Below, one piece after another: positions 1-64,000 of a DNA stretch of 64,000 nucleotides. The first letter of the stretch is position 1. Each line of letters begins with the position of its first letter. The notes beneath the pieces are model-generated. The model was given only the letters and a program-made list of their open reading frames with translations. It searched no databases and was not told the origin of the DNA. The stretch comes from Nitrospinaceae bacterium. GTDB lineage: Bacteria; Nitrospinota; Nitrospinia; Nitrospinales; VA-1. The stretch lies in contig BQJC01000001.1 in NCBI GenBank assembly GCA_021604505.1, positions 956,218 to 1,020,217 on the forward strand. The letters are read 5' to 3'. Position numbers and translations under genes: made by a program.

Positions 1-20
1 CCAAACTTGATTAAGGAGTT

Positions 21-761
21 TCAATAACTCGATCTCCTGACTTCGAATTTTTTATCGAGAATTGTTTTTTTTGCAGACGTGGCTAAATCCATCAATCCTT
101 CCTTAGCCAATTGCCGCCAACCGTCGTGCAAATCCTCTCCCGTGATGTGTTCATCTTTGGTGATGAATAACTTCGACTTTTCATTGGAAGGAACAATCAT
201 GATCTTGTTCTGCTTTGTCAGATAAACCAATCCCATCGTTTTAATTTTTACCGAATAAGTCTCCTGCCAGGGTTGGGTGAGAAATTTACCCGGTGAAAGA
301 AAAAAAGATGGGGGCAGGTGAGGGGGGCCACTCACTCTAATTTCCCGGCGGAACACCAGAATCATATCGGTGGAAACTATATTGGCAATTTCTTTGAGGC
401 GTATTTTTGTAACGGCACCCCGAATGTCCTCGCCCTGTTTCGATGGCGTGATGCGCGCCGGGTCGGTGGCGACCAAAGTTTTTTTGATGAGTTTGGGATC
501 GCTGAGCACGGCTTGAAATTCATTGCCGACTGAATCCGGGGTACCTTCCAAACCTTCGTCAAAACGGGGCAAGTCGCCTTCGTAAAAATAATAGTGGCCT
601 TTTGTGGGACGGCTTTCTATGACCGTCAGGGACAAAGGAAATTTCAGCATCTTGATGGCGCTGTCGGATTTTTTGCTGAGAAAAAGGTCGTCCTCTGCCG
701 AAACCGTTCCTGGAAAAGTAGCCATGAACAACAGCAACGCGGAGACGATCCATTTGCTCAT
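21..761 (-). CDS. Secreted protein of unknown function, last gene of the CarH-like operon
   Basis: I do not recognise this 246-residue protein. It starts with a clear signal peptide (basic start, hydrophobic stretch about residues 5-20, probable cut after VSA), so the mature chain should be periplasmic or outer-membrane associated. I see no lipobox, repeat or cofactor motif. The rest is a mixed, beta-rich soluble sequence. It lies 11 bases downstream of the SDR-SRPBCC gene and 2.3 kb downstream of the CarH-like regulator on the same strand, so it is very likely the third gene of that operon and under the same control. A role in a light or B12 response is inferred from position only. Confidence 0.75.
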   Translation of the reverse strand: MSKWIVSALLLFMATFPGTVSAEDDLFLSKKSDSAIKMLKFPLSLTVIESRPTKGHYYFYEGDLPRFDEGLEGTPDSVGNEFQAVLSDPKLIKKTLVATDPARITPSKQGEDIRGAVTKIRLKEIANIVSTDMILVFRREIRVSGPPHLPPSFFLSPGKFLTQPWQETYSVKIKTMGLVYLTKQNKIMIVPSNEKSKLFITKDEHITGEDLHDGWRQLAKEGLMDLATSAKKTILDKKFEVRRSSY

Positions 762-772
762 CCCGATTCCCC

Positions 773-2137
773 CTATTCACCAAAGAGTTCTTTGATCTTT
801 AATTTTCTGAAATTAAAAATTTTCTTTAAGTCGTTTTGCACGAAATCGATGGCGAGCATTTCTCCGGGGATGCCGAACGGAACTTTATAGTTCACTTTGT
901 CGCGGATCAGAGTTCCTCCGTTTTTTTCTTCAAACTCATGCGTATGTTCCCAAAGGGAATAGGGGCCTTTGGTCTGGTGATCGGAAAAACAGGCCATCGG
1001 GTTCCAGTTGGTGATCTTGGATTGCCAGCGAAAGGGGATGCCGTGCAATTTTAGTTTGTAATCCAGCAGAGTGCCTTCTTCAATTTTTTCCGTGGATTGG
1101 CGCAGTATTTTGAAATGCAGGTACTCCGGGGTCAAAAGTTCGAGGTTTTTAGAGTCGCTGAAGAAATCAAATATTGTCTGCACCGGTTGCGGTGTCCATT
1201 GCTCCATTTGGAATTGCAGGAAGGGCAGGTCGACAATTTGTTGTAAGGCCGATTGCAGGTCCGGGTATTTAAACTCGAATCCCGTATTTGAAATTTTATC
1301 GGCGGAGACTTTCTGGCTGGCCATGAGAATTTGCGCCATGTCTCCGAAAATCGTTTTCAGCGCCAGTTCGGGAATGGGGAAAATGGTGGGACGTTTGACG
1401 AGTTTGCCCAGAGTTTTGGTGAATTCCAGATTGGTGACCGGATTAGGGCTGACGGCATTGTAAACGCCTTTTAGCGATTGAGTTTCCATGGCGTGGATGT
1501 ACATTGCCGCTATATCATCGACGTGAATCCAGCTCATCCATTGCTTTCCATTTTCCAGAATGCCTCCCAATCCCATTTGAAAAGGGGGCAGCATTCGTTT
1601 CATGGCCCCGCCTTCTTTTCCGAGGACCATGCCGGTGCGCAAGCAAACCGTGCGGACGTTGAAGCTCTCAGCTTTACTCGCTTCCTGTTCCCATTCTTTG
1701 CAGACCTCCGCTAAAAAGCAGGAGGCCGGCGGATGATCTTCAGTCAATAAACCGTTTCCCGAGCCTCCATAAAACCCGACAGCGGAAGAAGACACCAAAA
1801 CCTCGGGTTTATGTTCCAGGTTGCCGATGGCTTCAACGAGATGGCGGGTCGAAAGGATGCGTGAATTTTTGATGCGTTCTTTTCGTTTCTGGGTCCAGCG
1901 GCCTCCGGCGATATTTTCACCGGCTAAATGGATCACCGCATCAACGCCCGAAAAGGCGTTTGCCTCAGGAGGCGCCTGTTCGGGGTTCCACGGAAATATA
2001 TCGCACAGCACCGGCAGTCGCGACCCCGCCTCATCCGGATTGCGGGTCAGAACCGCGATTTCATGGCCGCGCGCATTGAGCGCTTTTAACAAGACGTTGC
2101 CGACAAACCCGGTGGCTCCGGTTACCAGAACTTTCAT
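773..2137 (-). CDS. TIGR01777-type SDR epimerase fused to a C-terminal SRPBCC domain
   Basis: Residues 1 to about 295 form an extended short-chain dehydrogenase/reductase of the TIGR01777 (YfcH/SDR39U1) family. The N-terminal nucleotide-binding loop GATGFVG follows the first strand, and the family features of a VSSSAVGFYG active-site segment and a later WIHVDDIA segment are present. From about residue 305 to 454 the sequence changes to an SRPBCC (START-like ligand-binding) domain. The substrate of this family is not established. Family members often sit in operons with CarH/LitR-type regulators, which fits here: the gene begins 15 bases after the regulator stops. The SDR-first, SRPBCC-last order in one chain suggests that the ligand-binding domain presents the substrate to the reductase, which is inference. 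Confidence 0.85.
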   Translation of the reverse strand: MKVLVTGATGFVGNVLLKALNARGHEIAVLTRNPDEAGSRLPVLCDIFPWNPEQAPPEANAFSGVDAVIHLAGENIAGGRWTQKRKERIKNSRILSTRHLVEAIGNLEHKPEVLVSSSAVGFYGGSGNGLLTEDHPPASCFLAEVCKEWEQEASKAESFNVRTVCLRTGMVLGKEGGAMKRMLPPFQMGLGGILENGKQWMSWIHVDDIAAMYIHAMETQSLKGVYNAVSPNPVTNLEFTKTLGKLVKRPTIFPIPELALKTIFGDMAQILMASQKVSADKISNTGFEFKYPDLQSALQQIVDLPFLQFQMEQWTPQPVQTIFDFFSDSKNLELLTPEYLHFKILRQSTEKIEEGTLLDYKLKLHGIPFRWQSKITNWNPMACFSDHQTKGPYSLWEHTHEFEEKNGGTLIRDKVNYKVPFGIPGEMLAIDFVQNDLKKIFNFRKLKIKELFGE

Positions 2138-2152
2138 AAAATTTTCTATCCC

Positions 2153-3079
2153 TTAATCTTGAAGCAGATTAAAATAATCCTTAAAATTGCTGACCTGAAT
2201 CACCCCGGAGACGTTCCCTGGGGCGCCTTCTCCTCCCACATAAATCTGGATGGAAGAGGGCAGCTGACGCCGGATTTTTTCAAGGCACAGGATGGCCTCT
2301 TGTTTTTTATATGAACTTGAAACGCTGATGCTCAGTCTGCTTGCCTGACAATCAGAAACCGATGCTATGATCTCTTCACAGGGCGTGTTGGAACCGAGGT
2401 AAATTATTTTGCGTCCGGTGATTGCCGTCACAACAGCGCACATTTGCAATCCTAGCGAATGATTTTCCCCTGGAAGCGTTGCCAGAACAGCGATGTCTCC
2501 TACGTTTCTTTCGTTGATCCGCCTCCACATGGAGCCCAGAAAGTCATTCAACCTTTCGGATGCGAAATGTTCCTGGGAAATTGAGAGTTCCCCACATTCC
2601 CATCCGCGGCCAATTTTATTAGCGAATGGTCCGGCGCAATCCTGAACAAAGTTCAGGGGACCGCGTCTTCCCCATTCTGCATAAAATCCGTTGTCCAGAG
2701 TCTGATTGCAATATTTATGGACGCCTTCCAGCCACTGTTCAATCAACATCTGGTTTGAAACGTTGATGGAACCAGGATTCTTATTATCACCTAAAACCGA
2801 ATGGGCTAAATCAAGGAATTTTTCCAGTTCTTCCAAAGACGCGCTAACGACTTTACTGGGCCTTTTCCCGGCCTGTAACGCCAGAGCCACGGCCCTTAAG
2901 CGCGGGACCTCATTCTTCGGGTATCTTCTATGTCCCGAAGGCAGTCGCATGGAAACCGGGGACCCATACCGTCGTTCCCAGATCCGCAAGGTATGAGTGC
3001 TGATTCCCGTCAGTTTGGATAATTCCCCAATCGCAATGCCAGCCTCACTGGGGATTTCGTCTTTTGCGGTCGTTTCCAT
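2153..3079 (-). CDS. MerR-family regulator with cobalamin-binding domain, CarH/LitR-like
   Basis: The 308-residue protein has an N-terminal MerR winged helix (about residues 15-80, with ISTHTLRIWERRYG and the wing segment PSGHRRY) and a C-terminal B12-binding half. Two signatures of the adenosylcobalamin photoreceptor CarH are visible: Trp160 followed nine residues later by Glu170-His171 (W-x9-EH, the helical bundle that senses the adenosyl group) and E205-x-H207-x-x-G210, the motif whose His is the lower cobalt ligand. In the family, AdoCbl in the dark drives tetramer formation and repression; light releases it. The gene heads a three-gene operon and is divergent from a CbiX-like gene. The position just after Trp160 is Glu, where Thermus CarH has the His that takes over cobalt coordination after photolysis. 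Confidence 0.88.
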   Translation of the reverse strand: METTAKDEIPSEAGIAIGELSKLTGISTHTLRIWERRYGSPVSMRLPSGHRRYPKNEVPRLRAVALALQAGKRPSKVVSASLEELEKFLDLAHSVLGDNKNPGSINVSNQMLIEQWLEGVHKYCNQTLDNGFYAEWGRRGPLNFVQDCAGPFANKIGRGWECGELSISQEHFASERLNDFLGSMWRRINERNVGDIAVLATLPGENHSLGLQMCAVVTAITGRKIIYLGSNTPCEEIIASVSDCQASRLSISVSSSYKKQEAILCLEKIRRQLPSSIQIYVGGEGAPGNVSGVIQVSNFKDYFNLLQD

Positions 3080-3122
3080 AGTCCTCTTTAGAAATATTCT
3101 TTATCTCGACAAAATATTAATT

Positions 3123-3185
3123 ATTTTAGACAAATTAAATTTTTTGTCAATTATATTGACAAAATCGAGAAAATGTCTATATATT
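3123..3185. promoter_or_regulatory. Divergent overlapping promoters with a shared palindromic operator
   Basis: A perfect inverted repeat with arms TTTTGTCAAT (3142-3151) and ATTGACAAAA (3155-3164), separated by three bases, contains a TTGACA -35 box on each strand. On the plus strand TTGACA (3156-3161) is followed after 18 bases by TATATT (3180-3185), reading toward the CbiX-like gene. On the minus strand TTGACA (3150-3145) is followed after 16 bases by TAAAAT (3128-3123), reading toward the regulator. Further GACAAA half-sites stand at 3108-3113 and 3129-3134, as expected for a regulator binding several adjacent sites. A protein bound to the palindrome would block both promoters. Both boxes are close to the sigma-70 consensus. 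Binding by the CarH-like protein is inferred. Confidence 0.7.
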
Positions 3186-3253
3186 GAAAATACGTCATTC
3201 TTACTTCATTTAGTTCCATCCGCCAGCGCTTCCACTTAAAAATTTGAGGTTTT

Positions 3254-3787
3254 ATGAATACTGAAAAGCGAGCTGTGGTTCTGGTGGGCCATGGAGGTCT
3301 TCCCTCTGACTGTCCCGATGATCTGGTTGCCCGATTAAAACGGCTGGAGAACCAGCGTCGGAAACAGAATTTGCCGCCTACCGAAGAGGAGTTGGAAATC
3401 GATCATAAAATTCGTCAATGGCCCAGAACTCCGGAGTCGGACCCTTACAAAAACGGTTTGGAAGCCATAGCACTCCAGTTATCCGCTCGGCTCGGTCCCG
3501 TAAAACTGGTCACTGCGTATAACGAATTTTGTGCGCCGACTCTGGAAGAAGCAGTGGATGGGTTGGTGCAGGCAGGAAAAGACCATATCTCTCTTGTCTC
3601 GACCATGTTCACTCCAGGTGGCTCACACTCTGAAATTGAAATCCCCGAAGAGGTCAGAGACCTGCAATTAAAATATCCAGAGGTGGAAATCGTGTACGCA
3701 TGGCCCTTTGATTTGCGCAAAGTAGCAGAGATGCTTTTTCAGCATATTGAAAGCTTTCAGTCCAGCACGCAAAAACAGGAAGTTTGA
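3254..3787 (+). CDS. CbiX/SirB-like chelatase family protein
   Basis: The 177-residue protein has the two halves of the CbiX metal-chelatase site: an N-terminal VLVGHGG (His13) and a C-terminal STMFTPGGSHSEIEIPEE (His125 and the acidic residues after it). Family members insert cobalt, nickel or iron into sirohydrochlorin-type tetrapyrroles on the way to cobalamin or siroheme. Between the halves lies an unusual charged segment (about residues 17-65) that makes it longer than the short CbiX form, so a chelatase of a different tetrapyrrole or a metal chaperone is also possible. A GAGG ribosome site precedes the ATG. It is transcribed divergently from the B12-type regulator, which makes a link to corrinoid metabolism attractive. 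Confidence 0.8.
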   Translation: MNTEKRAVVLVGHGGLPSDCPDDLVARLKRLENQRRKQNLPPTEEELEIDHKIRQWPRTPESDPYKNGLEAIALQLSARLGPVKLVTAYNEFCAPTLEEAVDGLVQAGKDHISLVSTMFTPGGSHSEIEIPEEVRDLQLKYPEVEIVYAWPFDLRKVAEMLFQHIESFQSSTQKQEV

Positions 3788-3826
3788 TTTTGCGATCTAT
3801 ATCAACTTTTTAAAAAGTGTGCCCAA

Positions 3827-4327
3827 ATGTCGTTCCCAAATCTCAGGTCTGTCGGCGGTAAAACTTTTTATTTTTTATGTTCTTTCGTATTTCTACTGGC
3901 TTCCAAAGCCTATTCCATGGATTGGAATGATGAAGAGTGGAGCCGTTCCAATTGTCCCGGGAATGTATTAGGGCAATGGATTTCAGAAAGCCATTCTCCG
4001 TCAGCGGGCAGTCGGATGACTGTCAAGCCGCATGCGGTTTTGATTAACTTTGAAGACGGGAGGGTTGTCGAATTTCGTTACACACGGACTCCGCAGTCCG
4101 CCAAAGACAAGAGATTTATCGAATTGAAAATTTCCCATGCGGCCAAGGAAGGCGGGCATCCTCGTTTCTTGCGAATCAGGCCACATTTGGTCATACATTT
4201 TAAAAAGCCGGCGAGCGACGGGATCGATCCTCCTCAATGTTTGATCAAGGTATTCAGGTATGCGTCCGGAATGGATATCGACCTGAACAGGAACCTGAAT
4301 TGGGATATTTACCGGAAGGCAAGATAA
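3827..4327 (+). CDS. Small secreted protein of unknown function
   Basis: This 166-residue protein is not recognised. Residues 12-30 are a hydrophobic signal-like segment ending in ASKAYS, and the mature part is a basic, beta-rich domain without visible catalytic motifs, containing two Cys (in NCPG and PPQC) that could pair in the periplasm. It starts 39 bases after the CbiX-like gene on the same strand, so it may share its promoter. Downstream lies a long nested inverted repeat. No function can be proposed from sequence. Confidence 0.65.
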   Translation: MSFPNLRSVGGKTFYFLCSFVFLLASKAYSMDWNDEEWSRSNCPGNVLGQWISESHSPSAGSRMTVKPHAVLINFEDGRVVEFRYTRTPQSAKDKRFIELKISHAAKEGGHPRFLRIRPHLVIHFKKPASDGIDPPQCLIKVFRYASGMDIDLNRNLNWDIYRKAR

Positions 4328-4382
4328 GTTTTGCTTAAAACCTATTTGGTGCGGGTTGCACAATCAACCGTTTTTGAAAAAT

Positions 4383-4475
4383 TGGGAAATCCCGGCGAAG
4401 ACGCAAAGGGCTTTCCAGCTTTTGTATCTTAAACCTTCTGGGGGTTTACCAAAGCTGGATAGCCGGGATTTCCCA
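4383..4475 (+). repeat. 93-base nested inverted repeat (three stacked stems)
   Basis: Three concentric stems are visible. The outer one pairs TGGGAAATCCCGGC (4383-4396) with GCCGGGATTTCCCA (4462-4475), 14 of 14 bases. The middle one pairs TCCAGCTTT (4414-4422) with AAAGCTGGA (4451-4459), nine of nine. The inner one pairs TAAACC (4430-4435) with GGTTTA (4443-4448). A 17-base bulge on the left side carries GACGCAAAGGG, a word shared with the dispersed repeats near 8.45 and 57.6 kb. There is no trailing T-run on the plus strand, so it is not a simple terminator. It could be a folded leader RNA of the DUF4149 gene that follows 32 bases later, or a non-autonomous repeat unit. Confidence 0.75.
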
Positions 4476-4507
4476 TCCGAAGTTACTTTAACAAATTGAG
4501 GTCAGAA

Positions 4508-4933
4508 ATGAATATAAATGAAGTTTTTCATGTCTCCGGTCTGTTTTTATTGGCGTTGACCCTGGGGGGAATGGTGTTTTTTGCCGCCATCATGACCCCG
4601 CTGGTGTTTACCAAATTGCCGCCGCAAACCTCTGGGCCTTTCATCAGGCAGGTGTTTCCCGTTTACAGCATGGCGATGGCCGGGCTGAGTCTATTGGCGG
4701 CGGTCCTATTTTGGAAGACGAATACAGTCATGTTTCTTCTTTTAGGGGTGTTTATTTTGTTCATCTGGGCCTGGCTGTGGCTCACGCCACGGATCAACCG
4801 GTACCGCGATGCACAGCTCGATGGAAATAAACGGGCCGGGGCAACCTTCAACCGTCTTCACAAGCTGAGCGTCGGCGTTAACGTTTTGCAAATGGGAATC
4901 GTGGCGGTGGTTTTTATCAAAATGGCGATTTAA
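4508..4933 (+). CDS. DUF4149/TMEM205-like integral membrane protein
   Basis: A 141-residue hydrophobic protein with about four membrane helices (roughly residues 8-32, 46-68, 69-88 and 117-139). The order FHVSGLFLLALTLGGMVFFA, then MTPLVF and the later loop before the last helix, match the DUF4149 family; its role is unknown. I place the start at ATG 4508, not at the in-frame TTG 4496, because GAGG at 4498-4501 is a well-spaced ribosome site for 4508. It is followed by the convergent arginine decarboxylase gene. Confidence 0.75.
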   Translation: MNINEVFHVSGLFLLALTLGGMVFFAAIMTPLVFTKLPPQTSGPFIRQVFPVYSMAMAGLSLLAAVLFWKTNTVMFLLLGVFILFIWAWLWLTPRINRYRDAQLDGNKRAGATFNRLHKLSVGVNVLQMGIVAVVFIKMAI

Positions 4934-4962
4934 CGCAAGCGGATGGCTGGAGTTTTTTAGGC

Positions 4963-6882
4963 CTAACTTTTTTCCCGTTGCGGCTTGATCAGATAGGTGT
5001 ATCCATTGAGCCCCTCCTTATAAAGGGAAAGGAAGTCATCCGCTTCTTTCTGCGTAAATATTCCTTTTTCCACACTGCTGACGAGAAAGCCCGCCACCCG
5101 GCCCGCCAGTTCATCCGCGCGGAACTGAACGTGATCCAGTACGTCGGTGACATCCTCTCCCTCTATGACCTGCTCGTAGCTCAAGGACCCGTCTTCCTTC
5201 AGGGCCACATGGAAGGTGTTGGTGTCTCCAAACAGGTTGTGGAGGTCGCCGAGAATTTCCTGATAGGCACCGATCAGGAAAATTCCCAGTTGATAGGGTT
5301 CCCCCGGTCTAAGAGCGTGAACGCGCAGGGTTTTCTCCGTTCCACGGTGGTTGCCGATGAACGTGTCGATGCGTCCATCCGAATCACAGGTGAGGTCTTC
5401 CAACGTCGCTTGGCGGTCGGGTTCTTCGTTTAAGCGATGCAGGGGCATGACCGGGAACACATGATCGATGGCCCAGGAATCGGGCACCGATTGAAACACT
5501 GAAAAATTACAGAAATATTTATCAGCCAGGTTTTTTTTCAGAGATTTGATCTCATCCGGTAAAAACTTCAGCCGGGTCGCCAGTTTCTCGATTTTGCGGC
5601 TGATGCCCCAGAAGATGCGTTCCGCCAAAGCCCGGTGTTCCAGAGAAATCATGCCCAGAAGAAACTGGTTCTGCGCTTCTTCCTTCAAGTGAACCGCATC
5701 GTGCCAGGATTCGATGAGGTTTTTGTTGGAAGTGCTTTCGAGAACATCATAAATTTCATGCACCACATCTGGGTCGCTTTCCTGAATCTCGATATGGTTG
5801 GTCCATTCAGGAAAGGAAGTGACATCCAGAACATTGACCACGAGCAGGGAATGATAGGCGGTCATCGCCCGTCCCGATTCAGAGATGATATGAGGGTGCG
5901 GCAGATCTTCATCCTCGCAGATTTCAAGGAGGTGGTAAACCACGTCATTGGCGTATTCTTGAACCGAATAGTTGGTGCTGGAATGATAGGTGGAGCGCGA
6001 GCCGTCGTAATCCACGCCCAGACCGCCGCCCACGTCGATGTATTTGATATTGCACCCTTCCCGCATCAGCTCCGAATAGAACCGGCCGACTTCCTTCAAG
6101 CTGTTTTTTATGCGGCGGATGTTGGTGATCTGGCTTCCCAGATGGAAGTGAATCAACTGAATGCAGTCGAGAATTTCGTAACCCCTGGCGATTTTCAGAG
6201 CCTCCACCAGCTCCATGGGGTTCAATCCGAACTTGGAGTATTCCCCTGCGGATGTGGCCCAGCGCCCCGAACCGGCGCTGACCAGTTTGATTCTAAGCCC
6301 GATGTTCGGGCGCACCCCGACTTCCTGGGCAACCTGGAAGATCAGATCCATCTCGTCGAGTTTTTCGACCACGATAAAAACCTTTTTGCCCAGCTTCTGC
6401 CCCATCAGGGCAAGCCGGATGAAAGACTCGTCTTTGTAGCCGTTGCAGATCAACAACGCCTCCGGGTTGTCCATGATGGCGAGGATGGCATGTAGCTCTG
6501 GTTTCGAGCCGGCTTCCAGACCGATATTGTAGGGGCGGCCAAATTTAACGATTTCCTCCACCACCTGGCGCTGTTGATTCACTTTGATCGGGTACACACC
6601 GTGGTATTGTCCCTGGTAGTGGTATTCGTCAATAGCGTTTTGGAACACCGTGGCAAGGTTGGTGATGCTGGACTTCAGAATATCGGAAAAGCGGAGAAGA
6701 GCCGGCAGGGAATAGCCTTTGGCTTGAATGTCATCGACCAGGGCCTTGAGGTCGATCGCATGTTTACTGCTCAGGCTGGGCTGAGCGACCACGTTCCCCT
6801 TGTCATTGATATCGAAGTATCCCGCACCCCAGCCGTAAATATTGTAGTGCTCTTTGGATTCTTCAATCGACCATTTCTTCAT
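4963..6882 (-). CDS. speA: Biosynthetic arginine decarboxylase
   Basis: This 639-residue enzyme matches the biosynthetic (SpeA) class of arginine decarboxylases, PLP enzymes of fold type III that convert arginine to agmatine for polyamine synthesis. Visible features are the N-terminal YNIYGWGAGYF segment, the PLP lysine region GVYPIKVNQQRQVVEE (Lys100), NIGLEAGSKPEL, the HFHLGSQ motif and the glycine-rich phosphate loop DVGGGLGVDYDGS, with the second-domain SESGRAMTA. Length is normal for the family (about 630-660). It is divergent from the diaminopimelate decarboxylase gene, separated by 218 bases, and has no obvious agmatinase neighbour in the window. Confidence 0.97.
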   Translation of the reverse strand: MKKWSIEESKEHYNIYGWGAGYFDINDKGNVVAQPSLSSKHAIDLKALVDDIQAKGYSLPALLRFSDILKSSITNLATVFQNAIDEYHYQGQYHGVYPIKVNQQRQVVEEIVKFGRPYNIGLEAGSKPELHAILAIMDNPEALLICNGYKDESFIRLALMGQKLGKKVFIVVEKLDEMDLIFQVAQEVGVRPNIGLRIKLVSAGSGRWATSAGEYSKFGLNPMELVEALKIARGYEILDCIQLIHFHLGSQITNIRRIKNSLKEVGRFYSELMREGCNIKYIDVGGGLGVDYDGSRSTYHSSTNYSVQEYANDVVYHLLEICEDEDLPHPHIISESGRAMTAYHSLLVVNVLDVTSFPEWTNHIEIQESDPDVVHEIYDVLESTSNKNLIESWHDAVHLKEEAQNQFLLGMISLEHRALAERIFWGISRKIEKLATRLKFLPDEIKSLKKNLADKYFCNFSVFQSVPDSWAIDHVFPVMPLHRLNEEPDRQATLEDLTCDSDGRIDTFIGNHRGTEKTLRVHALRPGEPYQLGIFLIGAYQEILGDLHNLFGDTNTFHVALKEDGSLSYEQVIEGEDVTDVLDHVQFRADELAGRVAGFLVSSVEKGIFTQKEADDFLSLYKEGLNGYTYLIKPQREKS

Positions 6883-7100
6883 GCAGAAATTCCTGGCAAG
6901 GTTCCCCGGTCCGGAATGCCGGACAGGATATCAAAAGATTTACAATCATAGAATTTGAGAAAAATGTCAAATAAAAACAAACCCCGGCAAAAGAAATTTT
7001 TTGCCCGGTCAAATTGTGATATAAATTTCCGGATGCGGTTATAAAGCCTGAAGTTGTAGGAATTCGACCCTTTAATAAAAGATCCATATCGAGCAAATAA

Positions 7101-8363
7101 ATGAAAATCGAAAATGTTGATGTCCGGGACATCACCCTGAAATACGGGACTCCCGTTTATGTTTACAGCCTGGAAATCCTTCGGCAATCCATTGCCGAGA
7201 TCAAGCAACTGTCCCCCGTCACCCGATATGCCATGAAGGCCAGCTCCAACGTGCGGGTTTTGCAGGAAATGCGCGACCAGGGAATAAAAATCGACGCCGT
7301 CAGTGTATTTGAAGTACGCCGTGCCTTACGGGCAGGCTTTCAGTCAGAAGATATTTGTTTCACCAGCGATGTATTTTTCGAATCCAATGACGTCCGGTTT
7401 TGTCTGGAAAACGATATTTTCGTCAACTGCGGAACGTTGGGAATGGTTGAAGAATATGGCCGCGGTTGGAGAGACCTGCGCAAAGGGTCGAACCGGATCT
7501 CCATTCGCATCAATCCCGGCGAAGGGCATGGGCACTCCAAAAAAACCAATACCGGAGGTCCGTACAGTAAACACGGAATCTGGCACGAAAACCTGGATGA
7601 GGTCAAGCGCATTGCCGGAACTTATGGGCTGATCGTTTCCGGAGTTCACATGCACATCGGCTCCGGAGGCGACATGGAGCATTTAAAGCGCATCACCGGC
7701 AAACTGGTGGAATTTGCTCAACAATTTGACGACCTCACAACCATCAATTTTGGCGGCGGCTTGCCTTATCAATACAACCCCGAACTCCCGCAGGAGGATA
7801 TTTCAGAGTACAAAAATATCCTCGCGGAAAGAATGAAGGTTTTGAACAGCCACTTCGGGAGAGAAATCGTTTGCGAAATCGAACCGGGAAGGCGCTTTGT
7901 CGCCGGATGTGGTTATCTGTTGGGCGAGGTGCGTTCGCTCAATCATACCTTTGATGAACACAAAAAACGCCTGGACTATGTGCTGACCAACGTCGGGTTC
8001 TGTCATTTGATCCGCCCGATGGCCTACGGGTCGTATCATCCTATCTGGTTCGTGGGGGACGATCTGGGGCCGGAGCAGGACGTCATCGTCGCGGGGCCGG
8101 TTTGCGAATCCGGCGATGTGTTGACCCAGGAAAACGAAGAACCCGTTGCCCGCCGGCTTCCCATGCCCAAAGCGGGAGATCTCATGGTGGTGGGCGGGGC
8201 AGGGGGCTATGGATTCGTCATGTCGTCCAATTACAACACCCAACCCCTGATCCCCGAGGTGGTGGTGGATGGCAACAAGTTCACACTGACCCGCCGCCGG
8301 CAAACGCTGGATGACATTTTGCAGGAAGAAACCGACGCGGCGTTACGGCAAGGCTTGGGGTGA
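7101..8363 (+). CDS. lysA: Diaminopimelate decarboxylase
   Basis: This 420-residue fold-III PLP enzyme should decarboxylate meso-diaminopimelate to lysine. The N-terminal barrel shows YAMKASSN (PLP Lys46), HMHIGSG, NFGGGLPYQ (phosphate loop) and EPGRRFVA. The C-terminal beta domain has GPVCESGDVL, the CESGD signature that separates LysA from ornithine and other decarboxylases, and GAGGYGFVMSSNYN. Length is usual. A possible promoter with TATAAA at 7020-7025 lies upstream. It is divergent from speA, so two related decarboxylases sit back to back; an ancient duplication is possible but they are too different to be recent. Confidence 0.93.
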   Translation: MKIENVDVRDITLKYGTPVYVYSLEILRQSIAEIKQLSPVTRYAMKASSNVRVLQEMRDQGIKIDAVSVFEVRRALRAGFQSEDICFTSDVFFESNDVRFCLENDIFVNCGTLGMVEEYGRGWRDLRKGSNRISIRINPGEGHGHSKKTNTGGPYSKHGIWHENLDEVKRIAGTYGLIVSGVHMHIGSGGDMEHLKRITGKLVEFAQQFDDLTTINFGGGLPYQYNPELPQEDISEYKNILAERMKVLNSHFGREIVCEIEPGRRFVAGCGYLLGEVRSLNHTFDEHKKRLDYVLTNVGFCHLIRPMAYGSYHPIWFVGDDLGPEQDVIVAGPVCESGDVLTQENEEPVARRLPMPKAGDLMVVGGAGGYGFVMSSNYNTQPLIPEVVVDGNKFTLTRRRQTLDDILQEETDAALRQGLG

Positions 8364-8385
8364 ATTGTTGAGGGGTGAGTTGTCT

Positions 8386-8545
8386 CCCCCTTTTATAAAG
8401 GGGGCCGGGGGGATTTAAAAGGAAACTAAAAAACCTAAAACCCTTTTCACCGCAAAGACGCAAAGGACGCAAAGACAATCGATTGTTTGAAAATTCTTTG
8501 ATGTCATCGCCAGCCGCAAAGCGGCGCGGCAATCCAGATAGCCTG
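8386..8545. repeat. Cluster of short dispersed palindromic repeats
   Basis: Three repeat-like units lie in the gap between lysA and the YqaA gene. The first is a hairpin CCCCCTTT-TAT-AAAGGGGG (8386-8404), of a type scattered through many bacterial genomes. The second is the unit at 8442-8474 (CCTTTTCACCGCAAAG then GACGCAAAG twice), which recurs inverted near 57.65 kb. The third, around 8508-8540, has GCCGC-AAA-GCGGC followed by GCGGCAATCCAG, another widely dispersed intergenic type. Convergent genes surround the cluster, so it may also act as a transcription barrier. Confidence 0.6.
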
Positions 8546-8583
8546 ATTCGCACATACCTAAGGGCGTTGCCTTGAATCACTTA

Positions 8584-9033
8584 TTAAACATTGTTGCCAA
8601 CTTGCAGTGCTAAATAACTGACGACGATATAGCGCATCAGTTTTCCTGCGGTAACCAATAGTACAAACCACAACAAACGAATGCGTAAAATGCCGGCTAC
8701 AACAGTTAATGGATCACCGATGACAGGCACCCAGGCAAAACATAAAGAGAACAATCCGTATTTTACGAAACGCCGCTCTGCTCGAGCAAACTCCCCTTCA
8801 GAAATCTTTAGCCACTTTTTTATGACCCCCAGGCTAGCCCAATAACCCAGGGCATAATTCGTAAGAGATCCCAACACATTTCCAATGGTGGCGATAGCAA
8901 CTAATGCTATAGGTGGTAAACCATTTAACAACAAAGTGCTTAAAACCACTTCAGAGCTTAAGGGTAATATTGTCGCCGCTAAAAACGCCGCAACAAAAAG
9001 GCCGAAATAGCCCAGCTCAGTGAAATAGTCCAT
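8584..9033 (-). CDS. YqaA-family (VTT/SNARE-associated) membrane protein
   Basis: A 149-residue integral membrane protein of the YqaA branch of the DedA/VTT superfamily. It has an N-terminal YFGLFVAAFLAATILPLSSE re-entrant-type segment, the GNVLGSLTNYALGYW helix, and the second half FAWVPVIGDPLTVVAGILR with the family's P-x-x-GDPLT signature. DedA relatives move or scramble lipids across the cytoplasmic membrane, but the function of YqaA is not established. About 270 bases of repeats separate it from the PCD gene upstream. Confidence 0.85.
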   Translation of the reverse strand: MDYFTELGYFGLFVAAFLAATILPLSSEVVLSTLLLNGLPPIALVAIATIGNVLGSLTNYALGYWASLGVIKKWLKISEGEFARAERRFVKYGLFSLCFAWVPVIGDPLTVVAGILRIRLLWFVLLVTAGKLMRYIVVSYLALQVGNNV

Positions 9034-9203
9034 GCTTTTTGTTGATAAATAGTAAATGCAGACAGGTCATTCATTATCCGGCTTAATTTGAGGAGAATGT
9101 TTTTCTCTCATTTGTTTTTAGGATGGAAATTCTCTTCACCCATTACATCGTCACCCTGCGGGTGTCGCGGTGAAACCAAATCCCCCCAGTCCTTGTGGTA
9201 ATT

Positions 9204-9272
9204 TACCTTTGCCTTCATGCCCCGCAGGGGTATGTGATATTCCTACCTTTGCCTTCATGCCCCGCAGGGGTA
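9204..9272. repeat. Tandem pair of 29-bp palindromic repeats, 40-bp period
   Basis: Two identical 29-base units occupy 9204-9232 and 9244-9272, separated by 11 bases. Each begins TACC and ends GGTA and contains the hairpin core CCCC-GCA-GGGG. A further hairpin, CACCC-TGC-GGGTG, lies about 30 bases to the left near 9152. The unit sits between two minus-strand genes (PCD and YqaA). With two copies and an 11-base spacer it is not a CRISPR. Confidence 0.7.
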
Positions 9273-9300
9273 CTTTTCAGAAGGGGGAGTTTTCGTTCTC

Positions 9301-9606
9301 TTAAAACAATCCATCCACCTTCTGTGCCATCTGCACATCCGCCAGGGTGACGCCGCTTGCCGTGTGGGTCCAGTAGCGGACGGTGATTCGCTTGTAGTTT
9401 ATGAAAATGTCCGGGTGGTGATTGTTTGCTTCGGCGAGTTCCGCCACCTGATGCACAAAATCGATCCCTTCCAGATACTTTTTTGCGTGCTTCACCCGTT
9501 CTATATAGGGAACGCCCTTTTCATTTTTCCCACTTTTCCATTCCGGAGCCATCTGTTTTAGCTTTTCTTCCAGCTCCACTTCGGTCAATGCTGTTTTCTC
9601 AACCAT
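9301..9606 (-). CDS. 4a-hydroxytetrahydrobiopterin dehydratase (pterin carbinolamine dehydratase)
   Basis: A 101-residue PCD/DCoH family protein, of normal length. The conserved active-site pattern is complete: His63-His64-Pro65 in ANNHHPDI, Tyr71 and Trp79 around the pterin pocket, His81, and Asp90. The enzyme dehydrates 4a-hydroxytetrahydropterin. No aromatic amino-acid hydroxylase lies nearby, and PCD proteins without a hydroxylase are often tied to molybdopterin metabolism, which would suit a nitrite oxidiser; that link is inference. Confidence 0.93.
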   Translation of the reverse strand: MVEKTALTEVELEEKLKQMAPEWKSGKNEKGVPYIERVKHAKKYLEGIDFVHQVAELAEANNHHPDIFINYKRITVRYWTHTASGVTLADVQMAQKVDGLF

Positions 9607-9768
9607 TTGGAAACTCCTGAATTTCCCGTCATTTGAAGTATTTAACGATTCGGTGTCAATGAATTATAGCAAATGATTTGACACTCAGGATAAGAGAGGG
9701 TTATTTTGCTGAAATCCAAATTTTGCAACCCAGGAATTCTCGAACTGTGAACACTGGAGATTCAAAGA

Positions 9769-10560
9769 ATGAAGTTTAAAGCGGGCGGGTCATTGATTCT
9801 GATAATGGTTCTTTTCCAGTGGGGGAGTCCATCGGCTGCGTTCTCAGAAAAAGTGAAATGGTATGATATCGAAGCGGCGACGATCCATTTCGATGTGCGA
9901 GGATCGCAGACCGGTAAAATTATTCGCCATTTCAAGGACTGGGGATACCAGCAGGTTGAAATCAACCAGACCCAAATGAACATGATGGGCATGTCACTTC
10001 CGACAAACCAAAAGACCATCACTGAGGGCAAATGGATCACCACCCTGGACCTGGTTAAAAAAACAGCGACAAAGATGAAAAACCCGATGTATGAGTCCAT
10101 GCGAAAAAACAGGGAGGGCAAAAGTGGGGTGGAAGCGGGAAAAGCCTACGCCAGGGCCATGGGCGGCCACGATACCGGAAAAACCGCACAATACGCTGGA
10201 GAGAAATGCGATATCTGGGAAATGACGCAGATGAGCGCTCAAACGTGTGTCACAAAGGACGGGTTGGCGATATGGTTTCAGACCAATATGGGAGGCATGC
10301 AAATGACCCACATCGCGACTAAGATAAAACGTGGCGATCCCGGTCCCAAGGAAGCATACGAAATCGGGACGGGTGTCGAGCTGATGGCTCCTCCATCCAG
10401 GGAAATGGACGAATTACTGAAAAAGATGAGGCAAAAACGCCGTCCACCAAACGATCCGGGGGTGCCGGGCGAAACCAAAGCTCCTGCCGCTCCGCCAGAG
10501 GGTCAAATGCCCGATCTGAACAAATTGATGGAAATGTTCAAGCCGCAGGGCGGGCAGTAA
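9769..10560 (+). CDS. Secreted protein of unknown function with Pro-rich tail
   Basis: A 263-residue protein with an N-terminal signal peptide (about residues 1-24, ending SAAFS). The mature part reads like a beta-rich domain that opens with the segment DIEAATIHFDVRGSQTGK, has two Cys (GEKCDIW and SAQTCVT) and many Met residues. The C-terminus (from about residue 215) is a charged helix followed by a Pro/Ala-rich linker and a short amphipathic end. It slightly resembles periplasmic DUF4412-type proteins, but I would not assign a family. It is convergent with the redox operon at 10.6-13.4 kb. Confidence 0.7.
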   Translation: MKFKAGGSLILIMVLFQWGSPSAAFSEKVKWYDIEAATIHFDVRGSQTGKIIRHFKDWGYQQVEINQTQMNMMGMSLPTNQKTITEGKWITTLDLVKKTATKMKNPMYESMRKNREGKSGVEAGKAYARAMGGHDTGKTAQYAGEKCDIWEMTQMSAQTCVTKDGLAIWFQTNMGGMQMTHIATKIKRGDPGPKEAYEIGTGVELMAPPSREMDELLKKMRQKRRPPNDPGVPGETKAPAAPPEGQMPDLNKLMEMFKPQGGQ

Positions 10561-10593
10561 AGAAGCCGGCTTCGATCATTAGATGGATTCTTG

Positions 10594-10860
10594 TTAAACC
10601 GTATCTTCCTTTGCAATTTTGTCGAGTTTTTTTCTCAGGGTGATTGGGTGCACCTTGTAGACAAAACTTTCCTCGCCATTGATCCTGACGACAGGGATTC
10701 TTTCTTTGTATTGTTCGAACAAGTCCGGGTCGGATTCAATGTCTGTCATTATCACCTGCGTTTTATAATCCCTGGCCACTTGATCCACTATGGTTTTCGC
10801 GTCATCGCAAAGACCGCAGTCTTTTTTCGTCAAAATTTCCAGGGTGATGGGTCTATGCAC
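10594..10860 (-). CDS. Glutaredoxin-like protein (DUF836 type) with CGLC motif
   Basis: An 88-residue thioredoxin-fold protein. It starts with a beta strand (LEILTK), then the redox motif DCGLCDDA, a helix, the second strand VIMTDIESDPDLFEQY and the cis-proline segment ERIPVVRINGEE, as in small glutaredoxin-like DUF836 proteins. The open frame runs back to 11091 through the cytochrome b gene, but that part is a shadow. The likely start is GTG 10860, 15 bases after the cytochrome b stop; a TTG a few codons later is the alternative. It closes a five-gene redox operon. Confidence 0.8.
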   Translation of the reverse strand: MHRPITLEILTKKDCGLCDDAKTIVDQVARDYKTQVIMTDIESDPDLFEQYKERIPVVRINGEESFVYKVHPITLRKKLDKIAKEDTV

Positions 10861-10874
10861 AGTGGGAAAGGGAA

Positions 10875-11888
10875 CTACATCTCGTGCGTCATGGTGGTGA
10901 CGGTGCCCCAGATGATGAGGCCGATCATCACTACGATCAGAGAGACCATAAAGAAGGTAGCCAGGGGACGCTTTTTCCAGTGAGTCTCTTTGTTCCGGTC
11001 CACAAATGGGAGGGCCAGAAAAATCATGATGAGCGTGACGGGAGCAACTACAAGAAAAGGAACCCATATATTTTCCAGCGCATAAAGCCACACGAACTGC
11101 CAGGGGGGTTTGGTGACTTCCAATCCAAATACCGGCTTTTCTCCCAGGGGCGGGGCGATAAACAGAGCCAGTAGACAGATCACCGTAAAAATCCCGGCGC
11201 CTGCCCGGTTGAGATAAGCCATATGCTGTGTGAACTTGATCGTGCGTCCGCCTTCGGGCCGGTCGGGTCTGGGAGACAACTTGTGGTACTTTATGTAAAA
11301 AAGATGCAGACCCAGAACGGGTAAGAGGATCAACGGCAATAGAGAGATATGCGCCATATAAATCCGGTTGAGAAGCGGAACTCCTTGAGCGAAAGCTTCG
11401 GTCAGCGGGAATCCGAAAATCCCCATGCGTTCCACAACCCAGAGGAAGTGGTCCAGCGCTTCATAGGCTTCCTGGTCCCATTTGAGCACCGTTCCCGTGA
11501 ACAGAAGGTTCACAACCAGGATGACCAGAACGACGCCAGTCAACCAGGTGATCTCTCGCGGATTTTTATAGGATGCCGTGAAAAAGGCCCGAAGCATATG
11601 AAGGACCAGAGTCACCGTCATGACCTCCGCCGACCAGAAATGAACGCCTCTTAAGAACCATCCCAGATACACCTGGTCCATCAAATAGTGCATACTTTGA
11701 TTGGCCTGGTCCGGGTTGGGCGTGTAAAACTGCGCCAGCAAAAACCCGCTGAGGATGAGCAGGGTGAGGGATGTCATCGTCATCCCGCCCAGAGAATAAG
11801 GGATGGAGTTGGCGTGTTCCTCGATATCGTATTCCAGGAGGTTTAGACCAAGGCGGTCCTTGATGGTGTCCAGTAAGCCATTTGGCAT
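10875..11888 (-). CDS. b6-type cytochrome b fused to the subunit-IV half
   Basis: A 337-residue membrane protein with about seven helices: four form the diheme part and three match subunit IV. Heme ligands are His83/His97 in helix 2 (13 residues between) and His180/His195 in helix 4 (14 between); the 14-residue spacing in the second pair is the b6f signature rather than the mitochondrial one. The quinol-site PEWY loop is present in altered form as PPWQFVWLY (residues 261-269). It should carry electrons from quinol in a bc-type complex. No Rieske protein or cytochrome c1/f gene lies next to it; instead it is flanked by thiol-redox proteins and a His-rich membrane protein. Confidence 0.9.
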
Positions 11889-11925
11889 GATTGGATCGAT
11901 ACCTCTCTAATTAATAGGATCGGGG

Positions 11926-12345
11926 TTATTCGTTGGGGCGTTTGAAATGCAAAACGCCAAATATAAGACCGGCGAATACAGTGACACCCACCGCCATGCC
12001 ATAGCCTTTCTTTTTACCGGGAGAAATCCATTCGCGTTTGGCGATCTCAACCTCGGGCATTTGATGATCCATGTGACCGCCGGCGCCATGATCCATGGAT
12101 TCCATCGGGTCGGGGGTTAAGGGAATATCAACGCTGAGCGAATCCGAACGGGAAAACAGTTCGGCTTCCCTAGTGGGAATTTCGGTGTCTCCTTCTCCCA
12201 CCGCATAAATGGAATCCTCCGCAGGTGCGGTTTCCTGCGCTTCGACCGCCGGCTCTTCATGGCCGTTATGCGCGTGGACTCCCTCGGCCGCAGAGAAAAC
12301 TAAAAATAATCCCACCGTTAAAATATAAGGCCAACGTTTAGGCAT
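11926..12345 (-). CDS. His-rich secreted protein with C-terminal membrane anchor
   Basis: A 139-residue protein of unknown family. It has a signal peptide (to about residue 25), then the His/Glu segment HAHNGHEE, an acidic disordered stretch, a second His/Met cluster (MESMDHGAGGHMDHQM, about residues 82-97) and a single C-terminal membrane helix (about 113-132). The His/Met clusters suggest periplasmic copper or other metal binding. It sits between the TlpA-like gene (one base away) and cytochrome b (37 bases), so it may be a complex-specific accessory subunit or metal donor for that cytochrome. Confidence 0.75.
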   Translation of the reverse strand: MPKRWPYILTVGLFLVFSAAEGVHAHNGHEEPAVEAQETAPAEDSIYAVGEGDTEIPTREAELFSRSDSLSVDIPLTPDPMESMDHGAGGHMDHQMPEVEIAKREWISPGKKKGYGMAVGVTVFAGLIFGVLHFKRPNE

Positions 12346-12346
12346 G

Positions 12347-12910
12347 TCAGGTTCCCAGGACCAGTTTGGCGAAAGCTTCCATCATTTCATCGGTGGCCCA
12401 GTCATCGGGCCCGATTTTTTTGAAAACGATAATGCCTTCCCGGTTGACGATAAAAGTTTCCGGAACGCCCGTGGTTTTATAATTTTTTTTGGCGATCTTG
12501 CTGTCAGGGTCAAGCAATACGGGAAAGGTCAGGTTGTATTTTTTCATGAACGGTTCGATCAGCGACTGGTCTTTGTCCACACTGATCGTCAACATTTCAA
12601 ACCCGTGGTCTTTATATTTCTGATAGAGCCTTTCCATCGACGGCATTTCCACTTCACAGGTACTGCACCAGGTGGCCCAGAAGTTGATGAAGACGACTTT
12701 TCCCCGGTAATCGAGAAGGCTGACCTTCCCCCCGGACAGCGATTCCAATTCGAAAGAAGGCGCAAGAAAAGCTTCCGCCGGGTATTCCACCTTGAAAGGT
12801 TCCAGCTCGACCTTGTTCAAAGTCGTGATAAAAATTGAAAGTAGCGCCGCGACCAGAAACGCGTACGGGATATAAATGCTGACAGGTTTATTTTCTAAAG
12901 CTTTTTCCAT
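12347..12910 (-). CDS. TlpA/ResA-like membrane-anchored thioredoxin
   Basis: A 187-residue protein with an N-terminal membrane anchor (about residues 11-30) and a periplasmic thioredoxin-like domain. The active site is WATWCSTCEVEMP (Cys82, Cys85), with the Glu-rich helix and the TTGVPETFIVNREG cis-proline strand of the TlpA/ResA family. Members reduce disulfides of apocytochrome c or copper-centre assembly proteins. Here it lies upstream of a cytochrome b and a metal-binding-type protein, which supports a job in maturing that electron-transfer complex. Confidence 0.92.
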   Translation of the reverse strand: MEKALENKPVSIYIPYAFLVAALLSIFITTLNKVELEPFKVEYPAEAFLAPSFELESLSGGKVSLLDYRGKVVFINFWATWCSTCEVEMPSMERLYQKYKDHGFEMLTISVDKDQSLIEPFMKKYNLTFPVLLDPDSKIAKKNYKTTGVPETFIVNREGIIVFKKIGPDDWATDEMMEAFAKLVLGT

Positions 12911-12925
12911 GAGACCTATATTTTA

Positions 12926-13393
12926 TCAAAGGGATCTGGGTTTGGGGGGAGGACGGTAAAACTTTTTGTCGACGGCGATGACAATATCATCCAGGCTGAA
13001 GCCTTTTTTGTAAAGTTCGTAAGCGTAAAGCACTTCATTGATACAGATATCGCACTTGGCCCCGTGCCGGTTGGTGAAGCACGTCAACAAGGTTTTATGT
13101 CCTTTCTCCTGCTTGCAATAACAATAACAGAACTGACTGTCCAGCACCTTGGGAATTTCCGCAGCAATTTTATAGGCTTTAGCCACCTTTCCGGTAAAAA
13201 GTGCGGACGACAGGACCGGACGGGTTTCAATGAGAAAACCGGTAGCTGGAGCCACCGGTTGACCGTTTCCGGCAGGCTTGGTGAAAAAATAGACGCCCGT
13301 CAAAAAAACCACGACTGTGAGAGCCATTACGGGCAAAACCAGTTTGCGTTTTTTTTCCGGCGGAGAATTTTTTTTTCGGGATTTTTTCCCCAT
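12926..13393 (-). CDS. Membrane-anchored Cys-rich protein, PCYCGC-motif-like
   Basis: A 155-residue protein with a very basic N-terminus, one membrane helix (about residues 18-37) and a periplasmic domain carrying CYCYC (Cys89, 91, 93), Cys105 and CDIC (Cys114, 117). This layout matches the small family named for its PCYCGC motif, though the motif reads FCYCYC here. The six thiols could bind a metal or act in disulfide exchange. It is the first gene of the minus-strand redox operon, 15 bases before the TlpA-like gene, and the two may act as a thiol pair. Confidence 0.75.
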   Translation of the reverse strand: MGKKSRKKNSPPEKKRKLVLPVMALTVVVFLTGVYFFTKPAGNGQPVAPATGFLIETRPVLSSALFTGKVAKAYKIAAEIPKVLDSQFCYCYCKQEKGHKTLLTCFTNRHGAKCDICINEVLYAYELYKKGFSLDDIVIAVDKKFYRPPPKPRSL

Positions 13394-13531
13394 TTGATTT
13401 GTTCCTGGAAGAAATTATTTTTGAGGCTGAAAATTATTGATTTGTAACTATTATATGAATTGCCTTCCGGGGATTCAAGGGTTTTAAATCACAATTTGGA
13501 AGGGGAATTTCAACGTTTTGTTTATAGGATT

Positions 13532-14218
13532 TTACCTGATGATCAGGTACCACTTACTCAAAACCCTGGGAGGAAAGCCAAGAAGAAATAATGCCGCGAT
13601 GATCATATTTCTCAGAGTGGTGAAGGCAATGCCCTCAGTGCGCCATCGCCGGGCCGAGGTGAGGGCTTTCTCCTCAAGAAGAACGATGGGGCCTTTTTGC
13701 TTGAGCCGTCTGAAAAAATCCAGATCTTCGCAAATCGGTATCGAAGAAAAGCCTCCCATCTCCCGAAACACGCAGGTTTTGACAAAGATCGCCTGATCGC
13801 CGTAAACCAGGTTGAGGTATTTTGATCTCAGGGTAGCCAGAGTCGAAATCAATTTCAAGGAAGGTTTTTCCGATTCAATGGCCAGACTGAAGGCCCCACC
13901 CAGCCGGTTCCCCTGTTGCATGACATCGACCATTCTCTGGTAGCTCTTGGCTTCTACACGGCTGTCTGCATGTAAAAACAGCAAAGCATCTCCCGTTGCA
14001 ATTTCAGCCCCCGCATTCATTTGCAGAGCCCGGCCAGGGGGACCGGTGAGGATCCGCGATCCGAACGTTTCCGCGATCGCGAGTGTGCCGTCCTGGCTTC
14101 CGCCATCGGCGATGATCACCTCGTGCGGCGAATGACGGTTGATTTCCGTGAGCGTCTGACTCAGGATGAGCGCTTCATTGAGGGTTGGGATGATGACCGA
14201 AATTTTCACGAATCGCAC
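13532..14218 (-). CDS. Family 2 glycosyltransferase, TIGR04283 type
   Basis: A 228-residue GT-A glycosyltransferase: SVIIPTLNEA at the start, the nucleotide-binding EVIIADGGSQDGT, the subfamily's GRALQMNAGA, LFLHADSRV holding the DxD-like metal site, and CEDLDFFRRLKQKG as the acceptor-side loop. The last 25 residues (NMIIAALFLLGFPPRVLSKWY) are hydrophobic and probably membrane-associated. These features fit the TIGR04283 group. The acceptor is unknown. The gene stands alone, facing away from bpt. Confidence 0.9.
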   Translation of the reverse strand: MRFVKISVIIPTLNEALILSQTLTEINRHSPHEVIIADGGSQDGTLAIAETFGSRILTGPPGRALQMNAGAEIATGDALLFLHADSRVEAKSYQRMVDVMQQGNRLGGAFSLAIESEKPSLKLISTLATLRSKYLNLVYGDQAIFVKTCVFREMGGFSSIPICEDLDFFRRLKQKGPIVLLEEKALTSARRWRTEGIAFTTLRNMIIAALFLLGFPPRVLSKWYLIIR

Positions 14219-14524
14219 CCCTCGAAATTGGGGAAAAGCACTGCTTTATGGGAAAGAAACGGTAGTTTTTGCTTTTTCAGACATCCAGCCGCGGCCAGTT
14301 AATCACAAAATTCAGTTCGATGCAATCTCATGCTGTGTCGTAACTTACGGCCCCTAGGCGCATTGCAGGATTGCGCGATAGGACGGTTTCAGGAGCCCTG
14401 AATTTCCGTTCGACACAGTGTTTTTGAGACTATTTGCATTTGAAATGCTATAATCATTGGGTTATAGATGGGATGGCACGTCAAAAACCTATTTTTTTAA
14501 TCCAGTCATTTTTCCTTAAAAGCC
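14219..14524. promoter_or_regulatory. Divergent intergenic region with an extended -10 promoter for bpt
   Basis: The 306 bases between the glycosyltransferase and bpt contain no gene. An extended -10 element (TGC then TATAAT, 14446-14454) reads toward bpt, about 70 bases before its start; the nearest -35-like word, TTGAGA at 14424-14429, is 19 bases away, so the TG extension is probably what makes it work. I see no convincing promoter for the glycosyltransferase and no repeat. Confidence 0.6.
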
Positions 14525-15307
14525 ATGCTGGCCCATTTCATTGATTCTAAACCATTTCAATGCGGGTATTTTAAGGACCGCGACTCGCTTTTTGAAGAGT
14601 ATCTGCTGGAAGATGTCTCGGAAGTGGAGTTTGAATACCTGCTGGCACACGGAATGCGGCATTTCGGCGATTATTTTTTTCGCCCCCGGTGCCAGGAATG
14701 TCAGCAATGCATCCCCATACGGGTTCGGACCGAAGAGTTCCAAATGACCCGCAGCCAGAAGCGCTCCCTCAAAGCCTGTAAGGATGTAAAAGTAAAAATT
14801 GGCCCGCCCCGTTATTCCGAATCAAAATTCAAACTCTACCTGGATCATAAACAGCGGTTTCAGGCACTACAGGACGACGTGGAAGACGAGCAAAATTTTC
14901 GGCTTTCTTTTTATGTCAACACCCCGTATGGCATTGAGTTCGAATATTTTCTGGACGATCAGCTGATAGGAGTGGCTCTTGGCGACCTCACCGGGAACAC
15001 GTTTTCAGCCATCTATACCTTTTATGTCGCACCGGATACCCGGTTGAGCCTTGGCACGTTCAGCATCCTGCAGCAGTTGGAGTTTTGCAAACGGCAGGGG
15101 ATCAAGTATTTTTATCTTGGGTATTATATTACCAACAACAAATCGCTCATGTACAAAGCCGGATTCCGGCCCAATGAAGTGTATATCGATAACGACTGGC
15201 GCCCCTTCAGGAACGTGAAAGGCGAGTATTTGATAGTGAAGGACAAGCTTCAGTGGAAAAACGCAGAGTTTCTCGTCAAGGCCGCCGCTCCGCTGGAATT
15301 GGCCTGA
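14525..15307 (+). CDS. bpt: Aspartate/glutamate leucyltransferase (N-end rule)
   Basis: A 260-residue aminoacyl-tRNA-protein transferase of the Bpt/Ate1 fold. It shows the N-terminal Cys cluster (Cys56, 59 and 62 in RPRCQECQQCIPIRV), the family segment LLAHGMRHFGDYFFRP before it, and the GNAT-like C-terminal half with FYVAPDTRLSLGTFSILQQLEFCKRQG and FYLGYYI. It would add a leucine to proteins with N-terminal Asp or Glu and so mark them for ClpS/ClpAP degradation. Length is normal for bacterial Bpt. Confidence 0.94.
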   Translation: MLAHFIDSKPFQCGYFKDRDSLFEEYLLEDVSEVEFEYLLAHGMRHFGDYFFRPRCQECQQCIPIRVRTEEFQMTRSQKRSLKACKDVKVKIGPPRYSESKFKLYLDHKQRFQALQDDVEDEQNFRLSFYVNTPYGIEFEYFLDDQLIGVALGDLTGNTFSAIYTFYVAPDTRLSLGTFSILQQLEFCKRQGIKYFYLGYYITNNKSLMYKAGFRPNEVYIDNDWRPFRNVKGEYLIVKDKLQWKNAEFLVKAAAPLELA

Positions 15308-15334
15308 GTCTCACCCACGGTATTTTCTTCTTCC

Positions 15335-15448
15335 TCAAAGAACTTCAAAAAATACCAGGAACACCCAAATCACCAGCAGAACGTTGAAAATGACGCCAAT
15401 GTGAAAAAACACATTGAAGAATTTACTGTAAGTAAATTTGTAATCCAT
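15335..15448 (-). CDS. 37-residue single-helix membrane protein
   Basis: A short open frame below usual length cut-offs. ATG at 15448 is preceded by AGGGGAGATGAAC, a strong and well-placed ribosome site. The product begins with a polar MDYKFTYSKFF and continues as one strongly hydrophobic helix (about residues 12-34) ending EVL. It stands alone between convergent bpt and the LRR gene. The strong ribosome site and the clean amphipathic-start/helix design argue for a real gene, possibly a small subunit of a membrane complex. No family is recognised. Confidence 0.6.
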   Translation of the reverse strand: MDYKFTYSKFFNVFFHIGVIFNVLLVIWVFLVFFEVL

Positions 15449-15523
15449 GTTCATCTCCCCTAAAGACTATCGACAAATAGACTTTGCGTCTCCAAGCGCG
15501 GAAATCTGCCGAAGTCCTTTGTT

Positions 15524-16336
15524 CTAGTCCATGACCAGGGTTTTTAACCTGGCGGCAAGCTCTGATTTTCGAATGATCTTCCTCACCGGGCGGTCGATGA
15601 GATTCAGGCTCATATAAAGCCTTTCCAGTTTGGAAAACGTTTTAGATTTCGCAATGGCCTGGCCGCCTTCATCGCGGATTTCGTTTCTCCACACACTCAA
15701 CGCCGTCAGATTTTTGAGATGCGAGGAATTTGCCAGAGCGACAGCTCCCGCATTGCCGATATGGTTGGAGCATAAATAAAGTTTGGTGAGGGAAGCCAAT
15801 TGCGGAGAATTTGCCAAGGCGATGGCTCCATCATCTCCAAGATCCGTGCTGTCAAGGTGCAACGCCCGCAGGTTAGGAAGCTGGGTTGACCTGGCAAAAA
15901 ATTCTGCGCCTTCCGGGCCGATGGGATTGCTGTCCAGAAACAGGGTGTGTAAGTTCTGAAAATTGACGGAGTTCGCCAGGGCCTCGGCGCCTTTAACGCC
16001 AATATTGTTGGCTTCCAGCATCAGACATTCTAAATTTTTTACGATCGGTGAACCCGCGAGGCACTCAGCTTCACTATCTCCCAGGTTATTGTGGTTCAGG
16101 TATAAAGATGTGAGGTTGGTTAACGCTTTGGTCCCGGATAATATTTCCACAGCTTCGCCGGCGAGAGAATTGTGGCTCAGGTAAAGTTGTTCAACGGTGA
16201 CCAGCTCTTTCATGTCAGAGATGGTTTTTAACTCATCCGGTCCGATTTCCTTGTCGTCAAGATCCAGTAATTTCCCATCCGGACTCAACTGCGAACGCAC
16301 GAGCTGATCGATTTTGGTTTTAACCGCTTCTGTCAA
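15524..16336 (-). CDS. Leucine-rich-repeat protein, ribonuclease-inhibitor type
   Basis: A 270-residue protein made of about seven repeats of 27-28 residues with the pattern L-x-x-L-x-L-x-x-N-x-(I/L)-G-x-x-G-A-x-x-(I/L)-A, the ribonuclease-inhibitor kind of LRR (for example LHTLFLDSNPIGPEGAEFFA). No signal peptide is present, so it is probably cytoplasmic. The frame is open to 16420, but the upstream part reads like noise; a GGGAG at 16350-16346 is well spaced for a TTG start at 16336, giving MTEAVKTKIDQ. The solenoid should bind another protein; the partner is unknown. Confidence 0.85.
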   Translation of the reverse strand: MTEAVKTKIDQLVRSQLSPDGKLLDLDDKEIGPDELKTISDMKELVTVEQLYLSHNSLAGEAVEILSGTKALTNLTSLYLNHNNLGDSEAECLAGSPIVKNLECLMLEANNIGVKGAEALANSVNFQNLHTLFLDSNPIGPEGAEFFARSTQLPNLRALHLDSTDLGDDGAIALANSPQLASLTKLYLCSNHIGNAGAVALANSSHLKNLTALSVWRNEIRDEGGQAIAKSKTFSKLERLYMSLNLIDRPVRKIIRKSELAARLKTLVMD

Positions 16337-16517
16337 AGTTGTGAACTCCCGACGGAATCTATTGAAAAAGAAAAAGGTAAGTGATGCTCTTAATCTAAAT
16401 GATTTTAAACAAAAGATCAAATTTCGGTGGGACTATAAATGAGATATAAATTATGGGTTTCAGGAATTCAAAATGGTATAAATAAATTTCCAAAACAGAA
16501 AGGCTTGGTGTGCAAAT

Positions 16518-17630
16518 ATGATCATCGGAGTTCCAAAAGAAATCAAAAAGGATGAAGGCCGGGTTTCCCTGACTCCGGCGGGAGTGCATGACCTTGTCTC
16601 TTTGGGGCATGAAGTCCTGGTGGAAAAAGATGCCGGTTTGGGAAGCGATCTCACCAACCAGCAATATAAAGAGCAGGGAGCGCAGATCACCGAAAGGGAT
16701 GATGTTTTTGGGCGGGCGGAAATGATCATCAAGGTCAAAGAACCCCTGCCGGAAGAATATGGGTTTCTCAGGGAAGGGCAGATTTTGTACACCTACCTGC
16801 ACCTGGCTCCGGCCAAGGAACTGGCGCTGGCTCTTTTGGAAAGAAAGATTATCGGCATCGCCTATGAAACTGTGCAATTGCCGGATAAATCCCTTCCTCT
16901 TCTCATACCGATGAGCGAGGTGGCGGGCCGGATGTCCATCCACGAAGGCGCGAAATGCCTGGAAAGCGAAAACGGCGGGCGCGGGATTCTGCTGGGCGGC
17001 GTTCCCGGAGTGGACCCTGGACATGTGGTGATCATCGGAGGGGGGATCGTCGGTTCCAGCGCGGCAAAAATGGCCATCGGCACCGGAGCCACGGTGACGC
17101 TTCTCGACACCAACCTTCAGCGCCTCCGGTATCTGGACGACATCTACGGCGCCCGCTTGCGGACGTTGATGTCCAACCAGATCAATCTGACCGATGTGTT
17201 GCGAATGGCAGATCTGGTGGTCGGGGCGGTGCTCATTCCGGGGGCCAAGGCGCCCCGGCTGGTTTCCAGGGATATGTTGAAAAAGATGCGGCCCGGGTCC
17301 GTGGTCGTGGATGTGGGCATCGACCAGGGCGGCGTGTTCGAAACGTCCCACCCCACGACCCATAGCGATCCCATTTATGAAGAGGAAGGGGTCGTCCATT
17401 ACTGCGTGGCCAACATGCCGGGAGCCCTGGCGCGCACGTCCACCTTTGCTTTGACCAACGCAACCTTCCCCTTTGCCAGGGAGCTGGCGCAAAAAGGATA
17501 CCGGCAGGCGCTCAAGGAAAGCTCCGCTCTGACGTTGGGGTTGAATCTTTACAAAGGGCATGTGACGCACCCTGCAGTGGCCGAAGCGTTGGATCTGGAA
17601 TACGTCGCTCCCGAAAAACTTTTAAACTGA
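16518..17630 (+). CDS. ald: Alanine dehydrogenase
   Basis: This 370-residue NAD-dependent enzyme interconverts alanine and pyruvate plus ammonium. The N-terminal signature MIIGVPKEIKKDEGRVSLTP is classic for alanine dehydrogenase and transhydrogenase; the catalytic Lys (VKVKEPLPEEY) and His (YTYLHLA) follow, then the Rossmann loop VIIGGGIVGSSAAKMA and the C-terminal VHYCVANMPGALARTST. The length is that of Ald, not of PntA. It ends four bases before dnaE and may be cotranscribed with it. It could support nitrogen assimilation or alanine turnover. Confidence 0.96.
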   Translation: MIIGVPKEIKKDEGRVSLTPAGVHDLVSLGHEVLVEKDAGLGSDLTNQQYKEQGAQITERDDVFGRAEMIIKVKEPLPEEYGFLREGQILYTYLHLAPAKELALALLERKIIGIAYETVQLPDKSLPLLIPMSEVAGRMSIHEGAKCLESENGGRGILLGGVPGVDPGHVVIIGGGIVGSSAAKMAIGTGATVTLLDTNLQRLRYLDDIYGARLRTLMSNQINLTDVLRMADLVVGAVLIPGAKAPRLVSRDMLKKMRPGSVVVDVGIDQGGVFETSHPTTHSDPIYEEEGVVHYCVANMPGALARTSTFALTNATFPFARELAQKGYRQALKESSALTLGLNLYKGHVTHPAVAEALDLEYVAPEKLLN

Positions 17631-17634
17631 CCTC

Positions 17635-20600
17635 ATGCAACCCTCCAATTTTGTTCATCTACATTTGCACACTTCCTACAGTCTGCTCGATTCCTCCTTG
17701 CGGCACGATTCGCTGTTCAAGCGTGCGGCGGAATACAAAATGCCTGCTGTCGCCATGACCGACCACGGAAATATGTTCGGGGCCGTGGAATTTTATAACG
17801 GAGCCAAACGCCATGGACTGAAACCCATTGTCGGGTGTGAGGTCTATGTCGCCCCAGGGAGCCGTCTGGAGAAGTCAGATAAGCATCAATTACGCGACGC
17901 CTCGTACCATCTTATATTATTAGCCCAAAATGACAAAGGGTACAAAAACCTTCTGCGCCTGGTGACTCAGGGGTATCTGGAAGGGTTTTACTACAAGCCC
18001 CGCATTGACAAGGAACTGCTGGCCGAATATTCCGAAGGATTGATTGCGCTCAGTTCCTGCGGACGCGGAGAGGTGGCTCATAACGTCAATAAGGAAGACA
18101 TTCCCCGTGCGATGGAAGCGGCGAGCCAGTACCGGGACATCATGGGAGAAAACAATTTTTTTCTGGAACTGCAGTATCACAAGATGGAGTATCAGGAAAA
18201 AATTAATAAAGAGTTGATTCAGATCGGCAAAAAACTGTCCCTGCCCTTGGTAGCCACAAATAATTGTCACTACCTGGACCGCAAGGATTTCCGCGCACAC
18301 GAAATTTTGCTTTGTCTGCAGACCGGAAAGACCATCAGCGATCAATACCGAATGCAGTACCCCTCTGACGAGTACTACTTTAAGTCGCCGGAAGAGATGA
18401 TTGAAATTTTCAAGGACGTTCCGGAGGCTGTCGAGAACACCCTGAAAATTGCTGAACGCTGCGACCTGGACATGGATTTTAACAAGCTCAACTTTCCCGA
18501 TTATCCGGTCCCGGAAAACTATACGCTCGAAACTTATTTGGAAGAAAAAGCCAAATCAGGCTTGCGGGAACGGTTGGAGGTGATGACGGAACGCGGGGTT
18601 GAGTTTGACGGCCAAGCGTATGAACAGCGGTTGGATGAAGAACTGGGGATCATTCGTGATATGGGGTATCCCGGTTATTTTTTGATTGTCTGGGATTTCA
18701 TCGATCATGCCCGTTCCCAGAACATTCCTGTTGGGCCGGGGAGGGGGTCGGCCGCCGGGAGCGTGGTCGCCTATGCACTGAAAATAACCGATATCGATCC
18801 CTTGAAGTACGGGCTTCTGTTTGAACGGTTCTTAAATCCTGAGCGGGTGAGCATGCCGGATATCGATATCGATTTCTGCATAGAAGGCCGGGACGACGTC
18901 ATCAGTTATGTGACCGAAAAATACGGCGGCAATCAAAACGTATCGCAGATCATTACTTTTGGAAGCATGAACGCCAAGGGAGTCCTCCGCGACGTGGGCC
19001 GTGTGTTGGATATGAGTTATGGAGAAGTGGACAAGATCGCAAAATTGGTTCCCAACCGTTTGAATGTCACCCTCAAGGACGCTTTTAATGAGGAACCCCG
19101 CTTCAAGGAAATGAGAAAGGAAAGCGAAAGCGTCGCGGAATTGCTGGAAATCGCCCAGAGTCTGGAAGGTCTTCCGCGTCACTGTTCGACGCATGCCGCG
19201 GGCGTGGTCATTTCCTCGCGTCCCCTGACGCAGTTCCTGCCCCTCTATAAAGGGAGCAATGACGAAGTGGTGACCCAGTTCTCGATGAACAGTGTCGAGA
19301 AACTCGGACTTCTCAAAATGGATTTCCTGGGTCTCAAGACCTTGACGGTGATCGACAATGCCTTGCGGCTGATGAAGAACTGCCGGAATCTGGATCTGGA
19401 CATCGATGCGATTCCCAAGGACGACCTGGAAACGTTCAAACTATTGGGCGAAGGGCGAACGTTGGGTGTGTTTCAACTGGAAAGCACGGGAATGCGCGAT
19501 CTTCTGAAAAAAATGAAACCCGATTGCTTCGAGGATATCATCGCCCTTTTAGCTTTGTACCGGCCCGGTCCGCTGGAAAGCGGCATGGTCGACGACTATG
19601 TCAAACGCAAACATGGAACGCTTGAGGAAAAATACGATCTTCCCCAATTGAAAGAAATCCTTAAGGAAACGCATGGCGTGATTCTTTATCAGGAGCAGGT
19701 CATGAAACTTGCCAGCGTGCTCGCAGGGTTCAGCCTGGGGGATGCGGATCTGCTTCGCCGCGCTATGGGAAAGAAAAAGCCGGAAGAGATGGCGGCCCAG
19801 CGGGAAAAATTCATGAGCGGAAGCCGTAAAAACAAGATACCGGAAAAAAAGGCGGATAAGATTTTTAACCTCATGGAAAAATTTTCCGGATACGGTTTCA
19901 ATAAATCGCACAGCGCCGCTTATGCTCAGGTTTCCTACCAGACCGCTTATCTAAAAACCCATTACCCGCTGGAATTTTTTGGCGCCTTGATCACCAGCGA
20001 CATGGACAATACGGACAAGGTCCTTCGCTACATCCACGATTGCCGGGAGATGGGGATCAAGGTCCAGCCGCCGGATGTTAATTTGAGCACCAAAGATTTT
20101 TCAATTTCCGAGGATCAGTTGGTTTTTGGTTTGGGAGCGATCAAAAATGTAGGGTCGGCGGCGATCGATTCGATTCTGGAAACGCGGAACCAACAAGGCC
20201 ATTTTTCTTCGTTTAAGGAGTTTTGCGAATTCGTGGATTTGCGGCAGGTCAATAAACGGGTTCTCGAAAGCCTGATAAAAAGCGGAGCTCTGGATTCACT
20301 CGAAAACAACCGCGCTGGCATGATGAGAAATCTGCCTGCGACCATGGAAATGGCGCAGGGAAAACAGCGCGACCGTCAACTGGGCCAGTCCAGCATGTTC
20401 GATACTTTTGAAGAGCAGACGGACGCCACCAGTGAATCGCCGGGCAGCGTGGAGGAATGGAACGAGCAGGAACGTTTGAAGTATGAAAAGGAATCGATCG
20501 GATTTTATATCACCGGACATCCCCTGGAACGGTATGCGAAGGATTTGGCCTGGTTCACGGACGCGAATTCCGCAACCATCAGCGAAGCGGCCAACAACAG

Positions 20601-21096
20601 TGTGGTGAGTCTAGCCGGAATTCCTCTTAAAATACTTCCCAAGACCACACGCAAGGGAGATAAAATGGCCATCGTGACCCTGGAAGATTTGCAGGGTTCC
20701 GTTGAAGTCATCCTCTGGCCTGAAACCTTTGCCGCTGCAGAATCCTTATTGCTCAATGAAGAGCCACTGTTGGTTAAAGGAAAAGTCGATGCCGAAGGGA
20801 CATTGCCAAAAGTCATCGCTGAAGGAGTGCATCCTCTGTCCGAGGCCAAAAATCATTGGATCGGGAAGGTTCATATTCATCTCCGAACGCCGGGTCTGGA
20901 AAGGCAAACCCTGATGGAAATAAAAAATATCCTTGCGGCTCACAAAGGCAATAATGAAACATTGCTCCATTTTATTTTTCCGGATAACAATATCAAAACC
21001 ATTCGGGTGGAAGATAGTTTGAGAGTTCAGCCCTCAGATGAAGTGGTGCAAAATATAGAAGCCGTTTTAGGCGAAGAAGCCATTCGCTTTGAATGA
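17635..21096 (+). CDS. dnaE: DNA polymerase III subunit alpha
   Basis: The 1153-residue replicative polymerase. It opens with the PHP domain (FVHLHLHTSYSLLDSS, VAMTDHGNMFGAV, CEVYVAPGS), keeps most metal ligands of an active PHP phosphoesterase, and has the palm-domain acidic motif SMPDIDIDFCIEGR, PGRGSAAGSVVAYAL, and the finger segment GYGFNKSHSAAYA. The C-terminal OB fold (about residues 990-1070) and tail follow. Length is typical of DnaE1. It directly follows ald, an unusual partner, and lacks its common neighbours accA or rnhB. Confidence 0.97.
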   Translation: MQPSNFVHLHLHTSYSLLDSSLRHDSLFKRAAEYKMPAVAMTDHGNMFGAVEFYNGAKRHGLKPIVGCEVYVAPGSRLEKSDKHQLRDASYHLILLAQNDKGYKNLLRLVTQGYLEGFYYKPRIDKELLAEYSEGLIALSSCGRGEVAHNVNKEDIPRAMEAASQYRDIMGENNFFLELQYHKMEYQEKINKELIQIGKKLSLPLVATNNCHYLDRKDFRAHEILLCLQTGKTISDQYRMQYPSDEYYFKSPEEMIEIFKDVPEAVENTLKIAERCDLDMDFNKLNFPDYPVPENYTLETYLEEKAKSGLRERLEVMTERGVEFDGQAYEQRLDEELGIIRDMGYPGYFLIVWDFIDHARSQNIPVGPGRGSAAGSVVAYALKITDIDPLKYGLLFERFLNPERVSMPDIDIDFCIEGRDDVISYVTEKYGGNQNVSQIITFGSMNAKGVLRDVGRVLDMSYGEVDKIAKLVPNRLNVTLKDAFNEEPRFKEMRKESESVAELLEIAQSLEGLPRHCSTHAAGVVISSRPLTQFLPLYKGSNDEVVTQFSMNSVEKLGLLKMDFLGLKTLTVIDNALRLMKNCRNLDLDIDAIPKDDLETFKLLGEGRTLGVFQLESTGMRDLLKKMKPDCFEDIIALLALYRPGPLESGMVDDYVKRKHGTLEEKYDLPQLKEILKETHGVILYQEQVMKLASVLAGFSLGDADLLRRAMGKKKPEEMAAQREKFMSGSRKNKIPEKKADKIFNLMEKFSGYGFNKSHSAAYAQVSYQTAYLKTHYPLEFFGALITSDMDNTDKVLRYIHDCREMGIKVQPPDVNLSTKDFSISEDQLVFGLGAIKNVGSAAIDSILETRNQQGHFSSFKEFCEFVDLRQVNKRVLESLIKSGALDSLENNRAGMMRNLPATMEMAQGKQRDRQLGQSSMFDTFEEQTDATSESPGSVEEWNEQERLKYEKESIGFYITGHPLERYAKDLAWFTDANSATISEAANNSVVSLAGIPLKILPKTTRKGDKMAIVTLEDLQGSVEVILWPETFAAAESLLLNEEPLLVKGKVDAEGTLPKVIAEGVHPLSEAKNHWIGKVHIHLRTPGLERQTLMEIKNILAAHKGNNETLLHFIFPDNNIKTIRVEDSLRVQPSDEVVQNIEAVLGEEAIRFE

Positions 21097-21125
21097 GGAA
21101 GAGGAATACCGAAGCTCGTTTGAGT

Positions 21126-21764
21126 TTATCGGTTTATTTTCTGGGAAATCAAAGATTCGATCTTCTCCTGGGTGGCCTGCAATTTTTCGCTGGAAAGCCG
21201 GAACGGAATGAGTATTTTATCTCCACCTTTGGAAATGACCTCAAGGGAAGTCACCCAGGGGTTTCCGAATAAAAGGGCCGGGATAAATAAACTCCTGCCT
21301 CTTCGCACCGTTTGAATCTCTCTCCATTCGATCGCCAGCCGCGAGGCTTGTAAGGGAAATTGAAGCCGGGAGAAGTGCATGACGATTCCCTGGTTTCCCA
21401 AAGTGACAAAATAACAGCGGGGAAACAAGTCCCTGTTTTTCAGCATGAGTTGTATCGCCTTGGTGAGGCCCCATGCAAAAAGGAGGCATAACACACTCAA
21501 AACCACCGTGGTTATGGGAAGGCCCCGGGTGGATGATAGAATACGTATTGGAAACAAGATCAATATCAATAGGAATAGAAGAAGGGGTGCCATCATGAAA
21601 ATTCCACTAATATTGGCTCCAAACGCGGGAAGCCCGGAAGGAAGGAGAATTGTGATATCCTCTTCTGTAGCCAGTACCGTTTCGGCCTTTGCCTCCGTTT
21701 CATGATCTGCGAGGTATTTTATCCCCCGGTCGATATCTTTTTCTGCCCAGTTTTGAGAATTCAT
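21126..21764 (-). CDS. Two-helix membrane protein of unknown function
   Basis: A 212-residue protein: a short charged N-terminal region, two membrane helices (about residues 73-92 and 101-121, with positive residues between), then a soluble C-terminal part of about 90 residues with a pleckstrin-like beta pattern (REIQTVRRGRSLFIPALLFG). This shape resembles small bacterial PH-like (bPH) membrane proteins, but the match is weak. It is divergent from the M16 peptidase gene. Confidence 0.7.
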   Translation of the reverse strand: MNSQNWAEKDIDRGIKYLADHETEAKAETVLATEEDITILLPSGLPAFGANISGIFMMAPLLLFLLILILFPIRILSSTRGLPITTVVLSVLCLLFAWGLTKAIQLMLKNRDLFPRCYFVTLGNQGIVMHFSRLQFPLQASRLAIEWREIQTVRRGRSLFIPALLFGNPWVTSLEVISKGGDKILIPFRLSSEKLQATQEKIESLISQKINR

Positions 21765-21901
21765 GTTGGCTGAACGTGTTTCAAATAAAGATTCAAATTT
21801 GTCGATGCTGAAAAAACTCTGATACTATTCTTTGAGCACGGTTGCGAGATTCCTGTAAAATAATCACTACGGACCCCAGTTTACGCAATGAAATATTTAT
21901 C

Positions 21902-23236
21902 ATGAAACTAAAACACACGGAATTAAAAAACTTCATCGATTGTCTGCCCAACGGAATCACGGTGGTTACCATTGAGATGCCGCATATTCATACGATGGAA
22001 ATGGCGTTATTTGTCCGGGCGGGTTTACGTTTTGAGAATGAACAAAACAATGGAATTTCTCATTTTCTCGAACATATGTTGTACCGCGGCAATGCAAAGT
22101 TTCCCGACTCCCTGTCCTTGAACAGGGAATTTGAAAAGGTGGGCCGGGAGCTTTGCGCGTCTACCTTATGTGAATATACCTATTATGGATTCAGCCCTCA
22201 CATCTCCCAGATCGAACGGGCCGTAGAATTGTTCTCCGACTTCTTTGTCGAGCCGACCTTTCCGCAAATCGATGTGGAGCGGGAAATCATTCTGGAGGAA
22301 TGCCTGGAAGAACTCAATGAAAAAGGAGAGAATGTTGATATCGACAATGTCGCCTGCCGGCTTCTCTATCACGGGTCTGCCTTATCCATGCCCACCATCG
22401 GGACCGAAACGACCATCAAATCGATCAACAAGGAAATGCTCCGCGATCATTTTAATAAATACTATTTGCCTCGCAACATGATCCTTGTTGGCGCCGGGCC
22501 GGTTATCCATGATGAATTTTTGGATTTGGCAAAAAAATATTTTTCCAAGATTCCAGATCGAGGAAAAGGGATCGCGGCGGATCACTTTAGAGATAGCTTG
22601 AATGAGGAACAAAAATCACCGGCGCAGGTGTTTCAATACGATTCCGACAGTCAGGTGCAGTTGCAGCTCTGCTTTCGGTCGGTATCCTATAATCACCCCG
22701 ACTATTTTCCTTTATCGTTGATCAGCCGGGTGTTCGATGACGGGTTCAGCTCACGTTTGCAAAGAGCGTTGCGGGAAGACCGCGGCCTGGTGTATTCCGT
22801 GGAATGCCGCGTCACCAGTTTCTCCGACACGGGAACGGTGGATTTCGATGTGACGGTGAGACCGGATAAGCTATGCCAGGTGGCCAGAATATTGATCGAT
22901 GAAATAAAGAACTTTCTCGAGACCGGCCCTGGAGAGGACGAATTGAACCACGTCAAGCAACGGTATTTTTACGAATTGGACGGCGATTTGGATGACACCT
23001 GCAAACAAATTTCCCGTTACGGATTTTCCCACCTGTATTCTAAAGTGATGTCCGCCGAGCAGGAATGGGCCTTGATTCAATCGATCACGCGTGACGAAAT
23101 ACTGAATGTGGCCCGCAAAGTTTTTGTCCCTGACAAACTCAACCTCGTCATTGTCGGTCCCTACACCCCGGAAATTAAAAAAGAGCTGGAAGGTATTGTC
23201 GAATCGTTCCAGGGACTGCCGGAGTTTGTTTCCTGA
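21902..23236 (+). CDS. M16-family zinc peptidase (pitrilysin/processing-peptidase type)
   Basis: A 444-residue single-unit M16 protein. The inverted zinc motif HFLEH is present in ISHFLEHMLYRGN, and the distal Glu ligand in REIILEECLEE, so the catalytic half is intact. The second half has RGLVYSVECRVTSFSDTG, the arginine/tyrosine substrate-binding segment of the family. In many genomes it pairs with a second, inactive M16 chain; none is adjacent here. I use the Met at 21902 rather than the upstream TTG at 21842, because homologous proteins start near this point. The lipoprotein gene follows two bases after its stop. Confidence 0.88.
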   Translation: MKLKHTELKNFIDCLPNGITVVTIEMPHIHTMEMALFVRAGLRFENEQNNGISHFLEHMLYRGNAKFPDSLSLNREFEKVGRELCASTLCEYTYYGFSPHISQIERAVELFSDFFVEPTFPQIDVEREIILEECLEELNEKGENVDIDNVACRLLYHGSALSMPTIGTETTIKSINKEMLRDHFNKYYLPRNMILVGAGPVIHDEFLDLAKKYFSKIPDRGKGIAADHFRDSLNEEQKSPAQVFQYDSDSQVQLQLCFRSVSYNHPDYFPLSLISRVFDDGFSSRLQRALREDRGLVYSVECRVTSFSDTGTVDFDVTVRPDKLCQVARILIDEIKNFLETGPGEDELNHVKQRYFYELDGDLDDTCKQISRYGFSHLYSKVMSAEQEWALIQSITRDEILNVARKVFVPDKLNLVIVGPYTPEIKKELEGIVESFQGLPEFVS

Positions 23237-23238
23237 AT

Positions 23239-24090
23239 ATGGTTTCTTTTGCCTCAAAAATTTTTTCCAACAGGGTTCAATGGAAATACGCATTCCTTGC
23301 GGTCGCATTTTTTTTCAGTGCGTCTTGTGGAAACAATTCCAGTAAGGTTGAACGGTGTTTGGAGAACGGAAGTTGCATCGCCGCGCTGGACGTATTTAAA
23401 ATTTCCGAGGATCTTTCATTGAATCCCGAAGCCGCTCTCTGGAACAATCCCGATGGTCCCAAAAAGATTTCTCTTGAGCTGGGGCCGCAGATGATCACCA
23501 ATCCCAAATGGCCGGACCCTTCGGTCAAAAAGGTTTCTCTGAGCGCCGTACGCAACGGATCGGACATTGCCTTTCTTCTGGAATGGGAGGACCGTACGCA
23601 GGACCATTCCTTTGGCCATTCCGCACGGTTCACTGACCAGGCCGCTGTTATGTTTCCCCTCGAACCCGGTGAAGAAGCTCCGTTGATAACCATGGGAAGC
23701 GAAAATCAGGTGGTCAACATCTGGCAATGGAAAGCGGCCTGGGAAAAGGATATGAAAGACGGAAAAAATAAACGATCCCGCGAAAAAGAAAATTTCTCCC
23801 CCTCTTCGGGAACTTCAGTGATTGGACCTGAGCGCGACTCGCCTGTGGAAGATTTAAATGCGGAAGGGTTCAGCACCTTGACGATCCAGGACGAGCAGAA
23901 TGTTCAAGGCAAAGGGGTCTGGAAGGACAATCGCTGGCGGGTGGTGTTTCGCCGCCCCCTCACGAATTCCGATTCCGCCGACGCGCAGTTTAAGGGAGCC
24001 ACACAGATGGCCGTTGCCGTTTGGAACGGAGCGAACAAAGAACGTAACGGTCAAAAGGGGATCATCGGCTGGATTCTTTTACGGTTTTAG
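23239..24090 (+). CDS. Lipoprotein with ethylbenzene-dehydrogenase-type heme b domain
   Basis: A 283-residue lipoprotein with a lipobox (FFFSASC, Cys30). Residues about 55-283 match the heme-b-binding domain of the gamma subunits of DMSO-reductase-family enzymes (ethylbenzene dehydrogenase, nitrite oxidoreductase NxrC, chlorate reductase). Visible pieces are the opening strand around LWNNPDGPKKISLEL, SDIAFLLEWEDRTQDHS, QAAVMFPLEPGEEAPLITMGSENQ and VVNIWQWKAAWEKD. Such a subunit passes electrons from the Mo/Fe-S subunits to cytochrome c. No alpha or beta subunit gene is in the window, so it may serve an enzyme encoded elsewhere. Its gene directly follows the M16 peptidase. Confidence 0.8.
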   Translation: MVSFASKIFSNRVQWKYAFLAVAFFFSASCGNNSSKVERCLENGSCIAALDVFKISEDLSLNPEAALWNNPDGPKKISLELGPQMITNPKWPDPSVKKVSLSAVRNGSDIAFLLEWEDRTQDHSFGHSARFTDQAAVMFPLEPGEEAPLITMGSENQVVNIWQWKAAWEKDMKDGKNKRSREKENFSPSSGTSVIGPERDSPVEDLNAEGFSTLTIQDEQNVQGKGVWKDNRWRVVFRRPLTNSDSADAQFKGATQMAVAVWNGANKERNGQKGIIGWILLRF

Positions 24091-24132
24091 CGATCAGGAG
24101 TGCGAGGCAATCACAAAGGCTGGATATCAGCT

Positions 24133-25077
24133 TTAAGCCGAAGGAAATCCTGACATTTCTTTATCAAGATTAATTTTGAATTCAGTGAACGTGTTTTTTA
24201 GGTAAGGACCCAGACTTTCCTTGAGTTTCCGGGGGACCCAGTTTATTTTTTCCACCGGCCAGTTTTCCACCTGTCGAATATCCAGTCCATCCTCTTTGTA
24301 AGGACCTTCAAGAGCTTCTTCATAGCCATAGACCAGGGCATTGGAATAGACTTTGGAAAATTGTTCCTCGATAAGCTCCACATCGTTCATCCCCGCCAGG
24401 AAATGATTGAGTAGTTCTTTGATGATGGGTTCGGCGTGTTCTGCGAAATCCGGAGTTAATGCCGGAAGCAACGTGAAGTAGGTGATCAGAACATCCTGAA
24501 GAAGAAATTTCAATTCTTCTTTCGATTTTTTTCCGGGTCGTTGATTGATGTCGAGGAGTTCCTTGAGCACCTTGATATTGCGGATCGCATCGTAAATTAC
24601 GGATTCTTCCCAGGGAGCGGAATTCCACACGAAAAAAGCGCGGTGGAATTTCACGCGTTTGCTGGCATCCCACATTTGCATGGTGGTCGTGGGTTTTATT
24701 TTATTCGTGTAGGGGATGGATTCCCCCCACCTTGGATCGACCATCTCCAGCCCATAATTTTTAAAAGTGGTTTGCGCCGTCTGACAATAAGTTTCCATCA
24801 ATTGTTCAAAGACGGTACAGTCTTCCAGCGGGCTGTTTTGCGGCAGGCTGACAATGTTGTAGAGGCGTACGACGTTGGTGCGGGCCCTTCCGGTTTCATC
24901 GGCGACCAAGTAGGAACCTCCCCACATTCCACCAGTTAGAGGGACGTCGATCTGAAGGTTTTGTTTGAGTCGAAGCGATACTCTTTCCGCGATGCCCTTG
25001 AAGGTTTCGTGCAGATAATAAAGGTTGATGCGGTCCTGGGTGAACAGGGTGGCGGGGAGCTTGGATAGAAGTTCCAT
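24133..25077 (-). CDS. Conserved-looking soluble protein, unknown function
   Basis: A 314-residue cytoplasmic protein without signal peptide or membrane helix. It has a helical N-terminal part, a segment GGMWGGSYLVADETGRARTNVVRLYNIVSLPQ that looks like a beta domain, and a helical C-terminal half rich in Glu, Leu and Phe. I recognise no domain. Codon use and composition look like the surrounding genes, so it is a real gene and not a shadow. It stands alone, convergent with the heme-binding lipoprotein. Confidence 0.7.
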   Translation of the reverse strand: MELLSKLPATLFTQDRINLYYLHETFKGIAERVSLRLKQNLQIDVPLTGGMWGGSYLVADETGRARTNVVRLYNIVSLPQNSPLEDCTVFEQLMETYCQTAQTTFKNYGLEMVDPRWGESIPYTNKIKPTTTMQMWDASKRVKFHRAFFVWNSAPWEESVIYDAIRNIKVLKELLDINQRPGKKSKEELKFLLQDVLITYFTLLPALTPDFAEHAEPIIKELLNHFLAGMNDVELIEEQFSKVYSNALVYGYEEALEGPYKEDGLDIRQVENWPVEKINWVPRKLKESLGPYLKNTFTEFKINLDKEMSGFPSA

Positions 25078-25188
25078 GAATCCAACCGTTTCTATGGTTT
25101 TGAAATTAAAGGAGAATCCAGGACATCAATTTCAAAACTGAAACGGTCGAATCGGACTCCAAACTAAAACTGTTACTATTCTAGCAAA

Positions 25189-25701
25189 TTACATTTGCAA
25201 AAGGAAGCCGTCTTCCATTTCCTCATCCAGATAATCCGGCAACTGCGTTGATTTATCTGTGGTTGCGGTTTCGATTTGACCCAAGGTCAGACCGGTCGCT
25301 CCGGTGAGGTTGGTGCCTTTTAAATTGGCTTGATTGAACAAAACGTCGTCGCTGAACTGGGCACCCCGCATGTCTGCGTTTTGCAGGTTGGCGGCTTGCA
25401 GGTTGGCTTCGAAGAAATTCACCTCTCTCAGATCCGCATTTTCAAAATTGGCCCTCTGTAGATTGGTTTCCTGAAGTTTTGCTTTGCGTAATGATGCATC
25501 GTTTAAAACCGCATTACTGAGGTTGGCGGATTGCAGTTTGGCTTCCTTGAGATTGGCTTTTTTTAGATTAAATTTTGCCAGTTGCTTTCCACGCAGATCA
25601 GCCTGAGAGAGATCCGGTGTTTCATCTGGGTTTTTATCCACCCAGTCGTTCCAGACCTCAAGCCCCTGGTTGATGAGAGATAAATGATTTTCTACGGCCA
25701 C
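25189..25701 (-). CDS. Pentapeptide-repeat protein
   Basis: A 170-residue protein dominated by about 17 pentapeptides of the form A(D/N)LxX between residues 33 and 140 (for example LKKANLKEAKLQSANL). Such repeats form a right-handed square beta helix. The last part (about residues 145-170), with TKSTQLPDYL-like tail, is the usual capped end of cytoplasmic pentapeptide proteins. There is no signal peptide. Roles of the family range from topoisomerase protection to scaffolding; none can be picked here. It lies 50 bases downstream of nothing obvious on its strand: ilvD ends beside its start. Confidence 0.9.
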   Translation of the reverse strand: MAVENHLSLINQGLEVWNDWVDKNPDETPDLSQADLRGKQLAKFNLKKANLKEAKLQSANLSNAVLNDASLRKAKLQETNLQRANFENADLREVNFFEANLQAANLQNADMRGAQFSDDVLFNQANLKGTNLTGATGLTLGQIETATTDKSTQLPDYLDEEMEDGFLLQM

Positions 25702-25750
25702 GTTGCCACCTCTAAAAAGTGAGTTGATGCCCGGAGTAAAACGGGCGATA

Positions 25751-27442
25751 TCAGTCGGTCACTGCGCCTTGCGATGCGGAAGAAACCAGTTTGGCATACT
25801 TTGCGAGCACGCCGGATTTATATTTAATGGCAGGCGCTTTCCAGTTTTGTTTGCGTTTCTGGATTTCTTCCTCGGTCAGTTTGACTTCCAGCAGGTGCTT
25901 GTCGATATCGACGACAATGGTGTCGCCTTCTTCAAGCAGACCGATCATGCCGCCGACCTGAGCTTCCGGTGCGACATGGCCGATGACGATGCCGTAGGTC
26001 CCGCCTGAAAACCGGCCGTCTGTGATGAGCGCGACTTTATCGCCCAGCCCTTCTCCGACCAGCGCGGAGGTCGGAGCCAGCATTTCCCGCATGCCGGGGC
26101 CGCCTTTGGGTCCTTCGTAGCGGATGACGACGACATCGCCTGCTTTAATCTTGTTCGCCATGATGGCGTCCAGGCTTTCCTCTTCAGAATCAAAAATCCG
26201 GGCGGGTCCTTCGATGCGCCGGGTTTTGATTCCGGAAATCTTCGCGACGGAGCCTTCCGGGCTGATATTGCCTTTCAGAATAACCAAATGACCCTGCTTT
26301 GATTTGGGTTTGTCCAAAGGGAGAATCACATCCTGCCCGGGGTTGGGGTTGTCCGGGACGTCCTTTAAATTCTCCGCGACGGTTTTCCCAGTGACGGTCA
26401 GGCAGTCTCCGTGAATCAGTCCGGCGTTTAACAGCATCTTCATGACCTGAGGAATGCCCCCGGACTGGTGCAGGTCGATGGCGACATATTTTCCGGAGGG
26501 TTTGAGGTCGCAAAAATGCGGGGTTTTTTCCCGGATGGCTTCAAAATCTTCGATTTTTAAATCCACGTTCAATGAATGAGCGATGGCCAATAGATGCAGG
26601 ACGGCATTCGTCGACCCGCCGACCGCCATGACCACGGCGATGGCATTTTCCAAAGCCTTGCGAGTGATGATGTCTCTCGGAACGATATTTTTTTCCAGCA
26701 GGGGAAACAAGGCCGCGGCGCTCAGTCCGGTACTGAGTTCTTTTTCTTTATCCTCGTTGGCCATCGTCGAACTGTATGGAAGGCTGAGACCCATCGCTTC
26801 GATGGCGGAGGACATGGTGTTGGCCGTGAACATGCCGCCGCAGGAACCGAAACCGGGACAGGCGTGTTTTTCTATTTCAAACAGTTCCTTCTGATCGATG
26901 GTGCCGGCGCTGTATTGACCGACGGCTTCAAAGGCGCTGACCACCGTCAGATCCTGTCCGTGCAGATGACCGGGTTTGATGGTGCCTCCATAAACAAAGA
27001 TACCGGGAATGTCGAGACGCGCCATGGCGATCATGGCTCCCGGCATATTCTTGTCGCACCCGCCGATGCAGATGACCGCATCGAGATTGGCCCCCCGGCA
27101 GACCGTTTCGATTGAATCGGCGATGACTTCGCGGCTGACCAGGGAACATTTCATTCCCTGAGTTCCCATGGAGATGCCGTCGCTCACGGTGATCGTGCCG
27201 AAGGTTTGCGGCATGCCGCCTTTGTTGCGGATTTCCGATGAGGCGACATCGGCCAGTTTTCCTAACCCTGCGTTGCAGGGCGTGACATCACTTTGCCCGT
27301 TGGCGATACCGATGACAGGTTTGTCAAAATCATCATCCGTGAAGCCCACCGCACGCAGCATGGCGCGGTTGGGGGAGCGTTTATCCCCCTGAGTGATAAC
27401 ACGGCTTTTTCGGTTCAGGTGTCCTGAGCCCTTTTCCGACAT
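25751..27442 (-). CDS. ilvD: Dihydroxy-acid dehydratase
   Basis: A 563-residue IlvD/Edd enzyme that dehydrates 2,3-dihydroxy-isovalerate and -methylvalerate in valine, leucine and isoleucine synthesis. The Fe-S cluster ligands are visible: Cys56 in SDVTPCN, Cys129 in [12 protein letters not shown], and the third in [15 protein letters not shown]. The C-terminal half has [34 protein letters not shown], the Mg2+/substrate-binding segment, which with the length separates it from phosphogluconate dehydratase. It is a single-gene unit in this window. Confidence 0.97.
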
Positions 27443-27552
27443 ATAAAAACTCCTCTGAATAAAAAATTAAACGGGTGTTGTCCGTTGGATTTAATAGCTG
27501 GGCTTTAATAATAACCCTCTGGAAGGATTTTTGAAAATAAAATATAAGGATA

Positions 27553-29193
27553 TCAATCGTTAACGAGGATGATCGCCGGTTGCTGGATATACCCGGAATC
27601 GCCATTCGGATGAGCGATAACATAGTGTCGGGGGGCAGGGGAGGGAACCATTTTCACCCCGGAGCCGGTTTTTTGGATTTCATGGTGAAAGGGAATCATG
27701 GGAGATTTACGGTCGCCCTGCCAGGTTTTCTGCTTGAGTTCCCCGGATTCACCCAATCGATTTTTGAGGAACCGGGGAAGGTGGAATATGCGTTGAGAAT
27801 ACAAGTAATCCAGTTTCAACAAATCAAATTCCAGATCGTTACCTCCCAGAAGAAACGCATCGTGCAGAATTTTATACTGGCTGTCCAGAGAGTGCGAACG
27901 AAACAGAAGATTTTTTTCGTCCATGTATTGCAAAATGTGATCGAATAATTTTACCGGGGTCCAGGTTTTTAACAGGTTTTCGATTGTGAATCGAAAACGT
28001 TTGGAATTGTAAAACAGCTCGAACACTTCCGTAAACTTCTTAAGATAAATCACCCCGTCGGCGGATAAATCGTTGCTCGAAATGAGTTCGTAAGGAGGAG
28101 TGGACTGAAATTGATATCCGCAACTTTCAATAACGGAGTTGATGGGCGCTCCGGGGAGAAATTTTAAAAATCCGAGTTGCAGTTCGTGCGGTTTCAAAGA
28201 AAGAACCTCTTCAAAAGAGTTCAGCATTTGCTCGAGAGTTTCACCGGGAAGGCCGAAGATCAAATCACAGTGACAATGGATTTTATTTTGCCGGCTCAGC
28301 GCTGCAATTGCGTCGAACAATTTTTGATTGTTCTGCTTTCTCTGAATGGAATCCTGGGTTGAGTCGTCGGTCGTCTGCACGCCGATTTCAAACTGAAACA
28401 TTCCTTCCGGGACGGTGGCAAGAAAGTCCAGGATGTCCGGCGTTAAAATATCCGCCACCACTTCAAAATGAAAGGACGCTCCTCTAAACCGGGTCAGCCA
28501 CTGCATCAACTCCTGCATTTGTTTTGGTTTCAAATTGAACGTGCGGTCGACAAACTTGATCCGCCTGGCGCCTGCTGTGACCAGTTTTTCGATTTGTTTT
28601 TTCGTGGCGTCCTGCTCAAAATAGCGGACTTTTTTGTCCAGCGCGGACAGACAGAACGAGCAAAGGTAAGGACAGCCTCTTGAGGTCTCCAGATAAGCGA
28701 TGCGGTTTTTCAGGTTCGGCAAATCCTCTTCAAGATAAGGCGGAGCCAGGTCCGGCAGATCCACGCCATAAGTGTTCCAACGGTCAAGCACTTCCTGTGT
28801 GGGGTTTTCGTTGCGTTCCTGGTACTTGAGAAATTCAACCCACTTGCTTTCGCCTTCCCCTGAGATGGTGGTGTATTGATCGGACAATTCTTTTTCGAAG
28901 GAAACTTCAGGACCGCCGATGACAATTTTCAACTCCGGGTTTTGCTTTTTCAGCCGTTCGATCAACTCAAAACTTTGATGGCGGTTCCAGATATAAATGC
29001 TGACCCCTAAAATTTCGGTGCGGCGCTTTTGAATCTCCGCGGCGATTTTCCATACAGGCTGGTTGATGACAAATTCCTCAATCCAGACATTTTGAAACCC
29101 GGCGGTCCGCGCCGCATTTCTGAGGTAGCGCAAACTGAGGGCGGTCTGGATGAATTTGGCGTTGAGAGTGATGAGGCCGATGGATCGTTTCAT
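27553..29193 (-). CDS. B12-binding-type radical SAM protein with DUF4080 domain
   Basis: A 546-residue protein with three parts: an N-terminal B12-binding-like Rossmann domain (about residues 1-140; GVSIYIWNRHQ, KIVIGGPEVS), the radical SAM barrel with the cluster motif CPYLCSFC in SRGCPYLCSFCLS, and a C-terminal DUF4080 domain (from about 370). The reaction of the DUF4080 group is not known; related B12-radical SAM enzymes methylate or rearrange unactivated carbons. With a CarH-like regulator and a CbiX-like protein in the same window, it is the third gene linked to corrinoids. Confidence 0.9.
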   Translation of the reverse strand: MKRSIGLITLNAKFIQTALSLRYLRNAARTAGFQNVWIEEFVINQPVWKIAAEIQKRRTEILGVSIYIWNRHQSFELIERLKKQNPELKIVIGGPEVSFEKELSDQYTTISGEGESKWVEFLKYQERNENPTQEVLDRWNTYGVDLPDLAPPYLEEDLPNLKNRIAYLETSRGCPYLCSFCLSALDKKVRYFEQDATKKQIEKLVTAGARRIKFVDRTFNLKPKQMQELMQWLTRFRGASFHFEVVADILTPDILDFLATVPEGMFQFEIGVQTTDDSTQDSIQRKQNNQKLFDAIAALSRQNKIHCHCDLIFGLPGETLEQMLNSFEEVLSLKPHELQLGFLKFLPGAPINSVIESCGYQFQSTPPYELISSNDLSADGVIYLKKFTEVFELFYNSKRFRFTIENLLKTWTPVKLFDHILQYMDEKNLLFRSHSLDSQYKILHDAFLLGGNDLEFDLLKLDYLYSQRIFHLPRFLKNRLGESGELKQKTWQGDRKSPMIPFHHEIQKTGSGVKMVPSPAPRHYVIAHPNGDSGYIQQPAIILVND

Positions 29194-29382
29194 GGGTCGA
29201 GTGCGAACTTTAATTTGGATTGTTTCAATTATAGAACAAGGACGAGAGGGATACGGAGAAATAACCAGGGGTGTTGCGAATATTTTTGCCAGGACTATGA
29301 GCTAGACCTTTTGCATGAGTCCAGTTCCTTGACTTCCTTAAAAACTCATGGGTCATAAACATTGGGTCCAGCGGTACGCTGG

Positions 29383-30201
29383 TTATTTCTTTTGGCAGAC
29401 TTTACAGTAAAACGTCGATCGTCCGGAATGGACGGTTCGGGAGATGGGGGTTTGGCAATGGGGACAGGGTTGATTTTCTTTGCCGTAAACAGACAGGTTG
29501 ACGGCATAGTAGCCAGGCGTGTTGTCGGCGCTGAAGAAATCGCGCAACGTGGTGCCTCCGGAGGCGATACTGTTTTTCAATGTGGACTGTAAAGAGGGAA
29601 TCAACTTTTGCCATTGGGCGAGCGTGATTTTTCCCGCATGCTTCATAGGATGGATCGCCGCGTCGAACAAAGATTCGCAGGCATAGATATTGCCGACTCC
29701 GGTGATGCGTTTGGAATCCATGAGGAAAGATTTGATCGGCACTTTCCGGTTTCTAGCCATGACTTTTAATGCCTTTGGGGTTGTTTCCTCTCCCAGGGGG
29801 TCCAGACCCAGATGGTTTAAAAGCGGATGGCCTTCATCGTTTTGGGCCCACAAAATACAGCCGAAGCGACGCGGATCGATAAAGTGCAAATAAACATCCG
29901 GCTCAAAGTGAAAAATAGCATGCGTGTGATTCTCAACAGATTTCATGGAAGGGTGTCGAACCACCCGTCCGCTCATTCCCAAATGCAAAATCATTGCGCC
30001 GGTGGGGACGTGCATCAATAAGTATTTGCCGCGGCGGGTGATGTCAGAAACAATTTTTCCGGACAACTCCTCCTTGAGTTTCTCTCGCGGAATGGGAAAG
30101 CGGATGTCCTTTCGGAAAAACTTTAGCTTGAGCAGGGTCTTATTTTTTACCAGCGGGAGAAGAGCGCGTCTCAGTGTTTCGACTTCTGGAAGCTCGGGCA
30201 T
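29383..30201 (-). CDS. mutM: Formamidopyrimidine-DNA glycosylase
   Basis: A 272-residue Fpg/MutM that removes 8-oxoguanine and cleaves the abasic strand. The start PELPEVET gives the catalytic Pro2 and Glu3. The conserved Lys in SGKIVSDITRRGKYLL, the helix-two-turn-helix around ITGVGNIYACESLF, and the C-terminal zinc finger (CPHCQTPISRTVHSGRSTFYCKVC) are complete. It follows grpE with a 21-base gap and is probably the third gene of the hrcA operon. A small hairpin (CCAGCG-TAC-CGCTGG, 29368-29382) begins right at its stop. Confidence 0.97.
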   Translation of the reverse strand: MPELPEVETLRRALLPLVKNKTLLKLKFFRKDIRFPIPREKLKEELSGKIVSDITRRGKYLLMHVPTGAMILHLGMSGRVVRHPSMKSVENHTHAIFHFEPDVYLHFIDPRRFGCILWAQNDEGHPLLNHLGLDPLGEETTPKALKVMARNRKVPIKSFLMDSKRITGVGNIYACESLFDAAIHPMKHAGKITLAQWQKLIPSLQSTLKNSIASGGTTLRDFFSADNTPGYYAVNLSVYGKENQPCPHCQTPISRTVHSGRSTFYCKVCQKK

Positions 30202-30222
30202 GGGAAGGCAGGCGCAACGCTT

Positions 30223-30882
30223 CTACGAATCGGAAGATTCCGGTGGTGCTTTTGAGTCTTCATTCGAAATTTCAGCGTTCTCTTTGCCAGAGGTTTCAGG
30301 TGCTTTAGCGACCACGACCTTTGAAGGACGAAGCATCCGCCCTTTCAACCGATAGCCCTTGGAATACTCTTCGGTGATGGTGTTTTCTTCATGATCGTCC
30401 GATTCCACCTGGCACATGACCTCGTGAAGATTGGGATCGAATTTTTTGCCCAGAGCCTCTACGGATTCCACCTTTTCTTTTTCAAGAAAGGAATGGAATT
30501 GCTTGAGAATCATTTCTACGCCTTCCTGCAGGCTTTTGACTGTAGGGTTTGGAGCCGATAAAGCGCGTTCCAGGTTGTCGTTGATTAGAATCAGTTCTTT
30601 GAGCAACCGCTCGTTGGCGTACTGTGAAAAATCCTCTTTTTCCTTTTGCAATCTCTTTTTGAAATTTTCTGTGTCGGCTTTATAGCGGAGGAACTCACCT
30701 TTCAGTTCGGCAATTTCTTCCTCCTTTTTTTTCAGATTTTCGTTCAATATTTCAGTGGGGTCTTTTTCAGACTCCCCGGCTTCATCGGTTTCATCCATAG
30801 AAGTGTCTGCGCCGGATTCGCCCGCAACGGGTTCTTCAATTTCTAAATCCATATTTTTATCGTAAGTGGTTTTCTTCTTCAT
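30223..30882 (-). CDS. grpE: Nucleotide exchange factor GrpE
   Basis: A 219-residue DnaK co-chaperone. An acidic, disordered N-terminus (to about residue 50) precedes the long coiled coil (NLKKKEEEIAELKGEFLRYKADTENFKKRLQKEKEDF), then the four-helix bundle (LLKELILINDNLERAL) and the beta wing that contacts DnaK (VEALGKKFDPNLHEVMCQVES and GYRLKGRMLRPSKVVVAK). It lies nine bases after hrcA. dnaK and dnaJ are not in the window, so the heat-shock genes are split. Confidence 0.96.
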   Translation of the reverse strand: MKKKTTYDKNMDLEIEEPVAGESGADTSMDETDEAGESEKDPTEILNENLKKKEEEIAELKGEFLRYKADTENFKKRLQKEKEDFSQYANERLLKELILINDNLERALSAPNPTVKSLQEGVEMILKQFHSFLEKEKVESVEALGKKFDPNLHEVMCQVESDDHEENTITEEYSKGYRLKGRMLRPSKVVVAKAPETSGKENAEISNEDSKAPPESSDS

Positions 30883-30891
30883 AATTCTAAT

Positions 30892-31944
30892 TCAATACTC
30901 CAGATCGTTTTGCGATATTAAGGTAGAAACGGTTTTTGCTGTTTGATTGACGATGGGGATGATTTTTTTATAATCCATCCGTTTCGGGCCAAAAATAGCC
31001 AGACTACCCAGAATTTCATCTCCCTTTTGATAGTTTTTGGCGATTAAACTGCACCCTTCCATTTCTTCATCCAGAAATTCCTGCCCGATGAGAATCGTCA
31101 TTCCCTCCTGTTTGAGGCAACGGTCCAACAGCTTGACCAGCTTGGATTTTTCTTCCAGGGTTTTTAGAAGCCCCTTGATTTTTTCCAGATCGGCCCGGAA
31201 TTCAGGATGATCCAGCAGGTTCAAGGCGCCTTCCACCAGGAGAGGATGGGTGTCCAAATCCTCCGCAAACAGTTTGTTAGAAAGATCCATGGCCTTCTTC
31301 ATCAACTGGTCGTAGTGCTCCCGCTCATTTCTCAACCGGTAAACCAGTTCCTTACGGATGGTTTGTATGGATTTTCCACTGAACTCTGCATTGAGGTAAT
31401 TGGAGATGGAAGTCAGTTTTTCCTGTGTCATTTCCTTTTCCAGAGCAATGACTTTATTCTGCATGATTCCAAGGTCGGAATAGAACACCGCCAATGCCCG
31501 GTCGGAAGCCACTTTGATGAATTCGATATGCTTGAACAACGTTTGAGAAAACGTCGGAAGCATGACCAGTCCCGTGTGTTGAGAGCTGACGGAAAGGGCA
31601 TTGCACGCTGTCTCTAACACTTCCTGCAGGTTGTGGTTACCCGTGCCATAGCCATAAGTTTGATCCTCCACCTCCTTAAGCAGGTTTTGTGGATTGAGGA
31701 GTTGGTCCACATAAAATTGATAACCCTGGTCCGTCGGAATGCGGCCTGCCGAGGTGTGCGGTTGATGTAAATAACCCATTTCCTCCAAGTCGGACATCAC
31801 ATTGCGGATGGTTGCCGGGCTCAACTTTTCTGAGTGTTTCCTGGAGATACTTCTAGAACCCACCGGCTCTGCATTCTGGATGTATTCATTGACCACCTCC
31901 AAAAGCACCGCTTTCCTTCTGTCGTCCAGATGAAATTTGCTCAT
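30892..31944 (-). CDS. hrcA: Heat-inducible transcription repressor HrcA
   Basis: A 350-residue HrcA: N-terminal winged helix (DRRKAVLLEVVNEYIQNAEPVGSRSISR, SPATIRNVMSDLEEMGYLHQPHTSAGRIPTDQGY) followed by the GAF-like and dimerisation domains. It normally represses groE and dnaK operons by binding the CIRCE inverted repeat. I looked for CIRCE (TTAGCACTC/GAGTGCTAA) in the 175 bases upstream and did not find it, so this operon may be controlled by another route or the site differs. First gene of hrcA-grpE-mutM. Confidence 0.96.
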   Translation of the reverse strand: MSKFHLDDRRKAVLLEVVNEYIQNAEPVGSRSISRKHSEKLSPATIRNVMSDLEEMGYLHQPHTSAGRIPTDQGYQFYVDQLLNPQNLLKEVEDQTYGYGTGNHNLQEVLETACNALSVSSQHTGLVMLPTFSQTLFKHIEFIKVASDRALAVFYSDLGIMQNKVIALEKEMTQEKLTSISNYLNAEFSGKSIQTIRKELVYRLRNEREHYDQLMKKAMDLSNKLFAEDLDTHPLLVEGALNLLDHPEFRADLEKIKGLLKTLEEKSKLVKLLDRCLKQEGMTILIGQEFLDEEMEGCSLIAKNYQKGDEILGSLAIFGPKRMDYKKIIPIVNQTAKTVSTLISQNDLEY

Positions 31945-32119
31945 TGATTTAAAGGTAAAATGGTTTGGAGGAGATCAGATAATCTATTGCTACAATAAAT
32001 TATCAGTCAAGCCCTGCAATGTCAATAACAAGCCAAACGCATAGAACCGGGTTAAAACGCTCTAAAAATATTGAAAAATTTGGCTTTAGGTAATTTATGG
32101 CTTTGCTTGAGAGGTGCGT

Positions 32120-34426
32120 TTAAGAAGGAGCGGGCAACGAAACAGTAATGAGAGTTCCATGAGAAGGTTTGCTTTGAGCAGAAATTTTGCCGCCATGCTG
32201 GTTGACAATTTTTTGGCAAATGGTGAGGCCCATTCCTGTTCCCTCATAATCGCTTTTGGTGTGCAGACGTTGGAAAGGTTTAAAAATTTTACTCACGTAT
32301 TTTTCATCAAAACCGATTCCATTGTCCTTCACAGAAATCCGGTAAAACCCTTCTTCCTTTGCAGAGCAGTTTATCTTAACGATGGGAGAAACATCGGTTT
32401 TATGGTATTTAATCGCGTTTGAAATCAGATTCTGGAATAGTTGGCGAATTTGCATTTGATCCCCTTCAATGACGGGTAAACGACCCATGAAAACCTTTCC
32501 CTTATTGTTTGTGATCAATAAATCAAGATCCTCCACGACTTCAGGGATCAATCGGTTGAGGTCAATGGGTGACAATGTTTTTGATATAGTGGTTACCTTG
32601 GAAAACTCAAGGAGATCCCCGATAAACTGACTCAAGCGCTCGGCGGATTTTTGCATCCGTTGCAAGGTATCCCGTCCTTGTGGGTCCTGATTGGAGATTT
32701 GGGTTTCCAAACGGTCTCCAAGGATTATGATTTTGCGGAGCGGTTCCTGAAGGTCGTGGGAAGCGATAGTGGAGAAGTCTTGCAGTTCCATATTGCTGCG
32801 TTCCAGTTCATCGGCATATGCTTTGAGTTTTGTTTCCGCAGTTTTGCGCTCCGTGATATCTTTCATTACCCCTATGAATCGGGTTTTTCCTGTAATAGCC
32901 ATTTTCCGGACGGACAATGCCAGGTCAAATATAGACCCGTTTTGGTGTCTGCCCTGGACTTCACGGTCCAGTTCCAGATTTATGGCCTGATCTTTGGATG
33001 CATACCGCCGCAGGTATCCGTCATGCTCCGATCGGTAGGGTTCCGGCATGAGGGTTTTTATGTTCCGGCCGATGATTTCTGAGGCTTGATAGCCAAACAT
33101 TTTTTCCGCCGCCGGGTTGAAGGTATCGACCGACCCCAGCTCATTGATGGTGATGATGGCGTCACCGGCGTTGTCCATGATGGCGCGGGAACGGACCTCA
33201 CTTTCAATCACGTCCTGGAGAGCCGACTGGCGGTCAATTTCCGTTCGGACCTGGCGGAAATGAAATATAAAGGCGGATAGCGCGGATAAAACAAAAAACC
33301 CGAAAAGCAAAACAAACCAGGAGTTCATGGTTTGCAAAGGCGCAAACGCCTCATCCACATCCATTTCTGTAGCCACTCCAAAATAATAGTCTGGCAGCCA
33401 GGCCCAGGCTCCCACGACCAGCACTCCCCGATAGTCATTGTATCCGTCCACATTGATACCCGTTTTCCCTTTTGTGGCACTCGCGGCCATGAAGGTCAGT
33501 GGTTGTTGTGAGCGGGGCGGGGCGGGGCGAAATCTCCTTATCATGTTGGCGCCGGGGTCGCGAACCTGCATTTGCAGGATGGCCCGGTTTTCCAGGTGCT
33601 CTGCCAGGAGTCCCGCTTTTTTGAGTTGAGAGTTGAATCGGCTTTCCGAAAGCATAAGACCCTCCCCGTTAAGGGCATAGGTTTCCCCGGTTTTACCCAA
33701 ACGGTTGATTTCTAATATGCGCGTGAAGGCAATCTCCGGACGAATACGAAAACCCAGCACGCCAACGGTTTCACCCGCCGGGTCGCGGATAGGGGTTGAG
33801 GCAAACATGGTGGGCCAATTTGAATGCCAGACCCCATGAACGTCCGGCAAATCCACTTCCCCTGTAAAAGGGGGGGAAAGGACGGTATCCCCCTGGAGAG
33901 AACGATAGAAAAAATCGGAATGCTCTATCAACTGACGCTTGCCAAGTGGTTCCTCCAGGAAAGCCCCCAACTGATATCCGGTGTTGTCCAAAAGAACGAA
34001 TCCGATAAAACCATATTTCTTACACGCCGCTCCAAGGTGTTCCCTTAGCCAGCGGAGTTCCTGGGTTTGTTTTAGAATATCCGGACCAACATCCTTAGTT
34101 TTTGAGACTTCAATAAAAGAGAGAATTTTTTGACGGACTTCGGGTTGAGTCGCCAATACCTGAGCATCCAGTTTTTTGTCCTCAATCCAGATTTTTAAAG
34201 CTTCTATGTTCGCGGAGAGGGTTGTCTGAAGCTGTGCGGCGAGGTTCTTTTTCATTTCCTTCTCAACAGCAGAAAGCCCGAACCAGCCAATGGCGGCGAG
34301 AAGGAGGATCGTCGCAAAAGACAAACGAACATTGGGCGAGAGCAGGAGTGCAAGCCGTCTGTTCCAATGTTTTGAGGGAGTATTTATACGGGATTCAGGA
34401 GGAGGGTCGCGTTTTTCCTGATTCAT
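32120..34426 (-). CDS. Membrane sensor histidine kinase with Cache-like and PAS domains
   Basis: A 768-residue kinase. Two membrane helices (about residues 34-53 and 368-388) frame a periplasmic double-Cache-like sensor with the typical GVLGFRIRPEIAF and TGETYALNGEGLMLSES segments. A PAS domain follows (AIMDNAGDAIITINELG to MKDITERK), then HisKA with ASHDLQEPLR holding the phospho-His, and the ATPase domain (N box NLISNAIKYHK, G1 VKDNGIGFDEKY, G2 GTGMGLTICQKIV). The ligand is unknown; Cache sensors often bind small organic acids or amino acids. No HisKA-matched regulator is adjacent. Confidence 0.93.
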   Translation of the reverse strand: MNQEKRDPPPESRINTPSKHWNRRLALLLSPNVRLSFATILLLAAIGWFGLSAVEKEMKKNLAAQLQTTLSANIEALKIWIEDKKLDAQVLATQPEVRQKILSFIEVSKTKDVGPDILKQTQELRWLREHLGAACKKYGFIGFVLLDNTGYQLGAFLEEPLGKRQLIEHSDFFYRSLQGDTVLSPPFTGEVDLPDVHGVWHSNWPTMFASTPIRDPAGETVGVLGFRIRPEIAFTRILEINRLGKTGETYALNGEGLMLSESRFNSQLKKAGLLAEHLENRAILQMQVRDPGANMIRRFRPAPPRSQQPLTFMAASATKGKTGINVDGYNDYRGVLVVGAWAWLPDYYFGVATEMDVDEAFAPLQTMNSWFVLLFGFFVLSALSAFIFHFRQVRTEIDRQSALQDVIESEVRSRAIMDNAGDAIITINELGSVDTFNPAAEKMFGYQASEIIGRNIKTLMPEPYRSEHDGYLRRYASKDQAINLELDREVQGRHQNGSIFDLALSVRKMAITGKTRFIGVMKDITERKTAETKLKAYADELERSNMELQDFSTIASHDLQEPLRKIIILGDRLETQISNQDPQGRDTLQRMQKSAERLSQFIGDLLEFSKVTTISKTLSPIDLNRLIPEVVEDLDLLITNNKGKVFMGRLPVIEGDQMQIRQLFQNLISNAIKYHKTDVSPIVKINCSAKEEGFYRISVKDNGIGFDEKYVSKIFKPFQRLHTKSDYEGTGMGLTICQKIVNQHGGKISAQSKPSHGTLITVSLPAPS

Positions 34427-34718
34427 GATCCAGCTCCTTTAACAAATGGTTTTTAGGGCTTCAGCTTTAGGGGCGACGCAAAACCAGGATTCAAACGGGT
34501 CAACCTGCATATTTAAAGTTACATCTAATCCAACTGTAAAATTAATAAGTAAACGGCGTGATCGCTTTTCTTCTAATAGTAAGGGAATTGGAAAGTTTAA
34601 AAAGGCCGGTGAGAAAAAACTAGCCTATTGAAACACAATACATTTTCTGTAGCAATCGAGGGAACTCTGAAAATAATGTCATATTTTGAATGACATTTTA
34701 TTGGCAAAGTGAAGCCGG

Positions 34719-35366
34719 TCAGTGGATCAAGCCATTTTTTATGGCGTAGTAAGTCAATTGTGAATTATTGCTCAACTTCAACTTCTCCAAAATGCGGCTC
34801 CGGTAGGTGCTGATGGTCGGGACACTAAGAGATAGCTCTGCCGCAATTTCTGAAACGGTCCTGCCGGAAGCAATGAGGGTGAACACCTGGTATTCCCGGT
34901 TGGACAGTAAATTGTGGGAAGGAGTGTCAAAACTGACTTCAAGGTCCTCGGCCAACTTTTCAGCGAGGGAATGGCTGACGTATTTTCTTCCTTCGGCGAC
35001 CTTTCGAATGGCTTCAAGGAGATCGGGTATAGAACCGTTCTTTGTCAGGTAGCCGGAAGCGCCAGCCTTTAATAACCGGACGGCATATTGATTTTCCGGA
35101 TACATGGTATAAATCAATACCGGCAGGTCGGGTTGTTTGGATTTAATTTCTTTAAGAATATCAATAATGTTTGGGCCAGGCATGGCAATATCGAGAATGA
35201 GAACGTCCCAGCCATTATTCATGATTTTTTGCAGCAATACGTGTCCATTATTAGCTTCGCCGGTGATGGCCATTTCCGGGCAACAGGACAGGATTTTTTT
35301 CAATCCCTCGCGGACGATGGCATGGTCATCAGCGATAAAAATGTTGATAGCGTCGAGAGCGATCAT
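34719..35366 (-). CDS. NarL/FixJ-type response regulator
   Basis: A 215-residue regulator. The receiver has the acidic pair in IFIADDHAIVREG, the phospho-Asp in DVLILDIAMPG, the Thr in LPVLIYTMYP and the Lys in SGYLTKNGS. The C-terminal LuxR/NarL helix-turn-helix is LLSNREYQVFTLIASGRTVSEIAAELSLSVPTISTYRSRILEKL. I take ATG 35366 as start, since the fold begins just after it; the in-frame TTG at 35390 is the alternative. Its most likely kinase is the HisKA_3-type sensor encoded 176 bases upstream on the same strand. Confidence 0.93.
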   Translation of the reverse strand: MIALDAINIFIADDHAIVREGLKKILSCCPEMAITGEANNGHVLLQKIMNNGWDVLILDIAMPGPNIIDILKEIKSKQPDLPVLIYTMYPENQYAVRLLKAGASGYLTKNGSIPDLLEAIRKVAEGRKYVSHSLAEKLAEDLEVSFDTPSHNLLSNREYQVFTLIASGRTVSEIAAELSLSVPTISTYRSRILEKLKLSNNSQLTYYAIKNGLIH

Positions 35367-35541
35367 ATGCGGGAAAAAGCCTCTCTTCAAAAAATATTAG
35401 ACAAAGTTAATGCATGTGCGAAAAACTGCTTTAGATAAATGTCCCAATACCTTTGAAATTAATTGCAAAAAGGGCTCATTATATGTTGTATCAACGAGAA
35501 GCCACAATCGTTTGGTCACTGATAATTTTGTAGTTTTATGA

Positions 35542-37521
35542 CTACGTCTTAGGGGGGTCAGCAACTGCAGTGCCATCGCGATTAATCAAAGGGACTCTCA
35601 GTGTGACGAAGGTCCCATTTTCCGGAACCCCTTTGATATGAAATTCTCCTCCCCAAAGCCGGGCGCGCTCCCTCATACCCAGGATGCCCATTGACCATTC
35701 GCTGTAAACCTGCGTCTGGGAAATGCCTTTTCCATTGTCCCGAATGGTCAGACAGATTTGTTCACTATTTTTCATAAAGTTGATATGGATTCTCGATGCA
35801 TCTGCATGCCGGGCGACGTTTGTCAGAGTTTCCTGGAGAATCCGATAAATCATAATAGCCTGGTCGTCGTTCAGGTCGATGTGCGATGGTTGTATGCTGA
35901 GCACACATTGAATGCCTGTTTTTTCTTGAAACTCCTTGACCTGCCACTCAATCGCTTCGCAAATTCCAAGGTTATCCAGAATCGTTGGGTGCAAATCCGA
36001 AGTGATTCTTTGTACCGTCTCCATCACAACGTCAATGAGTTTTTCCATCGAAACGATTTTCTCACGCAGAGCCAGCTGGGATTCAGAAATTCGCGGTTTC
36101 ACCCAGTTGAAATCGTATTTTAAACCGGTCAGTAATTGACCGATTTCATCGTGAACTTCTCGGGCGATATGTCTGCGCTCTTCCTCTCTTATGGTTTGCA
36201 GCCGGTTGGAAAGGTTCCGAAGTTGTTCAAGAGACACTTCCAATTGGCTTTTTTCATCCTCCCGGCAAGTGATATCCATGGCCATACTGATAACATATCG
36301 CAGGCCATTGGGGAGCCGTCCCAGCGGACTTGAACGAAAATCCCAAACCTGTTTTTCTCCGGAAGAAGTTGTGATCGGGAAAGATCCTTCTAATTTTAAT
36401 TTATCAATGCTGTAAAGCTTCTGGATTTCCTTTAAAACCTGTGGTTCTTTCTCACCACAAGCTTTCCGGGCCCAGTCGTTTATCGTAGGAATGTCTGACA
36501 AGTCATAGCCGGTCAACTGGGTCCAGATTTTATTCACCATGTGAACTTGCCCGTCCTCAGAATGAATCATCAAGGGGATGGGTGCATCCCGAACCACCCG
36601 ATACAAGCGGTTTTCAGCTTCATTTAGTTTTTTCTCCACCCGTTGACGTTTTATCTCATTTTGATGGGCGCGAACCAGGTTTCCACAGGTTTCAACGAAA
36701 GGCTGTAAATATTCAACTATATTTTTATTGTAGCCTCCGTCTCGGTTCGCCAGGCAAACCATGCCAAATAATTCATTGTTGTGTATGAAGGGAAGCCCAA
36801 GAAATGAATGCAGGGGGGGATGTCCTTCAGGCAGACCTCCACGCCGAAGATCGGTAGAGGGTGCGTTCGAAATGACAGGTTCACGAGTAGCCAGCACCGC
36901 TCCGTACAGGCTGTCAAAATTGTATAACTCCAAACCCGTTTTCAAAAATTTCTTGTATGCTTTGTTGTTTTCATCTTCCCACCGAATATTTGTGTTGGCC
37001 AGGGATTTGAGGAAAGGTTTTCCATAAGAATCTTTTGTCAATTCAGCGATGAACCCGAATTCGCTCTGAGTGAGAGAAAGTGTTTTTGCCAATAACTCTT
37101 CAAAAAATAAAATGGAATTGGCTTCCTGGATAAACCGGGATTGGGCGTCAGTGATAGCGTCTAAAAGGTTATTGGAAAGGCGCAGTTTCTTTTCTCGTTG
37201 CAAATGCAAAAGACACAGCCATGCAGTCACCCAGATTGCGAACAGAGCGAGAGAGCGATTGATAAAAACTTTCCATAGTTCGCCGCCAATGGGTGATAAG
37301 AAATAACCGGTGATTGTGAGAGTCGACCCAATAATAGCCGCAACCAGAATAGCGCGTCGATCATGGAATAACAATCCGGGAATGATCAGGATAATATAGG
37401 GAACGCCTCCGGCAATGCCCAACTCCCAGATAAGATCCAACGCGAAACCTGTGCAGGCCAGAACTGTGCAAAGGCCGTAGACAAACAAGTTCAAATTTTT
37501 ATTTCTAACTGATTCTAACAT
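35542..37521 (-). CDS. Membrane sensor kinase of the NarX/DegS (HisKA_3) class with GAF and PAS domains
   Basis: A 659-residue kinase. About four to five N-terminal membrane helices (residues 10-105) are followed by a GAF domain (about 130-290; PFLKSLANTNIRWEDENNKAYKK region and FLGLPFIHNNELFGMVCLANRDGGY), a PAS domain (about 315-430), the HisKA_3 dimerisation domain with REVHDEIGQLLTGLKYDF, and an HATPase_c domain (TNVARHADASRIHINF, DNGKGIS, GILGMRERARLWGG). This class phosphorylates NarL-type regulators, and one is encoded next to it. No typical nitrate P-box is visible, so the signal is unknown. Confidence 0.93.
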   Translation of the reverse strand: MLESVRNKNLNLFVYGLCTVLACTGFALDLIWELGIAGGVPYIILIIPGLLFHDRRAILVAAIIGSTLTITGYFLSPIGGELWKVFINRSLALFAIWVTAWLCLLHLQREKKLRLSNNLLDAITDAQSRFIQEANSILFFEELLAKTLSLTQSEFGFIAELTKDSYGKPFLKSLANTNIRWEDENNKAYKKFLKTGLELYNFDSLYGAVLATREPVISNAPSTDLRRGGLPEGHPPLHSFLGLPFIHNNELFGMVCLANRDGGYNKNIVEYLQPFVETCGNLVRAHQNEIKRQRVEKKLNEAENRLYRVVRDAPIPLMIHSEDGQVHMVNKIWTQLTGYDLSDIPTINDWARKACGEKEPQVLKEIQKLYSIDKLKLEGSFPITTSSGEKQVWDFRSSPLGRLPNGLRYVISMAMDITCREDEKSQLEVSLEQLRNLSNRLQTIREEERRHIAREVHDEIGQLLTGLKYDFNWVKPRISESQLALREKIVSMEKLIDVVMETVQRITSDLHPTILDNLGICEAIEWQVKEFQEKTGIQCVLSIQPSHIDLNDDQAIMIYRILQETLTNVARHADASRIHINFMKNSEQICLTIRDNGKGISQTQVYSEWSMGILGMRERARLWGGEFHIKGVPENGTFVTLRVPLINRDGTAVADPPKT

Positions 37522-37794
37522 CCTGGGTTTGTGGCAGAAAAAAAGGGCGAGCGAAAAAATCTATAACCCCTCCAACTATCAAGCACGAGAACCAGCTAAA
37601 CTCAGCCTCAGTGAAAATAGTTTTTGGGTTGTTATATGATTTTATTATGCAGTGCGCACAAGGCTTTTTAAAGGGAAATAAATAGTTTTATAAAACGAGA
37701 AATGCAGAAACAGAATAGTTTCGAACTTTCAATATCGTTACAGGTTAAGTTTTAGGGTGTGGGGATGAATGCGTGTGTTGCTTAGGTTGGGGAG

Positions 37795-38679
37795 TTATTT
37801 TTCTACGATTTGAGTGCCCACTCCTTTTGTGGTAAATATTTCCAAAAGGAGAGCGTGCTGGATGCGCCCATCGATGATATGTGTTTTGACCACGCCCGCC
37901 TTCAACGCATCCAGACAACATTTGACCTTGGGGAGCATGCCGTTCCGGACGACGCGGGTTTTGATAAGGCTCGACGCTTTTTTGCGAGTGAGTTCGGATA
38001 TCAAGGATTGGTCCTTTCCTTGAACGCCTTGCGTATCCGTCATCAGTATGAGTTTTTCAGCTTTCAAGGCGGATGCAATACTGGCCGCCACGAAATCCGC
38101 ATTGATGTTCAGCGTTTCCTGGTTTTTCCCTTTACCTATTGGGGCGATGACCGGAATGAATCCGCTTTTGTCGAGGGTGTCCAAAATTTTGGGATTGACC
38201 CGGGTGATTTCTCCCACAAGACCGAGATCGATGATTTCCGGACGGTCGGTCTCGGGAGATTTTTTAATTTTCGGATGACGCTTGGCGAGGATCAGGTCTC
38301 CGTCTTTTCCCGTGATGCCAACGGCGTTTCCTCCGTGACGGTTGATGAGAGACACGATTTCCTTATTTACTTTTCCACCCAACACCATTTCCACCACATC
38401 GATGGTTTCCTTATTAGTGATCCTCTGGCCTTGGACGAATTCGGATTGGATTCCAAGCGCATCCAGAGTTTTTCCGATTTGCGGTCCGCCCCCATGTACG
38501 ATGACGGGATTGATTCCCACGTATTTCATCAAAACGATATCGCGGGCAAAATCCTCATTTAAACTATCGGAGACCATCGCATTGCCACCGTATTTAACAA
38601 CGATGGTTTTCCCGAAAAATTTTTTAATAAAGGGCAGGGCTTCGAGAAGGGTTTCGGCTTTCTGAATGCTTTTTTTCAC
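37795..38679 (-). CDS. argB: Acetylglutamate kinase
   Basis: A 294-residue amino-acid kinase that phosphorylates N-acetylglutamate in arginine synthesis. It has the ATP-site Lys in [31 protein letters not shown], the substrate segment [35 protein letters not shown], and the C-terminal [19 protein letters not shown]. The N-terminal helix ([20 protein letters not shown]) resembles that of arginine-inhibited hexameric forms. It sits ten bases after hslU. Confidence 0.97.
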
Positions 38680-38688
38680 TGGGTCCTT

Positions 38689-40104
38689 TTAGAGAATAAA
38701 CCGGCTCAAATCTTCATTTTCGATGATGTCCTTAAGTTTTTCTTTCACATGCGCCGCATCAATGGAGATCGTTTTATTCTCCAGATCGGGGGCGTCGAAA
38801 GAAATATCCTCCAGCAGCTTTTCCATGATCGTTTGCAGACGGCGGGCGCCGATGTTTTCGGTCCGCTCGTTGACCGTGGCGGACATGGCGGCAATTTCCT
38901 CAATGGCATCTTCGCTAAAACGGATGTCAACTTCCTCGGACTTCATCAGCGATACATATTGCTTGACCAGGGCGTTGTTAGGCTCGGTGAGAATTCTTAT
39001 GAAATCCGCCTTAGTGAGGGAATCCAACTCAACCCGGATCGGGAATCGTCCTTGAAACTCCGGGATCAGGTCCGAGGGTTTGGCCGCGTGAAAAGCTCCC
39101 GCTGAAATAAAGAGGATGTGATCGGTCTTTACAATTCCATATTTGGTATTGATGGATGAACCTTCGACAATGGGTAGAAGATCCCGTTGCACACCTTCCC
39201 GGGACACGTCGGCTCCGCCGTGTGCACCCTGTCTGCCGATGATTTTATCGATTTCATCGATAAATATGATGCCGTTTTGCTGAGCCCGATCCACAGCTTC
39301 TTCCGCCAGTTTTTCAGGGTCGATCAGTTTTTCCGCTTCCTCCCGTGCCAGCACTTTGAATGCTTCAGGAACTTTCAATTTCTTTTTTTTAGTTTTTTGC
39401 GGAAACATGGAACCCAGCATATCCTTGATGTTATTACCCATCTCCTCCATGCCTTGCCCCGAGACCACATCGATCATGGGCGTGGACTTCTCCTGAATTT
39501 CAACTTCTATCGTCCGGTCATCGAAGCGGCCCTCTTTCAGGTATACGGCGAACTTGGTTCGGGTGCTTTCGTGCTTTTCCCTTTCCGGATCGCTTCGGGT
39601 TTGATCTCCCGCAGAAAATAAACTCCCCGGAGGCGGCGGCAGGAGAAGATCGAGCAGTCGTTCCTCGGCTTGTTCCCTGGCTTTTTGCTGGACTTCCAGT
39701 TCTTTTTCTTCACGCACCATGGTCTTGCTCAATTCCACAAGGTCGCGGACCATGGATTCGACATCACGTCCCACGTAGCCCACTTCCGTGTACTTGGAAG
39801 CCTCCACTTTGACGAACGGAGATTTGGCCAATCGGGCGAGACGACGGGCGATTTCAGTTTTGCCGACCCCGGTGGGGCCAATCATGAGTATATTTTTAGG
39901 AGCGACTTCGTCGCGCATTTCTTTCGACAATTGCAGACGCCGCCAGCGGTTCCTGAGAGCGATGGCCACCGCGCGCTTGGCCTTTTCCTGGCCCACGATA
40001 AACTTGTCCAGCTCTTTGACGACTTCCCTTGGGGTCAGAGAGGCCATGAATTCGTCCGGTTTTTTTTGATCGGGAGTTTTCATCAGAGAAACACTATCGT
40101 TCAT
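38689..40104 (-). CDS. hslU: ATPase subunit of the HslVU protease
   Basis: A 471-residue AAA+ unfoldase (ClpY) of the HslVU proteasome-like protease. [34 protein letters not shown] opens the conserved part; the Walker A is [15 protein letters not shown] and Walker B is [11 protein letters not shown], with the pore loop in [11 protein letters not shown] and the I domain between. The C-terminus ends SRFIL, the segment that docks into HslV. I place the start at ATG 40104, just after the hslV stop; a later Met (40047) would also give a complete family core. Cotranscribed with hslV. Confidence 0.95.
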
Positions 40105-40108
40105 GGAG

Positions 40109-40636
40109 CTACAAATCCTCAATCGTTAAATTCGAATTGGTGTAAATACAAATGGATTGCGCGATGTTCATCGCTTCCTCTACAACCTTTCTGGCGTCGA
40201 GGTCGGTGTGTTCAAAAAGGGCCTTGGCGGCGGCGAGCGCAAACATGCCTCCCGATCCGATGGCGAGAATGCCGTCATCAGGCTCGATCACATCTCCCGT
40301 TCCGGACACAAGAAATGACTTTTCCTTGTCAGCGACGATCAGCATGGCTTCCAGGCGGCGGAGCATCTTGTCGGTCCTCCAGTCCTTGGCAAGCTCTACC
40401 GCCGAGCGGGCCAGGTTGCCCTGAAATTTCTCCAGCTTTTCCTCAAAGCGCGCAAACAAAGAGAACGCGTCCGCGGTGGAGCCTGCAAATCCGCCGATGA
40501 CCTTGTCATGATACATTCTTCTCACCTTATTCGCACTGTGCTTCATCACCGTGTTGCCGAGGGAGACTTGTCCGTCCCCGCCCATAGACACTTTATCGTT
40601 TTTTCGGACACAGAGAATGGTCGTTGCGTGCATCAT
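40109..40636 (-). CDS. hslV: Protease subunit HslV
   Basis: A 175-residue proteasome-like peptidase (ClpQ). The sequence [13 protein letters not shown] places the catalytic N-terminal Thr after a short MHA propeptide, and the rest ([45 protein letters not shown]) is nearly textbook. The Lys in the 30s and the GSGG motif ([17 protein letters not shown]) are present. Its gene is five bases before hslU and downstream of xerC, the order known from other bacteria (xerC/codV-hslV-hslU). Confidence 0.97.
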
Positions 40637-40693
40637 AGGAAATTTAACTTAAAAAATTAGTAAATATTGACTCCGCCAGCGGGTCGCCTGATT

Positions 40694-41629
40694 TCAGGAA
40701 CGCCTGGCAGGCGTTTTTTCCCTCGCTCGGGGATGTGCTTTATCGTAAGTCTCTGCCAAACGGTCGATTGTGAGATGCGTGTATTTTTGAGTTGTGGATA
40801 AACTTGAATGTCCCAGCATTTCCTGAATCGACCGCAAGTCTGCTCCCGCATCGAGCATATGGGTGGCAAAGGAATGTCTCAACGAATGAGGAGAGATTTT
40901 ACCGGAAAAATTGTTTTGTTTGATATATTTTTCCACAATTTTCCGGACTCCACGGACGGAGATCCCTGATCCCCGGAAGTTCAAAAACAACGATTTTGAT
41001 GCCGGAGGCAATTTGGCGGCCCGTTGTTCCCGAAATTCAATATAGGTCCGGAGGACAGCGGCTGACTTTTCTCCCATCGGGAGCAGCCTTTCTTTTTTAC
41101 CCTTTCCTCTTACCTTAACCATTCGCTGTGACAAGTGCAAGTCATCCATGCGAATGCCCACCAGTTCGCTGATCCGAACTCCTGTGCTGTAAAACAACTC
41201 GAGAATCGCCCGGTCTCTCGTTGCGAGAAAATTCTTCCCTTCCGGAAGTTCCAGCAGCCGGAAGATTTCATCGACTGAAAGATAGGAGGGAAGCCTGTGC
41301 ACTTTTTTGGGCGATGGAATCGTTTTGGCCGCGTTGGTTTCCAGATAACCTTCCCGGCAAAGAAATTTAAAAAAAGAGCTCAATGTGGAAAGCTTGCGGG
41401 CCATGGTCGCGCCGGATGCAGAGCTTTCGTAAAGGGAGCTCAGAAATGAACGGATGGTCAGCCGGTCAATTTTTTCCAGGTGGAAAATTTCGCCTTTTGT
41501 TCCATGTCCCGATTCACGTAGAAATTCAACAAATTGACCTAAATCGGTGAGGTAGCTGTTTACCGTGTGTGGGGAGGCGTTCTTCTCTCCAATCAGGTAA
41601 GACTTGAACTCCTGAATGTACTTGTCCAA
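40694..41629 (-). CDS. xerC: Tyrosine recombinase XerC-type
   Basis: A 311-residue site-specific recombinase. The SAM-like N-terminal domain (FKSYLIGEKNASPHTVNSYLTDLGQFVEFL) and the catalytic domain carry all residues: Arg in STGVRISELVGI, Lys in KVRGKGKKERLLP, HSLRHSFATHML, the second His in LGHSSLSTTQKYTHL with the nucleophile Tyr. It would resolve chromosome dimers at dif. Position upstream of hslVU is the classic XerC/CodV context, which is why I prefer XerC to XerD or an integrase. Start is at the usual family point. Confidence 0.92.
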   Translation of the reverse strand: MDKYIQEFKSYLIGEKNASPHTVNSYLTDLGQFVEFLRESGHGTKGEIFHLEKIDRLTIRSFLSSLYESSASGATMARKLSTLSSFFKFLCREGYLETNAAKTIPSPKKVHRLPSYLSVDEIFRLLELPEGKNFLATRDRAILELFYSTGVRISELVGIRMDDLHLSQRMVKVRGKGKKERLLPMGEKSAAVLRTYIEFREQRAAKLPPASKSLFLNFRGSGISVRGVRKIVEKYIKQNNFSGKISPHSLRHSFATHMLDAGADLRSIQEMLGHSSLSTTQKYTHLTIDRLAETYDKAHPRAREKTPARRS

Positions 41630-41910
41630 CTGAAAACTCCTTTGATTTCAATAGTATCAATCTAACTCACGGTAAAATAGAAGTCAAGGCGGGGTCGCTC
41701 TGCAAGGGCGTGGAGGCCCTGATTCAAATCTTCTGCTTTTCAGAAGTTGATCCCTGAGATGTGTCCTGAACGGATTAGCGTTTGGTTTTGGAAAATTTTG
41801 TAAGACTTATTTAGCGGTTTCGACATTACCCTCAGTTTAAAATAAAGAGAAATGATATTCTTCGAACGGTCAACAATGAGTTCCAAATAGGTCCTCTAAG
41901 AATAAAAATC

Positions 41911-43230
41911 ATGCGAAACCTGTTTGCTTCCGGTTTAACAAATCGTTCATCAACCCTGAATACCGCTCAAACGCATATCGTGGCGGAGGCCAAGGCGAGG
42001 ACAAGAAATAGAATGGGCAGGTTTTTCACGAAGAATCAGATTTTAGGAAGAAAAGGCAGCATCGGTTGCGTGTCGTTGGAAATCAGTCAGCGTTGCAATC
42101 TCGACTGCTCTCTTTGCTATCTGTCTTCCAACTCAAATCAGGTAACGGACCTCCCTATCCAGGAGGTGTTTCGCAGGTTGGATGAGATCAAAAACCATTT
42201 CGGTGTGGGAACCAATGTCCAGGTCAGTGGCGGCGACCCCACGATGCGGGATCGCGGGGAACTCATGCGGATCGTGCGCTATACGCGGGAGATTGGATTG
42301 CTCCCTGCCTTATTCACCAACGGCATTCGATGCGACCGCAAGATGCTTGAAGAGCTTGTGGAAAATGGATTGAGCGATGTTGCCTTTCATGTAGACCTCA
42401 CTCAGGGAAGAAAGGGGTTCCGTACTGAAAGGGAACTCAATGAAATCCGCACACTGTATATCGACATGGCGCGCGGGCTGCCGCTGATGGTCATTTTTAA
42501 CACCACGGTCCATGCGGAAAACTTTGTGGAAATTCCGAATCTGGTGCGGTTTTTCATCGAAAATTCCGATGTGGTGGGTTTTGCATCTTTTCAGCTGCAA
42601 GCGGATACGGGGCGCGGAGTGCTTGGCAAACGCAAGGAGTTGATCTCGCTGGAAACGGTGAAGCAACAGATTGACGAAGGAGCAGGTAATTTCCTGGGCT
42701 GGGACGGCATCCGCGTGGGCCATCCAAAGTGCCACAGCTACGTTCCCACCCTGGCAGTAGGAGGAAAAGCCTACAGTCTGATCGACGACCCGGATCTGGC
42801 GGGAGATTTTTTAAACGACTTTCAGCACATGATGCACGATCGCAGGGAATCGCCCGCCGTTATTGTTCTCCGGTATATTTTAGAAGCTTTGAAACAACCC
42901 TCCTGGCTGATCCGGGGAGCAAAGTATTACCTGCCCAGGCTGTGGAAACTCCGCCAGGAAATCCTGGCCAGCCGCGGAAAAGTGCGGAAGATTTCGTTCT
43001 TCGTGCAAAACTTCATGGATGCCGAACATCTCGATCCCGAAAGAATCCAAGCCTGTTCTTTCATGGTCATGACCCCGGACGGCCCTCTGTCGATGTGTGC
43101 CCACAACGCCAAACGGGATGATTATATCCTGCGCCCGATTTCGGTTCCTGATGAAAAAGGGACGGTGATGTTTTATCCACTGAAGAGTAAAAAATCTTTC
43201 ATCGGGGAAAGCCATGAAGCTCCGGCATGA
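41911..43230 (+). CDS. Radical SAM protein with C-terminal Cys-containing extension
   Basis: A 439-residue radical SAM enzyme. The cluster motif is Cys62-x3-Cys66-x2-Cys69 in ISQRCNLDCSLCYLSSN. The SAM-binding glycine motif VSGGDPTMRD replaces the usual GGEP. The C-terminal region has a possible second cluster ligand set (QACSFMVMTPDGPLSMCAHN), typical of auxiliary-cluster enzymes. The general plan resembles the MJ0619-like archaeal group acting on pterins or lipids, but the reaction is not clear. Its gene heads a five-gene plus-strand set; it overlaps the DUF547 gene by 17 bases, so the two are translated together. Confidence 0.88.
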   Translation: MRNLFASGLTNRSSTLNTAQTHIVAEAKARTRNRMGRFFTKNQILGRKGSIGCVSLEISQRCNLDCSLCYLSSNSNQVTDLPIQEVFRRLDEIKNHFGVGTNVQVSGGDPTMRDRGELMRIVRYTREIGLLPALFTNGIRCDRKMLEELVENGLSDVAFHVDLTQGRKGFRTERELNEIRTLYIDMARGLPLMVIFNTTVHAENFVEIPNLVRFFIENSDVVGFASFQLQADTGRGVLGKRKELISLETVKQQIDEGAGNFLGWDGIRVGHPKCHSYVPTLAVGGKAYSLIDDPDLAGDFLNDFQHMMHDRRESPAVIVLRYILEALKQPSWLIRGAKYYLPRLWKLRQEILASRGKVRKISFFVQNFMDAEHLDPERIQACSFMVMTPDGPLSMCAHNAKRDDYILRPISVPDEKGTVMFYPLKSKKSFIGESHEAPA

Positions 43231-44041
43231 AAAATGCAAATTTATTTTTGGGTGCGTTTCCATTTTCCGGATTCTTTTATTGAGTCTGGCAATGGCCGGG
43301 TGCGCGACAGTGGTCCAGCCGCCTTCTATTACCCAGCCCGGAAGCGGAAGTCTTTCCAGAGAATCGGCATTTAGAGCCTGGTCGCAAGTGTTGGCAAGTT
43401 CGGTGGATTGGCAGGGCCGTGTGGATTTTGAGCACCTGGAAAGAAACCCGTCCCCTCTTTATGAATATGTCGCCTACATAGCAAAAGTCAGCCCCGAAAA
43501 GAATCCTGACAAGTTTCCCACTATTGAAGAGCAGTTGGCGTATTACATCAATTCTTATAATGCGCTCGCTATGTATGGAGTCATCACACATGGCCTGCCA
43601 AACAATTTCAACCGTCTGTGGGATCGGGCGAAGTTTTTTAAATTCACGCGGTTTAACATTGGAGGCAGGGAACTTTCGTTATTGAATTATGAAAACGATG
43701 TCATTCGGCCTTTGGGAGATCCAAGAATCCATTTCGCTTTAAACTGCATGGTGCGGGCTTGTCCGCGTCTGCCGCAAACTCCTTTCCGGGCCGAAACCCT
43801 GGATGCCGATTTAGATCGGTTGACCCGCGAGTTTGTCAATGACTCGCGCCACGTTCAGGTATTGCCCGCGGCGGGGCTGGTACGTCTCTCAGAGATCTTT
43901 CGTTTTTACAAGAAAGATTTTGTCAATCCCAAAAGGGCTTCATCCCTGATTGCATACATTAATAAGTATCGTGATGCGCCGGTCAAAAAAAAATTGAAAG
44001 TAGAGTTCATCGCTTATGACTGGACAGTCAATTACAAATAA
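43214..44041 (+). CDS. DUF547 lipoprotein
   Basis: A 275-residue lipoprotein with a lipobox (SLAMAGC, Cys30). The mature part is the DUF547 domain: YYINSYNALAMYGVITHGLP, LSLLNYENDVIRPLGDPRIHFALNCMVRACPRL and the late FYKKDF. DUF547 is found in bacterial and plant proteins of unknown biochemical activity; a papain-like fold with Cys and His has been proposed. Both conserved His and Cys (HFALNC) are present. The gene overlaps the radical SAM gene by 17 bases, suggesting linked function. Confidence 0.92.
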   Translation: MKLRHEKCKFIFGCVSIFRILLLSLAMAGCATVVQPPSITQPGSGSLSRESAFRAWSQVLASSVDWQGRVDFEHLERNPSPLYEYVAYIAKVSPEKNPDKFPTIEEQLAYYINSYNALAMYGVITHGLPNNFNRLWDRAKFFKFTRFNIGGRELSLLNYENDVIRPLGDPRIHFALNCMVRACPRLPQTPFRAETLDADLDRLTREFVNDSRHVQVLPAAGLVRLSEIFRFYKKDFVNPKRASSLIAYINKYRDAPVKKKLKVEFIAYDWTVNYK

Positions 44042-44165
44042 AGTCGTCCTCCGGTCATTGCAGTTTTTTATGGCCTCCGTGCTTCTGTTGACCGGAATAG
44101 GAAAATTACTGGATGTCCCGGGGTTTGTGCAGGTTCTCATCGCCTACCAAACGGTTCCGGACTGA
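44016..44165 (+). pseudogene. Truncated MauE/DoxX-like membrane protein (49 residues)
   Basis: A short frame begins at an ATG inside the end of the DUF547 gene and ends before the thioredoxin gene. It encodes one membrane helix with the motif MASVLLLTGIGKLLDVPGFV followed by QVLIAYQTVPD, which matches the first helix and following loop of MauE/DoxX-type four-helix proteins (helix, GxxKLxDxxGF, then AYxxLP). The remaining three helices are missing: translation stops directly after the loop and the next gene begins 30 bases later. So it is either a remnant of such a protein or a small one-helix derivative. MauE-like proteins work with thioredoxins, and one follows immediately. Confidence 0.55.
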
Positions 44166-44194
44166 ATAGCAATTTTTTAAAAAGGAGAAAACTT

Positions 44195-44758
44195 ATGGAA
44201 CGTTTCAGATTCATTTCATCACAAACGATATTTACTGCGTTCCTCTTTTTATTTCTCTTTTTTACTTCGGTCATCAATACAACGGCGCACTCTGGCCAAA
44301 AGGACACATCTCCCTTACCGACTCTTTATTCCGCTCCCGAATTTACGGGTTTGACGAATTGGATCAATTCAAAGGAAATTCCTTCCATGAAAGATCTGCG
44401 GGGGAAAGTGGTCCTGGTCGATTTTTGGACCTATTCCTGCTACAACTGCGTCAATACCTTTCCGTATGTTCAGGGTTGGCACGAAAAATTTTCCGGCCAG
44501 GGTCTTGTGGTTCTTGGGATTCATGCACCGGAATTTGACTTTGAACGAAACTCAAAAAATGTCAAAAATGCCGTAAAAGAACACGGTTTGACCTATCCCA
44601 TTGCTTTGGATAACGGATTCAAACTCTGGCGGGCATACAAGAACCGGTATTGGCCGGCCTTTTATTTGATAGATAAAAATGGGATGGTTCGGTACACTCA
44701 TTTCGGTGAAGGCCGGTATAAAGAAATAGAGGCGGCCATTGCCAGTCTCCTAAAGTGA
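44195..44758 (+). CDS. Secreted thioredoxin-like protein, DipZ C-terminal type
   Basis: A 187-residue periplasmic protein with an N-terminal signal/anchor (about residues 11-31) and a thioredoxin fold. The redox site is Cys82-Tyr-Asn-Cys85 in LVDFWTYSCYNCVNTFPYVQGWHEKF; the rest (LVVLGIHAPEFDFERNSKNVKNAVKEHGLTYPIALDN and YWPAFYLIDKNG) follows the TlpA-like part of DipZ/CcdA fusions closely. A good AAAGGAGAAAA ribosome site precedes the ATG. In the family, electrons come from a membrane CcdA/DoxX-like partner; here the neighbouring partner is only a truncated piece. Confidence 0.92.
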   Translation: MERFRFISSQTIFTAFLFLFLFFTSVINTTAHSGQKDTSPLPTLYSAPEFTGLTNWINSKEIPSMKDLRGKVVLVDFWTYSCYNCVNTFPYVQGWHEKFSGQGLVVLGIHAPEFDFERNSKNVKNAVKEHGLTYPIALDNGFKLWRAYKNRYWPAFYLIDKNGMVRYTHFGEGRYKEIEAAIASLLK

Positions 44759-44784
44759 TTTTGTTTTGCAAAGGACCCGAATAG

Positions 44785-45360
44785 ATGGAAGATAAAAACT
44801 CACTTCCTCCCGATAATTTTGAGAGGCAAATCAGACAGGCAAAGGAAAACTTCCAGGTCATCGCGGAATTGAAGGAAAAACTGGATATTCTGACGGAACA
44901 CGTGACCTCCCGTAAAGAAGCGCTGGAAGAAGAAATCGAAGAAAGTCTCCACGAGGCGATAAGAAACAGCAGGGACAGTCTCGAAAAAATTCAGGAGAAC
45001 ATCGACCCGAAGCTGGAGAAAGTCATTCGCGCCAAGTTGGAAGAAATCGACAAAAAAATGAATGTCTGGAAGGAAGAAAGTGTTTCGGCGGTTAAAGAAG
45101 AGATTAAAAAGGAATCGCCGGAGTTGACCAAAAAAATCCTCTGGGAGTTGGATCAGATCATCGTCGAAAAAGTGAAGCTGGTGAAAGACCAGATGATGAA
45201 TTCGGTCAAGGAGGAAGTGAATAACGGGGTGAGTTCAGCACTTGAGGAGTTTAAAAAGGACGCGGATAAAAATTTTCAGCGCATGCGTCTGTTGAGTGTT
45301 GGGTCTCTGATTTTATCGCTGTTGGTTTTGGCGGGCTTTATTTATTTTGCTTCGCAATGA
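44785..45360 (+). CDS. Coiled-coil protein with a C-terminal membrane anchor
   Basis: A 191-residue protein with an almost entirely helical, Glu/Lys-rich body (about residues 10-160) showing heptad-like coiled-coil spacing, followed by a single C-terminal hydrophobic helix (about 168-189) ending in a short polar tail. This gives a cytoplasmic rod anchored at the membrane. No specific family is visible, and such low-complexity sequences match many proteins by chance. It follows the thioredoxin-like gene by 26 bases and probably belongs to the same transcript. Confidence 0.75.
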   Translation: MEDKNSLPPDNFERQIRQAKENFQVIAELKEKLDILTEHVTSRKEALEEEIEESLHEAIRNSRDSLEKIQENIDPKLEKVIRAKLEEIDKKMNVWKEESVSAVKEEIKKESPELTKKILWELDQIIVEKVKLVKDQMMNSVKEEVNNGVSSALEEFKKDADKNFQRMRLLSVGSLILSLLVLAGFIYFASQ

Positions 45361-45385
45361 CTGCTCGTGGGATGGAAAGACCGTT

Positions 45386-45547
45386 TCAGGTAATGAGCCA
45401 GAACAGATAAAAAAACAGAACCCCCGATAAAATCACCTGCCAGACAAACCCAAACCCCGGTCCGGTAAATAATATCAGAACGGTGGCGCTGCAAAGAATA
45501 ACGAAGGCCAGGATCAGTCGCGTGCGTTTTTTTAAAATCGGTTTCAT
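45386..45547 (-). CDS. 53-residue small membrane protein
   Basis: A short frame on the minus strand encodes a basic start (MKPILKKRTR) and two hydrophobic helices (about residues 11-28 and 34-52) joined by a Gly/Pro turn (FTGPGFGF). The charge pattern gives a helical hairpin with both ends inside. The ribosome site is weak, which lowers confidence. No family is recognised. It lies convergent to the coiled-coil gene and 48 bases after the 165-residue hypothetical gene upstream of it on the same strand, so the two may be transcribed together. Confidence 0.5.
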   Translation of the reverse strand: MKPILKKRTRLILAFVILCSATVLILFTGPGFGFVWQVILSGVLFFYLFWLIT

Positions 45548-45595
45548 GGAGTAAACGGTTTGAGGGTCCCTTGGGATTCTTGACGCAATGATTTT

Positions 45596-46093
45596 CTAGG
45601 GGAAAAGTTTCTTCATCGTTTCCGCCAGATAAATATCTTCCACTTCCGAAAAAATATCCTCAGTTGAAAATTCAGGTTCTCCTTCTCGTCCTGTTTCTTC
45701 ATTGATCACCGATTTCTGTTTGAACCCCAACCGCGGGTGGGAGTCGAGGTAACCCTGGATCTCGCTCAGTTCAAACACCGTTTTAATTTCACGTATGAAT
45801 ATTTTCTGAGCTTCTTCCAGGCGGCTGATCCTGTCCAGAAGTTCTCCATAATTGGATTTGATGGTCAGCGCGTAATTCAACCGCAGGGACTTTTCTCCCA
45901 ATGACGACGGGACTTCTTTGAAAGGATTTTTCTCCGGATACAGGAACCTGAGTTTGTTACGGCATTTGTTCAGTTCATGAAGGTTCCGGGAAAATTTTTC
46001 CCCGATCAGAAACGCCAGCCCCTGGGTCACTCCTTCCTGCTCGGCAATTTTCCGCGCTTCTTCGCAGTAGGTTTTAATTTGATGGAAACTCAT
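45596..46093 (-). CDS. Helical cytoplasmic protein of unknown function
   Basis: A 165-residue protein, mostly helical, with no signal peptide or membrane helix. The N-terminal part (IKTYCEEARKIAEQEGVTQGLAFLIGEKFSRNLHELNKCRNKLRFLYPEKNPF) looks like a compact helical bundle; the middle has a possible coiled coil (ELLDRISRLEEAQKIFIREI); the end is acidic. I do not recognise the family. It is well formed and uses codons like its neighbours. Confidence 0.65.
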   Translation of the reverse strand: MSFHQIKTYCEEARKIAEQEGVTQGLAFLIGEKFSRNLHELNKCRNKLRFLYPEKNPFKEVPSSLGEKSLRLNYALTIKSNYGELLDRISRLEEAQKIFIREIKTVFELSEIQGYLDSHPRLGFKQKSVINEETGREGEPEFSTEDIFSEVEDIYLAETMKKLFP

Positions 46094-46237
46094 CGTACAA
46101 AATTTCTATAAAAAGTTTTGGCCTTCCTTAGGGTTTATTGGGGAAAAGCGATACGCGCTTCACCATAATATTCTTTTATTGCAGGAGATGTAAACTGATT
46201 TTTGAAATTCGTTAAAATTACTGGGCCGAAACTGTTT

Positions 46238-46831
46238 TTAAGGGTTCTTGAAGGGATCCCCATAGTAAAATCGTGCGCAAAGCGAACCGAGATATCGAGT
46301 GAAGGAATGTACCAAACCTTCCTTTCCCTGGACCGGCTGGACGTAAATAAACCGCATTCCCGCGGATATGGCGCCGCCGTCGGTGATGAAATTATCTCCG
46401 ACCATGCAGACTTTTGCGGGATCGTCCATTCCAAGATGCATTTTCATCGCCGTCTCGAATCCGCGCGGGTCCGGCTTTGCGTAAGCCTCCCGGACCACTT
46501 CGATTCCCTGAAATTGCTGGAACAGCTGATTATCGGAATTGGTATAAATGGCCACTTTCAATCCCTTGTCAGCCATTTGCCGAACATGATTGACCACGCT
46601 TTCGGAATAATGCCTTGTATGATGAGGCCCCAGGGTTCCATCGGCATCCAGCAGAATCCCTTTCACACCGTCGTTTAAGAGTGCGTCGATCGGAATGTCC
46701 TCAAATCGTTTAACAGCCAGATAGGATTTTAGATACCGGGGGTTGAAGGGAAGCGAAAGAAAACGCAGAATTTTTGCCGGCGTCAATCCTTCGCGGGAGG
46801 GTGGGGTGCTGGCGGAATTTGTTTCGGTCAT
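46238..46831 (-). CDS. YqeG-type HAD phosphatase
   Basis: A 197-residue member of the HAD superfamily, YqeG (IIIA) subgroup. The nucleophile motif is KGILLDADGTLG (DxDGT), followed by VAIYTNSD (motif II), the Lys in YAKPDPRGFETAM (motif III) and CMVGDNFITDGGAISAGMRF (motif IV), so catalytic residues are complete. YqeG-like enzymes include phosphatidylglycerophosphate phosphatases in plants and yeast (PTPMT-like GEP4), so lipid dephosphorylation is one possibility. I set the start at ATG 46831; the in-frame TTG at 46858 has no better ribosome site. Confidence 0.88.
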   Translation of the reverse strand: MTETNSASTPPSREGLTPAKILRFLSLPFNPRYLKSYLAVKRFEDIPIDALLNDGVKGILLDADGTLGPHHTRHYSESVVNHVRQMADKGLKVAIYTNSDNQLFQQFQGIEVVREAYAKPDPRGFETAMKMHLGMDDPAKVCMVGDNFITDGGAISAGMRFIYVQPVQGKEGLVHSFTRYLGSLCARFYYGDPFKNP

Positions 46832-46990
46832 GGGATTATAAGATCGTTGGCTGGGCAAGAAACAGAGTTTCGATTATCTGTTGATGCCAGGACAAATTCA
46901 AATGAAATTTTTCCTGATCCTCTCCAACCTCAACACCTGCCTTTGAAACCGGAAGGATGCGCAGGGAACACTCTGACGCACCTTATTCAT

Positions 46991-48523
46991 TCACGTCCAA
47001 TGCTCCAGGTCCAACGACCGGTACTGGATGGCTTCGGCAACGTGTTCCGACCGGATATTTTCTTCGCCCTCCAGGTCGGCGATCGTGCGGGAGACCTTTA
47101 AAATGCGGTCGTGAGCCCGTGCGCTGAGCGTCAGTTTTTCCATCGCCAGCGCCATGATTTTTTGGGCTGCCTCTTCTAAATGGCAATGAGTTTTCAACTG
47201 CCGGGTGGTCATGGTGGCGTTGCAATAGACTTTGGAAATTTTTAGGCGTTCCCCCTGGATTTTTCTGGCGTCTTCCACGCGTCCTCTGATTTGAGAAGAC
47301 GCTTCTCCCACGCTGTCGGAAGCGAGTTCCTTATACTCTATAGAGGGAACCTCGATATGAATGTCGATGCGGTCCAGCAGCGGGCCGGATATTTTGGAAA
47401 GATATTTCTTAATTTGCATCGGCGTGCAGTGGCATTCTTTTCGATGGTGGGATTTAAACCCGCAGGGGCAGGGGTTGAGAGCGCCGACCAGCATGATTTT
47501 CGCGGGATAAGTCAAAGAACCGGACGCCCGGGAAATCGACACCATCCCTTCCTCCAAAGGCTGGCGAAGGACCTCTAGTACATTGCGTTTGAATTCCGGC
47601 ATTTCATCAAGAAACAGCACTCCATTGTGGGCCAAAGAGATTTCTCCCGGTTGCGGATTCCGCCCTCCGCCGATCAATCCGGCATCTGAAATCGTGTGGT
47701 GGGGAGAACGAAAAGGCCGGGTTGCCAAAAGACCGTTGCCATTATTGACATGGCCTAGAATGCTGTGAACCTGGGTGGTCTCAATGGCCTCTCCAAGACT
47801 GATGGAAGGCAAAATAGTGGGAATCCGTTTGGCCAGCATGGACTTGCCGCTTCCCGGCGGTCCGATGAGAAGAATATTGTGCCCTCCGGCGGCGGCGATT
47901 TCCAAAGCCCGCTTGACATGTTGCTGGCCTTTAACATCGGTGAAGTCAATTTCATAACGGGTTTCGTTAAAAAACTGTTCCTCGAGATTTATTTTGCGTG
48001 GTTCAATGGAAGCTGTCCCATTAAGAAACTCCATGGCCTGCGGTAAAGTTTCCACCGGAAAAACGTTCAGCTCATTCACAACCGATGCCTCAGCCGCGTT
48101 CTCAACCGGCACCAGTAATCCGGAAAGCCCTTCCTTTTTTGTCATGGCCGCAATGGATAAGGCTCCCTTAATGGGGCGAACCCGGCCATCCAGAGACAAT
48201 TCGCCGAGGATGAGGTACTGAGACAAGCTTTCTCTTTTGATCAAACCGTTTGCGGCGAGAATACCGAGGGCGATGGGCAGGTCGAAGGCGGAGCCCTCTT
48301 TTTTGATATTGGCGGGTGCCAGATTGACGGTTATTTTTCTTAAGGGAAGATCCAGCTTGGTGTTTTTAATGGCGGCGGAAACCCGTTCACTGCTTTCCCT
48401 GACGGCGGTGTCCGGAAGGCCGACGATGGACATGCCGGGAAGGCCGGAAGCCAGGTTGACTTCCACTTCCACCGGATACCCGTCGATGCCGGAGAGCGCT
48501 CCGCTATGAACCCGTGCAACCAT
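46991..48523 (-). CDS. ComM/YifB-family Mg-chelatase-like AAA+ protein
   Basis: A 510-residue protein. The N-terminal half is the Lon-protease-like ChlI domain (VEVEVNLASGLPGMSIVGLPDTAVRESSERVSAAI), followed by the AAA+ module with Walker A in NILLIGPPGSGKSMLAKRIP and Walker B in GVLFLDEMPEF, and the C-terminal Mg-chelatase domain with a four-Cys zinc site (NPCPCGFKSHHRKECHC). In transformable bacteria ComM is a branch-migration helicase that helps integrate single-stranded donor DNA; its wide distribution suggests a general recombination role. Confidence 0.96.
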   Translation of the reverse strand: MVARVHSGALSGIDGYPVEVEVNLASGLPGMSIVGLPDTAVRESSERVSAAIKNTKLDLPLRKITVNLAPANIKKEGSAFDLPIALGILAANGLIKRESLSQYLILGELSLDGRVRPIKGALSIAAMTKKEGLSGLLVPVENAAEASVVNELNVFPVETLPQAMEFLNGTASIEPRKINLEEQFFNETRYEIDFTDVKGQQHVKRALEIAAAGGHNILLIGPPGSGKSMLAKRIPTILPSISLGEAIETTQVHSILGHVNNGNGLLATRPFRSPHHTISDAGLIGGGRNPQPGEISLAHNGVLFLDEMPEFKRNVLEVLRQPLEEGMVSISRASGSLTYPAKIMLVGALNPCPCGFKSHHRKECHCTPMQIKKYLSKISGPLLDRIDIHIEVPSIEYKELASDSVGEASSQIRGRVEDARKIQGERLKISKVYCNATMTTRQLKTHCHLEEAAQKIMALAMEKLTLSARAHDRILKVSRTIADLEGEENIRSEHVAEAIQYRSLDLEHWT

Positions 48524-48626
48524 GCGGCTCCTTTAAGTTTTGGTAAATATTTTCAGGGCCTTGAAACTTCGTGGCAACCGTACAACAGACTGTCAGGTGG
48601 GTCAAGTTTGCCAAGGTCTTATCCCG

Positions 48627-48662
48627 CTAAAAAATAGAGGCCAACCGTTACCGGTTGACCTC
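48627..48662 (-). terminator. Rho-independent terminator of the YVTN gene
   Basis: On the minus strand an inverted repeat GAGG-t-CAACCG / CGGTTG-g-CCTC with a TAA-type loop (48662-48637) is followed by TATTTTTTAG. It lies about 35 bases after the stop of the YVTN-repeat gene and so is well placed to end that transcript before the YifB gene. Confidence 0.85.
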
Positions 48663-48697
48663 TTGAAGTTTAAAAAAGTTTTGCAGCCGCGTAACAA

Positions 48698-49696
48698 CTA
48701 CTCGCGATAGGCGACTCCGTGAGTTTCCCCGTCCGTGGCTACCATTTTAATAATACTGAGATCCGCAGTTGAAAGGATGGCCAGTTGGTTGTCGTCACGG
48801 ATGGCTACGAAAATAGATTGTCCGTTGGGGCTGATGGCGATCATATCCGGACGATTTCCCAATGGCGTGGATTTAATAAATTTTCCGCTGGCCGCATCGA
48901 TTTTGGAGATTTGATTCAGTTTGCGCTGTCCCACATAAATCGTTTTTCCGTCCGGGCTGAGCGCCAATCCATGCGGCTCACCAGGGACATCGATGCTGGA
49001 TTCCACCGCACCTGTTTTGGGGTTGATCAATAACAACTTGTCATCATCCGGAGCGGTCAGCCAGAACTGGGCCCAGCCGTTTGTGGGCCGTATGGCCATG
49101 GCCCCTTTGGCTCCCGGCAGGGTTTGAATTATCTTGTGAGAGCCGACATCGACCACCGTAATGTTGGCGTCCCCTGCATTGGCCACGTACACCTGTTTGC
49201 CATCCGCGGAAAACACCGCCGTGATGGCCTTTTTACCCGTCGGAATGGTGTGCAGCGCTTTTTTCGAAGCGACATCGATGAAGGTGATATTGCCTGCACC
49301 GACATTGCAAGAGACCGCAATCTTTCCATCGGGGGATACCGCCACGTCATGCGCTTTGGTGTCCGCCTGAACATCGGCCAGCTTCTCCTTCGACACCGCG
49401 TCGATGATGGCAATGCTGCCGCTTCCCATGACAGAGATGAAAGCCAGTTTGCCATCCGGGCTGAAGGTGACATTGTGAGAACCCTTGCCGGTGGGAATGG
49501 TTTTTACGATCTGATGGGAATCGGTATCGATCACCTGAACATTCGCTCCCTGCATATTGGCGACCCAGGCTTCGCCTGCGATACTCTTGCTCACGAACAG
49601 CCCTGCCGAAAGACAAATAACAGCGAGGAAGGAAAGTGCAAACGTCTGCCACTTTTTTACGAGGATATTATTTGCTGCAGTTTTCTTTCCTGACAT
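48698..49696 (-). CDS. Secreted YVTN-type beta-propeller protein
   Basis: A 332-residue protein with a signal peptide (about residues 15-41, ending SIAGEA) and a seven-bladed propeller. Blades show the pattern VIDT(D/A)SxxxxKTIPTG...FSPDGKxxxVxxxxxxxxxxID, for example ITAVFSADGKQVYVANAGDANITVVD. Such propellers are related to cytochrome d1 and 40-residue YVTN proteins but here there is no heme or catalytic His; it is most likely a binding or surface-layer protein. A strong GGAGGT ribosome site precedes the ATG, and a terminator follows it. It is the only gene of its unit. Confidence 0.9.
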   Translation of the reverse strand: MSGKKTAANNILVKKWQTFALSFLAVICLSAGLFVSKSIAGEAWVANMQGANVQVIDTDSHQIVKTIPTGKGSHNVTFSPDGKLAFISVMGSGSIAIIDAVSKEKLADVQADTKAHDVAVSPDGKIAVSCNVGAGNITFIDVASKKALHTIPTGKKAITAVFSADGKQVYVANAGDANITVVDVGSHKIIQTLPGAKGAMAIRPTNGWAQFWLTAPDDDKLLLINPKTGAVESSIDVPGEPHGLALSPDGKTIYVGQRKLNQISKIDAASGKFIKSTPLGNRPDMIAISPNGQSIFVAIRDDNQLAILSTADLSIIKMVATDGETHGVAYRE

Positions 49697-50113
49697 CGTA
49701 TACCTCCAGGGACAATCGGATTTGGGTTTAACATCTTAAACCGTATTCTACCTCGCTTCGGGAGAAAGGCGCCAATTTAAAGTAGGAAAATTCTTACGTG
49801 TCTATTTCCTGAAAATTAACAGTTAACGATATCCCAAGCCTATAAATTTAAAGGGTTTGTTCCATTTTATCGAAACCAGGATGCAAGCCCCAGTTTTTTT
49901 TGGCCAGCTTTTTGAATTTCTATCGCACATCCAATTTCCAACTTTCTTTATGAACTCCTTGAGTTAATGAGGCAATACCCTGCAAGCCCTTATGCGTTAA
50001 AGGATTTTTTGCATTCAGCCGATAATTACCAGGTAAGCTCTGATTTTTTACCCTGCTGTTACATTGAGCCAGGCAAAAACACCATAAACCCAGTAAAAAA
50101 TAGATTCGAGTGA
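49697..50113. other. 417-base divergent intergenic region
   Basis: This gap separates the YVTN gene (minus) from the ATP-grasp/FMN fusion (plus). I see no gene. Near the YVTN start lies an inverted repeat GGTTTAA-CATC-TTAAACC (49725-49742), just downstream of a TAGAAT hexamer on the minus strand (49750-49745), so it could be an operator around the start point; no good -35 box accompanies the hexamer. Toward the fusion gene the region is AT-rich with several TATAAA-like words (for example in CCTATAAATTT near 49850), but none has a convincing -35 partner. No repeat from elsewhere in the window occurs here. Confidence 0.4.
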
Positions 50114-52372
50114 ATGATGGCCGCTGAACGACCCAAACATCTCCTGATCATTGGCGGAGGACCTTTTCAGATCCCGGCGATCAAGACCGCCAAATCCATG
50201 GGGCTGAAAGTAGCGGTCACCGATTACAATCCGGAAGCCGAGGGCATGCTCATTGCCGATTACCCGATCGTGGTCAGCACCCGCAATATCAACCTGACCG
50301 TCAACACCGCCAAGGAATTCCACGAGACCTGTCCGCTCGATGGCGTCATGACCCTGGGAACCGATGCCTCGCAGACAGTGGCCGCCGTCGCCGATGCGTT
50401 GAATCTTCCCGGCATTCCCTTTGAAGTGGCGGAACGGGCGACAGACAAAATTAAAATGCGCCAATGCCTCCGGGAGCATAAGGTCCCGGTGCCGAAGTTT
50501 ATTCCCATATGGTCTTTGGAAGAAGCCCAGCGCGCTATTAAAGAAATGCCGCTCCCCCTGGTCATCAAACCCTGTGACAACATGGGTGCACGCGGTGTCA
50601 GAAAGATTTTGCAGATAGAGGACTTGATTCCCGCCTTTCGGGAAGCCAAGGAAGCCTCCATCAGTGGAAAACTGCTCATCGAAGAATTTATGGAAGGCCC
50701 CGAACTGAGCCTCGACGCCCTGGTATTTGAAGGCCGGATCGAGGTGACGGGGATCGCCGACCGTCATATAGAACGCTCTCCATATTTCGTGGAAGTCGGG
50801 CACACCCTGCCTTCCAGCCTTCCACAGGACCAGCAGGGAAAAGCGATGGACGTGTTCCGTCAGGCTGTCCGCGCCATTGGCATCAACCTCGGCGCCGCCA
50901 AGGGAGACATCAAAATGACTCCGGACGGTCCCAAGGTGGTTGAAATGGCCGCCCGTCTGAGCGGTGGCTGGATGTCCGCCTACACCTTTCCGCTGTCTTC
51001 CGGAGTGAATTTGATCAAAGGTGCGATTCAGGTGGCTCTTGGAGAAACTCCTGGGGATTTAACTCCTAAGACCGCTCTTGTTTCCGCCGAACGGGCGTTG
51101 ATCCCTTCACCGGGAAAGATTCTTTCCATCAAGGGCGTGGAAGAAGCGCGTAAAATCAAGGGCGTGAGAGAAATCATACTGATGAAGGAAGCCGGCGACT
51201 GGGCGGAAGAGGTAAAAAGCAACCTGGGCAAGACCGGATACGTCATCACCAGCGCCAAGACCCGTGAAGAAGCCATCCGTATCAACGATCTGGCAAGAGA
51301 AACCATTAAGGTTGAAGTCGGTGAGTCCAACACCTTGACCTGGGACATCATCCGCAACAACGCCCGCAAGAAATTTTATATCGCCTGCAAAGCCTGCGTG
51401 GTCTGCGATGGAGCGGAATGCAGGGGCAAGGTTCCGGGCATCGGCGGCATCGGGACCGGAGAGTCGTTCACGGAAAACCTTCGGGCGCTGGCCCGCTTCA
51501 AGATCAACCTGCGCACCATCCATCAGGTCAAATTCCCCGATCTTTCCACCGAGCTTTTCGGTCAGAAACTTTCCATCCCGGTTTTGGCCGCGCCGATCAC
51601 CGGAATGGAGACCAATCTGGCTGGCGGCATGGATGAAAAAGCCTACGCCGATGCCGTGCTGGGAGGGTGTATCTCCAGCGGGACGCTTGGGATGGTGGGG
51701 GACGGCGCCAGTCCACAGAAATACCTCATAGGTCTCGAAGCCATTAAAAAGAGGGGAGGGTTGGGAATCCCCGTTTTTAAGCCGCGCGAATACAATCTGG
51801 AAATCATCACCCGCTTCAAAGCGGCAGAGGACGCCGGCGCCATCGCCGTGGGAATCGACATCGACGCGGCTTCCTTTAAGACGATGGCCTTGAAAGGCCA
51901 GGCGGTGGGACCCAAGTCGGTCGAGGAATTGCGCGAATTAAAATCGCATTTAACCGTTCCTTTTGTTTTGAAAGGCATCATGAACGTGGAATCCGCCTTG
52001 GCGGCCATTGACGCAGGAGCGGATGCGATCGTCGTTTCCAATCATGGGGGGCGGGTCATGGACAACATGCCGGGGACTGCGGATGTTCTTCCGGAAATCG
52101 CCGCCGCCGTTGCAGGCCGCATCAAAGTGCTGGTGGATGGAGGCATTCGGGAAGGTGTGGATATCCTGAAAATGCTGGCCCTGGGGGCGGATGCCGTCAT
52201 GATCGGGCGGCCCGTCTGTATCGCGGCGTTCGGAGCGGGCCGGGAAGGCGTGCAATTTTATCTCGATCAAAAACGCGACGAATTGAAAAAAGCCATGATT
52301 CTCACCGGATGCGCCAGCATCGGCAAGATCGATCCTTCAGTGATTTTCCGCAATGCCAAGGGAGAACGATGA
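50114..52372 (+). CDS. ATP-grasp ligase fused to an FMN-dependent alpha-hydroxy-acid dehydrogenase
   Basis: A 752-residue two-domain protein. Residues 1 to about 400 are an ATP-grasp module (pre-ATP-grasp IIGGGPFQIPAIKTAKSMG; ATP-binding PLVIKPCDNMGARGVRK; metal-binding VVEMAARLSGGWMS). Residues about 415-752 are a TIM-barrel FMN enzyme of the lactate/glycolate oxidase type with a four-Cys entry segment (Cys425, 428, 431, 436), AAPITGMETN, VLKGIMNVESA, the catalytic His644 in VVSNHGGRVMD, and the phosphate-binding VDGGIREGVDILKMLALGADAVMIGRP. The Cys segment is shared with stand-alone clostridial-type members. The fusion suggests that a 2-hydroxy- or 2-keto-acid is passed to an ATP-driven ligation; the substrate is unknown. 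Its TGA overlaps the ATG of the next gene. Confidence 0.9.
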   Translation: MMAAERPKHLLIIGGGPFQIPAIKTAKSMGLKVAVTDYNPEAEGMLIADYPIVVSTRNINLTVNTAKEFHETCPLDGVMTLGTDASQTVAAVADALNLPGIPFEVAERATDKIKMRQCLREHKVPVPKFIPIWSLEEAQRAIKEMPLPLVIKPCDNMGARGVRKILQIEDLIPAFREAKEASISGKLLIEEFMEGPELSLDALVFEGRIEVTGIADRHIERSPYFVEVGHTLPSSLPQDQQGKAMDVFRQAVRAIGINLGAAKGDIKMTPDGPKVVEMAARLSGGWMSAYTFPLSSGVNLIKGAIQVALGETPGDLTPKTALVSAERALIPSPGKILSIKGVEEARKIKGVREIILMKEAGDWAEEVKSNLGKTGYVITSAKTREEAIRINDLARETIKVEVGESNTLTWDIIRNNARKKFYIACKACVVCDGAECRGKVPGIGGIGTGESFTENLRALARFKINLRTIHQVKFPDLSTELFGQKLSIPVLAAPITGMETNLAGGMDEKAYADAVLGGCISSGTLGMVGDGASPQKYLIGLEAIKKRGGLGIPVFKPREYNLEIITRFKAAEDAGAIAVGIDIDAASFKTMALKGQAVGPKSVEELRELKSHLTVPFVLKGIMNVESALAAIDAGADAIVVSNHGGRVMDNMPGTADVLPEIAAAVAGRIKVLVDGGIREGVDILKMLALGADAVMIGRPVCIAAFGAGREGVQFYLDQKRDELKKAMILTGCASIGKIDPSVIFRNAKGER

Positions 52373-53190
52373 TGAATTCAAACCCGCCACAGTTTTTAAA
52401 AATTATTCCAACCGGGAAAAGGGGTATTGGCCTGGAATTGATGCAATCCATGCGCTTTTTGAAGGAAGAATTTGGCGCCAGTTGTTTGAAGTTGTCGACC
52501 GAAGATGCGGGCATGTCGTTTGAACAAATTCGCTTTTGGACCGAGTTGGCGGACGGCATTCTTCCAGTCATGGTCAAAATCGGCGGACCCAACGCCCGTA
52601 ACGATATTAAACAGTTGCTGTCATTCAATATCGACGGTTTGATTGCGCCGATGGTGGAATCCACCTATGGCTTGGAAAATTTTCTTTCAGCGGTCCAGGA
52701 TTTTACAACTCCCTTGCAAATGCAACGGCTGGTCAAACAGGTCAATATCGAAACCGTGACCGGCGTCGATAAGCTGGACGAAATTCTCGCCGCACCGGAA
52801 GCGAATCTTCTCGATGAAATCACCATCGGTTGCAGTGATTTGTCTCAATCTCTCAAAAAAGATCGTCTGGACCCTGTGGTCCAAAGTCTGGTCAAGCAAA
52901 CGGTCGCTAAAATTAAAGCCAGAAAAATCAATGTGTCTGTTGGCGGCGGCATCGCTCCGGACACCATTGATGAAATTCTCCGCGATATCCAGCCGCATCA
53001 GTTCAATACCCGCATGGTGACTTTTACCGTGCATCCAGGTCAACGCTATCGCGCCGCAGTCGCTGAAACCCTTTATTTTGAATTAAAAATGCTGGAGCAC
53101 GACCTCGCTAAAGGGTTTATTTCCAGGGACGAAGAAAAATTTCGCGCCCGTCAATTGCGGACCCGGCTGGCTGATCTTAAAAAAGGTTGA
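52369..53190 (+). CDS. HpcH/HpaI-type aldolase family protein
   Basis: A 273-residue TIM-barrel protein of the HpcH/HpaI aldolase/citrate-lyase-beta type: PVMVKIGGPNARNDIKQLLSFNIDGLIAPMVES, then VNIETVTGVDKLDEILAA and LDEITIGCSDLSQSL, where the metal-binding Glu and Asp lie. Enzymes of this family cleave or form 2-keto-3-deoxy acids, malyl- or citryl-type compounds. The true start is ATG 52369, which overlaps the TGA of the ATP-grasp/FMN gene (ATGA), with GGGAG just upstream; the earlier in-frame Met codons lie in the previous gene. The tight coupling means that the two proteins are made together, probably as parts of one pathway. Confidence 0.85.
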   Translation: MMNSNPPQFLKIIPTGKRGIGLELMQSMRFLKEEFGASCLKLSTEDAGMSFEQIRFWTELADGILPVMVKIGGPNARNDIKQLLSFNIDGLIAPMVESTYGLENFLSAVQDFTTPLQMQRLVKQVNIETVTGVDKLDEILAAPEANLLDEITIGCSDLSQSLKKDRLDPVVQSLVKQTVAKIKARKINVSVGGGIAPDTIDEILRDIQPHQFNTRMVTFTVHPGQRYRAAVAETLYFELKMLEHDLAKGFISRDEEKFRARQLRTRLADLKKG

Positions 53191-53263
53191 CCCTGCCTGC
53201 TGTCTCCAAATTCTTCCCTTTTAATTCCCCTCACTTTTTGCGCCTGATATTGTAAGGAAATCA

Positions 53264-53352
53264 TTGACAAAGTTTGCTTTTTCCATAGAATATTTGCCGC
53301 ACACCTTTACAATTGCCACAAAAACAAGGTTGAGTTGGGAGCGACTCCAACC
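53264..53352 (+). promoter_or_regulatory. Promoter and structured leader of aclB-aclA
   Basis: TTGACA (53264-53269), 16 bases, then TAGAAT (53286-53291) is a good sigma-70 promoter reading toward aclB. Transcription would start near 53298, giving a leader of about 160 bases before the ATG at 53459. The leader contains a hairpin: GGTTGAGT (53328-53335) pairs with ACTCCAACC (53344-53352) with one bulged base. A perfect AGGAG ribosome site stands before aclB. The long leader allows for regulation, but I recognise no riboswitch class. Confidence 0.7.
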
Positions 53353-53458
53353 GGTCTCAGGATATTTGCAATTGCAGACTGGTAAATTCATTCCCAAACA
53401 GCATCAACCCATTCAGTAGGTTTTTGATTAATATTTTTTTGAAACGCAGGAGAATAAA

Positions 53459-54730
53459 ATGCAGTTAACCGGCATGCTCTGGGGTAGAAAGTTGTTGGAC
53501 CTGGTCGAATATCCTCACTCAGAGGTCCGAGGTCCGGAACTCAGTGTCGATGACATCAAAGATATGATCAGCAGGCACGGCGAAGTTTTTATCAAGCCTG
53601 TGTTTAAGGGTGGTGTGGGTAAGAAAGGCAAATCCGGATTGATTGGCCGCGCCAAAAACATCACCGAAGCTTTAAAGGAAAAGGAACGCCTTTATTTTGC
53701 CGAGCACAAGGATGGATTGGCTAGCACAAAATCGGATGGCGTGACCTATGAAGGGGCGGTTCCGGCAAAGTACGAAGTTTATTTTTCCATCAGTGAAAGC
53801 ACCGAGTTTCGTGCGCCGACGATGACCATCACTCATCACGGCGGGGTTGATATCGAGGAACTGGAACCGGAAAAAATCGCCAACGTTCCCTTCGACCCGC
53901 TCACCGGACTGAAAGCCTTTCATGTCTCCAATGCTCTAATGAGTCTTGGAGCGCCGCAGGAAATCATCAGCCCTCTGGTGCAGAACCTGCCGAAATTGTG
54001 GGACCTGTATAACAATTACGGAATGATCCTTCTCGAGATCAACCCGATCCGCATGATGCCGGGTGCTAAAGGCCGACTCACTCCCGTGGCCTGCGATCTC
54101 AAGGCCGCTTTCGATCAGGACGATCCGGCCTGGAAACGGCTGGGACTGCCCGGTCACATTTTTGCGTCCGACTACTCCGAGTTCGAACAGGAAATCAACC
54201 AGCTCAGAACCTATCAGGGGCAGAGCGACGTTTTTGTCATGAACGATCAGGGGACCATCACCGCACCTACGTTCGGCGGCGGCGCCAACGCCATGGTGAC
54301 CGAGCTTCTCGGCGAAGATGCGACGATCTCCTCCGACTTCGGCGGCAATCCTCCTTACGTTAAAATGAACGACATTTCCAAAATTACGTTCAAGCACTGG
54401 CTGAACCAGTCGAATATTTTATTCATCATCGGCGGGAAGGCAAACAATACCGACATCTACGAAACCTTCCGCGCGATGGCCGATGGGCTCCGGTGGTATT
54501 TTCAGACGCACGGACCCATTCCGCTGTTTGTGGTGGTGGGCCGCGGCGGACCGAACTTGATCCGTGGAATGTCTTACCTTAAAGATATTCTCGATTCTTT
54601 GGGAATTCCTTACCGTTTTTTTGGTCACGACAGCGCCATGTCGGAGGTCATCAACTATGCCCTCAAGGTGAATGCGTGGATGAAAAACGGCGGTAAAGAA
54701 AAAATCAAGGCCAGCATGAACATCAAATAA
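53459..54730 (+). CDS. aclB: ATP-citrate lyase, small (beta) subunit
   Basis: A 423-residue protein with the succinyl-CoA-synthetase-beta-like ATP-grasp fold and the citrate-binding domain of ATP-citrate lyase. Recognisable parts are GEVFIKPVFKGGVGKKGKSGLIGRAKN (ATP-binding), LLEINPIRMMPGAKGRLTPVACDLKAAFDQDD, TFGGGANAMVTELLGEDA and GGPNLIRGMSYLKDILDSLG. With AclA it cleaves citrate to oxaloacetate and acetyl-CoA at the expense of ATP, the defining step of the reductive TCA cycle. It is slightly longer than the Chlorobium subunit (about 400). The gene is 44 bases upstream of aclA. Confidence 0.92.
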   Translation: MQLTGMLWGRKLLDLVEYPHSEVRGPELSVDDIKDMISRHGEVFIKPVFKGGVGKKGKSGLIGRAKNITEALKEKERLYFAEHKDGLASTKSDGVTYEGAVPAKYEVYFSISESTEFRAPTMTITHHGGVDIEELEPEKIANVPFDPLTGLKAFHVSNALMSLGAPQEIISPLVQNLPKLWDLYNNYGMILLEINPIRMMPGAKGRLTPVACDLKAAFDQDDPAWKRLGLPGHIFASDYSEFEQEINQLRTYQGQSDVFVMNDQGTITAPTFGGGANAMVTELLGEDATISSDFGGNPPYVKMNDISKITFKHWLNQSNILFIIGGKANNTDIYETFRAMADGLRWYFQTHGPIPLFVVVGRGGPNLIRGMSYLKDILDSLGIPYRFFGHDSAMSEVINYALKVNAWMKNGGKEKIKASMNIK

Positions 54731-54774
54731 GTTAAAAATTTTTTCTAGCCCAATTCAAAAGAGAGGTTTTTGTA

Positions 54775-57486
54775 ATGCATAAGCAAGGTGTTGGAGAATT
54801 CCCCTACTACGTTGGGATCAATTCGTTGAGTGAGCTTGCGACCAAGGACGACCGGGTCGTTGTTTTGAATATTCTGGGAAATGAAAGTTCCACCGTAACT
54901 CCGGTCAGCCACGAATATTCCGGTGGCAACATTGTGTTCGGAACCGGACCGGGCAAGTCAGGAAAATTCCTGCCCACCAAATCCGGCAAAATTCCGGTAT
55001 ACAACTCCATTAAAGAAGGCATGGCGGCAGGTCACGCATTCAATACCGTCGTGGTTTATCTTCCGCCATCCGGAGTCAAAGACGGAATCGCGGAAGCGGT
55101 TCGCGCCAATCCCGATCTTAAAAAAGCGATCATTTTGACAGAAAAAGTTTCCGTTAAAGATGCCCGCATCATGCGCGCCATTTGTCAAACCAATGGAGTC
55201 GATCTTTTTGGCGGCAACTGCCTGGGCCTGGCCGATTCCTGGAATCACGTGAGGGTGGGCGGCGCTTTGGGAGGAAGCCATCCTGAAGAATCCCTGATCA
55301 AGGGATCGGTGGCTCTTTTTTCCAACTCAGGAAACTTCACCACCACCATTGCGGTTTACCTTTCCACGGCGGGTTGGGGAACGACCACTTCCGTATCCAG
55401 CGGCAAGGACGTTTATATTCAGTACGGTCCCAAGGAATTCCTTTATGCGTTTGATAATGACGACCGATCCAAAGTCGCGGTTCTTTATTCGGAGCCGGGC
55501 GGATATTACGAATACGGTCTCAAGTCCAGCAAACCCATGATCGCCTGCGTGGTCGGACGCTGGAAAGCGAAACTGACCAAGGCCTGCGGTCATGCAGGCT
55601 CGCTTGCAGGGTCGGGGGACGACGCATTCGCCAAGGAAAAATGGTTCATGGACTTGTTTGGCGTGGAAGGCATTTACACTCCCGAGAAACCTATATTTTC
55701 CAAAAAAGGCGCGCTGGTCACCAACATCGCCCACATTCCCGAAGCTTTGACCAAAGTGATGGACGCCAACGGCATCAAACCCGATTTTGAGCCCAAAGGA
55801 AGTCTGGCTTTGAAATGCTGGATGGGAAACAACCAGGGTGTGCGTCTCCCAGATGAGTTGGATATCCCGACGGTCGCGGCGATCAGCCCGTACAACGAGC
55901 AGATCGAGGCTCTCGACAAACAGGTGGGGGCTCAGTTTCGCCGGGAAACGTTGAAGGATGCCAGCGGCGCGTCGATGATGGACCCGAAAACCCAGGTTTC
56001 TAAAATCCAGGGCGTTTCAATTCTGGATGCATCGACGAAAACCTACGAAGCCAATCTGGTGTTTGCGCTGGTCAAACAATACCCCGACGCCTATGGCGAG
56101 AAAATCGCCAACATTGCCCTCAATGCCTATGTCAATCAGTTCAGACTGCCCACATTGGTGGCGGCGGAAGCTTCCCGAGTGAACGGGAATTCGCCCAATA
56201 CCGTTGCGGCGGCGGCGCTGGGAATCGTCGGTAAGAATGTGGCAAAAGCCGCGATGGATTCGGCGCAGGCCCTGGTGGATCTATTCAAGTTCACCAAGGT
56301 ACAGGATCCCGCGCAAGACTTCGACGTCTCCGCCCAGTTGAAGGAAGCGGAACAACATAAAGAGGCTCTCGTGTCCGGGGAAGCAGATGAACGCGCCCAG
56401 AAAATGGCGGACGCTTTGAACAAAGCCGGCAAATCCGTGTTCATCAGTTTTGTTCAGGATTTTGCCAAGGCGCAGAAAGGCCACGTGTCGGCGGACACCC
56501 TGCTGGCCGCCATCTGGCTCACTTTGGGATGGAGCAGCATGAAGACCAAAAAAATTCCCAAGGAAACCTTGGTGCGTTTACCCTGGCATTCCATTATTTA
56601 CAGCACCCTGGTCGGCATCACGGCGTCGCACGATCTGCATCTGAAAGACAGTTTCTGCGGCGTTAAGACCGAAGACCTGCTCAACAACAGTTTCACCAAA
56701 ACCGCGTTTCTCGCGCTCATGGGAAAAGAGCCTTCCAATACGGAACTGTTCGAGTTTCAGGTTCTTTTGGGGCTCATCATTACAAACGGTCCGGGAACGA
56801 TTTCCGCTCAGGGAGCCAAGGGGGCAGTCAGCGCCGATGGGCCTGAGCAGCCGGACCGTGTTCAAATCAACAAGGGGTACCTCGGCTTTTTGACGCATAC
56901 CGGGTTCGCCCACGGCGGCAACGGCTACGAAGCGGCGGCGTTTCTGATCGAAAATTTTAAAGACACCGATCTGAAAAGCGCTTCCGACAAAAAGCATGGT
57001 ATCGACCTGGAAGCCATCGCGATGAAAGTTGCCAAAGGGTATGCGGATTACAAAGGCAAGCAAAAAGCCATCGGCAACCTCGATTATGCCAAGATCCCCT
57101 GCGTCAATCATCCGATCTTCAAGGGCAAAGCCGTCAACGTCGATCCGCGTGAGGAGTTCGTCAGCGGTCTGTTCAAGAAAAAAGGACTGGATAACGTGTT
57201 CCTGGATTTCTACCATAGCCTGGTCAATGCGCTGTTCAAGGCCAAAGTCAGTAAGAACGTGTACTGCGTCAACATCGACGCGGTGATCGCGGTCATTCTG
57301 CTGAAGATGGTGTGGCCGGAATACAAAGCCGGGAAACTCAAGGAAGAGGATATCGAATCCGCGAGTTTCGCCACCTTCCTGTTTGGCCGTATGATCGGTT
57401 GCGCGGCGGAGATCGACGATCACACCAACCGCGGCAAAAACATGGACACGCGAACGCCTGCAAGCAAGGTGGTTTATGTAGGCTGA
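54775..57486 (+). CDS. aclA: ATP-citrate lyase, large (alpha) subunit, long form
   Basis: A 903-residue subunit, against about 610 in Chlorobium AclA. The N-terminal half (to about 390) is succinyl-CoA-synthetase-alpha-like, with the phospho-His273 in KACGHAGSLAGSGDD. The C-terminal part is the citrate-synthase-like domain, with the second catalytic His in IPCVNHPIF (His779) and Asp in YCVNIDAVI (Asp835), matching human ACLY His975 and Asp1026. The first catalytic residue of ACLY (His900 in DHGP) aligns with Asn671 in ITNGPGTIS, while a His-Gly-Gly (His713 in GFAHGGNGYEAA) appears where citrate synthase has its first catalytic His. About 200 extra residues (roughly 395-600) separate the halves. 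Confidence 0.9.
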   Translation: MHKQGVGEFPYYVGINSLSELATKDDRVVVLNILGNESSTVTPVSHEYSGGNIVFGTGPGKSGKFLPTKSGKIPVYNSIKEGMAAGHAFNTVVVYLPPSGVKDGIAEAVRANPDLKKAIILTEKVSVKDARIMRAICQTNGVDLFGGNCLGLADSWNHVRVGGALGGSHPEESLIKGSVALFSNSGNFTTTIAVYLSTAGWGTTTSVSSGKDVYIQYGPKEFLYAFDNDDRSKVAVLYSEPGGYYEYGLKSSKPMIACVVGRWKAKLTKACGHAGSLAGSGDDAFAKEKWFMDLFGVEGIYTPEKPIFSKKGALVTNIAHIPEALTKVMDANGIKPDFEPKGSLALKCWMGNNQGVRLPDELDIPTVAAISPYNEQIEALDKQVGAQFRRETLKDASGASMMDPKTQVSKIQGVSILDASTKTYEANLVFALVKQYPDAYGEKIANIALNAYVNQFRLPTLVAAEASRVNGNSPNTVAAAALGIVGKNVAKAAMDSAQALVDLFKFTKVQDPAQDFDVSAQLKEAEQHKEALVSGEADERAQKMADALNKAGKSVFISFVQDFAKAQKGHVSADTLLAAIWLTLGWSSMKTKKIPKETLVRLPWHSIIYSTLVGITASHDLHLKDSFCGVKTEDLLNNSFTKTAFLALMGKEPSNTELFEFQVLLGLIITNGPGTISAQGAKGAVSADGPEQPDRVQINKGYLGFLTHTGFAHGGNGYEAAAFLIENFKDTDLKSASDKKHGIDLEAIAMKVAKGYADYKGKQKAIGNLDYAKIPCVNHPIFKGKAVNVDPREEFVSGLFKKKGLDNVFLDFYHSLVNALFKAKVSKNVYCVNIDAVIAVILLKMVWPEYKAGKLKEEDIESASFATFLFGRMIGCAAEIDDHTNRGKNMDTRTPASKVVYVG

Positions 57487-57512
57487 TCGTTGTCAGTAAA
57501 TTATAAAAAACG

Positions 57513-57564
57513 AAAATCCCCTGTCACCTCTGAATTTGTTGGAGGCCGATAGGGGATTTTTTTT
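57513..57564 (+). terminator. Rho-independent terminator of the acl operon
   Basis: A stem AAAATCCCCT (57513-57522) / AGGGGATTTT (57551-57560), ten perfect pairs with an inner CCTC/GAGG stem, continues into TTTT (57561-57564). It begins 27 bases after the aclA stop and should end the transcript on the plus strand. The A-rich left arm gives it some bidirectional character. Confidence 0.92.
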
Positions 57565-57579
57565 GTTCAAAAACCCAAC

Positions 57580-57671
57580 CCTTTATTACCGCAAAGACCG
57601 CTGAGAAAACCTAAAATATAACTGGTGTTTTGGTTCCTTTGCGCCCTTTGCGTCATTGCGGTGATAAAAGG
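57580..57671. repeat. 92-base imperfect palindromic repeat
   Basis: The ends are inverted copies: CCTTTATTACCGCAAAGAC at the left and, reversed, CCTTTTATCACCGCAATGAC at the right, differing at a few positions. The right arm (minus strand) continues as GACGCAAAGGGCGCAAAGG and is the same unit as that at 8442-8474. With its length and terminal inverted repeats it looks like a small non-autonomous (MITE-like) element or a fold-forming intergenic unit. It sits in the convergent region between aclA and the usher gene. Confidence 0.6.
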
Positions 57672-57876
57672 TTTATCAAGAATCACCATCATTTTTAACA
57701 AGTCTACAGGAAATTCGTCAACCTTAGCTCGTTTCATTACACTGACCACGCGCAGATCCTATAAAAAAGCCTTAGCCCCATTTGATGCCCTCACCGTCAT
57801 GGGCAAAGAAATGAAGGATGAGTTTGATATGGAAATCCTGGGGGAATTTATAAAATTTACGGGTCCCGACCTTTAA
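57625..57876 (+). other. Doubtful 83-codon open frame in the acl-usher gap
   Basis: A frame of 83 codons starts inside the palindromic repeat and runs to 57876. The first third is the translated repeat and is not credible. The rest (about residues 30-83, ending EFDMEILGEFIKFTGPDL) has reasonable protein-like composition and might be the tail of a decayed gene, but there is no ribosome site at any downstream Met and I recognise no family. I record it as a possible gene remnant only. Together with the terminator and repeat it fills the 464-base gap 57487-57950. Confidence 0.2.
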
Positions 57877-57950
57877 ATCCCCTGCGACATCTTCCTACCA
57901 GTTTACTCAAGCGATACAGCACCAAAATCTGAGAAAGAATTCATATCCAA

Positions 57951-60900
57951 TTATTTTTGCTGGGATTCTGTACTGACTAGTTTGACTTTCGCTTCCACAG
58001 GTATAGCTTGCTCCAGAAGAAAATCCACCCCACTCATAACGGTTTCGGATCCTTCTATGACCACTTCCTGCGGTTCAGGAGTTTTCAGATTCAGCCGTTC
58101 GACCTGCTCCGGCGCAACGCGGACCAAATAACGTCCCATCGGAACCAGTTGGAACAGGTAGAATCCATCGAACTCGGTCTTCACTTCCTGCATCACTTCC
58201 AGTTCCTTTTCCTCTTCAAGAGAAACATTTTCGATGGGAGACTGAAAGGGTTCCTTCAATTGCACCCGGTTGTGAGACCGGTTGAACGGATAATTAAAAA
58301 AAGTATGTTTTCTATTGCCAGAGAAACTTATCCTCCGCACCAGCTTCCCCTTATGATTGACATAGACCGTATCCAGGTGGTTTCGCAAGCGGCGGACCAT
58401 TTTTTTCTTAAGGGCATCCCCCGTTTTCAGGAGCTGAATTTTCACATTAGAGACTGCCTTTTCTGAATCCCCAGTGCGAAGATAAACGGTGCCGTCGATT
58501 TCGCCGGTGGGCGTGACGGGGAAATTTAGCAGAGCCGGCCTCCCTGGCCGCGTTACCACTTCGTAACCTTTGTGCGCGGGGACCCAGAAAGGATCCTCCA
58601 GACTGGCGGTATCCAGAACAATAGGGGTAGGACGGTTACTGCTCAAGCCGGTCAGCAATGCAATCCCGTCTTCATCGGTTTTTCGGTCCCGGCTACCTGA
58701 TCGAAACTTAACATCTTTTAAAGGTTCGTCCCCTTTGTCGAAGGCCTGGTTATTATTATTATCGAGGAACACCCTGGCGGAAGCGGTTCCCGAGCTGGCC
58801 ATTGGATCGGAACGGGTCACCCAGCGCCCCTTTCTGGGTTCGCGGCCAATGCTGAAGGTGATGGAGGAGCCGATGGAAAAAGCCCCGTCATCGTCATAAG
58901 CTCCATTGATCCCCACAGCAAATGACTTGAATCGGCGATTGAGTCCCGCGTTGTAGGTCGTCAATTGTTCGCCGTTGAGTTGACGGTTCAATCCCAAACT
59001 AGCGCTGAAATCGCGGTTCAACCGGTAATCACCTGTAATGGCAGTGCTGGTCAACTCAGGATCCGGTTTTATCCCGTAGTTAAGGGCCCCACGCAGGGAT
59101 AGCCGCAAGAAACGTCCACTCAACTGAAACGTGCCAGTTCCGGTGGTGAGGGGTTCGATGTCTCCCCCACGGGTCAACGACCAATCCAATGAATTCGAAG
59201 CCGAAGTTCCAAAAAGAAACATTGAAACGCGGTTGGTGAGTTCGATCTGGTCCACGCCGGACTCTCTCCGTTCCAGTTCGCCGGTGATCGACCAGGGAAT
59301 GCGTGGGACTAAGCCCAACGACGGAACCGAACTGTCCAAACGGGCCTTACTGCGATGACTGACCGGGTCGAAAAGATTCTCCTCCCGCTCACTTTGAAAT
59401 TCGAAAAACCGGCTGTGCTCCAGAAAAAGGTTGAGCCCCATCAGGTTAGTCAGCGTTGCCGCCTGCAGAGCCGTCCCTCCGATGTCGTTTTTGGTCACAT
59501 CCACACGGGTGGAAGCGCCCAACAGCCCTGATCGAAAACCGAGTGTGCCAAAATAACGCCGCCCCTCCTCCAACGGCAGACTGGCAAAATTGCCCGCCAG
59601 AGACAGCCATCGAGTGACGCCATGTTGATATTCGGCAATATAGCGTGCCTGACCATCCCCCCTTATCGGGGAGGATGTTGTTTCCTCGTCCTCCACCTCA
59701 AACAAATCCCTGTTCTGAAAGGAGGTGGCAAAGCGGAAATAATGTTTTCCGGGGGAAGCCTGATCCTGCCCCACATTGACCCGCTGGACTTCTTCGCGTC
59801 TTTGGCCCTGGGGGCCATAAAACACCAAACGGATCACATTGGACCCAAATAACAGGGGAACATCGAGAAACTCATAACGCCCGTCGGCATTGGGCACAGT
59901 TTGGGCGCTGAGCAGGATTTCATTGCGATACAGCTCCACCTCCCAACCCACCTGCAGTTCACCACGCAGGTTGACCCGGTCAAATTCCGATTCCCGAAGC
60001 AGGGGAAAACTGGAAACTTGAAATCCCGCTCCCGATTGACTGTTGGCTATTAAAGGAATCTGCGGGCCGAAGACATCCCCCAAAGAAAACTCGCTGGCTC
60101 TAAGAGGCCCAAGCAGTTCCCCATCCGGGTCCTGCCGCCCCATTCTCAAACGCAGGCTGGAAAGGTTATCTTCCCTGTCTCCGGCAATGAACACATCGGT
60201 ATTCATGAAAAGGAAATCGCCGCTGACCAGGTTACTGGAATCGACCCCAAACTCGCGTGTTTCGCTATTGTAATCGAAATTGTAACTGGAATTGATGGCA
60301 GGCCAACTGAGGAGACGATAGGGAGGTTCCTTGCGCGGGTACTTTGGCCGCTCACGGGTTCCTCTCCCCAGGCGGGCATGTGCTTTCTCGCGCTTCAGTT
60401 TTTCCTCAAAAGGCAAGGGCACTTCCGCGGTGACCTTGACGAGCAATGCAGAAAGATCGAACTCGAAATCAACCGGAAACCATTTTGCCAGCAAGGTGCT
60501 GTCGACAAAAATATCTTCGGGATAAAGAACCACCAGGTTGGGATCAAAGCGCCTTGACTTTCCTTCGATGACGACTTCACCGCGTGCCACATCCAGGGAA
60601 AACCGTTGGTTCTCCGAAATAAACCAGCCTTCCGCCTGCTTTGCCACAGGGTCGACGGTGATGGCGAAATCGAGCATTTGCGTCACTTCACCCAGAGGAA
60701 GAAGCAATCCGCCGCGCTGGAGGTAGCCGATCATGCCATCGCTCAAAATATAGCGGCCAAATCGAAACTCCAGCACCAGCATCTCTACTTCGGCAGGATC
60801 AAAAACACTTTCCTGACTTCCCTTGCCTTGCTCAGAAGTTTTGGACCCGGCCAGACTATTTTTTGGAGAATTATTTTTAGAGCCAGTTGTGGGAGGTTGG

Positions 60901-61025
60901 ATCTTATTGTCAAGGACTTCCAAAGATTCTGGAGCGGCTGTCCCTTTAGCTTCGGCGGAATGGGGCGCGACACCCCCGAGTGTCAGGGAGGCACAAAAAA
61001 GAAAAATGAGTGCCGGTACCTGCAT
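57951..61025 (-). CDS. Outer-membrane usher-like protein of a DUF4402 pilus system
   Basis: A 1024-residue secreted protein (signal peptide to about residue 26). A periplasmic N-terminal region (to about 230) leads into a long beta-strand-rich barrel region (about 240-730) with the usher middle-domain motif GWEVELYRNEILLSAQTVPNADGRYEF and VPLLFGSNVIRLVFYGPQGQRREEVQ. After the barrel come Ig/carboxypeptidase-like domains (ARVFLDNNNNQAFDKGDEPL; GEIDGTVYLRTGDSEKAVSNVKIQLLKTG). It belongs to the divergent usher branch that accompanies short chaperones and DUF4402 pilins. It should secrete and assemble subunits at the outer membrane. It is 23 bases after the chaperone gene. Confidence 0.85.
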   Translation of the reverse strand: MQVPALIFLFCASLTLGGVAPHSAEAKGTAAPESLEVLDNKIQPPTTGSKNNSPKNSLAGSKTSEQGKGSQESVFDPAEVEMLVLEFRFGRYILSDGMIGYLQRGGLLLPLGEVTQMLDFAITVDPVAKQAEGWFISENQRFSLDVARGEVVIEGKSRRFDPNLVVLYPEDIFVDSTLLAKWFPVDFEFDLSALLVKVTAEVPLPFEEKLKREKAHARLGRGTRERPKYPRKEPPYRLLSWPAINSSYNFDYNSETREFGVDSSNLVSGDFLFMNTDVFIAGDREDNLSSLRLRMGRQDPDGELLGPLRASEFSLGDVFGPQIPLIANSQSGAGFQVSSFPLLRESEFDRVNLRGELQVGWEVELYRNEILLSAQTVPNADGRYEFLDVPLLFGSNVIRLVFYGPQGQRREEVQRVNVGQDQASPGKHYFRFATSFQNRDLFEVEDEETTSSPIRGDGQARYIAEYQHGVTRWLSLAGNFASLPLEEGRRYFGTLGFRSGLLGASTRVDVTKNDIGGTALQAATLTNLMGLNLFLEHSRFFEFQSEREENLFDPVSHRSKARLDSSVPSLGLVPRIPWSITGELERRESGVDQIELTNRVSMFLFGTSASNSLDWSLTRGGDIEPLTTGTGTFQLSGRFLRLSLRGALNYGIKPDPELTSTAITGDYRLNRDFSASLGLNRQLNGEQLTTYNAGLNRRFKSFAVGINGAYDDDGAFSIGSSITFSIGREPRKGRWVTRSDPMASSGTASARVFLDNNNNQAFDKGDEPLKDVKFRSGSRDRKTDEDGIALLTGLSSNRPTPIVLDTASLEDPFWVPAHKGYEVVTRPGRPALLNFPVTPTGEIDGTVYLRTGDSEKAVSNVKIQLLKTGDALKKKMVRRLRNHLDTVYVNHKGKLVRRISFSGNRKHTFFNYPFNRSHNRVQLKEPFQSPIENVSLEEEKELEVMQEVKTEFDGFYLFQLVPMGRYLVRVAPEQVERLNLKTPEPQEVVIEGSETVMSGVDFLLEQAIPVEAKVKLVSTESQQK

Positions 61026-61048
61026 TAAACATGATTTCTTAATCAGTT

Positions 61049-61963
61049 TCAGGGAACCCGCAACTGCTTTTCAGCAAGAATCTTATCGCCATCATCGGGG
61101 TTCTCTCTATATACGACTTGCAGGAGCCCTCGCTTTAGTTCCACACCTTCCGGAGGAGATAGTTTAAGGCTAACAATCCGGCTTTTATTTGGGGTGAAGA
61201 CAGCAACCCCATTCACGCGCCCAATTTCCAACTCATCTCCACCATTTTCGGGTTTAAATTTGGCGGTCATATCGCCAAAAAGAGATCTGTTTCCTTGCCT
61301 GTTTAGGCGTAATGTGAGCATGGGGGATTTGCCCGGCTTCTTGGGGTCGTTGACCTCAAGATCCTCCATTCCGGCAGTTGCTGATCCTTTTCCATGGCGG
61401 ACGATGACGGGAATAGTGATACCAAAAATTGGAATCAATTGGATTTTGATCTCCCCTTTTTCGCCTGCCAGGGATTCAATGCTTTTCCCACTAGTCTCAG
61501 GTGGAATCGCACGGAACAACATGTGAGAACGGTATTCCCCCGGCGGGAGACCGCGTTTTTTACGCAGAAGTAGCCTAACGATTTGGGACTCACCAGGCTG
61601 AATTTCTACCTGACGTGGGGAATAACGAATGAGATCTTCAGCAAACTTTTCATTCGGAAGGGCTTTTTCGATATCTTCATAACTTCCATCCTCCTTCATC
61701 CGCATGTTTTTGAAACTTATGCGATAGGTGGCGGGTTCCACTCCGTTATTGATCACATTCACCTGGGCACTGCGTTTTCGGCCATCAAAAACAATACGAG
61801 TGGGAATGACTTGAAGGTTGCCAAGCCCTTGCCCGGCAGAGTCTTCAACGGTTATACAAAGGGAAAGAAAAGCCGAAACGGCGATTAAACAAAAAGAAAA
61901 CCCTTTGAAACTCTTTTTAATGAAAAGATATCTTGTGTTAAGCAAACCCAACAATTTGTGCAT
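61049..61963 (-). CDS. Periplasmic pilus chaperone
   Basis: A 304-residue secreted protein with a long N-terminal signal region (to about residue 44). The first Ig domain has VIPTRIVFDGRKRSAQVNVINNGVEPATYRISF, the chaperone pattern of strands A-D, and the G1-like strand YSPRQVEIQPGESQIVRLLLRKK that supplies the donor strand to subunits. The second domain is longer than in FimC-type proteins. GAGG lies eight bases before the ATG. It would bind DUF4402 subunits after export and hand them to the usher encoded next. Confidence 0.88.
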   Translation of the reverse strand: MHKLLGLLNTRYLFIKKSFKGFSFCLIAVSAFLSLCITVEDSAGQGLGNLQVIPTRIVFDGRKRSAQVNVINNGVEPATYRISFKNMRMKEDGSYEDIEKALPNEKFAEDLIRYSPRQVEIQPGESQIVRLLLRKKRGLPPGEYRSHMLFRAIPPETSGKSIESLAGEKGEIKIQLIPIFGITIPVIVRHGKGSATAGMEDLEVNDPKKPGKSPMLTLRLNRQGNRSLFGDMTAKFKPENGGDELEIGRVNGVAVFTPNKSRIVSLKLSPPEGVELKRGLLQVVYRENPDDGDKILAEKQLRVP

Positions 61964-62042
61964 AAATCGAACCTCAAAACTAAATTCTCAATCTTAAAAT
62001 ACGGGCGGGATTAAATTCAAAAAACAAGAATTAAGAAGAGGA

Positions 62043-62062
62043 GCGCCCAATAATATGGGCGC
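62043..62062. terminator. Hairpin between the pilin and chaperone genes
   Basis: A stem GCGCCCA (62043-62049) / TGGGCGC (62056-62062) with loop ATAATA is flanked by a T-rich run on the minus-strand downstream side (CCTCTTCTTAATTCTTGTTTTTTG). For minus-strand transcription it lies after pilin A and before the chaperone gene. It could be a leaky terminator that keeps chaperone and usher below pilin levels, or an mRNA end-stabiliser. The T-run begins a few bases away, so termination may be partial. Confidence 0.6.
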
Positions 62063-62105
62063 CCCACTCTTTTTCTCAAAGGTTCAGTTCAAGGCTCAGA
62101 CATTC

Positions 62106-62651
62106 TCAGTAATCGACCGTAACATTGAACGTACCGGTATATGCACCCGGAGTCTGATTGGCATTTACATTAAGCGTGCCGGCGAAACCGAGTACATCCA
62201 TCCCACTTCCATTGAGTTGTCCTCCTGCTCCACTAACTGGCCCTCCTGCCGTATCTGAAAAATAGATCAGATTGGCGGTCATAGTACTGCCCCCTAACTC
62301 ACTCAAAGTAACGGTTGTTTGACTCCCCGTATTTTGGTAAGCACGGTTTGGTTCACCTTGAAGGCCGAAACTGCCACGTCCGGCAGATATCGCAGTAATC
62401 CAACTCACATCTCCGGTAGTGCTTTTGGGGCCAAACTGGGCTGGAGATACAATTACAGTACCCCCAGTCGGTCCTACGGTGAAATCCCCAAAATCCAATG
62501 GAGTCTGGAAAACGATCACCAGTGGAGTGACCATTTCAGCACTTGCAGTTGCCGTTTCACTGGCCGCCTGCGCCGTCGGCACCCTTTGGGCGATGAGACC
62601 GGTTAGCAAAAGGACCACAACAGTGAATCTAAAACAACGTGTTTTGGTCAT
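62106..62651 (-). CDS. DUF4402 pilin-like subunit A
   Basis: A 181-residue secreted protein with a signal peptide (cut after AQA, about residue 29). The mature chain is a DUF4402 domain: conserved VTPLVIVFQTPLDFGDFTVGPTGGTVIVSP near the start, a middle part, and the terminal strand GAYTGTFNVTVDY. DUF4402 proteins are secreted beta-sandwich subunits found beside chaperone-usher genes; the final aromatic-ended strand is the place where a chaperone would pair. A strong AAAGGAGAA ribosome site precedes it. Paralogue of the two genes upstream. Confidence 0.87.
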   Translation of the reverse strand: MTKTRCFRFTVVVLLLTGLIAQRVPTAQAASETATASAEMVTPLVIVFQTPLDFGDFTVGPTGGTVIVSPAQFGPKSTTGDVSWITAISAGRGSFGLQGEPNRAYQNTGSQTTVTLSELGGSTMTANLIYFSDTAGGPVSGAGGQLNGSGMDVLGFAGTLNVNANQTPGAYTGTFNVTVDY

Positions 62652-62788
62652 TGAAGTTCTCCTTTAAAACTCATCCTATTAAGAGGATTGAGAAACTGGA
62701 ACCGAGAAAAAAAGCTTTTCAATATTAAACCCGGCTTTATTTCCCCAGTTTCCGATTCACCAGGCAAAAACCCGGCTTGTTTCGTCTC

Positions 62789-63283
62789 TTAATAGTTGAC
62801 CACAATGTTGAAGGTTCCTGAATAGGCGCCAGCAACCTGGTTGGCCCCAACGCTGAGAACACCGCCAACACCGAGTGTGTCATTCCCCGTGCCATCAAGA
62901 GTAGGCTGTCTATCAATAACGAGAGTGGAGCTCATAGCCGCTCCGGGACCTGTTAAAGAGACTGAGGTATCACTGGTGTTAGTGTTATATGCGCGATTGG
63001 GATCCCCATTTATATCAAAGACAGCACGTGCAGTACTGGGAGGAGATACCTGAGGTACAGTCGCTGTGGAGGTGCCATCAACCGCGCTGACCGTTACAGT
63101 TCCGGGGGTTGGATCTGAAACTATCCCACCAAAATTTAAATCCTGTAGATTAACAATAGTAATGGGTGTTACCACCGTAGCCTCGGCCTGCCCTGGAGCT
63201 GTTGCCGCCATTGCGTTGGATGCGCTCATTCCAGAGATCAAAAAAGCCGCTACTGCCATTTTCAACAAATTCTTTGTTTTCAT
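62789..63283 (-). CDS. DUF4402 pilin-like subunit B
   Basis: A 164-residue secreted protein: signal peptide MKTKNLLKMAVAAFLISGMS with cut after AMA, then a DUF4402 domain with VTPITIVNLQDLNFGGIVSDPTPGTVTVS and a terminal GAYSGTFNIVVNY. The start is ATG 63283, preceded by AGGAGAAGG; the longer frame up to 63337 has no ribosome site and would place 18 extra residues before the signal peptide. Its 5-prime region is packed with hairpins (63310-63474). The subunit is close in plan to A and C. Confidence 0.87.
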   Translation of the reverse strand: MKTKNLLKMAVAAFLISGMSASNAMAATAPGQAEATVVTPITIVNLQDLNFGGIVSDPTPGTVTVSAVDGTSTATVPQVSPPSTARAVFDINGDPNRAYNTNTSDTSVSLTGPGAAMSSTLVIDRQPTLDGTGNDTLGVGGVLSVGANQVAGAYSGTFNIVVNY

Positions 63284-63309
63284 TGTCCTTCTCCTGTAAA
63301 ATAAGACTG

Positions 63310-63474
63310 AATGTGGATGAGCCGCTATGCGGCACATTCTTTTTTACTCACAGCCCCCAGGCTGTGAAGCTCTACTACCGCCGAAATTTCGGCGGTAAGT
63401 TCTTTGACCGGGTCGACTTTCGCGAGTCGGCCCGGTTCTTTTATACGACCTTCCATCTCCAGAAGACTCGGAGA
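63310..63474. promoter_or_regulatory. Array of five hairpins between two DUF4402 genes
   Basis: Five inverted repeats stand in a row over 165 bases: AATGTG/CACATT (63310-63338) around GCCGC-TAT-GCGGC; TCACAGCC/GGCTGTGA (63348-63367); a perfect 22-base palindrome with arms TACCGCCGAAA and TTTCGGCGGTA (63376-63397); ACCGGGTCGACT/AGTCGGCCCGGT, 11 of 12 pairs plus G-U (63407-63436); and TCTCC/GGAGA (63456-63474). On the minus strand, in which the pilins are read, none ends in a good T-run, so processing or mRNA stability is likelier than plain termination. The fourth stem has a T-run on the plus strand. Confidence 0.7.
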
Positions 63475-63477
63475 CGA

Positions 63478-64000
63478 TTAAAAATTAACGGTAATTGTGA
63501 CATCCCCTTCATATTTCCCGTTCAATGCGTTGGCGGGAACCTGCAATGTGCCGCCCACATAGACAATATCCTCCCCAATCCCGTTGGTCTTACCTGTCAA
63601 GGTCACGATACCTCGTGTTTCGCTGAAACTTTTAAGGTCCGTAACCTGCAAACTTGGGTTTATCCCCTGGTCATGCACGGCCGGTGAACTGGACAACGCA
63701 ATATTGAAGAAGGCATCCGGTGTTCCTGAAACATCAAACTTGGCCCGATGATGAAGGGTCGCGTTACCGGGGCCCAACTCCGTACCTCCCGTTGCAGTTC
63801 GCGCGTTGTCCTCAGGAGCCACCACAACGGTTCCAGCCGTGCCTCCGGGCCGGATTTGGCCAAATTCAAGCTCTTCGGTCATCTGGATATCCAGGGGTTC
63901 GCTTACGGTGGCTGTTGCCTGCCCGGTGGCCGACGCCCCCGCAATAACAATCTGGGGCAATCCCCATTGCAGCAAGAGCACCATCATCAGATAAAAGCAT
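63478..64000 (-). CDS. DUF4402 pilin-like subunit C, N-terminus beyond the window
   Basis: The third DUF4402 protein. From Met at 63987 it gives 169 residues, but the reading frame stays open to the end of the window and the upstream codons continue a hydrophobic segment (reading CFYL before MMVLLLQWG), so the signal peptide and start probably lie outside. The mature part has the family opening VSEPLDIQMTEELEFGQIRPGGTAGTVVVAP and terminal KYEGDVTITVNF. It is the first visible gene of the pilus locus on the minus strand; more subunits may precede it. Confidence 0.85.
   Translation of the reverse strand, partial: CFYLMMVLLLQWGLPQIVIAGASATGQATATVSEPLDIQMTEELEFGQIRPGGTAGTVVVAPEDNARTATGGTELGPGNATLHHRAKFDVSGTPDAFFNIALSSSPAVHDQGINPSLQVTDLKSFSETRGIVTLTGKTNGIGEDIVYVGGTLQVPANALNGKYEGDVTITVNF

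Follow-up and report, generated by a model that had tools for sequence, protein, structure and literature searches.

Nitrospinota, major nitrite oxidizers of the sea, are thought to use the reductive tricarboxylic acid (rTCA) cycle for CO2 fixation, in which the citrate-cleaving step belongs to ATP-citrate lyase (ACL), AclAB. The type I form of ACL, represented by Chlorobium limicola AclAB (6HXJ) and human ACLY, combines an acyl-CoA synthetase homology (ASH) part with a phosphohistidine in a GHAG motif, an ATP-grasp and citrate-binding partner, and a C-terminal citrate synthase homology (CSH) domain. The CSH domains of ordinary ACL form a tetrameric core, and for human ACLY there is an argument that the CSH module acts allosterically and not in catalysis (PMC10115795). 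The citryl-CoA synthetase (CCS; 6HXQ) and citryl-CoA lyase (CCL; 6HXP) of Hydrogenobacter thermophilus are separate proteins with one CSH per chain, and the lyase has a His in both its DHG and its AHGG motif; citrate synthase (CS) has the same fold and the same HGG His. A divergent two-subunit ACL that is very dissimilar to type I and occurs in rTCA autotrophs has been described as "type II ATP-citrate lyase" (PMC6783814, PMC3522073, PMC3578206). Magnetotactic cocci and the symbionts of tubeworms were proposed to have it (PMC3522073, PMC6783814), and the forms in planctomycetes have been placed between CCS/CCL and type II ACL (PMC5459899). In Nitrospina gracilis, Luecker and co-workers noted two genes that resemble known ACLs only very weakly and assumed their function (PMC3578206), and the rTCA assignment is published (PMC3578206, PMC8026999). 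In the open-access literature that we searched, neither a duplication of the CSH domain nor the Asn/His exchange reported below is described. The type II enzyme is said to go under that name with Huegler and Sievert in 2011, reportedly for Magnetococcus Mmc1_3638/3639 and tubeworm endosymbionts.

The aclB–aclA pair and its domain layout

In the window, the 64,000-nt stretch of Nitrospinaceae DNA that was analyzed, aclB adjoins an aclA ORF encoding 903 aa and lies upstream of it (Table 1). AclA has matches to Pfam PF02629 and PF13607 above cut-off, with the phosphohistidine in a GHAG motif as in type I ACL, and in the PDB search its ASH resembles the α-subunit of succinyl-CoA synthetase and the small subunit of citryl-CoA synthetase (6HXQ), the latter being among the best matches. 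Beyond residue 281 there was no significant Pfam match, and PF00285 (Citrate_synt), the Pfam family of citrate synthase, did not match AclA; the NCBIfam matches in the C-terminal part (residues 629-901) were to citryl-CoA lyase only. Unlike citrate synthase and the separate Hydrogenobacter proteins, however, the CSH of AclA is fused to the ASH in a single ORF, and AclA is not a stand-alone citryl-CoA lyase. It has the makeup of an ACL subunit: an ASH with the GHAG His, a CSH at the C terminus whose His and Asp correspond in position to those of type I ACL and citrate synthase, and an adjoining AclB.

Table 1. Features of the aclB–aclA locus, in window coordinates
Feature	Coordinates	Strand	Evidence or state
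aclB, ATP-grasp and citrate-binding subunit, 423 aa	53459..54730	+	Pfam PF08442 and PF16114 above cut-off; GG(K/R)ANNT and RGGP motifs kept in homologs
aclA, long large subunit, 903 aa	54775..57486	+	Present in 31/31 good Nitrospinota genomes
ASH part of AclA, residues 20-394	54832..55956	+	PDB matches: succinyl-CoA synthetase α, 6HXQ, 6HXJ
Glu240 codon (ASH)	55492..55494	+	Invariant
His273 codon (ASH, phospho-His)	55591..55593	+	Invariant
CSH1, degenerate CSH domain (by profile and model), residues 395-622	55957..56640	+	hhalign, AF2 model, Foldseek; catalytic His/Arg positions lost
CSH2, intact CSH domain, residues 623-903	56641..57483	+	NCBIfam citryl-CoA lyase subfamily, E 7e-11; PDB 6HXP, E 5.5e-12 with a four-sequence profile (weak match only, E 0.23, with the single sequence)
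Asn671 codon	56785..56787	+	Presumed position of ACLY His900, in the numbering of the sequence-only reading
His713 codon (HGG)	56911..56913	+	Aligns with Phe of type I AclA and with His of 6HXP and CS
His779 codon	57109..57111	+	Invariant; aligns with the GHR/GHP His of CS and CCL-like genes
Asp835 codon	57277..57279	+	Invariant; aligns with the NVD Asp

Active-site residues of CSH2

The residues in question lie in the motifs IITNGPGTISAQG (Asn671), FAHGGNGYEAAA (His713), CVNHPIFKG (His779), and CVNIDAV (Asp835). A sequence-only reading of the locus had proposed that AclA keeps two ACLY catalytic residues as His779 and Asp835, that the His of DHGP is replaced by Asn671, and that His713 falls on the first catalytic His segment of citrate synthase, where ACLY has Phe. 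Alignment of the CSH2 profile with PDB chains bears this out. Asn671 aligns with the His of DHG in the H. thermophilus lyase 6HXP and of DHGPAV in C. limicola AclA, and His713 aligns with the His of AHGG in 6HXP and of HGG in citrate synthase 2C6X and with the Phe of FGG in Chlorobium AclA. No other His takes the place of ACLY His900 in the aligned neighborhood, the residue there being Asn in every member. We take the AclA residues to match human ACLY His900, His975, and Asp1026 from the numbering of that reading, the type I protein in the alignment being Chlorobium AclA only. In the full-length AclA model (pTM 0.54) the ASH and the active-site loops were poor, with loops 672-696, 707-715, and 779-788 at pLDDT <50.

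Asn671, His713, His779, Asp835, Arg872, Arg893, and the phosphohistidine His273 were invariant in 60 nonredundant homologs, short insert-less forms included, and the pattern formed by the first four is therefore not due to chance; the Asn/His exchange is, on these alignments, a trait of the family. Of the full-length genes for citrate synthase, methylcitrate synthase, and CCL-like proteins, all 27 that were aligned have His at the position of Asn671. At the positions of Asn671 and His713, the long-AclA family is Asn/His, type I AclA is His/Phe, CS and Hydrogenobacter CCL are His/His, and two genes of the CCL subfamily are His/Thr, the CS and CCL states being taken from the alignment since a regular-expression survey of the motifs was misleading. 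AclA thus has no His at the DHE/DHG position of citrate synthase. Because Asn stands for the DHGP His in all 60 homologs, we set the long AclA outside type I ACL, from which it differs also in the His for the FGG Phe and in an extra degenerate CSH, with ~15% identity in the fold alignment. The idea of a mixed ACLY/citrate synthase site describes the residues correctly, and by homology the exchange falls on two active-site positions.

Both kinds of AclA are found in one Nitrospinota genome (G058), where a 619-aa type I AclA (L118) with DHGPCVSG and PRFGG lies beside a long AclA (L119) with SNGPG and AHGG; this genome, which carries both type I and long AclAB, has a listed contamination of 0%. 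Elsewhere, locus L094 (G103:C47:13236-14781) consists of two adjoining citrate synthase-like ORFs, one of which has NHGP and CGA for DHG and HGG.

The insert and its history

The more important part of the earlier observation is the insert, placed at about residues 395-600 and said to be absent from short AclA. It is real and missing in the short forms, but it is larger, spanning about 395-622, and is identified by profile comparison and modeling as a whole second, degenerate CSH domain (CSH1) in tandem to the intact CSH2 (residues 623-903), with no clear linker between the two in the one chain. With hhalign, residues 395-622 matched the short-form CSH at an E value of 1.1e-18 (score 125) and the CSH2 of the same protein at 2.7e-10 (score 74), colinear over more than 210 columns; the short-form CSH has two matches in the long AclA, the insert and the C-terminal domain. 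Against these scores, 60 column-shuffled profiles reached maxima of 24 and 21, respectively, and the ASH and reversed controls scored ~15. An unrelated domain was considered and rejected, all of these controls lying far below the real scores. The AlphaFold (AF2) model of the insert alone had a pLDDT of 77 and a pTM of 0.76, and its best PDB match in Foldseek was, as for CSH2, the Hydrogenobacter citryl-CoA lyase 6HXP (E 7.6e-5, probability 1.00), at a moderate TM-score of 0.57 and as the single match with E <0.001; the rest of the top 50 were ATP-citrate lyases, citrate synthases, and 2-methylcitrate synthases. Because a search of PDB sequences with the CSH1 profile found nothing, the identity of CSH1 rests on the profile-profile comparison, the model, and the fold search.

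Three short homologs (L069, L070, and L077; 690 aa for the two that were translated) lack the insert, share the Asn/His pattern, and are 36-38% identical to the window AclA and other long forms. In a domain tree, CSH1, CSH2, and the short-form CSH group apart from CS and CCL (100/100). CSH1 forms one group (100/99) and CSH2 another (98/99), and the divergent member L068 is basal in both, a mirrored arrangement consistent with a single duplication that predates the spread of the long form. The short-form CSH joins CSH1 at 74/34 in this tree, which, like the short-form profile, used two short sequences, with L077 left out.

Judged from the alignment, neither the two active-site histidines nor the two arginines survive in CSH1: His713 is replaced by Val, Met, Arg, Thr, or Lys in every case, the loop of His779 is missing, Thr mostly stands for Arg872, and the Arg893 position lies beyond the end of the domain. 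The Asn (454) and Asp (574) are mostly kept. An HGG in the CSH1 of L015 was put down to chance, being located elsewhere than the His713 position. Mean identity to the window AclA was 0.52 for CSH1 versus 0.71 for CSH2, and dN/dS, calculated with one Sinorhizobium pair left out for its mosaic look, was about 0.05-0.13 for CSH1 and about 0.03-0.09 for CSH2, indicating purifying selection. Since CSH1 is more variable than CSH2 yet under purifying selection, it is a retained pseudo-enzyme domain and not debris. L083 and L088, on plasmids of Sinorhizobium chiapasense and S. fredii, hardly differ in ASH and CSH1 (pS 0.03-0.04) but have a pS of 0.34 in CSH2, as if recombination had swapped CSH2.

Proposed enzyme, alternatives, and distribution

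We interpret AclAB as a divergent, probably type II-like ATP-citrate lyase with an active CSH2 and a structural CSH1 that arose by a single tandem duplication, maybe assembled as α2β2, and put the probability of this reading at roughly 0.78. It is supported by the short relatives that share the Asn/His pattern without the insert, the rTCA context, the duplication tree, and the conserved CSH2 residues. The likeness to type II ACL is one of description, and the accessible type II papers mention no duplicated domain. Since Glu240, His273, and the AclB motifs are kept, AclB and the ASH of AclA would make citryl-CoA via the phosphohistidine His273. CSH2 would cleave it with His713, His779, and Asp835; His713 would take the thioester-side role, as in citrate synthase, and Asn671 would stand in for the substrate-site His. 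With these roles, CS and Hydrogenobacter CCL have two histidines of which type I ACL would retain one and the long-AclA family the other. CSH1 stems from one tandem duplication preceding the spread of the long form and would be kept as a structural half. An AclA chain would then supply two of the four CSH units of an ordinary ACL core, so the enzyme may be α2β2, in which two CSH units are active and two are not. The more general proposal, a widespread ACL class of α2β2 enzymes with a pseudo-tetrameric core to which each large subunit brings one catalytic CSH (Asn/His versus the type I His/Phe) and one dead scaffold CSH, has in our estimate slightly less than an even chance of being correct.

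The pairing of the domains admits a second arrangement, which we regard as possible but doubtful, in which CSH1 pairs with CSH2 inside one chain as an intrachain pseudo-dimer, instead of each domain pairing with its like in the other chain (CSH1-CSH1′ and CSH2-CSH2′). The tandem order and the lack of a clear linker suit it. However, CSH1 does not contain the Arg893 position, and it could not complete the CSH2 site if Arg893 is, as we presume it may be, the citrate synthase arginine that is supplied by the partner subunit; CSH2-CSH2′ pairing therefore seems likelier than CSH1-CSH2.

It is unlikely, in our judgment, that AclAB follows the scheme put forward for human ACLY, with an allosteric CSH module and cleavage of citryl-CoA in the ASH, and that the CSH2 residues are kept for CoA loading. 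The published ACLY-D1026A data (PMC10115795) and the invariance of Glu240 and His273 in the ASH speak for such a role, and the conservation of the CSH2 residues could reflect CoA loading instead of chemistry. Against it, all three citrate synthase catalytic positions are invariant in CSH2 but are not retained together in CSH1, and the CCL/CS-type His, which ACLY has lost, is still present in CSH2. Because an intact and a disabled CSH share one chain, mutants can ask directly whether CSH performs chemistry or just handles CoA, the point disputed for human ACLY (PMC10115795). If the reading of AclAB as a lyase with an active CSH2 and a structural CSH1 is true, catalytic and structural CSH roles are naturally separated in one ACL class, citrate cleavage in Nitrospinota runs on an ACL of different architecture, and this differently built enzyme could help settle how citrate-cleaving enzymes work.

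The long AclA was detected in 31 of 31 good Nitrospinota genomes (≥90% complete, ≤5% contaminated), 29 of which have citrate synthase genes; the source genome of the window has two POR-type loci. Long AclA is also encoded in genomes of the phylum of L018 (63-68%, one at 41%), in a genome labeled Rokuibacteriota (64%), and on plasmids of Paraburkholderia, Caballeronia, Sinorhizobium, Microvirga, Polymorphobacter, Gemmobacter, and Aminobacter (51-56%). In the annotated stretches examined, the plasmid AclA, annotated just as "CoA-binding protein" or "hypothetical protein," is always paired with AclB, and the neighbors include tripartite tricarboxylate transporters, acyl-CoA thioesterase, and tcuAB, and elsewhere dctA. 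Since long AclAB is found on rhizobial and Paraburkholderia plasmids, it is not to be read as a marker of autotrophy. Loci L078-L090 are long AclAB on megaplasmids of rhizobia, Paraburkholderia, and relatives.

The sequence-only reading had further suggested that His713 is specifically citrate synthase-like and eases citrate formation, so that AclAB would be tuned towards ATP-forming citrate synthesis and work mainly in the oxidative direction. His713 does align with the HGG His of citrate synthase, and some ACLs run in reverse. The suggestion was nevertheless not supported, and we consider this direction very unlikely: the same AHGG His is present in the Hydrogenobacter citryl-CoA lyase, a citrate-cleaving enzyme, so the HGG His gives no reaction direction; a second citrate-forming enzyme is not needed where citrate synthase is already encoded, as in the 29 good genomes; and the position of long AclAB beside tricarboxylate transporters and tcuAB on plasmids of heterotrophs suggests cleavage. 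A further alternative, in which AclAB joins a citryl-CoA synthetase to a lyase for another substrate, such as a methylcitrate- or tricarballylate-like acid, is highly improbable. The Gemmobacter plasmid locus near tcuAB and tricarboxylate transport genes and the Asn671 change at the substrate-site position favor it; the citrate-binding domain PF16114 and conserved motifs of AclB speak against it, as does the lack of any other citrate-cleaving enzyme in the rTCA autotrophs (PMC3578206).

Two further regions of the window flank the pair. Upstream of aclB, at 50114-53190, an ORF fuses an ATP-grasp/L-amino-acid-ligase-like part to an FMN-dependent dehydrogenase part and is overlapped by an HpcH/HpaI-aldolase-like ORF. 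At 57951-61025 on the minus strand, a 1024-aa ORF has an N-terminal signal-like stretch and weak SdrD_B and CarboxypepD_reg matches and looks, by eye, like an outer-membrane usher.
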